Assembly (NCBI RefSeq): GCF_900182725.1
Contig: NZ_FXTO01000034.1
Span: 1 to 38,034, forward strand
DNA from: Thalassovita litoralis
GTDB taxonomy: Bacteria; Pseudomonadota; Alphaproteobacteria; Rhodobacterales; Rhodobacteraceae
Direction: 5' to 3'
Length of the DNA stretch: 38,034 bases
A program made the translations under genes and the position numbers. Below, in pieces: positions 1 through 38,034 of this stretch. Below the pieces are notes generated by a model. The model saw only the letters and a list, made by a program, of their open reading frames with translations. It searched no databases and was not told where the DNA came from. Positions within the stretch are counted from its first letter, which is position 1, and every line of letters begins with the position of its first letter.

Positions 1-60
1 GGGAAAGAACGGTCGCAGCCGCGCCATCTGTTCGTCGGTCAGCCAAAATAGATTGCTCAT
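1..60 (-). CDS. IS5-family transposase, N-terminal fragment (20 codons visible)
   Basis: Reading leftward from an ATG at 58-60, the first 20 residues begin MSNLFWLTDEQMARL and end in PFFP, the typical N-terminus of IS5-family (IS427/DUF4096-type) transposases. The gene leaves the window on the left, so neither the DDE catalytic residues nor completeness can be judged. It catalyses transposition of its own element. The call rests on the N-terminal wording plus the terminal repeat next to it. Confidence 0.8.
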   Translation of the reverse strand, partial: MSNLFWLTDEQMARLRPFFP

Positions 61-134
61 GATACCCCCTGAAAGTTTGGGGATTTGAAGCATGCGACCA
101 ATGCGATCTCAAGCCGATTAATGGGTCCTGAGCC
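1..134 (-). mobile_element. IS5-family (IS427-like) insertion sequence, 5' end, cut by window edge
   Basis: The terminal 14 bases at 121-134 (ATGGGTCCTGAGCC) are the inverse of the first 14 bases of the element at the right end of the window, with one mismatch. The dinucleotide TA follows directly at 135-136, as expected of IS427-group elements, which duplicate TA. The start of a transposase gene lies inside. Only this end of the element is visible, so its full length is unknown. The orientation is the same as that of the right-hand copy. Confidence 0.85.
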
Positions 135-223
135 TATTCGGACCAGAAATCATTGAGCGAACATTCCTATAGAATGGCCTTCCAATAGTCATGTCTCACC
201 TACTATCCCAATATTAAACATCA

Positions 224-251
224 AAATGCCCCCGCCTACGCGGGGGCATTT
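224..251 (-). terminator. Intrinsic terminator-like hairpin downstream of the S1 protease gene
   Basis: A perfect 12-bp stem (AAATGCCCCCGC pairing with GCGGGGGCATTT) closes a 4-base loop. It lies 11 bases after the stop codon of the leftward S1 protease gene, and the leftward transcript ends in a short U-rich run. It probably terminates the six-gene leftward operon. Confidence 0.75.
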
Positions 252-262
252 CCCCCGTCAGA

Positions 263-1321
263 TCAGTTCTGGCTGATCGTCTGTTCCAGCCAAGGCAGGA
301 ATTGCGACACCTTCGTATAGGCCGAGAAGATCGCATCTTCGGCGCAGGTTTTATTCGGACCAGCGGACAGACCCCAGCTTACGATACCGGCCTGAATATA
401 CGATCCGTCCTGCAACGGCACGACCAGCGGGCCGCCACTGTCCCCCTGACACGAGGTTTTGCCGCCCTCGAACGACCCCGAGCAGATCATGTTTTCGGTC
501 AGCGGCATGGGCGCGCGCTTGATCAGCTCTTCCCATGCTTTTTGCATGTCGGGTTGCGACAGCCGGAAAATCGAAGCCGCCTGCACAAAGGCCTGACTGG
601 CGGGTTTGGCGCGGGCTTTCATCAGGGCTTCGTTGCACATATCGCGCGACATCATCTGAATTTCAGCCTGATACATCTGGCTGGGGTGATTGCCACCATT
701 CACCAGCCCCCAGCCGGTCACGATAGTCGGCACACCGGCCTGATCCAGCACATCGCCGAAATTGGCATCCGGTACTTTGATGGTTTTGTAATTGGCATTG
801 GGTTTGCGGGCCAGCTTGATCAGGGCCACATCCCCATCCCAGCCATTAGGGTTATAGGTGGGATAACGATAGATACCCGATACCGGCACCAAATCCCCCT
901 GCCCCGGCGCAATGGTGTTGGTGCCGACCAGAATATTGATCTGGCGCGGGTCCAGATCAAAATATTTCCCGTTCTTGTCCTGATGGTGAATACAGTGGGC
1001 CGCCGTCAGCACCCATTGATCCAAAATCATCGAACCACCGCAGAAATGCGAATCCGGGCTGGCCTCGTATCCGGCAATCATCAGGCCAACCTGCCAGGGC
1101 CATGCGCCATTCGCCGCCAGTTCGCCGCCAACCACGCGCGACCCACTGCCATCCTGCGCCATTTTTTCGGCGCGCTCGGCTTTTTTCTTGCTATCCGCAA
1201 AATCAAAAGGCGAGGCATTTTCGCGTTCAACATGCGGGGCATCCATGTCCTGCGCTGTAACGGCAGGCGCGGTCAGCAAGGCCGCCGCTACCGCCAGACT
1301 ACCAAGGGTAAAGCGTTTCAT
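263..1321 (-). CDS. Secreted chymotrypsin-fold serine protease (S1A), zymogen-like
   Basis: The protein has 352 residues. A Sec signal peptide (about 1-24) is followed by a charged propeptide and then the activation-type junction SGSR|VVGG at residues 62-66. The catalytic triad is His109 (TAAHC), Asp164 (GDVALIKL) and Ser295 (GDSGGP), and several cysteines could form the usual disulfides. The residue at the trypsin position 189 (six before the catalytic Ser) is Thr289, not Asp, so Arg/Lys specificity is not expected. I chose the ATG at 1321 because AAAGGA precedes it and the signal peptide starts there; an upstream start would add 17 residues. It is the last gene of the leftward protease/lipase operon, 52 bases after the caspase-like gene, and is followed by a strong hairpin. 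The fold and secretion are clear; substrate and role are not known. Confidence 0.9.
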   Translation of the reverse strand: MKRFTLGSLAVAAALLTAPAVTAQDMDAPHVERENASPFDFADSKKKAERAEKMAQDGSGSRVVGGELAANGAWPWQVGLMIAGYEASPDSHFCGGSMILDQWVLTAAHCIHHQDKNGKYFDLDPRQINILVGTNTIAPGQGDLVPVSGIYRYPTYNPNGWDGDVALIKLARKPNANYKTIKVPDANFGDVLDQAGVPTIVTGWGLVNGGNHPSQMYQAEIQMMSRDMCNEALMKARAKPASQAFVQAASIFRLSQPDMQKAWEELIKRAPMPLTENMICSGSFEGGKTSCQGDSGGPLVVPLQDGSYIQAGIVSWGLSAGPNKTCAEDAIFSAYTKVSQFLPWLEQTISQN

Positions 1322-1373
1322 AAGGGGTCCTTTCATTAAGTTCTGTTTCAAATGGGCGGGTGATAGGATCATT

Positions 1374-3446
1374 TCATTCCCTCTCCTTCAGGATGACGGA
1401 ATAGCGTTTCACATCCAGTTTCGGCATATCGCCACCACCGGACAAGGACAGGGTACGGCTGGTTTCCTCGGGGGCCAATGCAGCGCCTAAATAGGATTGC
1501 AAAGCCCCGCCAGTGCCGGACAAATCGCGGGTTTGCACCGGATCGGCCAAGGCGGTCAGTTCGGTACGCGGTTCCCCGTCACGGGCGGGGGTGGAAATCA
1601 CGATCAGTTCCTCGACCCCGGCGCGGGGTGTGCCATCGGGACCGGGCGGGTTCTGGATCAGCATTCCAATCTCTTGCGTTTCGCCGAACGCAACACGATT
1701 GGACAGCCCCGGTTCAGGCCAGATCGCAGTGATCCGGTAATCGCGGTCCACATACAGAACGGTGACATCCTGCGCGGTCAGATCGCTGTTTTTCAGCGTC
1801 AGCCAAAGCTGATCACACTGGTTGACGCTGACAGGATCGGAAACATCCTGTGCATCGGTTTCAGGATCGGCACAAGCACCATCGGACAGCGGATTGCCCG
1901 GCACGCGGGACAGCGATTGGCCGATCCCGGTACTGAACAGGCTGAACCCGCCGCTGCTGCCGCTTTCGGCCAGCGCCAACGCCTGACGCAACCGAATGGT
2001 GCGGGCGGCGCGTTCCAGAAAATCCGACAGCGCCAAGGCGGGGTATTCCGCGCCGCGCAAATCCAACCGGGGGCTAGAGCCGGGGCCTTGCGGGTCCAGC
2101 ACGCCATCACGGCCCGCCAATGCCAGCGTGCCATCCACCAGATAGGGCTGCATATCGAAATCCGCCGCATTCAGGCGCACACCTTCCAGCGCATCAGCCT
2201 GCGCCAATGAGGCCAGCAAAGCCTGCAAGGCGGCGTAATCCTTACCATCCATCGCATCGGCGCGGATCGGCGTGGCCATACGGATCGGTTGCGGCAATCC
2301 GGGGCGGGTAACAGCCGCATAGCCGGTTTCGGGCAGCGGCTGATCGGTGTGCAGCGTCGCCCCATTGGCCGCCAGCGCGGTCAGCGTGGCGGTGGCCACC
2401 GGGGTTTCAGCGGTCAGGCTGTCATAGACCGCGACCTGTGCGCCTTCGGCCAGACCGTGCAGCAGACCGGCAGACAACTGATCGCCCTGCGTGGCAAAAC
2501 GGGTGGCGGGGCTGGCCGTGCCAAATACCCCGGCCTGCATCAACGTGCCCTCGCCATCGGGGGATTGGGCGGCAGGGCCATTGCGGGCCATCCCGTCCGT
2601 GGCGGCCTGTAATGCCTGCTGCCAGTTCAGATGTGCCTGCGAGGACAGCACAGACATCAGAGATTGCGTAAAATCACCGTACCAATTGCCCGGATCGGCG
2701 GCATCACCCAGCGGATATTCAAACGACCGCTGATTGGATTGCGACGAATACAGAAACGCATACTCCCCCCGCAGCGGCGGCGCGGTCGGTCCGGCATCAT
2801 TCGGCAGGTCAGCCTGCGGAATGCCCAAAGCCACCGGGTCCACATAGCGGGCGGCGGCACTTTGTTCCCCCAGCGCCCGAAATCCGGTTGCCGAATGGCA
2901 GGCATCCAGCACCGCCACCATCTGCGCCCCACGGTCCAGAATGGTCTGAAACCGCGTGGAAAGCTCATCATCGACAATGGCGTTTTCCACCGCGCCAATC
3001 GCGCCTTTCCAGCCGGTTGCATCGGCGGGCAGCAGGATTTCATCGTATCCCCCCGCCTCGTCCCCGTTCTGGTCGGGGGCCTGTGACCCGTGGCCGGAAT
3101 AGTAGAAAAACACCGTATCGCCCGCCTGTGCGGTCTGCGCCAGACGGTCCAGTTCTGCCATGATCGCCGCCCTTGTGGGGGCCGCATAAATAGCCACACC
3201 ATCAGCATGGCGCGACCCGTCCGAGGCCAGAAGCCGGATTTGCGCCGGGGCCACGCCACGATCCACCAACATTTGCGTCACCAGCCCCGTATCGTTGGCC
3301 GGGCCGCGCAGGTCTGCATCCAGATGGAAATAATCCGACACACCGATCACCAGCGCATAGGTGTCAGCCCATACAGCAGCCCCCCCAAAGGGGCCAAAGA
3401 CGAAAGCCGCTGCCATAGCGGCCAAAGGGGAAGCGCGATAACTCAT
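1374..3446 (-). CDS. Secreted caspase-family (C14, metacaspase-like) protease, paralogue 1
   Basis: The protein has 690 residues from this start. A signal peptide (about 1-27) precedes a caspase-like domain (about 29-230) with the His-Cys dyad at His119 (YSGHGSQAP) and Cys183 (DACHSATG). The acidic GYDEILLPAD stretch after the His resembles metacaspases. The long C-terminal part (about 330-690) includes a beta-rich segment (LWLTLKN, VTVLYVDRDY, ELIVIST) resembling DUF4384-type modules and shared with the paralogue at 9306-11438. The start is uncertain. The ATG at 3446 gives a good signal peptide but no clear ribosome site. An ATG at 3512 overlaps the stop of the patatin gene (TGATG) and would allow coupling, but adds 22 poorly hydrophobic residues. 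Metacaspases usually cut after Arg or Lys; that is inferred here. It lies in an operon with patatin and S1 protease genes. Confidence 0.88.
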   Translation of the reverse strand: MSYRASPLAAMAAAFVFGPFGGAAVWADTYALVIGVSDYFHLDADLRGPANDTGLVTQMLVDRGVAPAQIRLLASDGSRHADGVAIYAAPTRAAIMAELDRLAQTAQAGDTVFFYYSGHGSQAPDQNGDEAGGYDEILLPADATGWKGAIGAVENAIVDDELSTRFQTILDRGAQMVAVLDACHSATGFRALGEQSAAARYVDPVALGIPQADLPNDAGPTAPPLRGEYAFLYSSQSNQRSFEYPLGDAADPGNWYGDFTQSLMSVLSSQAHLNWQQALQAATDGMARNGPAAQSPDGEGTLMQAGVFGTASPATRFATQGDQLSAGLLHGLAEGAQVAVYDSLTAETPVATATLTALAANGATLHTDQPLPETGYAAVTRPGLPQPIRMATPIRADAMDGKDYAALQALLASLAQADALEGVRLNAADFDMQPYLVDGTLALAGRDGVLDPQGPGSSPRLDLRGAEYPALALSDFLERAARTIRLRQALALAESGSSGGFSLFSTGIGQSLSRVPGNPLSDGACADPETDAQDVSDPVSVNQCDQLWLTLKNSDLTAQDVTVLYVDRDYRITAIWPEPGLSNRVAFGETQEIGMLIQNPPGPDGTPRAGVEELIVISTPARDGEPRTELTALADPVQTRDLSGTGGALQSYLGAALAPEETSRTLSLSGGGDMPKLDVKRYSVILKERE

Positions 3447-3511
3447 AAGACATTGAATACAGGCGATTGCCCCCCAATCAAGCCTTGCAGCGTCCCTAAC
3501 GGGATTTGTCA

Positions 3512-4969
3512 TCAATTCTTGATGGGGGAAATCCGTGTGGGTTGTTTTCCCGCGCCCGTCTTCAACGCGGCCAGCGGATTGCGCCCCGGCGTCGACCGTA
3601 AGAACCCGTTCAGATCGGGATTCAACCGCGCCGCCATACGCCCGGCCTGAATCGCCATATCCACCTGTTCGGGTTTCAGCCGCAACCGGGTGGGGATTTC
3701 ATTCAGGTCTTTTTGCTGCGCGGCATCCAGATCGTTAAAGCTGATCTGCCCGACAAAGAATTTCACATCCCGGCAATTCCATCCGGCCAACGATCCGCGA
3801 TAACGCCGCACCTGTGCGTTGGACAAGGAACAGCGAAATTCCACCAGATCCTTTTGCCAATTATCCAGTTGCAGGCGCATCGCGTCATAGCCCGTGCGGG
3901 ACGCCGATCCCATCGACGCCCCTGCAATCCCCATCGCCAGACTGGCACCGCCGGGACCGCGCAATTTCTGCGACCAGCGATAGGTTTTTTCCGTTCCCGC
4001 ATCAGCCACAAGAAACAGGAACCGTTTCAGCCGCACCGCCTGTTGGGCCGTCATCGGGGCATAGCCGTTTCGGGCACGGGCGCGTTCGATTGCCAGCCCC
4101 GTCGTGCCGAAATTATCGGTAATCCCGCCATCCAGAAGCTTGACGTATTTTACCTTGTCCGGGTCGCCATAGCTTTCCAGCGCAGCAGCCTGTGCCTTCA
4201 TCGCGGCGGTGGCTTCGGGGTTATAGCGGGCGGCGGTCAGCCAGTCGGGTTCCTGATACTGGCATTCCCCCTGATGCGCCCGTAGCGTGATCGGGGCAAA
4301 AACCAGCGGAAACGCCGCCGAGGCCGCAACCGCATCCGAAATCGGGAAGCTGGACAGGTCCGAACACAGCGCATCAAAGGTTTCCGGGCTGAACAGGAAC
4401 GGCGTCTGGTTCGCCATGTCGGCGGCGTTGATCCATGTAATGACCCGGCTATGATTGTGCAGATCGCCAAAGGTCGCGCCGTGAAACAGGGTTTCATCAA
4501 GATAGCGGCCAAAGGTTTTCCGCCCATTCGCCCCACCCGACACCCCGCGCACCAGCGTCATCGGGTTCAGCGGCGAATTGGCCATGTATTTCTCTGCATT
4601 GGTCAGCAGATAATTTTCGCGGTATCCCGTCAGCGCCTTCGGCCCCTTCAGCCCGAAATACGCCGCCGTAACCGATCCGCCTGACACCCCGGTGACAAGC
4701 CGGACATCGGACAAAACGCCATCGGGGTCTTTGGCCGTGGCGGTCTGGGCGCGCAATTCTTCCAGCAAGCCATAGGAAAACGCCGAGGCCCGCATCCCCC
4801 CACCGGAAAAGGCCAGACCGATATAAACCTCTCCGTCCTTGGGGCCGATCATGGCGGTGTCCGCCAGCGGTTGATTGCGCCCTTCGGGTAATGGCTGGTT
4901 TAGCGGCGTATTCACCGCAGCGCATCCCGTCAGCAGCAGGGCCGCGCAAAGCATGGCGATTGGCTTCAT
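3512..4969 (-). CDS. Patatin-like phospholipase lipoprotein
   Basis: The protein has 485 residues. A lipoprotein signal peptide ends at the lipobox LTGC with Cys16. Residues +2 and +3 are Ala, which by the E. coli rule favours the outer membrane. The patatin fold shows an oxyanion loop (GLAFSGGGMR, about 51-60), the nucleophile motif GVSGG with Ser96, and the catalytic Asp280 in LLDGGITDNFG, so both dyad residues are present. Patatins hydrolyse acyl chains from phospholipids or other lipids. A purine-rich site (GGGGGGAAGGGA) precedes the ATG. The gene lies 35 bases after the histidine kinase and meets the caspase-like gene at its 3' end. The context suggests a lipid-directed partner of secreted proteases. 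Family call is strong; substrate unknown. Confidence 0.9.
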   Translation of the reverse strand: MKPIAMLCAALLLTGCAAVNTPLNQPLPEGRNQPLADTAMIGPKDGEVYIGLAFSGGGMRASAFSYGLLEELRAQTATAKDPDGVLSDVRLVTGVSGGSVTAAYFGLKGPKALTGYRENYLLTNAEKYMANSPLNPMTLVRGVSGGANGRKTFGRYLDETLFHGATFGDLHNHSRVITWINAADMANQTPFLFSPETFDALCSDLSSFPISDAVAASAAFPLVFAPITLRAHQGECQYQEPDWLTAARYNPEATAAMKAQAAALESYGDPDKVKYVKLLDGGITDNFGTTGLAIERARARNGYAPMTAQQAVRLKRFLFLVADAGTEKTYRWSQKLRGPGGASLAMGIAGASMGSASRTGYDAMRLQLDNWQKDLVEFRCSLSNAQVRRYRGSLAGWNCRDVKFFVGQISFNDLDAAQQKDLNEIPTRLRLKPEQVDMAIQAGRMAARLNPDLNGFLRSTPGRNPLAALKTGAGKQPTRISPIKN

Positions 4970-5004
4970 TCCCTTCCCCCCAAACCAGGAAAGCGTGGCA
5001 GCGC

Positions 5005-6360
5005 TTAGCCCGGTATCACAAGTTTAGGGCAGCTTATCTGGATCGCAAAGCCTTTTGGGGTATCCGGCAGCGTCAGCTTTGCCCCATGACGCGCGGCAAT
5101 CGCCTGCACCAGCGCCAACCCCAGCCCATGACCTGCCGTGCCACGATCCCGTTCGGCACGGGTGAAGCGGTCAAACATCTGATGACGCAGATCGTCCGGG
5201 ATGCCGGGGCCGGTATCGGACACCCTCAAAATATGACGGTCCCCTTCAGCGTGAACGGAAACCTGAATACCATCGCCGTGGTGGCAATATTTGATCGCGT
5301 TATCCAATAGATTGGTCAGCACCTGCGCCAACAGACTGCGTTCGCCCAAGACATACAAATCGGGGGTGATGTCAGCCGTGCAGAGCAGACCTGAATCGTC
5401 CGCCAGTGGCTCGTAAAGGTCGAATACCTGCTCGACCAGTTCGGACAGATTGACCGGCACCAAACCGGGGCGCTGGCCCTTGGCGGCTTCGGCGGCGGAA
5501 ATGTCCAGCAGGGCATCGAAAATCCGCACGGTGGCGCGGATGTCATCATGGATTTGCGCGACCTGCGGCCCCTGTCCGTCCAACGCAGTCAGCCGTTGCT
5601 GAATGCGGTTCAACGGCGTGCGCAATTCATGCGCGATGGCGTCAGACAGGCGATGCGTGGCGCGGTTCAGCGATTCAATCCGGTCCAGCATGGCGTGGAC
5701 GTGTTCCTGCAACACGGCGAATTCGTCATGGGACCGGGGCGCGGGCAAGCGGGCGGACAGATCCCCATCGGCCACCCGATCAGCCAGCGCGTTCAGCCGC
5801 CCGATGCGCCCCAGCACCGCGCGGGACACCAACCAGCCCGCCACCAACGCCACCCCCACCAGCGCCAGCGCCACCCAGCCGATCAGGCGGCGCAGATCGG
5901 CCAGCGTGGCCAGCGTATCAGCCCGCGACCGCGCCACCAAAAAGGGAAAGCCCCCCGGCAATTCCCGCGCCACCCCGACATAGGGCTGCCCGGCATGGTC
6001 AAAGGGCTGCGCCCCATCCGCCGTGAAATCCGTGCCATCGCGGGCCAACCCGGCAGGCCATCCCGCGATATTTCCGGCCAGCTTGGTATCGCGATCCATC
6101 AGCAGATAGATCACCTGATCCGGGGGCGTCGTTGCCACGCGAAATTCAATCGCCTGCCGCAAGGCCACAATCCGGCGCTGTTCATACAGCGCGGCAAAGG
6201 CATCCAGATCGGCCCGCAGCAATTCCGCCTGCCGCGCATCCAGCGATTGCGCCGTGACCCGGTATTGCACCGCCATCGCCGCCAGCGACAGCAGGATAAT
6301 CCCCGACGCCACCAGCAACATCACCCGTAAACTGGCCGAGCGCACCCGCGCCCCGGTCAT
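5005..6360 (-). CDS. Sensor histidine kinase of the protease-island two-component system
   Basis: The protein has 451 residues: transmembrane helix about 13-33, an extracytoplasmic sensor region of about 125 residues without a domain I recognise, a second helix about 159-182, HAMP linker, a HisKA segment with the phosphoacceptor His244 (AIAHELRTPL), and an HATPase domain with the N box (NLLDNAIKY), DTGPGIPDD and GHGLGLALV. All key residues are present. It should phosphorylate the response regulator encoded just upstream, whose stop codon overlaps its ATG (ATGA). The gene then runs into the patatin gene after 35 bases. The adjacent proteases suggest that it senses an envelope condition, but no signal can be read from the sequence. 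Confidence 0.92.
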   Translation of the reverse strand: MTGARVRSASLRVMLLVASGIILLSLAAMAVQYRVTAQSLDARQAELLRADLDAFAALYEQRRIVALRQAIEFRVATTPPDQVIYLLMDRDTKLAGNIAGWPAGLARDGTDFTADGAQPFDHAGQPYVGVARELPGGFPFLVARSRADTLATLADLRRLIGWVALALVGVALVAGWLVSRAVLGRIGRLNALADRVADGDLSARLPAPRSHDEFAVLQEHVHAMLDRIESLNRATHRLSDAIAHELRTPLNRIQQRLTALDGQGPQVAQIHDDIRATVRIFDALLDISAAEAAKGQRPGLVPVNLSELVEQVFDLYEPLADDSGLLCTADITPDLYVLGERSLLAQVLTNLLDNAIKYCHHGDGIQVSVHAEGDRHILRVSDTGPGIPDDLRHQMFDRFTRAERDRGTAGHGLGLALVQAIAARHGAKLTLPDTPKGFAIQISCPKLVIPG

Positions 6361-7061
6361 TCAGGCACCTGCACCGGATCGAAAATATAGCCTTCGCCGC
6401 GGGCGGTGTGGATGATCGGACGGCCCGCCACGTTTTCCAGCTTGCGCCGCAACCGGCCCACATGCACATCCACCACATTGGTTTGCGGATCGAAATGCAG
6501 GTTCCACACCTTTTCCAGCAATTGCATCCGCGTCACCACCGCCCCGGCATTGGACGCGAAATAGGACAGCAATTTGAATTCTTTCGGTGAAATAGCAATA
6601 TGCGTTGTGCCGACATGGACGGTGCGGGCCTTCATGCGGATTTCCAGATCGCCAAACACAATGACATCATTGTCCAGCGCCACCATGTTTTTGCGCCGCA
6701 ACAATGCCCGCAGACGCGCCCGTAATTCATCGGGATCAAAGGGTTTGGCCAGATAATCATCCGCACCCTTTTCCAGCCCCTCGATCTTGTTCTGCGCCCG
6801 CCCAAGGGCCGACACCACCATGACCAGCGCGGTTGACCCTGCCGCACGGACCTTGGCAATGGCGTCCACCCCGTCACCGCCGGGCAGCATCCTGTCAAAC
6901 AGGATCACCGCGAAATCGCCCTGCCCCGCCGCCTGTAGCCCCGCGTCATACGTCCCGCACAGCGTTGGCACGGCCCCAACATCGCGGGCAGCCTGTTCCA
7001 TTGCCTGCGCCGCAACGGCGTCATCCTCGACAATCAGGATTTTCGGGCGGGTCTGGGTCAT
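6357..7061 (-). CDS. OmpR/PhoB-family response regulator
   Basis: The protein has 234 residues. The receiver domain (about 7-118) has the acidic pair at Glu12-Asp13-Asp14, the phosphoacceptor Asp56 (LFDRMLPGGDG) and the conserved Lys in YLAKPF. The C-terminal winged helix (about 133-230) ends in typical OmpR wording (NVVDVHVGRLRRKLE, ARGEGYIF). I chose the ATG at 7061 because GGAG lies 8 bases upstream; a GTG three codons earlier is possible. It overlaps the kinase gene by 4 bases and begins 24 bases after the PDZ protease gene, so the three are probably co-transcribed. A likely target is the divergent promoter region at 8481-8638, which has a pair of TTGAAA-CCC direct repeats; that link is inference. 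Confidence 0.93.
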   Translation of the reverse strand: MTQTRPKILIVEDDAVAAQAMEQAARDVGAVPTLCGTYDAGLQAAGQGDFAVILFDRMLPGGDGVDAIAKVRAAGSTALVMVVSALGRAQNKIEGLEKGADDYLAKPFDPDELRARLRALLRRKNMVALDNDVIVFGDLEIRMKARTVHVGTTHIAISPKEFKLLSYFASNAGAVVTRMQLLEKVWNLHFDPQTNVVDVHVGRLRRKLENVAGRPIIHTARGEGYIFDPVQVPE

Positions 7062-7085
7062 GAGGTACACTCCTTCCCGGTAGAT

Positions 7086-8480
7086 TCAGAAGATAACCAC
7101 AGCGGGGTCAAGGACATTCGCGCCACCGACGGGCCGGGTACGGGTGCCGTTGCTCCAGGGGTCCACCGTGACATGCAGGGTGCGGCCATCAGGGCGGCGC
7201 ACCAGAACCAGAATCGGGCGGGATACTTTCAGCGTCGCCAGCAATTCGCTGGTGGCGGGTTGGCCGTTCACCGTCAGGATCGTGTCGCCCTGATCCATCC
7301 CGGCCAAAAAGGCAGGGCTGGCGGGGCTGATCACATCGACGGTCACGCCATCCTGGGCCAGATGCAGCCCCAACCGGGCCAGATCATAGGCGCGGATAAT
7401 CGCAATGGACCGCGATGCGCCATCGTCATCAATCGAAACGCTTTGGGTTTCCAGCCCCAGCGTCACGGCGGTTTCCATCCCGTCACGCCGCACGGTCAGG
7501 ATGACAGCCGCACCCGCGCGCCGGTCCAGCGCAAAGGCCAGATCGCCCGGTTCCGTGATCGTCACACCATCCACGGCAATGATGATGTCACCCGCGTGCA
7601 GACCCGCCCGGTCGCCAAGGCTGGCCGGGTTGACGTTATCCACCAGCACCCCCACCCCTTTGGCGACACCCAGCGCAGCGGAAATACGGCGGTCAATCGG
7701 GCGGGTGGTGACACCCAGATCAGGCACCGGCAGCAGATCGCCCGCAATCGCCCGGTCAATCAGCCACGCCGGAATGGCATAGGAAATCCCCACATACAGA
7801 CGCGACCCATCGGCCACACGGGCATTGATCCCCAGCACCCGACCCGCCGCATCCAGCAGCGGCCCACCCGAACTACCCGGATTGATCGCGGCGTCATGCT
7901 GAATATAACGCACCGGGACCGCCGCCAGAACCTGCCGTTCAGTGGCCGATACGATCCCCCGCGTCACGGTCGAGGTTGTTTGCAGCGGTGCGCCCAGTGC
8001 ATACACCTCGTCCCCCAAGGCGGGCAGGCCGGTGGCGGGGATCAGCCCCGGCCCGAAAACCGGATCGGGCAGTTCGACCACCGCAATGTCGCGCTTCTCA
8101 TCGCGCAGGATCACCGAAGCCGAAACAAGCTGCCCATCGCGGTTGCGCAGGATCACACGGGTATAGCGTTTCACGACATGGGCATTGGTGACGGCCAACC
8201 GCCCATCGCGCCACAACACGGCGGACCCCAGAAGCTTTTCATCGCCATCATCCGTATACACCACCAGCGTTGCCGCCAGCCCGCGATCCAGCATCGCTGC
8301 CGCCTGCGCCCGGTCGGCAATCGCCCCGGCCAATGTGATACACAACGCCAACAACGGCACCAACCGCAGCAGCGGGCGGCGCGACAACGGTGCGAACAGC
8401 CGCCGCGACAGGGGCATATGGGCAATGGTTTTACGCAACATCTGCGCGGGGGTCGGGATCATCGTAACGGTGCGGGGCAT
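7086..8480 (-). CDS. Membrane-anchored HtrA/DegP-like serine protease with two PDZ domains
   Basis: The protein has 464 residues. A basic N-terminal tail (about 1-36) precedes one transmembrane segment (about 37-55), so the rest faces the periplasm, either anchored or cleaved after AQA. The trypsin-2-type domain has His101 (TNAHVV), Asp131 (KRDIAVV) and Ser204 (NPGSSGGPL). Two PDZ-like domains follow, at about 262-345 and 360-440, with recognisable GD-I-VDG and GDTILTVNG turns. The ATG at 8480 is preceded by AAGGAGGG. It is the first gene of the leftward operon and lies directly ahead of the two-component genes. HtrA proteins sense misfolded proteins through PDZ domains. A role as sensor, activator or feedback element for the cascade is plausible but inferred. 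Confidence 0.9.
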   Translation of the reverse strand: MPRTVTMIPTPAQMLRKTIAHMPLSRRLFAPLSRRPLLRLVPLLALCITLAGAIADRAQAAAMLDRGLAATLVVYTDDGDEKLLGSAVLWRDGRLAVTNAHVVKRYTRVILRNRDGQLVSASVILRDEKRDIAVVELPDPVFGPGLIPATGLPALGDEVYALGAPLQTTSTVTRGIVSATERQVLAAVPVRYIQHDAAINPGSSGGPLLDAAGRVLGINARVADGSRLYVGISYAIPAWLIDRAIAGDLLPVPDLGVTTRPIDRRISAALGVAKGVGVLVDNVNPASLGDRAGLHAGDIIIAVDGVTITEPGDLAFALDRRAGAAVILTVRRDGMETAVTLGLETQSVSIDDDGASRSIAIIRAYDLARLGLHLAQDGVTVDVISPASPAFLAGMDQGDTILTVNGQPATSELLATLKVSRPILVLVRRPDGRTLHVTVDPWSNGTRTRPVGGANVLDPAVVIF

Positions 8481-8638
8481 TGGAACCCTCCTTGGTTCAT
8501 CCGGTCCCCAAACAGGTAGCAAGCAGGCTGCGGGAACTCACATGACAAGTCCGTTCATCTTTGAAATCCCGGCAGAAAACTTTTGAAAACCCGCGCCACG
8601 ACCCGCATTATCAGGGCAATTCAAAACGGAGAAACCCA
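8481..8638. promoter_or_regulatory. Divergent promoter region between the two arms of the protease island
   Basis: These 158 bases separate the start of the leftward HtrA-like operon from the rightward PPC-like/caspase pair, so both arms must start here. Two direct repeats, TTGAAATCCC (8561-8570) and TTGAAAACCC (8583-8592), lie 22 bases apart, about two helical turns. That spacing suits a dimeric regulator such as an OmpR-type protein. No clear promoter was found for the leftward arm. Confidence 0.5.
8583..8611 (+). promoter_or_regulatory. Sigma70-like promoter for the PPC-like/caspase pair
   Basis: TTGAAA (8583-8588), a 17-base spacer and CATTAT (8606-8611) match the -35/-10 consensus at 5 and 4 of 6 positions. 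Transcription would start near 8618, about 20 bases ahead of the ATG at 8639. The -35 hexamer coincides with the second direct repeat, so a regulator bound there could act directly on polymerase. Confidence 0.45.
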
Positions 8639-9295
8639 ATGGTTCCGAGTTCTTTTGCAAAGTCCTTTTTCCTGTGCGCGGGTCTGGCGCTGGCGACGGC
8701 AGCGCCACAGCCCGCCGCCGCGCAAACCCCGCTGAAAACCGCCGAACTGTCGGCGCAACTGTTCCTGACCGGGGTTGAACAATCCGATCCCGTGCTGGTG
8801 ATCGCCGCCGCGAAGCTGCGCAAATCGCTGAATTTCCGGCAGGTGGACCGCAGCCCCGACAGCGCCGCCGCAACCACCGATATGCCCGCACCACAAGCCC
8901 CGCTGAGTTGGGAACAAATGTTGGACGTGGCCGCGGGCCTGTCCACCGAGGATGACGCCCTGCTGGGGTTGATCCACGATATTCGCAGTGAAAACACCAA
9001 GGGCGTGACCACCGGACAGGTTTATTCCATCACCTCGATCCGGGCGGGGGGAACGGATACCTATCCGCCGTTGCCCTATACCGGCGGCGAATATGCCGAA
9101 GTCTACGTCGAAGGCCAGTCCAGCGCAGACCTGAACCTGTATGTGCATGACGCCAAGGGACGGCTGGTTTGTTCCGACACCGACATCAGCGCCATCGCCT
9201 ATTGTGGCTGGCGTCCGGCCTCCAGCGAAGGCTTTACCATCATCGTGAAAAACAAGGGCGGGGCCGCCTCGTCCTATTCGTTGATCACCAACTAA
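8639..9295 (+). CDS. Secreted protein with a C-terminal PPC-like beta domain
   Basis: The protein has 218 residues. A signal peptide (about 1-28) precedes a helical N-terminal part (about 30-120) that I do not recognise. The C-terminal 80 residues (DLNLYVHDAKG, VCSDTD, YCGW, FTIIVKNKGG and a final SYSLITN) resemble the bacterial pre-peptidase C-terminal (PPC) beta-sandwich found with secreted peptidases. Two cysteines in that part could form a disulfide. The ATG at 8639 has GGAG nearby; the frame is open upstream but lacks a better site. It lies 10 bases ahead of the second caspase-like gene, so the two are very probably co-translated partners. It may be a chaperone, inhibitor or targeting subunit for the caspase; the role is not known. 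Confidence 0.8.
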   Translation: MVPSSFAKSFFLCAGLALATAAPQPAAAQTPLKTAELSAQLFLTGVEQSDPVLVIAAAKLRKSLNFRQVDRSPDSAAATTDMPAPQAPLSWEQMLDVAAGLSTEDDALLGLIHDIRSENTKGVTTGQVYSITSIRAGGTDTYPPLPYTGGEYAEVYVEGQSSADLNLYVHDAKGRLVCSDTDISAIAYCGWRPASSEGFTIIVKNKGGAASSYSLITN

Positions 9296-9305
9296 GGGGG
9301 CTGGC

Positions 9306-11438
9306 ATGAACCTGCTGCATTCCACCGCTTTGGCCGGGGCACTGGCGCTGGGGGCGTTGACCGCCCTGCCCGCACTGGCGCGTGAAAACTATGCGTTGCT
9401 GATCGGGGCGTCGACCTATCCATCACTGGATCAGCGGTTCTGGCTGCGCGGCCCGGCCAACGATATTGATCTGGTCGCCACCTATCTGCAATCCAACCCT
9501 GCGATGCCATTCTCCCCCGATCACATCGCCGTTCTGGCCGACGGGATCGAGGGCGGAACGCCCCCCACGCTTCAGGCGATCCGCGATGGGTTTGCCGCCC
9601 TGACCGCCAAGGTGCAACCGGGTGATTTTGTCTATCTGCATTTTTCCGGGCATGGATCGCAGGCCCCGGCGCTGGACCCGTCCACAGAAACCGACGGGCT
9701 GGATGAACTGTTCCTGCCGGTCGACATTGGCCCGTGGGAAGACAACACAGGCACGGTACAGAACGCGCTGGTCGACGATGAAATCGGCGCGCTGATCGGG
9801 GCCATACGGGACAAGGGCGCGGATGTCTGGGTGGTGTTCGATAGTTGCCATTCCGGCACCGCCACCCGCGCCGCGCCTTCGGTGGACGATGAAATACGAA
9901 TGCGCAAACTTGGCCCCGAAGCCTTGGGCATTCCCGCCGATCGGATGATCGCCGCCGAAGGGACCAGCCGCGCCTTGCCCGATCCGCATGACGCGCCCCC
10001 GGCAGCAGTGGAAATGTCCGCCACACCAGTGGCCAAACCCGGTAAACTGGTGGCGTTCTTTGCCGCACAAACCAACGAAACCACCCCGGAAAAAAACATG
10101 CCCAAGGGCAAGGCCGGGCGGCGTTTGCAGGGGGTGTTCACCTATACGCTGTTTGAAACGCTGGCCGAACGGCCCGGCGTGACCTATCGCCAACTGGCGC
10201 AGGAGGTGCTGCGCAAATATGCGGCACTGAATCTGGCCCGCTCCACCCCCCTGTTCGAGGGCGATCTGGACGATCCCATCTTTGGCACCGGGGCGGCGGG
10301 GCGCGTGCTGCAATGGCCCGCCACGGCCAAGGACGATGCCCTGACCCTGCCCGCCGGGCGACTGCACGGGCTAAGCGAGGGCGAAGAGCTGATCCTTCTG
10401 ACCTCGCCCGCCGATCTGGATGATGCGGCGCTGGCCACCTACAAAGTCACGCAACTGGATCAGTTTTCCGCCACGCTGGCCCCGGTGGATGCCGCCCCGG
10501 ACGCCCTGCCCAAGGGCGCGGTGTTGCGCAAAACCTCGGCCACGCTGGACCTGTCGCTGGCGGTGGCCTTGCCCGCCCCCGGATCGGTCCCGGCAACAGC
10601 GCTGAAGGCCGCGATCCAATGGGCGCAGGACAATGCCCGCCTTGGTCCCCGCATCCGCTTTGTCCCCGCCGGGGATGACGCCGACCTGCGGCTGGCAGTG
10701 ATCCCCGACAGCCCGCGCCCCGATGCGATCTGGTTCATGCCCGCCTCCGGGCTGGTTCAGACAGACGGGTTTGACCGGCTGTTTTCCATCTCGACCGCCG
10801 ATAAGGACGCCGAAACGCTGGGGCAGGTGTTTTCCGAAAACCTGTCCTACATGTCCAAGGCGCTGAACCTGATGAAAGTGGGGGCAGCCACCAGCGGCAA
10901 GGCACTGGATGTCAGCGCCAGCCTGACCCGCGCCCGGTTTGATGCCACATCAGAAGCAGTGATCGACGGCAGCCATGCCGCCATCCCCTCCGGCGGGGTC
11001 ACGCGGATGGTGCCGGACGATGTGATCGGGCTGGACCTGTCCAACCCCAACGACACGCCGGTGGATTTCAACATCCTCTATGTGGGATCGGATTATTCGA
11101 TCAGCTTCATGGGCAATGGGCGGCTGCATCCGGGCGACCGCCTGACCGAAGATTTCGTGCTGGTCACGGACGATGCCTTTGGCCGCGACAGGCTGCTGGT
11201 CATCGTATCCCCTGCCGACCCCCAATCTGCGGTCGAAGACCTGTCGTTTCTGGATCAGCCCCCATTGGAACGCACCCGCGCCGTGGGCGACGGCGCGCGC
11301 GGCCTGACCGGATTACTGGACGAAGCCGGGTTTGGCCAAACCACCCGCGCCGCTGTCAGCCTGTCCAGCCGCAAGAAAAAGGCACAACCCGCGCCCGCGT
11401 TTTTGCAATTTGAAATCGACACGGTGCCAAAGCCCTGA
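9306..11438 (+). CDS. Secreted caspase-family (C14, metacaspase-like) protease, paralogue 2
   Basis: The protein has 710 residues. The signal peptide (about 1-25) ends in ALA. The caspase-like domain (about 27-300) contains His116 (FSGHGSQAP) and Cys181 (FDSCHSGTA), plus the acidic DGLDELFLPVD stretch typical of metacaspases. The C-terminal half includes a beta-rich module (NILYVGSDYSI, LLVIVSPAD) matching the corresponding part of the caspase at 1374-3446, and a basic segment (SSRKKK) near the end. The order of parts, size and export signal are the same in both, which suggests an old duplication. AAGGGGG precedes the ATG. The gene follows the PPC-like gene by 10 bases. Arg/Lys specificity is expected from the family, not shown here. 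Confidence 0.9.
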   Translation: MNLLHSTALAGALALGALTALPALARENYALLIGASTYPSLDQRFWLRGPANDIDLVATYLQSNPAMPFSPDHIAVLADGIEGGTPPTLQAIRDGFAALTAKVQPGDFVYLHFSGHGSQAPALDPSTETDGLDELFLPVDIGPWEDNTGTVQNALVDDEIGALIGAIRDKGADVWVVFDSCHSGTATRAAPSVDDEIRMRKLGPEALGIPADRMIAAEGTSRALPDPHDAPPAAVEMSATPVAKPGKLVAFFAAQTNETTPEKNMPKGKAGRRLQGVFTYTLFETLAERPGVTYRQLAQEVLRKYAALNLARSTPLFEGDLDDPIFGTGAAGRVLQWPATAKDDALTLPAGRLHGLSEGEELILLTSPADLDDAALATYKVTQLDQFSATLAPVDAAPDALPKGAVLRKTSATLDLSLAVALPAPGSVPATALKAAIQWAQDNARLGPRIRFVPAGDDADLRLAVIPDSPRPDAIWFMPASGLVQTDGFDRLFSISTADKDAETLGQVFSENLSYMSKALNLMKVGAATSGKALDVSASLTRARFDATSEAVIDGSHAAIPSGGVTRMVPDDVIGLDLSNPNDTPVDFNILYVGSDYSISFMGNGRLHPGDRLTEDFVLVTDDAFGRDRLLVIVSPADPQSAVEDLSFLDQPPLERTRAVGDGARGLTGLLDEAGFGQTTRAAVSLSSRKKKAQPAPAFLQFEIDTVPKP

Positions 11439-11443
11439 ACCAC

Positions 11444-11459
11444 GCCGGAAACGTCCGGC
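11444..11459 (+). terminator. Short hairpin after caspase paralogue 2
   Basis: GCCGGA, loop AACG and TCCGGC form a perfect 6-bp stem five bases after the stop codon. No T-run follows, so termination efficiency is doubtful; it may only protect the 3' end. Confidence 0.35.
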
Positions 11460-11480
11460 CCGGCCTGACGGTTGCGCAAT

Positions 11481-11616
11481 GGATATTTGAACCAAGAAAG
11501 AGCCAGCGGCAGCGCCCCCCGCAAATCTCGCTCTTACCTGAAACGAGAGCGCAGAAGGGGCATTCTGCTTGTTCTTTCTTGGGAAAATATCCCGCAGGGA
11601 CGGGGGCAGCGCCCCC
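11481..11616. repeat. Intergenic repeat element with inverted arms and a GC hairpin
   Basis: The left arm at 11481-11501 (GGATATTTGAACCAAGAAAG plus A) and the right arm at 11572-11592 (TTCTTTCTTGGGAAAATATC plus C) are imperfect inverted copies. A hairpin GGGGGC-AGC-GCCCCC at 11602-11616 follows. A close copy of the right arm plus a GC hairpin is found at 33682-33749. The element fills the space between two convergent genes and may serve as a bidirectional terminator. Confidence 0.6.
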
Positions 11617-11630
11617 TTCCCCCTTTGAGG

Positions 11631-12515
11631 TCAGCCCATACGTTCGGACGCGTAAGACCCCGGCGAGGCCGGGAAGACCACGGTTTTATTGCCGTTCAGG
11701 AAAGTGCGGTGATGGATATGGGCATGTACCGCACGGGACAGAACCGCCGCTTCGACATCGCGGCCAAGGCTGACGTAATCCTCGGGTGATTGGGCATGGG
11801 TGACGCGCACGGTGTCTTGTTCGATGATCGGACCTTCGTCCAGATCGGCGGTCACGTAATGCGCTGTTGCCCCGATCAGTTTCACCCCGCGCTGATACGC
11901 CTGCTTATAGGGGTTCGCACCCTTGAAGCTGGGCAAGAAGGAGTGGTGGATATTGATAATCCGGCCCGACATTTTCTTGCACATTTCATCGGACAACACC
12001 TGCATATAGCGGGCCAACACCACCAGCTCTGCGCCGGTTTCTTCGATGATTGCCATTTGCTGCGCTTCGGCGGTGGTTTTGTTGTCTTTCGTCACCTTGA
12101 TGTAGTGGAACGGGATATCGTGGTTCACCACGACTTTCTGATATTCCAGATGGTTGGAAATCACCCCCACGATGTCGATCGGCAAAGCCCCGATGCGCCA
12201 GCGGTACAGCAGGTCGTTCAGGCAATGCCCGAAGCGCGACACCATCAGCACCACCTTCATTTTCTGGCTTTCGTCATGGAAGGCATAATCCATCCCGAAA
12301 TCCGCCGCCGTCTGGGCAAAGGCATCTGTCAGCCCCTCCAGCGCCACGCCTTTTTCACTGCGGAAACTGACGCGCATGAAAAAGTTGCCGGTTTCAAAAT
12401 CGTCATACTGGGCCGAATCTGCGATATTGCAGCCCTGATCCGCCAGAAAACTGGCGATGGCGGCAACGATGCCTCGGGTCGATTTGCATTTCACGGTCAG
12501 GGCGAAACTGTTCAT
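11631..12515 (-). CDS. purU: Formyltetrahydrofolate deformylase
   Basis: The protein has 294 residues. The enzyme hydrolyses 10-formyl-tetrahydrofolate to formate and tetrahydrofolate, balancing the one-carbon pool. An N-terminal ACT domain (about 3-80, FALTVKCKSTRGIVAAIASFL) precedes a formyltransferase-type catalytic domain with the expected NIHHSFLPSFKGANPY segment, GATAHYV and LDEGPII. The start at 12515 fits the usual PurU N-terminus; the frame is open 102 codons further upstream, but that part is not PurU-like. It converges on the second caspase-like gene across the repeat element. The glycine cleavage operon in this window also feeds tetrahydrofolate one-carbon units, though far away. 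Confidence 0.95.
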   Translation of the reverse strand: MNSFALTVKCKSTRGIVAAIASFLADQGCNIADSAQYDDFETGNFFMRVSFRSEKGVALEGLTDAFAQTAADFGMDYAFHDESQKMKVVLMVSRFGHCLNDLLYRWRIGALPIDIVGVISNHLEYQKVVVNHDIPFHYIKVTKDNKTTAEAQQMAIIEETGAELVVLARYMQVLSDEMCKKMSGRIINIHHSFLPSFKGANPYKQAYQRGVKLIGATAHYVTADLDEGPIIEQDTVRVTHAQSPEDYVSLGRDVEAAVLSRAVHAHIHHRTFLNGNKTVVFPASPGSYASERMG

Positions 12516-12853
12516 CGCGGTGCGTAGTCCCTTGCTGGAAAAAGTCGTTTTCAGCGGTATACGGCAGGGAAATGCGTGAACAATGCCCTGATTGCGACCC
12601 TTTGCGTCGAAAATACGGGCGGGGCGGAAAAAACGCAGTCGCGGGTTTCCGAAAGGCGACGCTTCGGCGCCAAATTCCGGCGCAGCGCTTTTTCGCTGGC
12701 CCGACCTACTGTGCGCGTTCACCTGTTGAGTCGCATTGTGATCGCCGCCACTGCGTTGCCGGATTGGTGCAATCCGTTGAATCCGGCCCACCCAAGTTGC
12801 ACCACGGGCGGGCCGGTTCAATATGACGATGCCCCGGAGGCGGAAAGATGGGG
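12516..12853. other. Intergenic region without a recognised gene
   Basis: These 338 bases lie between purU and a small membrane-protein gene. Frames are open on both strands but none has a credible product. One small inverted repeat, CGGATT (12760-12765) and AATCCG (12771-12776), is visible. The purU promoter must lie here or upstream, but I could not assign it. Confidence 0.5.
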
Positions 12854-13264
12854 TCAGTCCAAAGGCCCCCGAACCGGAGATGCGGACATCATCAAACCCA
12901 GACAGGCCACGCCCCCCGCAATCCCAACCAACACAACAGGCGAAGCGGAATATAACAATTCAGACACCGCGCGGGCTAAAGCGGTGGCAAACCCACCGAT
13001 ATGCGGCTGTGTCAGGGCCGCAAACCATAAAAGCCCATACCATGCCCCTGCTGTGACCAAACAGGTGACAGTTGCGGCGCGGTTCGTGGAGCTGGAACAC
13101 CGCAACCACACGGCAACCGTCAGGAAAATCGGGAAAAATGCCGGCAGGGCACTCACCCCCTGCCGGCCAGTGATGCTGAACTCCGCCCAGACAGCCAGGG
13201 GAACGGTCACGGCTGCGGCGGACAGGGCGGCGACCAAAACGGAAAGGGAAAATGATTTGGTCAT
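12854..13264 (-). CDS. Hypothetical four-helix membrane protein
   Basis: The protein has 136 residues, mostly hydrophobic, with probable transmembrane segments at about 7-27, 39-55, 64-84 and 105-125. I recognise no family. The ATG is preceded by AAGGAA at a usable distance, which favours this frame over the longer but unlikely frame on the other strand. It has no tight operon partner: purU begins 339 bases further left and rpiB is divergent. Confidence 0.55.
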   Translation of the reverse strand: MTKSFSLSVLVAALSAAAVTVPLAVWAEFSITGRQGVSALPAFFPIFLTVAVWLRCSSSTNRAATVTCLVTAGAWYGLLWFAALTQPHIGGFATALARAVSELLYSASPVVLVGIAGGVACLGLMMSASPVRGPLD

Positions 13265-13558
13265 AAGGAAAATTCCTTGGTTTCAACATGCTACGATCAT
13301 AGCCTTGGCTGATTGCCTGCTCAAATGACGAAAGCTGTCATGTCGTTCCAAGGACAGAAACATGGGTTTGCGGGCACGACGCGCGGGGCGCACCCCGGCA
13401 ACCAAACCGGGCCATCCGCCGGGGTCAGGCCAACCACCATGACCAGAAAAACCGGCGGTTTCGTCAATGTCTGGACCTTGGGCCGGGCTGTGGTATCTAT
13501 AAGGGTCTGAATATGCGGGCGGCGCGGTCGCCCTGCCCTTCAACACAGGATCTCCTTG

Positions 13559-13999
13559 ATGACCACTTCGAAACGTATCGTGCTTTCCAGCGATCACGCC
13601 GCTATTCCGCTGCGGCGGGCGATTGCGGATCATATTGCCGCGCAGGGATGGGAGGTCGACGATATTGGCCCAATGACCCCGGAAAGCACCCATTACCCCA
13701 AACATGGACAGGCCGCCGCGCAAAAGATTGCTGTGGGCGAGGCCGATCTGGGAATTATCCTGTGTGGCACCGGGCAGGGCATCATGATGGCCGCCAACAA
13801 GGTGAAGGGCATTCGCTGCGGGGTGTGCAGCGATACGTTTTCGGCCCGGATGATCCGCCAGCATAATGACGCCAACATGCTGTCTATTGGGGCGCGTGTC
13901 ATCGGCGAGGGGTTGGCGCTGGATATCGTGGACGCCTTCCTGAACGCCGCGTTCGAGGGCGGACGCCACGCCACCCGCGTGGATATGATCGAGGACTAA
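13559..13999 (+). CDS. rpiB: Ribose-5-phosphate isomerase B
   Basis: The protein has 146 residues, the usual RpiB length. It interconverts ribose 5-phosphate and ribulose 5-phosphate in the pentose phosphate pathway. The sugar-phosphate motif [10 protein letters not shown] is at about 10-19, the catalytic Cys69 in LCGTGQGI, and the [13 protein letters not shown] stretch is typical. I chose the ATG at 13559 rather than the TTG one codon earlier; AGGA lies upstream. nadD follows after 91 bases and may be co-transcribed. Confidence 0.95.
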
Positions 14000-14090
14000 G
14001 CGGCGGCGCGGAGCGCATCCCTGTCCAAGCAGGGTGATTGACAAACCAATCCGGGGGCTTAGACACGGGAAGGCTTGTTTCGGAGGGAAA

Positions 14091-14690
14091 ATGCGCCACG
14101 CGTTACCTTTTGCGCCGCCCGGTCAGGTTGTCGGGCTGTTGGGTGGGTCTTTCGATCCCGCCCACGAAGGTCATGCGCATATCACCCGCGAAGCGTTGAA
14201 ACGGTTCGGACTGGATCAGGTCTGGTGGCTGGTCAGCCCCGGCAATCCGCTCAAGGAACGCGGCCCGGCGGGAATGGATAAGCGGATCGCCCATGCCCGG
14301 CAGGTGATGCAGCATCCGCGCGTTACCATCACCGATATAGAGGCCCGGATTGGCACCCGTTACACCGCGCAGACCATCGCCCGGCTACAGCGGCTTTATC
14401 CGCGCGTGCGCTTTGTCTGGTTAATGGGCGCGGATAATCTGGTGCAATTCAGCCAATGGCAGGATTGGGAATGGATCATGTGCCACGTCCCGGTGGGGGT
14501 GTTGGCGCGTCCGGGGCAGCGCATTTCAGCGCGGGGGTCAAAAACTGCGCGGGTGTTCAGCGACTTCCGTTTGCGCAAGTCACAAAGCCAGCTTTTGGGG
14601 CATAGCAGCCCCCCAAGCTGGTGCTTTCTGAATGTACCAATGGTTGACCATTCGTCGACAGAAATCCGCAAACGGGGCGACTGGAGATAA
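14091..14690 (+). CDS. nadD: Nicotinate-nucleotide adenylyltransferase
   Basis: The protein has 199 residues. It transfers AMP from ATP to nicotinate mononucleotide to make deamido-NAD in NAD synthesis. The nucleotidyltransferase motif [11 protein letters not shown] is at 18-28, WLMGADNL lies in the middle and the SSTEIRKR motif is at the C-terminus. The ATG at 14091 follows a strong CGGAGGG site; an in-frame ATG 57 bases earlier is less likely. All family landmarks are present. Confidence 0.95.
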
Positions 14691-14842
14691 TTAGCAAACA
14701 ATCCATCACTTTTCCCCCGAATTGATCCCGATTTATTCACACCGCGTTCATGATTTCGCCCGCCATCTGCGGCACACCTACTTGCCTGTGTGGTGGTTTC
14801 GGCGCTTGTTTCAAAGGATGGGCCAAGGTTAGGGTCAGCATT

Positions 14843-16339
14843 ATGAGTCTGCATATTTCAAGACGGTTCTTTTTGACCTCGGTTGCAGGGGCGTTGCTGG
14901 GGTCTGCCCCCGCGCTGGCCGCCCCCCCTGCCCTGTCGTTGCGCCCTCATCCCCGCCCGGATGGTTTGCAAAAACGCACCCTTCCGGGGGGCGAGGCGCT
15001 GATCGCACAATCGGGGCTAAGCGGTGATGTGGCCTTTGCCGTGGCCGATGCCAAAACGGGGCTGGTGCTGGAAACCCATGCGGCACAGGCAGGGCTGCCG
15101 CCTGCCAGTGTGACAAAATCGGTAACAGCGCTGTATGGGCTGGCGCATCTGGGGGCGGCGCATCGGTTCCGCACCCGGCTGATTGCCACAGGTCCGGTGC
15201 AAAATGGCACGGTGCAGGGCGATTTGGTTTTGGCGGGCGGAGGCGATCCAACGCTGGACACTGACGATCTGGCCGATATGGCGGCACGCCTGAAGAAAGC
15301 GGGCATTCTGGCGGTCAAAGGCAAATTTCTGGTCTGGGGCGGGGCGCTGCCCTATGCCCGGCAAATCGACACGGAGCAGCCGGAACATGTGGGCTATAAC
15401 CCGGCACTGTCGGGGTTGTCGCTGAATTTCAACCGGGTGCATTTTGAATGGAAACGCGCCGGGCAAGGCTGGGGCGTGACGATGGACGCGCGGTCTGAAC
15501 GCTATCGCCCGGATGTGCAGATGGCGACGATGCGGATCATAGCGCGGGATCTGCCCGTCTATACCTATCGGGATCGCAACGGGATTGACGAATGGACCGT
15601 GGCCAACAGCGCCTTGGGCAAAGGCGGGGCGCGGTGGTTGCCCGTGCGACGACCCGATATTTATGCCGGACAAGTGTTCCGCAGTTTTGCGCGGTCGCAT
15701 GGGATTACCCTACCCACAGAACAGGTGGTGACGGCCCTGCCTGCGGGAACGGTGCTGATTACCCATGAAAGCGACACACTGCGGGATATCCTGCGCGATA
15801 TGCTGAAATATTCCACCAACCTGACCGCTGAATTGGTGGGGTTGAGCGCGACACAAGCCCGATTGGGCCACGTCGGTGGGCTGCGGGATTCGGCCCGTGA
15901 AATGAGCCAATGGGCGCAGGACACGCTGGGCATGAGCGCTGCAAAACTGGTGGATCATTCCGGGCTGGGGGATGGGTCGCGCCTGTCGGCAGCAGATATG
16001 ACGCGGGCCTTGGTTGCGGCCTATCAAAGCGGACCACTGCGCGATCTGATGAAGGACATCCCGCTGCGCGATGAAAAGGGCCGCCCGGTCAAGGCGCATC
16101 CAATCAAGGTAAAGGCCAAGACCGGAACGCTGAATTTCGTATCCGCGCTGGCGGGCTATATGACCGCGCAGGATGGCACCGATCTGGTTTTCACGATTTT
16201 CAGCGCCGACACAGCGCATCGGGATCAACTGAGCAAAGCCGACCGCGAACGCCCGCAGGGGGGGCGAAGCTGGAACCGCAAGGCCAAGCGCCTGCAACAA
16301 GCACTGATCGAACGCTGGGGGCTGCTGTATGGCAGTTAA
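14843..16339 (+). CDS. dacB: D-alanyl-D-alanine carboxypeptidase/endopeptidase (PBP4, S13)
   Basis: The protein has 498 residues. It trims or opens peptidoglycan cross-links in the periplasm. The three penicillin-binding motifs are present: SVTK at 89-92, STN at 324-326 and KTG at 426-428. The N-terminus (SRRFFL followed by a hydrophobic stretch ending ALA) has a twin-arginine look, so Tat export is possible. The chosen ATG follows AGGG at a slightly long distance; the frame stays open upstream without signal-like sequence. Its stop overlaps the stop of the convergent small membrane-protein gene by two bases. Confidence 0.93.
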   Translation: MSLHISRRFFLTSVAGALLGSAPALAAPPALSLRPHPRPDGLQKRTLPGGEALIAQSGLSGDVAFAVADAKTGLVLETHAAQAGLPPASVTKSVTALYGLAHLGAAHRFRTRLIATGPVQNGTVQGDLVLAGGGDPTLDTDDLADMAARLKKAGILAVKGKFLVWGGALPYARQIDTEQPEHVGYNPALSGLSLNFNRVHFEWKRAGQGWGVTMDARSERYRPDVQMATMRIIARDLPVYTYRDRNGIDEWTVANSALGKGGARWLPVRRPDIYAGQVFRSFARSHGITLPTEQVVTALPAGTVLITHESDTLRDILRDMLKYSTNLTAELVGLSATQARLGHVGGLRDSAREMSQWAQDTLGMSAAKLVDHSGLGDGSRLSAADMTRALVAAYQSGPLRDLMKDIPLRDEKGRPVKAHPIKVKAKTGTLNFVSALAGYMTAQDGTDLVFTIFSADTAHRDQLSKADRERPQGGRSWNRKAKRLQQALIERWGLLYGS

Positions 16340-16521
16340 AGCGCGGCGCGGGCATTGCGCGGACCGGCAACCAGCCACGCGATAAAGCCCAGCACCGGCA
16401 AAATCAGAACGACCAGCGTCCAGACCACCTTGGCCAGCGCCGAAGCTCGGCTGGTCATGGTTTGTACAATGGCGTAAATATCTGCAATCAGGACAAAAAT
16501 CCCGAAAATCCCATATTCCAT
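16336..16521 (-). CDS. Small PLDc_N-type membrane protein
   Basis: The protein has 61 residues with two transmembrane segments (about 4-20 and 28-52). The middle (VVWTLVVLILPVLGFIAWLVAG) is cut here into WTLVVLILPVLG and IAWLVAGPR, the hallmark of the PLDc_N family, which also forms the N-terminus of cardiolipin synthases but often occurs alone with unknown role. A perfect EcfG-type promoter lies 36 bases ahead of the ATG, so it may belong to the general stress response. Its 3' end overlaps dacB tail to tail. Confidence 0.85.
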   Translation of the reverse strand: MEYGIFGIFVLIADIYAIVQTMTSRASALAKVVWTLVVLILPVLGFIAWLVAGPRNARAAL

Positions 16522-16556
16522 GATTCAATTCCTTTCCGTCGTTGGCTTATCGGGTC

Positions 16557-16582
16557 AACGTGCGCGCGCCGGTTTCAGTTCC
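16557..16582 (-). promoter_or_regulatory. EcfG-type (general stress) promoter for the PLDc_N gene
   Basis: On the minus strand GGAAC (16582-16578), a 17-base spacer and CGTT (16560-16557) match the alphaproteobacterial sigma-EcfG consensus GGAAC-N16/17-CGTT exactly. The start codon lies 35 bases further on, giving a leader of about 29 bases. Confidence 0.65.
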
Positions 16583-16594
16583 CAGATTTTTTCG

Positions 16595-16620
16595 GGAACC
16601 CGCGAGGTGGTCACATCGTT
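16595..16620 (+). promoter_or_regulatory. EcfG-type (general stress) promoter for the 63-residue membrane protein
   Basis: GGAAC (16595-16599), a 17-base spacer and CGTT (16617-16620) match the sigma-EcfG consensus exactly. The ATG lies 35 bases further on, the same distance as on the opposite strand. The two promoters are back to back, with their -35 elements forming an inverted repeat. Confidence 0.65.
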
Positions 16621-16655
16621 ATGCCCCCAAGCGAAACCAAGAAAGGAGTTCTCAA

Positions 16656-16847
16656 ATGCGTACCGGATTTTCCGTAGCGGTCGCCCTGCTGATCGCCGTG
16701 GCCATCGGATTTGGCCTGTATATGATCGACCAATACCAATCCCGCGAGGCTGTCATTTATGAACTGGAAGCCGGGGGCGGCGCTGTCAGTTTGAAAGAAA
16801 CAGAAGGCGGTGGGGCCAGCCTGACCGTGACACCGCCCGAAGGATAG
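16656..16847 (+). CDS. Small single-helix membrane protein (63 residues)
   Basis: A single transmembrane segment (about 6-25) is followed by a short, Gly- and Glu-rich tail facing either side. I recognise no family. The ATG follows AAAGGAG at good spacing. The EcfG-type promoter upstream suggests induction under general stress. It is too short for a firm call on homology, but promoter, ribosome site and terminator all agree. Confidence 0.7.
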   Translation: MRTGFSVAVALLIAVAIGFGLYMIDQYQSREAVIYELEAGGGAVSLKETEGGGASLTVTPPEG

Positions 16848-16852
16848 GCAAA

Positions 16853-16873
16853 TCAGGGGGCAAAGCCCCCTGA
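16853..16873. terminator. Bidirectional terminator hairpin
   Basis: TCAGGGGGC, loop AAA and GCCCCCTGA form a perfect 9-bp stem between two convergent genes, six bases after one stop codon and 16 bases from the other. Confidence 0.65.
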
Positions 16874-16889
16874 GCCTGAGCCGACGGTG

Positions 16890-17321
16890 TTACAGGCTGA
16901 TGTGCCGGGCACGGGCGCCGCGTTCAATGGCGGCGGCGTGCAGGCGGTCGATGTCCAGCTCGTAGCGGATTTCTTCAAGCAGGCGCAATTCAGCCTCGCG
17001 CAGGGTGCCGTCGGCGGCGGCCACATCGCAGGCCAGCGCATAAGCGGTTTCAAACAGCTTCTCCGGCAGGTTTTCGCGGATCAGGCCGAACAGGGCGTCC
17101 AGCCCGTCCTCTTCGCTGAACAGATCGAATACGGTTTGGGCCACCACATTCATGCGATCAATGTCATAATCGGCAAAGACCGGCAGGTGATTCACCGCAT
17201 TCTGGATTTTTACCAACTCTGAGGTGCGCAGGTTTTCATCCGATGCCGAAACGGCAATCATCAGCGCCACAAGGCAATCCTGGGGGCTAAGCGGGTGGGC
17301 GTCTGGATCGGGCTGGTTCAT
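16890..17321 (-). CDS. TerB-like protein
   Basis: The protein has 143 residues, all helical. The pattern LVALMIAVSASDENLRTSE and a repeat-like CDVAAADGTLREAELRLL gives two TerB-type metal-binding acidic turns (SDE, ADG-E). TerB proteins were named for tellurite resistance but occur widely, often with envelope stress functions; the exact role here is unknown. The ATG at 17321 has AGGA 8 bases upstream; an ATG seven codons earlier is possible. It is divergent from lysK, with 131 bases between. Confidence 0.85.
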   Translation of the reverse strand: MNQPDPDAHPLSPQDCLVALMIAVSASDENLRTSELVKIQNAVNHLPVFADYDIDRMNVVAQTVFDLFSEEDGLDALFGLIRENLPEKLFETAYALACDVAAADGTLREAELRLLEEIRYELDIDRLHAAAIERGARARHISL

Positions 17322-17358
17322 GGCTGTTTCCTGATTGATCATAAACGATACTGTTGCA

Positions 17359-17378
17359 GCGCAGAATATTGACTGCGC
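17359..17378. promoter_or_regulatory. Inverted repeat in the TerB-lysK divergent region
   Basis: GCGCAG (17359-17364) and CTGCGC (17373-17378) flank AATATTGA. The site sits between the two divergent starts and could be an operator; nothing else supports that. Confidence 0.25.
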
Positions 17379-17452
17379 GGCCCTGTCGCAATAGGAAGCG
17401 GCGGTCTGCCGCGCATGGGGCGCGGGCGGACCCATTCCTGTTGGAGAACGAA

Positions 17453-19030
17453 ATGTCTGAATTGCGTGACGCCGCCCTGAAATCCAAAGCCTGGCCCTTC
17501 GAGGAGGCCCGGAAACTGGTGAAGCGTTACGAAAAGAAGGCACCCGAGAAGGGATATGTTCTGTTTGAAACCGGCTATGGCCCGTCGGGTCTGCCGCATA
17601 TCGGCACCTTTGGCGAGGTGGCCCGCACCACGATGATCCGCCGCGCCTTTGAGTTGATCAGCGACATTCCCACCCGCCTGATCTGTTTTTCCGACGATGT
17701 GGATGGGATGCGCAAAGTCCCGGACAACGTGCCGAACCAGGACATGCTGCACGCTAACATCCAAAAGCCGCTGACCAGCGTCCCCGATCCGTTCGGGGAA
17801 TACGAAAGCTTTGGCCATCACAACAACGCCATGCTGCGCCGGTTTCTGGATACGTTCGGGTTCGAATATGAATTCTACTCGGCCACCGAATTTTATAAAT
17901 CGGGCCAGTTCGACGCTGTGCTGAAACTGGCGGTCGAACGCTATGACGACATCATGAAAGTGATGCTGAAATCCCTGCGCGAGGAACGTCAGCAAACCTA
18001 TTCCATCTTCCTGCCGATCCACCCGGAAACCGGGCGGGTGCTGTATGTGCCGATGAAAGAGGTCAATGCACAGGATTACACGATCACCTTTGACGACGAA
18101 GACGGCAAGGAATGGACCCTGCCCGTGACCGGCGGTCAGGTGAAATTGCAGTGGAAGCCCGACTTCGGCGCCCGCTGGGCCGCGCTGGACGTGGATTTTG
18201 AAATGTACGGCAAGGATCACAGCACCAACACGCCGATCTATGACCGGATTTGTGAAATTCTGGGCGGCAAGAAGCCCGAGCATTTCACCTATGAACTGTT
18301 TTTGGATGAAAACGGTGAAAAGATTTCCAAATCCAAGGGCAACGGCCTGACGATTGATGAATGGCTGACCTATGCCAGCACTGAATCGCTGTCCTATTTC
18401 ATGTACCAAAAGCCCAAGACAGCAAAGCGGATGCATTTCGATGTGATCCCCAAAGCGGTGGACGAATATCACCAGCAATTGCGCGCCTTCCCGGATCAGG
18501 ATGCCGCGCAGCAGGTGAACAACCCGGTCTGGCACATCCACAACGGTAATCCGCCTGCCTCGACAATGGTGGTGCCGTTCGGAATGCTGCTGAATCTGGC
18601 GTCTGTGTCCGGGGCCGAGGACAAGGAAACGCTGTGGGGCTTTATTCGCCGCTATGCGCCCGACGCGTCGCCGGAAACCAATGCCGATATGGATCAGGCC
18701 GCCGGGTTCGCGGTGCGCTATTACAATGATTTTGTGAAACCGAACAAAGTGTTCCGCGCACCGACCGATCTGGAACGCGAAGCACTCGAAGATTTGCGGG
18801 CGCAACTGGCGGCCTATGACGGGGCGCTGGACGACGAGGCGCTGCAATCGGTGGTCTATGGTGTGGGCCGTGATCGTTTTGACCCGCTGCGCGACTGGTT
18901 CAAGGCGCTGTACGAGGTGCTGCTGGGCGCATCGCAAGGTCCGCGCTTTGGCGGGTTTATCGCGCTCTATGGTGTCGAGGAAACCATTGCGCTGATCGAC
19001 AAAGCATTGGCAGGCGATCTGCTCGGCTAA
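17453..19030 (+). CDS. lysK: Lysine--tRNA ligase, class I
   Basis: The protein has 525 residues. It charges tRNA-Lys with lysine. It is the class I (Rossmann-fold) form also found in archaea, not the class II LysS/LysU of most bacteria. The HIGH-type motif GLPHIG ends at residue 51 and the KMSKS-type motif KISKSKG is at 290-296. The ATG follows TTGGAGAACG. Class I LysRS is normal for many alphaproteobacteria, and no class II copy is visible here. A strong terminator lies 23 bases downstream. Confidence 0.96.
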
Positions 19031-19053
19031 ACCGACAGTTTTACGACACGATG

Positions 19054-19083
19054 AAGGCCGCGCCGTTTGGTGCGGCCTTTTCT
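19054..19083 (+). terminator. Intrinsic terminator of lysK
   Basis: AAGGCCGC (19054-19061) and GCGGCCTT (19072-19079) pair, with two further C-G pairs inside the loop region, followed by TTTCT. Placement just after lysK is right for a Rho-independent terminator. Confidence 0.85.
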
Positions 19084-19245
19084 GTTGGCTGCCCCGCACG
19101 TTGCGCAACGGGCATCGTCACGGTGCTCTCAGCCGTCATTAACCCCTTGTTTGATATTTCCCCTGTCGTCCGGGCGTCACCCCGGAACGTGGTTTTTCCC
19201 AATGCGATGCGCCCCGCATCCACCGGGCAGAGGAAAGGATACACA

Positions 19246-21534
19246 ATGAACAAGGCAATTACCGATGGTGTGGTGTTTACCCCGGCGGCTTTTGCGCTGG
19301 GGCTGGATCAATGGTCCAGCGGCGATGGCACACCCGGATCGGATACCTATGACAACGCGGTGAACGCGGCCTTTGTTCCGGCGGATCAGGATTTTGGCGG
19401 CTGTCTGGAATTGCAAAAAACCGACACCACCCAACGCCTGCGCTACATGGGGGAAACGCCGATCTATCCGGGGTGCTATCTGCGCATCACGGCACGGATC
19501 AAGGCCGTCAGCGGCAACCTGCCTTCGGTGCGTATTGCGGGCTGGCCGGGGGATGCCGGGGACGCCCATGTGACCGGCCTGACACAAGCAGGACCAGCTA
19601 CAGCCCTGACCAGCTATGGTCAGGTGATCGAGGTCAGCACCATCGTCGGCAGCGGCAATCGTGGCGGGGTGGATCTGGTGTGGCCCGATCCGGTGGCTTA
19701 CGGGCATTTCGGGCTGGACCTGACCGGCGCGAATGGTGGCGTCGTGCGGATCGACGACATCCAGATTGAAGACATCACCGAAGCCTATTTGCGGTCCATG
19801 CTGGATTGGGTGGATGTGCGCGACTATGGCGCGGTGGGCAACGGCATCACCGACGATCTGGCCGCGTTTCAGGCCGCCGATACTGCCGCCAACGGGCGTG
19901 TGGTGCTGGTATCCGCCGGGAATTATTACCTGAGCGACACCATGACCTTTACCAACCGTGTCCGGTTCGAAGGCACCGTGACCATGCCCGACGCGGCGAT
20001 CCTGTCGCTGACGCAGAATTTCAACCTGCCCGCCTATATCGACGCGTTTGGGGATGAAGAACAGGCCTTTAAGAAGGCATTCCAATCGCTGCTGAACAAT
20101 GCCGATCATGAATCGCTGGACCTGTGCGGACGGCGGATCAGCATCAGCGCCCCCATCGACATGCAGGCCATCGTGCCGAACCGCACCGAATATGCGCAGC
20201 GCCGGGTGATCCGAAATGGGCAGTTTTATGCGGCGGACAGCGGAAACTGGGAGACGGTGAACGTATCCTCTGTCGGGACATATTCCACAACGGCCCCCTA
20301 TACGCTGACGAATGTGACCAACGTGGCGAATATCCCGGTTGGGTCGCGGGTTTGGGCCAATGGCGTTGGGCGCGAAGTTTATGTGACTTCGAAAAACGTG
20401 GCGACGCAGCAATTGACCCTGTCGCGCCCGCTGTATGATGCGGTCGGCACCCAAACCTATTATTTCGCGCGCTATCAATATATGCTGGACTTCACCGGCT
20501 TTGCCAAACTGTCGAAGTTTTCGATGGCCGATATTGAATTCCAATGCAGCGGGCGTTCCAGCGGGATCATCATGGCACCTGCTGGCCTGACCTTTCACCT
20601 GAAAGATTGCTTCTTTACCAGCCCCAAGGATCGCGGGCTGACCAGCATCGGCGAAGGTTGCCAAGGGATGTTGATTGATCGCTGTCAGTTCCTGTCCAAC
20701 GAAGGTGGCACACCGGCCGCGCAACGTACCACAATCGCATTGAACACCAATGCCAATGACGTGAAGTTGCGGAACAATCGGATTACCCGTTTCCGGCACT
20801 TTGCCGTTATGGGCGGGACCAGTTCCATCATCAGCGGCAATCATTGGTTTCAGGGCGACGATACCCCAGACGGCCTGCGCACGGCTGGGCTGATCCTGAC
20901 CAGTTCGCATAACCGCGCGACGATCACCGGGAATTACGTGGATAACTGTTCGATCGAATGGACCAATGAACACGACCCCGAACCGGAGTTTAACAATGAA
21001 TATTCGTTCAGTGCGCTCAGCATTTCCGACAATATTTTCCAAGCGATCGGTGCCGCGCAATGGTTCAAGTTCATCGTGGTCAAACCGCATGGGGTGGGTC
21101 ATTTCATCACCGGCCTGAACATCACCGGCAATATTTTCCGATCCATGCAGGGCAATCTGGACCGGGTCGAGGCGATTGATACGTCCTTTGCCGATATGGA
21201 TCGTACACGGATGCGCAATATTCTGGTGCAAGGGAACATGTTCAACGGCATTGAACAGGGAATGCAGAATCCGGCGGTGATCGACCACGATCAGGGTTCC
21301 ACCAGCACAACATGGTCGGTCAATTGTGCCGGGCCGCTGCCATTTGCGGGCTATGCGCAGAACGTGGTGGGCGTGGTGGCACGATCCCGCATTCGGGATG
21401 GCGGCGGGGCCACGACCTATGCCTTTCCCTATGTCTCAACCGAGACAGGCACGAACCGGGATCGTGTTGAACTGAACTGGCCCGAGGCGCTGGACGGTCA
21501 GGTGGCCCTGACCGTGCGGATGGATAATTATTAA
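19246..21534 (+). CDS. Parallel beta-helix (pectate-lyase/GH28-like) protein
   Basis: The protein has 762 residues. After about 190 residues of a jelly-roll-like N-terminal part comes the motif VDVRDYGAVGNGITDD with AAFQAAD (about 192-220), the hallmark of the pectate-lyase-3 superfamily that opens right-handed beta-helices. Many later Asn-rich rungs (NNRITR, SGNHWF, TGNYVDN, SDNIFQ, TGNIFR) fit a long helix. There is no signal peptide, so export must use another route if it is extracellular; phage-tailspike-like and exopolysaccharide-modifying proteins share this fold. The ATG follows AAAGGA. It stands alone between lysK's terminator and a convergent gene. Substrate and catalytic residues cannot be named. 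Confidence 0.85.
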   Translation: MNKAITDGVVFTPAAFALGLDQWSSGDGTPGSDTYDNAVNAAFVPADQDFGGCLELQKTDTTQRLRYMGETPIYPGCYLRITARIKAVSGNLPSVRIAGWPGDAGDAHVTGLTQAGPATALTSYGQVIEVSTIVGSGNRGGVDLVWPDPVAYGHFGLDLTGANGGVVRIDDIQIEDITEAYLRSMLDWVDVRDYGAVGNGITDDLAAFQAADTAANGRVVLVSAGNYYLSDTMTFTNRVRFEGTVTMPDAAILSLTQNFNLPAYIDAFGDEEQAFKKAFQSLLNNADHESLDLCGRRISISAPIDMQAIVPNRTEYAQRRVIRNGQFYAADSGNWETVNVSSVGTYSTTAPYTLTNVTNVANIPVGSRVWANGVGREVYVTSKNVATQQLTLSRPLYDAVGTQTYYFARYQYMLDFTGFAKLSKFSMADIEFQCSGRSSGIIMAPAGLTFHLKDCFFTSPKDRGLTSIGEGCQGMLIDRCQFLSNEGGTPAAQRTTIALNTNANDVKLRNNRITRFRHFAVMGGTSSIISGNHWFQGDDTPDGLRTAGLILTSSHNRATITGNYVDNCSIEWTNEHDPEPEFNNEYSFSALSISDNIFQAIGAAQWFKFIVVKPHGVGHFITGLNITGNIFRSMQGNLDRVEAIDTSFADMDRTRMRNILVQGNMFNGIEQGMQNPAVIDHDQGSTSTTWSVNCAGPLPFAGYAQNVVGVVARSRIRDGGGATTYAFPYVSTETGTNRDRVELNWPEALDGQVALTVRMDNY

Positions 21535-21558
21535 TCCCGACCAGACCAGACCGGGGTA

Positions 21559-22053
21559 TTACAGCCCCAAATCGGCGGGACTTAGGATAAACGCCCGCCC
21601 AAAGCCACCGTTCAAATAGGCCCGTGTGGGGGTGAACAAGGTAAAGCCGAAATCGCCCAGTGACAGGTACAATTTGGATTTTGGATGGTCGCGCAGGTAA
21701 TGCGCGGCCATTTCCGCATGTTCAGGGGAATTGCGCGGCAGGGCTGTTGCGCTGGCCTGCACCGTCAATCGCGGATGGGCCAGAGCGTCGCCCTTGTCCC
21801 CCGGTTCCCCCACCAGCAAGGCACAGGCCGGGTTAGCCCGCAAGGCGCGGGTATGCAGGGCCAAGCCGCTGATCAACGTCAGCGGTTGCCCAGCCGGGGA
21901 CGTCCCCAACGCCACCCGGCTGACATAGGGCATTCCGGTATCCGGGTCCGTCACGGCCAGCGCGGCAAATCGGGCCTGTTGCAACAGATGACGGGCCAAA
22001 GCGCGGGCTTCGTCATCGGTGGGACGGATCGGATCTTGGGTGTTTTGGCTCAT
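21559..22053 (-). CDS. HugZ-like pyridoxamine-5'-phosphate-oxidase-fold protein
   Basis: The protein has 164 residues with a split-barrel flavin-binding fold: FAALAVTDPDTGMPYVSRVAL is given here as FAALAVTDPDTG and YVSRVAL, then LISGLALHTRALRANPACALLVG, and YLSLGDFGFTLF near the end. This pattern is typical of the heme-utilisation HugZ subgroup, though the C-terminal heme-handling domain is absent. It overlaps the DUF1772-like gene by 4 bases (ATGA), so they are one transcript. Family good; reaction unknown. Confidence 0.85.
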   Translation of the reverse strand: MSQNTQDPIRPTDDEARALARHLLQQARFAALAVTDPDTGMPYVSRVALGTSPAGQPLTLISGLALHTRALRANPACALLVGEPGDKGDALAHPRLTVQASATALPRNSPEHAEMAAHYLRDHPKSKLYLSLGDFGFTLFTPTRAYLNGGFGRAFILSPADLGL

Positions 22054-22490
22054 GGTGCAGGATTAGCAGGTTGCGCCGACACAGCAAGAGGACGGGATGC
22101 CATCAGCCCTGCCCCGACCAATAACAGCACCACGCCCGATACCAGCGTGCGGGCGATATTCCAAACCTGCCAGCGATCAGAATAGTCCCCCCAGACCTGT
22201 TGCAAAGCGGCATTGTCGCGCGCCATATCAATCAGCATAAGCGCCTGATTCATTGGGACATTCACCATGACCGTCGGTAAAAACGCCCCCACCAGATAGA
22301 CCAGCGCCGCAGCCCCCATCCAAAGGGCCGTCGCCCGCTGCTGCAACCGATACCCCCACAGGCCCACAGCCGCCAGCACCACTGGCGTACCGAAAAAGGC
22401 AGGGGCAAAAACCACATTGCGCACACTGCGGTTCATGGCGTTCATCGCCTCGATGGCTGTGGCAGGGTGTAATTGGTCCAAGCCCCACAT
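22050..22490 (-). CDS. DUF1772-like (anthrone-oxygenase-fold) membrane protein, start possibly disrupted
   Basis: The visible ORF has 146 residues with three transmembrane segments and the conserved-looking segment VRNVVFAPAFFGTP. It begins at MWGLDQLHP, which in this family usually follows an N-terminal helix. That helix is present upstream in the same frame (LFLALIFAAAIFGFFYAW, ending CST), but the only ATG ahead of it (22574-22572) is followed at once by TGA. No GTG or TTG start lies between. Either translation starts at a rare codon such as CTG (22556), or the gene carries a nonsense change at codon 2, or it is an assembly error. It lies between a barrel-like protein gene and the HugZ-like gene in one leftward group. 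Confidence 0.7.
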   Translation of the reverse strand: MWGLDQLHPATAIEAMNAMNRSVRNVVFAPAFFGTPVVLAAVGLWGYRLQQRATALWMGAAALVYLVGAFLPTVMVNVPMNQALMLIDMARDNAALQQVWGDYSDRWQVWNIARTLVSGVVLLLVGAGLMASRPLAVSAQPANPAP

Positions 22491-22643
22491 GGTAGAACAG
22501 ACCCACGCATAGAAAAACCCGAAGATCGCAGCGGCAAAGATCAGGGCAAGGAACAGGGATACTCGGAATCACATGGGTCGCTTTCTGTTTTGGGTTCAAT
22601 TCCATGTGATACGATACCGCCGGGGCGTTCCGTCGCACAAAAA

Positions 22644-23303
22644 TCAGAAATCCATCCACAGCCCCAGCTTCACCCCGGTCTGACCACCGTCCAACAGCGA
22701 TTGGCTGACGCCCAGTTCCAGTTGGGTCGTCTTTCCCACCCGCATCACAACCGAAGGCGCGATTTTCAGGCTTTGGCTCAGCCCCGGTGAAAATTCCGCT
22801 TGAAATTGCATGATCGCCTTCCAGCGGTCAGATGGGGAAATCCCAATGGTGGTATCCACCTTATAGGTAAAGATACCCGTGGTCATGTTTTGGGTCAGCG
22901 CCGCATCAATCGCAAACCTGCCCGGTCCCCATTCGGTTTGCAGCCCTTGCCCCCAAGACAGGCCCGGACGCACAACAGGCATTCCGCCCGATGTGCCGCT
23001 GGCAATTTCCAGCGCCAGCCGCCCGCCCTTTTTGCCCTGCCACACTGGCTGCCGGGTAAAGAACAGCACCGTCGCCACCCCGGTTTCCGACACGCCCGCA
23101 TCAATGCCCAGCGTCAGCGTGTCGGTCAGTCCATATTCGCCATAATATGCGCCGTAATAGCCACGATAACCATATTCCCCAATGGTAAAGCTGGACGAGG
23201 TGGACATGAACCAACGCCCTTTTTCACGTTGCCACGCCCCCGCCAAAACCGGAGAGGCCAGAAAACAAAACAGCGCAATTCCCAGTCCCGGCCAAAGGCG
23301 CAT
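22644..23303 (-). CDS. Secreted beta-barrel-like protein
   Basis: The protein has 219 residues. A signal peptide (about 1-21, ending VLA) is followed by alternating hydrophobic/polar strands with many Gly, Tyr and Trp and an aromatic C-terminus (LGLWMDF) like outer-membrane proteins. A Tyr/Gly-rich run (GYRGYYGAYYGEYG) lies near residue 48. I recognise no named family. The ATG follows GGAGGG. It is 70 bases upstream of the DUF1772-like region and likely in its operon. Confidence 0.75.
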   Translation of the reverse strand: MRLWPGLGIALFCFLASPVLAGAWQREKGRWFMSTSSSFTIGEYGYRGYYGAYYGEYGLTDTLTLGIDAGVSETGVATVLFFTRQPVWQGKKGGRLALEIASGTSGGMPVVRPGLSWGQGLQTEWGPGRFAIDAALTQNMTTGIFTYKVDTTIGISPSDRWKAIMQFQAEFSPGLSQSLKIAPSVVMRVGKTTQLELGVSQSLLDGGQTGVKLGLWMDF

Positions 23304-23386
23304 AGGCAACCCTCCAACCCCGGCAGCATCGCGCGCAAAGGTAAACAGGCCGTTAACTTAGGTTACGACTGCGCAGGGCCAGACAT

Positions 23387-23417
23387 GGCATTTTCCGCTT
23401 TTGTACGCGGGAATGCC
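23387..23417. promoter_or_regulatory. Inverted repeat upstream of the ABM gene
   Basis: GGCATT and AATGCC, with inner CCGC and GCGG, form an imperfect hairpin or operator-like palindrome about 50 bases ahead of the next ATG. The function is unknown. Confidence 0.3.
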
Positions 23418-23467
23418 GGTGCTAGGCTTGGCCTTGGGAACGGCGAGCCACAAAGCGGAGGACCACC

Positions 23468-23788
23468 ATGCCGAAGATTTCAGCTAATAATTCGTTCCAG
23501 ACCGTGATCACCACGTTTGAGATGACCCCCGGCACCTGTCAGGATTTGCTGGAAGCCCTGACCGATGCGTATGAAAATTTCATCTCGAAACAGCCGGGCT
23601 TTATTGCGGCTGGTCTGCATGTGAACGATGCCCAGACCCGGATCGCCAACTATTCCCAGTGGGAAAAACGCGAAGATTACCAAGCGATGTTGCGCAGCGA
23701 AGAAATGCGCAAACGCAACCGTATCATCAACGACATGTGTAAAAACTTTGAACCCGTCATGTATGACGTGGCCCGCACATTCGGCTGA
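23468..23788 (+). CDS. Antibiotic-biosynthesis-monooxygenase-fold (ABM) protein
   Basis: The protein has 106 residues, about the usual length of the dimeric ferredoxin-like ABM family. The pattern VITTFEMTPGTCQDLLEALTDAY, shortened here to VITTFEMTPGTCQ, then QPGFIAAGLHV and IANYSQWEKREDYQAML are characteristic. Members include small oxygenases and quinone-modifying or stress proteins; the reaction here cannot be told. A GGAGGA site precedes the ATG. It converges on trxC with 19 bases between stops. Confidence 0.85.
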   Translation: MPKISANNSFQTVITTFEMTPGTCQDLLEALTDAYENFISKQPGFIAAGLHVNDAQTRIANYSQWEKREDYQAMLRSEEMRKRNRIINDMCKNFEPVMYDVARTFG

Positions 23789-23801
23789 CGCAGGTACAGG
23801 G

Positions 23802-23818
23802 CCGCCGTTATACGGCGG
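23802..23818. terminator. Hairpin between ABM gene and trxC
   Basis: CCGCCG, loop TTATA and CGGCGG form a perfect 6-bp stem. The trxC stop codon lies inside the loop. It may terminate both convergent genes. Confidence 0.5.
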
Positions 23819-24239
23819 TCCTGACCCATTGCACGATCGAAGCGGCGGGCATGGCCCCGGATTGACGGGCCTTTTCCCGCCCCCCGGCAAAGGCTGCCAT
23901 CGTAGGAATGCCGCGAATGCCGTATTTTGCCCCAGCGTGAGGGTGGTCTTCGGTGTTCAGCTTTACCAGACGGGCCGCGCCGTTCAGTTCGCCAGCCGCC
24001 TTGGTAAATTCCGGGGCCATCATCCGGCACGGGCCGCACCACGGCGCCCAGAAATCCACCACCAGCGGCAAGTCGTCATTGCGTGCGGCTTTTTCCAGCG
24101 TGGCCAAATCCACCTCGGCCACCTTACCGCCAATCAGTTTTGCGCCGCAGGTGCCGCATTTAGGCCCGGCGGTCAGTTTGTCGTCTGGGATGCGGTTCAC
24201 CTGACCACAATCCAGACATGTCAGTTTTTTCGAGGCCAT
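23808..24239 (-). CDS. trxC: Thioredoxin 2 (zinc-containing)
   Basis: The protein has 143 residues. It reduces protein disulfides in the cytoplasm and is linked to oxidative stress. An N-terminal zinc ribbon (Cys8, Cys11, Cys28, Cys31) precedes the thioredoxin domain with the active site WCGPC at 67-71 and the cis-Pro segment GIPTM. The length matches TrxC. All key residues are present. Confidence 0.96.
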   Translation of the reverse strand: MASKKLTCLDCGQVNRIPDDKLTAGPKCGTCGAKLIGGKVAEVDLATLEKAARNDDLPLVVDFWAPWCGPCRMMAPEFTKAAGELNGAARLVKLNTEDHPHAGAKYGIRGIPTMAAFAGGREKARQSGAMPAASIVQWVRTAV

Positions 24240-24302
24240 GTCGCGCTCCTGAATATATCTGTTAGTTGGAATATATGACGCAGAGCGCGGCCTGCAAGAC
24301 CC

Positions 24303-25238
24303 CTATGCCAGCTCCGCCTCTTCCCCGGTTTGATCTGTGGCGCGGCGCAACCCCGAACAGGTTACGATATATGACATAATCGGCGCACCGCGATCTTGGC
24401 GCAATATGGCCGTTTCCAGATGCACCGCCCCAAATCCGGCATCCGCCATCAACATGCGCAGATAATCCGCCCCATGCGCATACCGGCGCGAGGGTTGCAG
24501 GGTGACATCTGCGCCCTCGCCCGCTTCGACCGTAAAGGCGAACCGCCCACCGGGGGCCAGCGCGTGAACGACCCAAGCGGTAATGCGTTCCAGCGCCCCC
24601 AGATAGATGAACACATCCGCCGCCAAAATCGTATCCCAGCGGGCCGCACCATGTTCCAATCGGGCCAAATCGCGTTTTTCCAGCCGATCATACAGCCCCT
24701 TGGCCCGCGCCTGATCCAGCATTCCGGCCGAAATGTCCCAGCCTTCCAGCCGTTCACAACGCCCGGCAATCGCCTGCCCCATCAGCCCCGTGCCACAGCC
24801 CAGATCCAGCACCCGGCCCAGCGGCCCCGACACGGCTGCGGCCAACAGGTCCGGCCCGCGATACCGCAGTTTTTCAGTCAGGGAGGTATCAAACCGGGGG
24901 GCATACTGATCGAACAGGGTTTCGACAAAAGCGGCAGGCATGGCTTCGGCCACGGGAACGCGGCGCAACAGGTCCAGCCGCAGCCCTGCCCCGAACCGAT
25001 CCGCCGCATCCAACACCAGCACCCGGCCAAATGCCCCGGCGGCCTGTTCATCACGGCCTGCGGCTTCGGCCCAATCGCCCAGTGCCATCCACCCGGCAGC
25101 CCAGCCCGGCACACGCGCCAGCGTTTCCACCATCAGATCGGCAGCCGCCGCATAATCCCCGGCACCGGCAAGGGACTGCGCAAACTGATAGCGGCGATCG
25201 GCAGATAAATCGCCCGAGGAAGACAGGACAGAAGACAT
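24303..25238 (-). CDS. SAM-dependent methyltransferase with a helical-repeat N-terminus
   Basis: The protein has 311 residues from this start. The N-terminal 75 residues (YQFAQSLAGAGDYAAAADLM, shortened to AGDYAAAADLM, and AAGWMALGDWAEAAGRDEQA in part) look like two TPR-type repeats. The methyltransferase domain has the SAM motif VLDLGCGTGLMG and the ILAADVFIYLG segment. This arrangement is common in Rhodobacterales and is similar to NDUFAF5-like or tetratricopeptide methyltransferases; the substrate is unknown. The ribosome site is weak; an ATG 57 bases upstream is an alternative. No close operon partner. Confidence 0.85.
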   Translation of the reverse strand: MSSVLSSSGDLSADRRYQFAQSLAGAGDYAAAADLMVETLARVPGWAAGWMALGDWAEAAGRDEQAAGAFGRVLVLDAADRFGAGLRLDLLRRVPVAEAMPAAFVETLFDQYAPRFDTSLTEKLRYRGPDLLAAAVSGPLGRVLDLGCGTGLMGQAIAGRCERLEGWDISAGMLDQARAKGLYDRLEKRDLARLEHGAARWDTILAADVFIYLGALERITAWVVHALAPGGRFAFTVEAGEGADVTLQPSRRYAHGADYLRMLMADAGFGAVHLETAILRQDRGAPIMSYIVTCSGLRRATDQTGEEAELA

Positions 25239-25537
25239 CCAAAGACAGCTTTCAAAAGTGGGGTAATTCCTGCGGCTGCCAACGTCCCAAACCATTCCGA
25301 AAACGGGCGCGGCAGGCCGTGAAAACCGGCGTCTATTTGAACACGCCTATGGCAAAGTCAAGAATGATTTCATCGGATATTTATCTCTTGATTTCCCCCA
25401 AACCCAATCACATCTTCCGGTGCGCCACGTTACTACACCATCGACCCACGGCCAGGGATTACCGGCCCTTCGATCTGTCGCTAACAGGCCGGGTTGTCGC
25501 AATAATGCGGGCAACGCATGAACAGGAGCAGCACGGA

Positions 25538-25744
25538 ATGGCCACTGGCACCGTGAAATGGTTCAACACCACCAAAGGCTACGGCTTTATCAAGCCGGAT
25601 CAGGGCAACAAGGACGTATTCGTCCATATCTCGGCGGTGGAACGCGCCGGGCTAAAGGCGCTTCAGGACAATCAGAAAGTCAGCTTTGACATTCAAGAAG
25701 GCCGCGACGGGCGCGAAATCGCCGCCAATATCGCCGTGGCCTGA
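25538..25744 (+). CDS. Cold-shock domain protein (CspA family)
   Basis: The protein has 68 residues, a single OB-fold that binds single-stranded RNA or DNA as an RNA chaperone. The RNP1 motif KGYGFI and RNP2 motif VFVHI are present. GGAG lies ahead of the ATG. The long frame upstream is not part of the gene. About 240 bases separate it from the divergent methyltransferase; a structured cold-responsive leader could lie there, but I could not identify one. Confidence 0.95.
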   Translation: MATGTVKWFNTTKGYGFIKPDQGNKDVFVHISAVERAGLKALQDNQKVSFDIQEGRDGREIAANIAVA

Positions 25745-25760
25745 TCCGGCCTTACCCAAA

Positions 25761-25782
25761 GCGGCCTCGGGATCGGGGCCGC
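25761..25782 (+). terminator. Possible terminator hairpin after the cold-shock gene
   Basis: GCGGCC and GGCCGC pair 16 bases after the stop codon, with a partly paired inner loop. No T-run follows, so this is tentative. Confidence 0.35.
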
Positions 25783-25913
25783 CCCTGTCCGGGCGCACGC
25801 GGCAATGAATGAACCGCAACAACGCCTTTCATCTTGCCCCAAATACTCATCTGCACCACCCGCACCGCAGACGCGCGGCCCAAGGGAATAACCGGGGGGA
25901 TGGGCTAGGATCG

Positions 25914-26597
25914 TCAGCGGTCCTCCATCCGGGCGACCAGTTCCAACACAGTGTCCCCCATTGCCGCGACGATACGGGTCACGCCTTCGGCATTGGGGTG
26001 GATGCCATCGGCCTGAAACAGCCCTTGCAACGCAGCCGGATCATTGCCGCCCAATCCCGCAAAGAAGCTGTCGAAATACAACGCGTCGAACTCTGCCGCC
26101 AAATCTGGATAAATCGCGTCGAACGCGGCCTTATAGTCCGGCCCGTAATTGCCCGGCGCCTGCATTCCCACCACCAGCACCGGCAGCCCCCGCGCCTGCA
26201 CAGCCCGCAGAATGCCGCGCAGATTGTCGCGCGTCACCGCCGGGTCCAGACCGCGCAACATGTCATTGCCGCCCAGCGTGACAATGACGCCGCCCACATC
26301 GTCGCTTAGTGCCCAGTCGATCCGCGACAGCCCGCCTGCGGTGGTATCGCCCGACACCCCGCCATTGATCACAGTCCGGTCCTGCCCTTGCGCGGTCAGC
26401 CAGCGTTGCAATTGCGGCACGAACCCCTGACCATCCGGCAGGCCGTAACCCGCAGTCAGACTGTCACCAAAGGCCAGAATTGCGGCAGGTTGCGCATAAA
26501 CCGGCGTAGCCAGAAACAGAAGCAGCGCCAACGCCTTGCCCTGCGCGACCGCGCCCCCATATGAGAGCAGTGTTTTAAAGATAAAGGTCAGTCGCAT
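25914..26597 (-). CDS. tesA: GDSL-type arylesterase / acyl-CoA thioesterase I-like (TesA)
   Basis: The protein has 227 residues with an N-terminal export signal ending PVYA (about residue 35). It is an SGNH hydrolase with FGDSLTAG (Ser46), GGVSGDTT, TLGGNDMLRG and the DGIHPNAEG block holding the catalytic Asp and His. It hydrolyses esters or thioesters in the periplasm. Its ATG overlaps the ATG of the divergent ABC gene in the tetramer CATG (26595-26598), so its leader lies inside the other gene. The same divergent pairing of tesA with ybbA occurs in E. coli. Confidence 0.93.
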   Translation of the reverse strand: MRLTFIFKTLLSYGGAVAQGKALALLLFLATPVYAQPAAILAFGDSLTAGYGLPDGQGFVPQLQRWLTAQGQDRTVINGGVSGDTTAGGLSRIDWALSDDVGGVIVTLGGNDMLRGLDPAVTRDNLRGILRAVQARGLPVLVVGMQAPGNYGPDYKAAFDAIYPDLAAEFDALYFDSFFAGLGGNDPAALQGLFQADGIHPNAEGVTRIVAAMGDTVLELVARMEDR

Positions 26598-27285
26598 GTC
26601 AAAATCCGTGGTGTCGTTGTCGAATGCGGGGTTATCGCTGAACGGGAATGCCGGACTGGTCGAAATCCTGCGCGACATCACGCTGGATGTCCACAAAGGG
26701 GAATCTCTGGGGCTGATCGGGCCGTCCGGGTCTGGCAAATCCTCGCTTCTGATGCTGATGGGCGGGCTGGAACGCGCCACCACTGGCCGGATTACCGCAC
26801 TGGGGCAAGACCTGACCGCGATGAGCGAAGACCAGCTTGCCCGCTTCCGCCGGGAACATATGGGGGTGGTATTCCAATCTTTCCACCTGATTCCCACCAT
26901 GACCGCGCTGGAAAATGTCGCGACACCACTGGAACTGGCGGGGCATCGCGATGCGTTTGACCGCGCAATGGAAGAATTGCGCGCCGTCGGGCTGGAAGGT
27001 CGCGCGGATCATTACCCCTCGCAAATGTCCGGGGGGGAACAGCAGCGGGTGGCGCTGGCGCGGGCATCTGCCCCGCGTCCTGAAATCCTGTTGGCGGATG
27101 AACCGACAGGCAATCTGGACGGGACCAATGGCGCGGCCATCATTGACCTGTTGTTCGGCCTGCGTGATCGTCACGGCGCGACGCTGATCCTTGTGACCCA
27201 CGCGGACGAGCTGGCCCGGCGCTGCGACCGGGTGATCCGCCTGCGCGATGGCCAAATTGATCAGATGGCCGAGGCCGCAGAATGA
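26596..27285 (+). CDS. ybbA: ABC transporter ATP-binding protein, YbbA type
   Basis: The protein has 229 residues: Walker A GPSGSGKS at 42-49, Q-loop Gln94, signature MSGGEQQRVALARA near 144-157, Walker B EILLADEP and the H-loop His202. It belongs to the LolD/MacB-like family that drives envelope mechanotransmission or lipoprotein/lipid release rather than classical import. Its stop overlaps the permease start (ATGA). AAAGG precedes the ATG. Confidence 0.93.
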   Translation: MSKSVVSLSNAGLSLNGNAGLVEILRDITLDVHKGESLGLIGPSGSGKSSLLMLMGGLERATTGRITALGQDLTAMSEDQLARFRREHMGVVFQSFHLIPTMTALENVATPLELAGHRDAFDRAMEELRAVGLEGRADHYPSQMSGGEQQRVALARASAPRPEILLADEPTGNLDGTNGAAIIDLLFGLRDRHGATLILVTHADELARRCDRVIRLRDGQIDQMAEAAE

Positions 27286-29798
27286 GCCTGCGCCTTGCTG
27301 CCCGTTTCGCCCGCCGGGAACTGCGCGGGGGACTGCGCGGATTCCGCATCTTTCTGGCCTGCCTGACACTGGGCGTTGCCGCCATTGCCGGGGTCGGGTC
27401 CATCCGCGCCGGGATCGAGGCAGGATTGGCCCGCGAAGGCGCGGCCCTGCTGGGCGGGGACGCGGAAATGGAATTCACCTATCGTTTCGCGGATCAGGAC
27501 GAACGCAATTGGATGGCCACCCATGCCGACAGGGTGTCGGAAGTCGTGGATTTCCGGTCTATGGCCGTGGTCGGGGATGAACGCGGGCTGACACAGGTCA
27601 AGGCGGTGGACGTTGCCTATCCGCTGGTGGGCCGCGTGGGGCTGGATCCCGATATATCGCTGGATGCGGCGCTGGCGGGCGATGGCACCCTTCCCGGTGC
27701 CGTGATGGAACGTATCCTGAAGGACCGCCTGGGCCTGTCCATCGGGGACAGTTTCAAGCTGGGAACGCAGGAATTCACCCTGACCGCCGTGATCACCCGT
27801 GAACCCGACAGCGCCGGGGCCGGGTTCGGGCTGGGGCCACGCACGATTGTAAAAACCACCGATCTGGCCGGATCGGGGTTGTTGTCGCCCGGATCGCTTT
27901 ATGAAACCAAATACCGGCTGGACCTGCCGCCGGACACCGATCTGCAAGCCACCAAGGCCACCGCGATACAAACCTTTGAAAACAAGGGGATGCGCTGGCG
28001 GGATTCGCGCAATGGCGCGCCGGGCATTGCCACCTTTGTGGAACGGCTGGGCGCGTTTCTGGTGCTGGTGGGCCTGTCCGGTCTGGCGGTGGGTGGCGTG
28101 GGGGTATCCGCCGCTGTGCGGGCCTATCTGGCGGGCAAAACAGCGACCATTGCCACCCTGCGCAGTCTGGGCGCGGAACGGCGGGTGATTTTCCTGACCT
28201 ATTTCCTGCAAATCGGGGCGCTGGCGCTGCTGGGCATTTCGCTGGGCCTGATCCTTGGCGGCGGGGTTCCGGTGCTGCTGGCCCCGATCCTGACCGCGCA
28301 ACTGCCGGTTCCGGCGGTTTTCGCGCTCTATCCCGAACCGTTGTTCGAGGCGGCAACCTATGGCGCGCTGACTGCGCTGATCTTTACCCTGTGGCCACTG
28401 GCCCGCACCCAAGAGGTTCGCGCCGCCACCCTGTTCCGCGATGCGATGGCCGGGGCCAAGGCGCTGCCGCCGCTGCCGTTCCTGATCATCACGGCAGCAC
28501 TGCTGGCCGCACTGATTGGGGTGGCCGTGCTGTTTTCCGGCACCGTGGCGCTGACGCTGTGGACGGCGGGGGGGATCACCGCCGCGCTGGCCGTGCTGGC
28601 GCTAGCGGCCTTTGGCCTGCGCCACCTGTCGCGCCGCGCCCGTCGGGCCACGCGTGGGCACCCGGCGTTGCGTTGGGCGGTTGCCGCCATCGGGGGCCTG
28701 CGAGACGAGGCCACGCCGGTCGTTCTGTCGCTGGGGTTGGGCCTGACGGTACTGGCTGCCGTGGGACAGATCGACGGCAACCTGCGCCGCGCGATTTCCG
28801 GCAATCTTCCGGATGTGGCCCCATCCTATTTCTTCGTCGATATTCAGCGCGATCAGATGCCCGGCTTTTTGGATCGGGTGCAGAATGATCCCGCCGTCAG
28901 CCGCGTGGAATATGCCCCCATGATGCGGGGCGTTATCACCCGGATCAACGACCGCCCCGCCGCCGAAGTCGCTGGCGATCACTGGGTCGTGCGCGGGGAC
29001 CGGGGCATTACCTATGCCGCCGCCCAGCCGGAAAACACCAAAATCGTTGCCGGAACATGGTGGCCGGATGATTACACCGGCCCGCCGCAAATCAGCTTTG
29101 CCCGTGAAGAAGCCGAAGAAATCGGCCTGACGCTGGGCGACACTATCACGCTGAACATTCTGGGCCGGGACATCACCGGCACCATCACATCCTTCCGCGA
29201 GGTGGATTTTTCCACCGCCGGGATGGGCTTTGTGATGGCGCTGAACGAAAACGCCCTGAAAGGCGCGCCGCACACCTATATCGCCACAGTTTACGCCGAG
29301 CCGCAGGCCGAAGCGGCCATTCTGCGCGATCTGGCCAATCAGTTCCCCAACATCACCGCAATCCGTGTACGCGATGCGATTGATCGGGTGGCGGTGATGC
29401 TGGACGGCATTGCCTCGGCGACGTCATGGGGGGCTGCGGCCACGCTGTTGACCGGGTTTCTGGTGCTGATCGGCGCGGCGGCGGCGGGCGAACCCGCCCG
29501 CGCCTACGAGGCTGCGATCCTGAAAACCCTTGGCGCAACCCGCGCCCGCATTCTGGGCAGTTTTGCCCTGCGGGCGGTATTGCTGGGGGCCGGGGCCGGG
29601 TTGGTGGCGCTGGCTGCGGGTATCACCGGCGGCTGGGCTGTGTCGCATTTCGTGATGGAAACCGATTTCGCAATCATCTGGCCCTCGGCGCTGGGGATTA
29701 TAACCGGGGGCGTTCTGGCGACATTGCTGGCCGGTCTGGGCTTTGCCCGCCGGTCACTGGCCACCCGCCCCGCCCAGTTCCTGCGGGCGCGCGAATAG
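27282..29798 (+). CDS. ybbP: FtsX-like permease, YbbP type
   Basis: The protein has 838 residues, the size of YbbP. One N-terminal helix (about 18-40) precedes a large periplasmic domain, then two blocks of membrane helices in the middle and a final three-helix FtsX-like block at the C-terminus. It pairs with the ATPase encoded just upstream through a 4-base overlap. Such exporters have been linked to toxin or fatty-acid related stress in the envelope; substrate not known. The esterase across the divergent start is a plausible functional partner. Confidence 0.92.
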   Translation: MSLRLAARFARRELRGGLRGFRIFLACLTLGVAAIAGVGSIRAGIEAGLAREGAALLGGDAEMEFTYRFADQDERNWMATHADRVSEVVDFRSMAVVGDERGLTQVKAVDVAYPLVGRVGLDPDISLDAALAGDGTLPGAVMERILKDRLGLSIGDSFKLGTQEFTLTAVITREPDSAGAGFGLGPRTIVKTTDLAGSGLLSPGSLYETKYRLDLPPDTDLQATKATAIQTFENKGMRWRDSRNGAPGIATFVERLGAFLVLVGLSGLAVGGVGVSAAVRAYLAGKTATIATLRSLGAERRVIFLTYFLQIGALALLGISLGLILGGGVPVLLAPILTAQLPVPAVFALYPEPLFEAATYGALTALIFTLWPLARTQEVRAATLFRDAMAGAKALPPLPFLIITAALLAALIGVAVLFSGTVALTLWTAGGITAALAVLALAAFGLRHLSRRARRATRGHPALRWAVAAIGGLRDEATPVVLSLGLGLTVLAAVGQIDGNLRRAISGNLPDVAPSYFFVDIQRDQMPGFLDRVQNDPAVSRVEYAPMMRGVITRINDRPAAEVAGDHWVVRGDRGITYAAAQPENTKIVAGTWWPDDYTGPPQISFAREEAEEIGLTLGDTITLNILGRDITGTITSFREVDFSTAGMGFVMALNENALKGAPHTYIATVYAEPQAEAAILRDLANQFPNITAIRVRDAIDRVAVMLDGIASATSWGAAATLLTGFLVLIGAAAAGEPARAYEAAILKTLGATRARILGSFALRAVLLGAGAGLVALAAGITGGWAVSHFVMETDFAIIWPSALGIITGGVLATLLAGLGFARRSLATRPAQFLRARE

Positions 29799-29864
29799 CC
29801 GCGTTGCATCCGGCCTCGCCAGATGCCACCCAATAGACACCCCCAGAATCACGCTGAAAGAGCC

Positions 29865-30725
29865 ATGACCGAAACGCTTCCCCTGCCCCTGACCCCGATC
29901 AGCAAGGCCCAGCAGACCAGCCTTGTGAACCTTGTCCGCCGTGCCGCGAAAACCGAAATCCTGCCCCGGTTCCGCAATCTGTCCGCGCATCAGATTGCCA
30001 CGAAATCCGGGCCACAGGATTTGGTGACAGAAGCCGACGAAGCCGCAGAGGCGATGATTGCGCGGGGCATTTTGCACCTGTTTCCCAATGCCGTGGTGAT
30101 CGGCGAAGAAGCCGCCGCCAAAGACCCAAGCCTGCGCCAGACAGCGGCACAAGCGGAGCTGGCTTTTATCATCGACCCGGTGGATGGGACGTGGAATTTT
30201 GCGCATGGCGTACCGCTGTTCGGGGTTATTCTGGCGGCCACGCGGTTTGGAAAACCGATTTTTGGCCTGCTTTACGATCCGATGGTGGACGATTGGGTGA
30301 TCGCAGACGATCAATCCCCCACCATGATCGCAGGGGCGGGCCGCGCCCCCCGTCCAGCCACGGTATCCGCTGGTGGTACTTTGGCCGATCTGTCGGGGGT
30401 TATTCATTTCCACCTGCTGCCCAAGGACAAACAAGCCGCACTGGCCCCGGTCCTGCCGGAATTTCTGCGTACCGGGTCCATGCGCTGTTCGTGCCATGAA
30501 TACCGCATTCTGGCACAGGGCGGGGTGGATTTCTGCCTGTCGGGTGTGCTGAACCCGTGGGATCATGCGGCGGGCGTGTTGTTGTGCCAGCAAGCGGGCG
30601 GACATGTACGGATGCTGGACGGCAGCGAATACCATATCGGCACCGAACAGGGGTATCTTCTGGCAGCAGCCAATGCGGAAACCTGGGACCGGATCGCCAC
30701 CGCCCTGTCCCCGCTGACGCAATAG
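29865..30725 (+). CDS. Inositol monophosphatase family protein
   Basis: The protein has 286 residues. The Li-sensitive phosphatase motifs are present: DLVTEADEAAE, the metal-binding GEEA at 80-83, IDPVDGTWNF at 103-112 and WDHAAG at 232-237. Members dephosphorylate inositol phosphates, histidinol phosphate or 3'-phosphoadenosine phosphate; I cannot choose between these. The ATG at 29865 follows GAAAGAG. It starts 66 bases after the ABC permease gene, and a strong hairpin follows. Confidence 0.9.
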   Translation: MTETLPLPLTPISKAQQTSLVNLVRRAAKTEILPRFRNLSAHQIATKSGPQDLVTEADEAAEAMIARGILHLFPNAVVIGEEAAAKDPSLRQTAAQAELAFIIDPVDGTWNFAHGVPLFGVILAATRFGKPIFGLLYDPMVDDWVIADDQSPTMIAGAGRAPRPATVSAGGTLADLSGVIHFHLLPKDKQAALAPVLPEFLRTGSMRCSCHEYRILAQGGVDFCLSGVLNPWDHAAGVLLCQQAGGHVRMLDGSEYHIGTEQGYLLAAANAETWDRIATALSPLTQ

Positions 30726-30771
30726 GCTAATCCGCAAAAAAGGTTATCCCCTCTTTCTCATAGCCCCAAAG

Positions 30772-30804
30772 AAAAGGCCCCGCATTTTTGCGAGGCCTTT
30801 TTGT
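30772..30804. terminator. Bidirectional intrinsic terminator
   Basis: AAAAGGCC and GGCCTTTT form an 8-bp stem extended by CGC/GCG inside, followed by T-rich runs in both directions. It lies between the convergent IMPase-family gene and gcvP. Confidence 0.85.
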
Positions 30805-30814
30805 TTGTCGCTCA

Positions 30815-33661
30815 TCACTCTGCCGCGTCGGCGTAGTCTTCCATTGGCGGGCAGATGCAGACCAGATTGCGGTCGCCCCATGCGTTATCCACCCGGTTCA
30901 CCGGCGGCCAGTATTTGTCCACCCGGAACGCACCCGGCGGGAAACAGCCCTGTTCGCGGCTATAGGGACGATCCCATGCGCCCACCAAATCCTCGACCGT
31001 GTGGGGGGCGTTTTTCAGCGGGTTGTTTTCCGCATCCATATCACCCTTTTCCACCGCGTCGATTTCCGCACGGATGGCCAGCATCGCATCGCAGAACCGA
31101 TCCAGTTCCGCTTTGGTTTCGGATTCCGTGGGTTCCACCATCAGCGTTCCGGCCACGGGCCAGCTCATCGTGGGGGCGTGGAAGCCGCAATCGACCAGAC
31201 GCTTGGCAATGTCGTCCACGGTGATATGGGCGCTGTCAGCAAAGGGGCGGGTGTCCAGAATACATTCATGCGCCACCCGGCCAGTCGGGCCTTTGTACAG
31301 CACGTCATAGGCGCCTTCCAACCGCTTGGCGATATAGTTGGCATTCAGGATCGCCACGCGGGTCGCCTGTGTCAGACCATCGCCGCCCATCATCAGACAG
31401 TAGGCCCAGCTAATCGCCAGAATCGAGGCCGACCCAAAAGGGGCTGCCGAAACCGGGCCTTCGGCCCCGCCGGTTTCCGGGTGGCCCGGCAGATGCGGCA
31501 CCAGATGCGATTTCACCCCAATCGGTCCCACACCGGGGCCACCGCCGCCATGCGGAATGGCAAAGGTCTTGTGCAGGTTCAGGTGGCTGACATCCCCGCC
31601 CAGATCGCCCGGACGCGACAGCCCCACCATCGCGTTCATATTGGCCCCGTCGATATAGACCTGACCGCCATGTTCATGGGTGATCGCGCAAACCTCTTTC
31701 ACGGTTTCCTCGAACACGCCGTGGGTGCTGGGATAGGTGATCATGCAGCCCGCCAGAGTATCGGCATGTTGCTGCGCCTTTTCCAGAAAATCGTTCAGGT
31801 CGATATCGCCGTTTTCCATCGACTTTACCGGCACGACCTTCCAGCCGACCATCTGCGCACTGGCAGGGTTAGTGCCGTGGGCGCTCATCGGGATCAGGCA
31901 GACATTGCGATGCCCCTGCCCGTTCGCCCGGTGATAGGCCGAAATCGTCAGCAGCCCGGCATATTCCCCCTGCGCCCCGCTGTTGGGCTGCATGGAAAAC
32001 GCGTCATAGCCGGTGATGTCGCACAGTTTGGCCGACAGATCGCCGATCATTTCTGCATAGCCTGCCGCCTGCTCAACAGGGGCAAACGGGTGCAGATCGG
32101 CAAATTCGGGCCATGAAATCGGCATCATTTCCGCCGCAGCGTTCAGCTTCATCGTACAAGACCCCAGCGGGATCATTGCCCGGTCCAGCGCCAGATCACG
32201 ATCCGCCAGACGCCGCATATAGCGCATCATTTCGGTTTCGGCCCGGTTCATGTGGAAAATCGGGTGGGTCAAAATATCCGATTCCCGCAGCGCCGCGCCC
32301 GGAAGGCGCCAATCGCCCGGTGTGTTGTCCTGACGGGTGATCCCGAAGGCACGCCAAACGGCCTCGATCGTGGCAGGCACCACGGCTTCGTCCAGCGTGA
32401 TGCCAACCTTAGTCGTGCCGACAGGGCGCAGGTTCACGCCTTCGTCCACCGCCGATTTCAGCACCGCCTGTTGCAGCGGTCCCACCTCGACCGTGACGGT
32501 ATCAAAGAACGCTTCGGGTTCTACCTTGAACCCGGCCTCCTCTAGCCCATGCACCAGACGCACGGCCTTGCGGTGGATACGTTGCGCAATCGCGCGCAGC
32601 CCGTCCGGTCCGTGGAACACGGCATACATGGACGCCATGACCGCCAACAACGCCTGTGCAGTACACACGTTCGACGTGGCTTTTTCGCGGCGGATATGCT
32701 GTTCGCGGGTTTGCAGCGCCAGACGATAAGCCCGGTTGCCCCGCGCGTCGATGGATACGCCCACCAGACGCCCCGGCATTGCGCGTTTGTATGCGTCACG
32801 GCACGCCATATAGGCCGCGTGCGGCCCGCCATAGCCCAAAGGCACCCCGAACCGCTGGGTCGACCCCACGGCAATATCCGCCCCCATCGCGCCCGGTTCT
32901 TTCAGCAGAACCAGCGCCATCGGATCGGCAATCACGATCCCCACCGCCTTGGCCGCGTGCAGCGCGTCCATCTGCGGGGTGAAATCGCGGACATGCCCAT
33001 AGGTGCCGGGATATTGGAACACGGCGCCAAACACGGCTTCTGGGTCCAGATCTTCGGGGGCGCCAACGATCACCTCGATCCCCAGCGGCGCGGCGCGGGT
33101 CTGCATCACGGCAATGTTCTGCGGGTGACAGTTTTCATCCACGAAAAACGCCTTGGCCTTGGATTTGGCCACACGCTGCGCCATTGTCATCGCTTCGGCG
33201 GCGGCGGTCGCTTCGTCCAGCAGGGACGCATTCGCCACTTCCAGCCCGGTCAGATCGCTGACCATTGTCTGATAGTTCAGCAGCGCCTCCAGACGGCCCT
33301 GTGAAATCTCGGGCTGATAGGGGGTATAGGCCGTGTACCACGCCGGGTTTTCCAGAATATTGCGCTGGATCGCGGGCGGTGTGACCGTGCCGTGATAGCC
33401 CATGCCGATCAGGCTGTTCAGCACCTTGTTTTTCTTGGCCACATCACGCATCCGGTTCAGCATCTGGCGTTCGCTCAGCGCCTTGCCAAAGCTCAGTTCC
33501 GCTTCGGCGCGGATGGCGCGCGGCACGGTTTCTTCGATCAAAGCGTCCAGACTGTCCGCCCCGACCACCCGCAGCATATCCGCCATTTCAGCGGGCGACG
33601 GGCCGATATGACGGCGGTTGGCAAAATCATAAGGCAGATAGTCGGTTGGCTTGAAGGCCAT
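30815..33661 (-). CDS. gcvP: Glycine dehydrogenase (aminomethyl-transferring), P protein
   Basis: The protein has 948 residues, the full single-chain form. It decarboxylates glycine with PLP and passes the aminomethyl group to lipoyl-GcvH. The PLP lysine is Lys698 in [16 protein letters not shown]. The start [13 protein letters not shown] fits the family and GAGG lies upstream; the frame is open 33 codons further. It is the last gene of gcvT-gcvH-gcvP, separated from gcvH by 103 bases holding a repeat/hairpin element that could reduce read-through. Confidence 0.97.
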
Positions 33662-33681
33662 GATCGCGGTCCTCGCGTGTG

Positions 33682-33749
33682 TTCTTTCTTGGGAAAAATA
33701 TCCTTGCCAAAGGCTGCCCCTGTACGCCCTCGACGGGCGCGCGGGGGCA
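33682..33749. repeat. Second copy of the intergenic repeat element (gcvH-gcvP gap)
   Basis: TTCTTTCTTGGGAAAA at 33682-33697, continuing to ATATCC at 33703, matches the arm at 11572-11592 with a one-base insertion. A GC-rich hairpin follows (TGCCCC at 33715-33720 with GGGGCA at 33744-33749, plus inner CGCCC/GGGCG pairing). The arm lies about 20 bases ahead of the gcvP start on the transcript. Confidence 0.6.
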
Positions 33750-33764
33750 TCCCCGGTCAAAGGA

Positions 33765-34124
33765 TCAGCCGATCAGATCGTTATAGGCGTCTTCGTCCAT
33801 GAACTGATCCAACGCCGACAGGTCGTCGATCTTCATCTTGAAGAACCACGCCTCGCCCAGCGGGTCTTCGTTCACCTTGCCCGGTTCGTCCACGATGGCG
33901 TCGTTTACCGCCACGATTTCACCGTCCAGCGGAGCGCAGATGTCAGACGCGGCCTTGACGCTTTCGATCACGGCAACTTCGTCACCCGTGGCGACCATCG
34001 TGCCGACCTCGGGCAGTTCCACGAACACCACATCGCCCAACTGGGCCGAAGCATGTTCGGTGATGCCAACCACGACCACATCGCCTTCGACGCGCAGCCA
34101 TTCGTGTTCTTCGGTGTATTTCAT
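33765..34124 (-). CDS. gcvH: Glycine cleavage system H protein
   Basis: The protein has 119 residues. It carries the lipoyl group on the Lys in ESVKAAS (Lys57) and shuttles the aminomethyl group between P and T proteins. The N-terminus [11 protein letters not shown] is typical. AGGGAG precedes the ATG. It lies 23 bases after gcvT. Confidence 0.97.
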
Positions 34125-34147
34125 TGGGTGTCTCCCTGTTCGGTGTT

Positions 34148-35272
34148 TTAGCGTTTGAAATTGGCGGGCACGAAGGGCAGCGCCGCCACCTGTACAGGCA
34201 GGCGTTTGCCACGCACTTCGCCCCAAAGCTGGGTGCCGGGGGCTGCCAGATCGGCGGGGACATAGCCCATCGCCACCGGCGCTTCGACGGACGGGCCAAA
34301 CCCACCGGATGTAACGGCCCCAATCGCCGTGCCGCCTTCGGCATCGGCGAACAGCGCCACCCCTTCGCGCATGGGCGCGCGGCCCTCGGGGCGCAGACCC
34401 ACACGGGCGCGGGAAGCGCCATTTTCCAGTTCTGACAGGATGCGATCCGCACCGGGGAACCCACCGCCCCGTGCGCCACCCGTGCGGCGGATTTTCTGGA
34501 TGGCCCATGTCAGGCCCGCCTGCACCGGGGTGGTGCCGGTGTCGATGTCATGGCCGTACAGGCACAGCCCGCCTTCCAGCCGCAGACTGTCGCGCGCACC
34601 CAACCCGATCGGCAAGACCGCATCATCCGCCAGCAAGGCACGGGCCAGTTCCTCGGCCTGTGCCACGGGGACCGAGATTTCATACCCATCCTCACCCGTA
34701 TAGCCCGACCGTGAAATCCAGCAGTCCACCCCGCAGAGCGATACGGTAGCCACATCCATGAATGTCATGTCCGCCACGGCGGGGTTCAGCCCGGCCAGTA
34801 CGGTTTCCGCTGCGGGACCTTGCAGCGCCAGCAATGCGCGATCCTCGATCACCTCGACCGTCACACCCGCAGGCAGCTTGGCCCGCATATGGGCAATATC
34901 GGCGTCTTTGCAGGCCGCGTTGACCACGACAAACAGATGGTCGCCCCGGTTCGCCAGCATCAGATCGTCCAGAATGCCGCCCTGATCGTCCGTGAAAAAC
35001 CCATAGCGTTGCCGGTTTTCGCCCAGACCCGCGATATTCACCGGCACCAGCGTTTCCATCGCCAGCGCGACCGTTTCAAAATCGGCCCCACGCAGAATCA
35101 CCTGCCCCATGTGGCTGACATCGAACAGCCCGGCGGCGGCGCGGGTGTGCAGGTGTTCCTTCATCACCCCGGCAGCATATTGCACCGGCATATCATAGCC
35201 CGCGAATGGCACCATCTTGGCACCCAGTTCACGGTGTAACCCATCCAGCGGCAGAATTTTCAGATCGCTCAT
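34148..35272 (-). CDS. gcvT: Aminomethyltransferase, T protein
   Basis: The protein has 374 residues. It transfers the methylene group from GcvH to tetrahydrofolate, releasing ammonia. Typical segments are [21 protein letters not shown], given here as [32 protein letters not shown] and the C-terminal [11 protein letters not shown]. The ATG at 35272 follows AGGGGATGCC, itself complementary to a segment just after the riboswitch. It is the first gene of the glycine-controlled operon. Confidence 0.97.
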
Positions 35273-35360
35273 GGCATCCCCTGTTTTCATCAAACCGGCA
35301 GAGCCATTACCCCCTTCCGGCATCATACCCGCCACAAATGTGACGGAAATCCGATGCCCC

Positions 35361-35509
35361 CTCTGTCCCTTTGCCTGAGATCGTTATCCCTTCGGCGGAC
35401 GCTTTCGCGCCTCTCTCCAGAGTGTTGTCCTGTCTGATCGGTCCCTTTGGCCTGAGAGTTTCCGGGGCGGTTGCTCCTTCGGCACCGGCGAACCCGGTTC
35501 TCCCGATCA
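35361..35509 (-). ncRNA. Tandem glycine riboswitch of the gcv operon
   Basis: Two glycine aptamers lie in tandem on the leader RNA. The first covers 35509-35435, closed by TGATCGG/CCGATCA. The second covers 35422-35361, closed by CTCTG/CAGAG. Each shows the conserved core read on the plus strand as CCCTTTG-CCTGAGA with CCTTCGGC or CCTTCGGCAC, and CTCTC- or TTCTCC-type ends. The class binds glycine, usually cooperatively, and turns on glycine breakdown genes. About 90 bases separate it from the gcvT start. Confidence 0.93.
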
Positions 35510-35521
35510 GTTGTGATTCTG

Positions 35522-35548
35522 ATTAGACGAGTCGTCTTCGCACGGCAA
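35522..35548 (-). promoter_or_regulatory. Candidate promoter of the gcv operon with palindrome
   Basis: On the minus strand TTGCCG (35548-35543) and TCTAAT (35527-35522) are 15 bases apart, which is short but would start transcription just ahead of the first aptamer. A palindrome AGACGA-G-TCGTCT (35525-35537) overlaps the -10 and might be an operator. Confidence 0.4.
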
Positions 35549-35559
35549 GAGGTCGTTTT

Positions 35560-36006
35560 TCACGCACGGCACGCAACAGGTGCCATAATTTCCAAAAGCC
35601 TATGATTTCCGCAAACCAGCTCGTCCAGCATGATCCCATCCAGATGCGCATAGAAAGCTTCGGCTGCGCCCGCGATTGCCGCCTTCAGGCGGCAGGCCGA
35701 CACCAGCGGGCATGTGTTATCGACATCGGCAAAACATTCCGCGATTGGCACATTGGATTCGAATTGGCGGAACACGTCCCCGATCTTGATATCAGACATC
35801 GCGCGGCCCAGTTGCAGCCCGCCATTGCGCCCGCGTTGGGTGTGCAGATAGCCCAGTTGGCCCAATTGGTTGATCACCTGCGCCAAATGGTTTTCCGACG
35901 CATTGCATCGTTCTGCAATCTCGGACTTTGTCACAAGCCGCCCTTCGTTCGAGCCACAAAACATAAGAACACGGATAGCGATATTGGTACGTTTCGTGAT
36001 GCGCAC
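35560..36006 (-). CDS. Rrf2-family transcriptional regulator, NsrR-like
   Basis: The protein has 148 residues. The winged helix (about 2-65; SENHLAQVINQLGQLGYL, GRNGG) is followed by three cysteines, Cys91, Cys99 and Cys105 (ECFADVDNTC, SACRL), the usual ligands of an Fe-S cluster in this family. NsrR members sense nitric oxide and repress NO-detoxifying genes; IscR/RirA-like roles cannot be excluded. It lies between the gcv riboswitch and a divergent gene, with a perfect FNR box in the gap. No NO-reductase or other classic target is in the window. Confidence 0.88.
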   Translation of the reverse strand: MRITKRTNIAIRVLMFCGSNEGRLVTKSEIAERCNASENHLAQVINQLGQLGYLHTQRGRNGGLQLGRAMSDIKIGDVFRQFESNVPIAECFADVDNTCPLVSACRLKAAIAGAAEAFYAHLDGIMLDELVCGNHRLLEIMAPVACRA

Positions 36007-36065
36007 AGCGATCTTCCCTTAGGTCAGTGGATGCTCGAAACTGCCTAAAAGTTACTGTTTTGGGA

Positions 36066-36079
36066 TTGATATGGATCAA
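36066..36079. promoter_or_regulatory. Perfect FNR/FnrL box
   Basis: TTGATATGGATCAA matches the consensus TTGAT-N4-ATCAA with no mismatch. It lies between the Rrf2 gene and the divergent cyclotransferase-like gene. Its centre is about 67 bases from the former start codon, compatible with activation, and about 30 bases from the latter, where it would cover the -35 region. Confidence 0.8.
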
Positions 36080-36101
36080 CCACTAGGCATTTATCTGCAT
36101 T

Positions 36102-36698
36102 ATGGATGTATTTTTCTTTGGATACGGGTCGCTTGTAAACAGGCAAACCCATGATTACGGCAACGCCGAACGCGCGCGGGCCAAAGGCTGGCGGCGCATC
36201 TGGCGGCATACCGCGCTGCGCCCGGTGGCGTTTCTGACCGCTGTGCCAGACCCGGATTGTGAAATCGACGGGCTGATTGCCCCGGTTCCCAATGGCGATT
36301 GGCGGGCGCTGGATGCCCGCGAACACGCCTATGATCGCATCCGACTGGCCGATCTGCCGGATCACCCCCTGCCCTATCAGCCAGAAGTGGCGATCTATTC
36401 AATCCCCGAGGGCAAACATGGTGCCCCCAGCATGGCCCATCCGGTGTTGCTTAGCTATCTGGATGTGGTTGTACAGGGCTATCTGCATGAATTTGGCCCA
36501 GACGGGGTAGAGCGTTTCTTTGCCACCACCGATGGCTGGGACGCCCCCATTCTGGATGACCGCGCCCACCCGCATTATCCCCGGCACCAACACCTGACCC
36601 CGGCGGAAACTGCGCTTGTGGATGATTGGCTGGTCCGGCTGGATACCGCCGTGGTGCATCTGGACGATCACCCGCCAATCCCCCGGTCCCCACAATGA
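36102..36698 (+). CDS. Gamma-glutamylcyclotransferase-like protein
   Basis: The protein has 198 residues. The N-terminal FFFGYGSLVN is the substrate-loop signature of the gamma-glutamylcyclotransferase fold (GGCT/AIG2/ChaC), which cyclises gamma-glutamyl amines to 5-oxoproline. The expected catalytic acid may lie in DAREHAYDRI. No ribosome site is visible before the ATG, and the -10-like sequences sit very close to it, so the mRNA may be leaderless. It overlaps the DUF2254 gene by 4 bases. Confidence 0.82.
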   Translation: MDVFFFGYGSLVNRQTHDYGNAERARAKGWRRIWRHTALRPVAFLTAVPDPDCEIDGLIAPVPNGDWRALDAREHAYDRIRLADLPDHPLPYQPEVAIYSIPEGKHGAPSMAHPVLLSYLDVVVQGYLHEFGPDGVERFFATTDGWDAPILDDRAHPHYPRHQHLTPAETALVDDWLVRLDTAVVHLDDHPPIPRSPQ

Positions 36699-37936
36699 CG
36701 CTGACGCGATTCCTGACCCTGTTGCGGCGCACCTCGCGCAAGCTGTGGGTGCGTGTGGCCGGGTTTGCCCTGCTGGCCGTGCTGTCAGTGGCCATTGCCA
36801 GCGCCCTGTCATGGCTGGTGCCCAATACGCTGACCGAACCGTTGGGACCGGACGCGCTGATGCCGGTTCTGACGATTCTGGCGTCGTCGATGCTTGCGGT
36901 GTCCACCTTTTCGCTGAACGTCATGGTATCCGCCCACCGCGCCGCCGCCGCGCAGGCCACCCCGCGCGTGCATCGTTTGTTGCTAGAGGACACGACCACG
37001 CAAAACGCGCTGGGGGTGTTTATCGGGGCATTTGTGTATTCACTGACGGCGATTATCCTGTTTCGCACCCATTTCAGCCGCCCCGAAGCGGCAGTGATCA
37101 TGATGGGCGTGACGGTGGTGGTGGTGACACTGGTTATTCTGGCCATGCTGCGCTGGATTGACCACCTTAGCCGCCTTGGCAGCCTAGATCACGCGCTGGA
37201 CGTCACCGAACACCGTACTGCCGCCGTGCTACGCCGCCACGCCAACCTCCCCGATCTGGGCGCGAACCCGATGACACCGGACACGATCCTGCCCGGCAGC
37301 GTCACGTCCTTGCCCGCCCCGAAATCGGGCTTCATCCAAGTGATCGACATGGGCGCACTGGATGATTGCTCCCGCCGCGCCGGGGTCAACATCTATATCG
37401 CGCGTGGACCGGGACAGGTGGTTTTGCAGGGGCGTGAAATGGCCCAGATTTCCGGTTCCCCGTCAGAGGATTTACTACATCAGATCGCAAATTGCTTTTT
37501 GATCGGTGATATGCGCAGCTTTGAACAGGATGCCGAATTCGGCCTGACGGTCCTGTCTGAAATCTCGTCTCGGGCGATGTCCCCCGGCGTGAATGATCCC
37601 GGCACCGCGATCGAGGCGATTTCGCGCATGGAACGGCTGCTTTGGGACTGGGCGCATCGCCTGCCTGATGCGGAACCGCCCTGTTATCCCCATATCTTTC
37701 TACACGGTGCAACGGCGGACGATCTGGTGACAGCCGCCTTTGCCGCCACCGCGCGGGATGGGGCCGGAACCTATGAAGTGGCCAAACACCTGATGGACGC
37801 GTTGCAGGCCTTGCGCCTGTGCGAAAACGATCCGCTGACACAGGCCGCCGAAACCATGCAGGCCCGTCTGCTGGACCATGCCGAAAAGGCGCTGCCGCTG
37901 GAAACAGACCTAAAGCAGCTCAGCCAGTATCACTAG
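36695..37936 (+). CDS. DUF2254 membrane protein; stop codon completed by IS insertion
   Basis: The protein has 413 residues with four transmembrane helices in the first 160 residues (about 19-42, 55-80, 108-128 and 138-161), then a soluble part with ISSRAMSPGVNDPGTAIEAI, given here as SSRAMSPGVNDPGTA, the DUF2254 hallmark. The function of the family is unknown. The ATG overlaps the preceding stop (ATGA). The final codons are CAC TAG: TA is the IS target duplication and G the first base of the insertion sequence. The native C-terminus may therefore differ slightly, but the length is near that of full family members. Confidence 0.88.
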   Translation: MTLTRFLTLLRRTSRKLWVRVAGFALLAVLSVAIASALSWLVPNTLTEPLGPDALMPVLTILASSMLAVSTFSLNVMVSAHRAAAAQATPRVHRLLLEDTTTQNALGVFIGAFVYSLTAIILFRTHFSRPEAAVIMMGVTVVVVTLVILAMLRWIDHLSRLGSLDHALDVTEHRTAAVLRRHANLPDLGANPMTPDTILPGSVTSLPAPKSGFIQVIDMGALDDCSRRAGVNIYIARGPGQVVLQGREMAQISGSPSEDLLHQIANCFLIGDMRSFEQDAEFGLTVLSEISSRAMSPGVNDPGTAIEAISRMERLLWDWAHRLPDAEPPCYPHIFLHGATADDLVTAAFAATARDGAGTYEVAKHLMDALQALRLCENDPLTQAAETMQARLLDHAEKALPLETDLKQLSQYH

Positions 37937-38034
37937 GCTCAGGACTCATAACCAAAACATGACTGTTGCGGCGAGAGCGATGGCCGAGAGGAAGACTTCG
38001 GGGCAGCGGTCATATCGGGTGGCGACCCGCCGCC
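37936..38034 (-). mobile_element. IS5-family (IS427-like) insertion sequence, 3' end, cut by window edge
   Basis: The element begins with GGCTCAGGACTCAT at 37936, the inverse of the repeat at 121-134 with one mismatch. TA precedes it at 37934-37935. It contains the end of a transposase gene in the same orientation as the left-hand copy, and runs out of the window. Confidence 0.85.
37946..38034 (-). CDS. IS5-family transposase, C-terminal fragment
   Basis: Reading leftward, 28 residues (RRVATRYDRCPEVFLSAIAL, then AATVMFWL) end at a TGA at 37948-37946. The wording RYDRCPEVFLSAI is typical of the C-terminus of IS5-family (IS427-type) transposases. The rest of the gene is outside the window; with the fragment at 1-60 it could represent two copies or one copy split by linear display. 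Confidence 0.85.
   Translation of the reverse strand, partial: RRVATRYDRCPEVFLSAIALAATVMFWL

Follow-up and report, generated by a model that had tools for sequence, protein, structure and literature searches.

A candidate envelope proteolysis regulon with exported caspases, a trypsin-like zymogen and a patatin in Thalassovita litoralis

Most discussion of bacterial caspases treats them as cytoplasmic effectors of death or defence, and to our knowledge most of them have no partner, trigger or substrate assigned. One entire contig of Thalassovita litoralis (38,034 bp, here called the window) raises the question of what two exported-looking caspases do beside further hydrolases and a two-component system. 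The original prediction placed eight adjacent genes at 263..11438 and read them as a regulated, exported proteolytic and lipolytic cascade. All eight are present at that place, and no description of this gene set appeared among the papers that our literature searches listed.

Pfam searches bore out the proposed families. The minus strand carries TRYP (263..1321, reading frame open to 1372), a putatively exported chymotrypsin-fold (S1A) zymogen (Trypsin, 3e-48), CASP1 (1374..3443, open to 3515), a putatively exported C14 caspase (5e-26), PAT (3512..4969), a patatin-like phospholipase with a lipobox-like N-terminus (Patatin, 1e-15), HK (5005..6360), a membrane sensor histidine kinase with HAMP, HisKA and HATPase domains, RR (6357..7061, open to 7070), an OmpR-family response regulator with response regulator and Trans_reg_C matches, and HTRA (7086..8480, open to 8522), a DegP-like serine protease with a hydrophobic N-terminus, a Trypsin_2 match and two PDZ stretches. 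On the plus strand lie PPC (8639..9295), encoding a small protein predicted to be exported, and CASP2 (9306..11438), a second putatively exported C14 caspase (4e-15). The six leftward genes are as tightly packed as had been claimed: with the starts that we chose for TRYP, CASP1, HTRA and PPC, on which the spacings depend, about 24 bp separate HTRA from RR, RR and HK overlap by 4 bp, and the remaining gaps are 35 bp (HK-PAT), 68 bp (PAT-CASP1) and 52 bp (CASP1-TRYP). The TTG start listed for CASP1 at 3515 is probably wrong and the ATG at 3443 likelier, as the same bases form a copy of the operator described below. The contig ends just past TRYP, where a consensus scan, which returned 22 terminator-like hairpins against 13.9 expected, placed one of 13 pairs (223..252, minus strand).

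The export signals ascribed to the effectors were recovered as hydrophobic N-termini, scored as a hydrophobic stretch within the first 80 residues and not by a signal-peptide predictor, in nearly all aligned homologues (TRYP 16/16, CASP1 16/16, PAT 14/14, HTRA 14/15, PPC 17/18 and CASP2 17/19, window counted). The alignments omit proteins of 150 aa or less, and the CASP1 of locus L033 and two HTRA entries were dropped as start-picking artefacts. In PAT, the GxSGG motif was kept in 14, DGG in 12 and the lipobox pattern in 11 of 14 sequences. HTRA contains S1C protease and PDZ domains and scored 225.6 bits against the curated DegP/Do model (cut-off 416.2). The C-terminal domain of PPC is conserved, with Cys189, Tyr213 and Asn218 invariant and Cys178 near-invariant among 25 sequences. 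The label 'PPC-like' is weakly supported: three of these 25 homologues weakly touch PPC (PF04151; best 0.0048), but the window protein matches no Pfam family.

Regarding conservation, the alternative that the genes are scattered independently was mostly not what we saw. The core HTRA-RR-HK|PPC-CASP2 is kept in 16 of 17 strong CASP2 loci and all eight genes in nine of the 17, where 'strong' means E < 1e-70, a cut set after the list had been seen and reached by 16 of 25 matching genomes. The 17 loci are L033-L036 and L038-L050 (L037 duplicates L038); the detached or paralogue loci L051-L054 are outside the count, and G022 and G028 are only partially covered, on small contigs. The linkage was seen also in G490, G515 and two plasmids. 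PAT is missing from four of the 16 core islands (L036, L042, L044, L047) and TRYP and/or CASP1 from four (L041, L042, L043, L050), while CASP1-TRYP is detached from the core in four genomes (G034, G121, G490, G515). Comparing the 16 strong-CASP2 genomes with the other 182 of 198, we found CHAT in 13 versus 0 (E < 1e-50), TRYP in 13 versus 0 (E < 1e-49), PAT in 13 versus 2 (E < 1e-70) and PPC in 15 versus 1 (E < 1e-25), with E cuts picked after the lists had been seen (TRYP of G028 has 2.5e-50); two of the 13 TRYP-positive genomes, G005 and G028, have paralogues of 33-34% identity. Given the conserved linkage and co-occurrence, we rejected a random neighbourhood. Distance trees agree only partly, in a noisy comparison that we do not count as support (RR-HK 0.91, PPC-HTRA 0.18). 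Carriers of the set are mostly marine bacteria, and two Pseudosulfitobacter plasmids have it together with extra CHAT and TPR genes. A phage origin was rejected, with just one weak phage record. Across 398 genomes of the phylum, eight matching genomes fell outside the family, and none of the five examined (L186-L190) has the core, on which basis we rejected its occurrence beyond the family. In L188 a trypsin-like gene (31%) lies at a distance of about 3 kb, and L186 and L189 contain a CHAT fragment and a distant kinase, respectively. The CASP2 of Aquibium adjoins Dsb/Ccd genes.

A common regulatory element was found at the heads of the transcription units and hardly ever before internal genes. 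This putative operator is the palindrome RTGACAAAtsCnGTCA (TGAC-N7-GTCA). Its main copy, CACATGACAAGTCCGTTCAT (8539..8558, plus strand), lies in the divergent HTRA|PPC region and is among the 15 matrix training sites, and a sigma70-like promoter, TTGAAA-17-CATTAT (8583..8611, plus strand), follows 24 bp downstream, in a consensus scan that gave five such sites against 4.5 expected by chance. The copy before CASP1, TTGATGACAAATCCCGTTAG (3496..3515, minus strand; 13.9 bits), is outside the training set and overlaps the PAT stop codon. Counting the window and a few unrelated paralogues (HK in L052, RR in L047), sites of at least 13 bits precede 16 of 17 HTRA and 16 of 18 PPC entries (one common site), 11 of 17 CASP1 genes (15 at 9 bits or more) and six of nine copies of a second PPC gene, PPC2. 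No site of at least 9 bits precedes TRYP (n=16), HK (18), RR (18) or CASP2 (19), and for PAT such sites were found in two of 14, none reaching 13 bits. Among random reversed stretches of 330 bp, 1% reached 9 bits and 0 of 3000 reached 13; 465 kb of real sequence contained 48 sites above 13 bits (15 of them training sites) compared with 4-6 in simulated sequence. HTRA|PPC sites outside the training set scored 28.7 (L039), 24.6 (L184), 26.7 (L185), 19.0 (L191), 24.7 (L236) and 24.7 bits (L243), and two of the four detached CASP1-TRYP modules have a site of at least 13 bits.

From the sequence evidence it is very probable that the units of the set are under shared control, with RR as the candidate regulator. 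RR is 56-88% identical across the 16 core loci, and G020, which lacks an RR orthologue, has no site above 9 bits in its island, in line with control by RR. Against such control, G020 has two exact operator copies elsewhere in its genome, and the operator is an inverted repeat, whereas OmpR-type regulators usually bind direct repeats. L050 (G184) has RR, yet no operator at HTRA|PPC, the CASP1 genes on the DSM 107133 plasmid and in L193 (detached) lack a site of at least 8 bits, and that in L192 reaches 8.5 bits at best. The motif is not exclusive to island genomes: exact copies number 29 in the 16 island genomes and 53 in the 182 others (six in all 198 for the reversed control), by a search with one pattern from which the window's own island sites differ at two positions. 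Among ten stretches around other exact copies, two have a downstream PPC-like gene (one by eye only), one a downstream rpoH-like gene (G005) and one a DegP-like gene nearby (G028); in the rest we could tie no gene to the protease system.

The apparent regulon may extend beyond the window. PPC2 of this genome lies at the end of another contig, and a TPR-CHAT protease on another contig, the only CHAT found in this genome, is preceded by an operator site of 26.5 bits. A site of at least 12 bits accompanies six of 18 CHAT loci (null 0.3%) and 12 are without one, the 18 being those of 21 places with E < 1e-50 that had loci. The site in G005 has CHAT on one side and a PPC gene on the other.

What could the proteases do to each other? 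TRYP has intact His/Asp/Ser motifs and the activation site SR|VVGG, with Arg in 11 and Lys in five of 16 aligned sequences. Residue 189, at the base of the pocket, is Thr in 15 and Gly in one, never the Asp of trypsins with basic specificity, so TRYP should not cut its own activation site, and once active it should favour non-basic residues. Both caspases pass the Pfam C14 cut-off and have a p20 domain with a His/Cys dyad; the motifs (SGHG and DACHS in CASP1) are kept in 16/16 CASP1 and 19/19 CASP2 sequences, and the long C-terminal region of CASP2 has no Pfam match. Their relatives with solved structures are mostly metacaspases (4f6o, 7qp0). The acidic S1 pocket of TbMCA2 for Arg/Lys, as described in an excerpt of PMC4357240, comprises Cys92, Asp95, Ser156 and Asp211; mapped through metacaspase alignments, the last three are kept in all 16 CASP1 and all 19 CASP2 sequences, and Cys92 corresponds to Pro. 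With most pocket residues present, the two caspases are candidate activators of TRYP. The genome encodes another exported-looking trypsin-like protease with Asp six residues ahead of the likely Ser, which could be an activator too, and for this reason we rate activation of TRYP by the caspases lower, as a tentative suggestion somewhat short of an even chance.

Building on the linkage, co-occurrence, common putative operator, catalytic motifs and hydrophobic N-termini seen in the sequences, we lean slightly towards a self-contained regulon for envelope proteolysis, controlled by a two-component system of its own. An envelope signal would lead HK to phosphorylate RR, which would bind TGAC-N7-GTCA and activate HTRA-RR-HK-PAT, giving positive feedback, along with PPC-CASP2, CASP1-TRYP and, in genomes that have them, the second PPC and CHAT genes. 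Their products would reach the periplasm, PAT as a lipoprotein; the caspases would cut TRYP after Arg/Lys, right before its VVGG-like N-terminus, and active TRYP would spread the proteolysis, with PAT acting on lipids at the same time. As for purpose, the system would most likely answer envelope damage in stages, clearing or remodelling the envelope and perhaps ending in lysis, an end point that we consider rather unlikely. Of the cascade originally proposed, the regulated, exported set of proteases and lipase is well supported in sequence, through linkage and the operator at unit heads; the cascade itself is backed only indirectly, by the zymogen site and the caspase pocket, and the purposes first suggested, namely lysis, competitor killing or surface remodelling, are conjectural. 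Its fullest form is a speculative possibility at roughly one chance in three: an extracytoplasmic caspase cascade encoded by a mobile regulon. A single two-component system would jointly induce and export all caspase-superfamily proteases found (two C14, one CHAT), and Arg/Lys-specific caspases would activate a non-self-activating zymogen alongside a membrane lipase.

Ordinary envelope quality control is the strongest competitor, although we think it improbable at well under one chance in two. The two-component system would sense misfolded envelope proteins, and HTRA, caspases, TRYP and PAT would degrade damage in parallel, with no zymogen cascade. The DegP-like HTRA shares a unit with HK and RR, operator sites occur before the rpoH-like and near the DegP-like gene mentioned above, and Pfam detected no killing or immunity family in the eight genes, all of which suits this explanation. 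It leaves unexplained the conserved TRYP activation site, three caspase-superfamily genes sharing one operator and the patchy, plasmid-borne distribution, and the HTRA of G183, which has lost the catalytic His and Ser, would be odd in a degradative core.

The export-like N-termini throughout would fit a secreted digestion set for algal or particle surfaces, with enzymes released from the cell to consume or alter host material, and of the 54 CASP2-bearing plasmid records, 44 give as their source organisms that we take to be diatoms, although these 44 look like the product of few sampling efforts. We consider this very unlikely: the eight genes include no transporter family by Pfam, though the CASP2-bearing plasmids encode transporters elsewhere, PAT looks membrane-anchored and caspases are poor digestive enzymes. 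Slightly less probable still is an anti-phage or anti-predator system, in which the sensor would respond to envelope attack by unleashing proteases and a lipase that destroy cell or attacker. Bacterial conflict systems employ caspases, CHAT proteases and patatins as effectors, the PADLOC caspase model was matched at 1e-22 and the spread is patchy and plasmid-borne; an excerpt of PMC7159879 treats caspases in such systems. Here, however, the effectors all look exported, expression through a two-component system would be slow, Pfam gave no NTPase or nucleotide-sensor family in the eight genes besides the kinase, and membership of the EACC1-associated conflict caspases (NF047832) was rejected at 38.7 and 30.4 bits against a curated cut-off of 140.

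Envelope-stress regulons of the CpxRA/CssRS type include HtrA/DegP proteases, and the candidate regulon resembles them in that its DegP-like protease seems to be controlled together with an OmpR-type regulator and a membrane kinase. It differs in its output, mainly caspases, CHAT, a trypsin zymogen and a patatin, and in that HK and RR fall far below the curated NCBIfam cut-offs in the best 25 of 82 (HK) and 25 of 93 (RR) models, CpxA and BaeS included. An extracytoplasmic caspase cascade, if true, would give bacteria a counterpart, by analogy only, to animal zymogen cascades such as granzyme/caspase and complement, where a trypsin-fold zymogen likewise needs a cut by a second, differently specific protease; unlike there, the activators would be caspases. 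TPR-CHAT proteins occur in CRISPR type III-E and gasdermin loci, and caspase/CHAT conflict systems, which are mostly cytoplasmic, centre on NTPase modules or CRISPR effectors; the effectors here look exported, and their eight-gene set has no such NTPase module by Pfam. The shared feature, as far as the excerpt of PMC7159879 goes, is the combination of caspase-superfamily peptidases with trypsin-like peptidases or TPR. CASP1 and CASP2 resemble orthocaspases and metacaspases in their His/Cys motifs and in most residues of the metacaspase pocket, but are predicted to be exported, are paired beside a two-component system and have a long C-terminal region. The main text of an orthocaspase paper (PMC3501461) contains neither 'trypsin' nor 'patatin', and the alphaproteobacterial pseudo-caspase treated in an excerpt of PMC6426788 carries a trypsin-like domain, which is a different arrangement. 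With its candidate regulator, its predicted operator and a candidate substrate whose cleavage site can be predicted, the conserved mobile set makes regulation and proteolytic order directly testable in non-pathogenic marine bacteria.

Several other near-matches to the operator in this genome lie inside coding sequence. A further operator-like site in the window (13322..13341, plus strand; 22.4 bits) lies near a 136-aa open reading frame, hydrophobic by eye, and rpiB; similar sites are found in L033 (12186) and L034 (12323), and it may mark an additional regulon member.

All eight adjacent genes of the original prediction, which read them as a regulated cascade of exported proteolytic and lipolytic enzymes, were found as described using ORFs and Pfam. 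The genes for the trypsin-like zymogen (TRYP), the C14 caspase CASP1, the patatin (PAT), the two-component pair (HK, RR) and the DegP-like PDZ protease (HTRA) lie on the minus strand, and those for a small exported protein (PPC) and the second C14 caspase (CASP2) are divergent from them on the plus strand. The window is the entire contig (38,034 bases), which ends just past TRYP. A second PPC paralogue (PPC2) is located at the end of another contig of this genome (G000:C40:102-725); it may adjoin TRYP, near the start of the window contig, as its counterparts do in related loci. The HTRA sequences compared have a C-terminal tail in common, built around AN(V/L)LD and hydrophobic at its end (7086-7130 in the window), possibly a self-ligand for the PDZ domains.

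CASP2 had matches in 25 of 198 family genomes, strong ones (E < 1e-70) in 16. We examined 17 strong-CASP2 loci, 13 from the family genomes and four from titled records. In this neighbourhood comparison, which the original prediction had suggested, the core HTRA-RR-HK|PPC-CASP2 is kept together in 16 of the 17, and nine have the complete eight-gene set. PAT is missing from four loci (L036, L042, L044 and L047), L041 is without an adjacent TRYP, and L050 lacks both CASP1 and TRYP. The CASP1-TRYP pair is located elsewhere in genomes G034 and G121 (L051, L052) and is detached from the core in G490 and G515. Of the eight genes, the G020 locus retains only PAT, PPC and CASP2. Genome G192 had no CASP2 match in the search of the 198 genomes; it keeps PAT-HK-RR-HTRA|PPC (L191, contig G192:C3), and two in-frame stop codons in the PPC match suggest an island in decay. 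The core was absent from all five genomes fetched among the eight CASP2-matching genomes outside the family.

TRYP and CHAT, a caspase-superfamily protease encoded outside the island here, were each found in 13 of the 16 strong-CASP2 genomes and in none of the 182 others, PAT in 13 versus 2 and PPC in 15 versus 1, with E-value cuts set after the lists were inspected and Fisher values inflated by physical linkage and shared ancestry. With the threshold relaxed to E <= 0.001, 25 genomes match CHAT, including 12 that are not among the 16. CHAT is unlinked to the island in seven of its 13 carriers, including T. litoralis, and lies about 10 kb or less from it in six.

Plasmids also carry the genes: among 72,556 plasmid records, 54 matched CASP2, and Pseudosulfitobacter accounts for 46 of these. 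Of the two plasmid neighbourhoods read, that of P. pseudonitzschiae CP070882 additionally contains two CHAT genes, a second PPC and genes for a 908-aa TPR protein and a 478-aa protein without a Pfam match. The other, on a 65-kb plasmid of the North Sea Pseudosulfitobacter sp. DSM 107133, reads HTRA-RR-HK-PAT-CASP1-TRYP-TPR-PPC2-CHAT with PPC-CASP2 divergent. The gene set can therefore travel as one unit.

The divergent HTRA|PPC regions have CACATGACAAnnCCGTCAT in common, and the putative operator is a TGAC-N7-GTCA-type palindrome (8539..8558 in the window, with a further copy before CASP1 at 3496..3515). A matrix built from 15 HTRA|PPC sites was used for scanning everything else. Outside this training set, six HTRA|PPC regions scored 19.0 to 28.7 bits, CASP1 entries reached at least 9 bits in 15 of 17 and at least 13 in 11 of 17, and PPC2 entries at least 13 in six of nine; among random reversed 330-bp stretches 1% reach 9 bits and 0 of 3000 reach 13. 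No site of at least 9 bits precedes the internal genes TRYP (0/16), HK (0/18), RR (0/18) or CASP2 (0/19), and before PAT two of 14 reach 9 bits and none 13. Sites above 13 bits total 48 across the 465 kb of loci (15 being the training sites), against 4-6 in simulated and none in reversed sequence. Detached CASP1-TRYP modules have sites of 22.3 (G034) and 15.8 bits (G121); the best match is 8.5 bits in G515, and none reaches 8 in G490. The plasmid copies are weak except at HTRA|PPC: the three remaining transcription-unit heads of CP070882 score 9.3 to 10.6 bits, and CASP1 of DSM 107133 has no site of at least 8 bits. A sigma70-like promoter lies 24 bp past the window's main operator, but such matches are equally common by chance.

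The most likely explanation, well supported by sequence, is that the two-component system encoded in the island itself exerts control through this predicted operator. The G020 genome has no RR orthologue (best match 111 bits versus 308-381 in the five other genomes searched), and its 20-kb locus has no site above 9 bits; two exact copies lie elsewhere in that genome. On the other side, L050 has RR yet no operator at HTRA|PPC, and OmpR-type regulators do not usually bind inverted repeats. The 16 island genomes have 29 exact copies (1.8 per genome) and the 182 others 53 (0.29), with six reversed-control copies across all 198; the motif is therefore enriched in carriers, yet not exclusive to them.

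Allowing one mismatch, the T. litoralis genome has 19 matches versus three for the reversed control; the window's own HTRA|PPC and CASP1 sites, two positions off the search pattern, are not among them. The top score outside the window among these 19 loci, an exact match of 26.5 bits, lies ~40 bp ahead of the sole CHAT match of the genome, a TPR-CHAT protease whose N-terminus looks like an export signal; the only two C14 matches of the genome are both in the island. Across carriers, a site of at least 12 bits occurs at six of 18 CHAT loci (null 0.3%). Sites are also present in G100 at a third PPC paralogue (27.8 bits) and in G183 at a short frame that looks PPC-like by eye (16.4 bits). Within the window, a 22.4-bit operator-like site (13322-13341), resembling sites in L033 and L034, lies near rpiB, purU and a 136-aa ORF without a Pfam match (12854-13264); purU is inverted relative to L033-L035. 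Further sites were seen 140 bp before an rpoH-like gene, named from sequence by eye (23.5 bits, L233 4456, G005), and 158 bp before a 1643-aa open frame running off the stretch (24.7 bits, L225 4911, G175).

Catalytic motifs are intact in all CASP1 (16), CASP2 (19), TRYP (16) and CHAT (18) sequences. The predicted activation cut of TRYP follows Arg in 11 and Lys in five of the 16 aligned sequences. At position 189, where the best-scoring solved relative has Asp, 15 of them have Thr and one has Gly, so TRYP should neither favour Arg/Lys nor activate itself. CASP1 and CASP2 align to metacaspases, and both keep three (Asp95, Ser156, Asp211) of the four TbMCA2 pocket residues described in PMC4357240, Cys92 being replaced by Pro. 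As orthocaspases are described as cleaving after positively charged residues (PMC6426788), the two caspases would be natural candidate activators of TRYP. A survey of the Trypsin family in T. litoralis gave five matches: TRYP, HTRA, two long proteases (Deg type by eye) and an exported-looking 277-aa protease (L248, G000:C1:129107-129472) with Asp six residues before the likely catalytic Ser. The latter is a possible alternative activator, which slightly lowers the odds of a proteolytic cascade, still a plausible reading. The gene set noticed in the original prediction is thus real, and the analysis extends it. Among the papers listed by searches of an open-access library, some of them with other targets, none described this gene set. 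The main text of PMC3501461 contains neither 'trypsin' nor 'patatin'. HTRA of G183 (L039 10259-11605) has lost the catalytic His and Ser with the remainder conserved, as in a pseudo-protease, so its role there may be non-catalytic.
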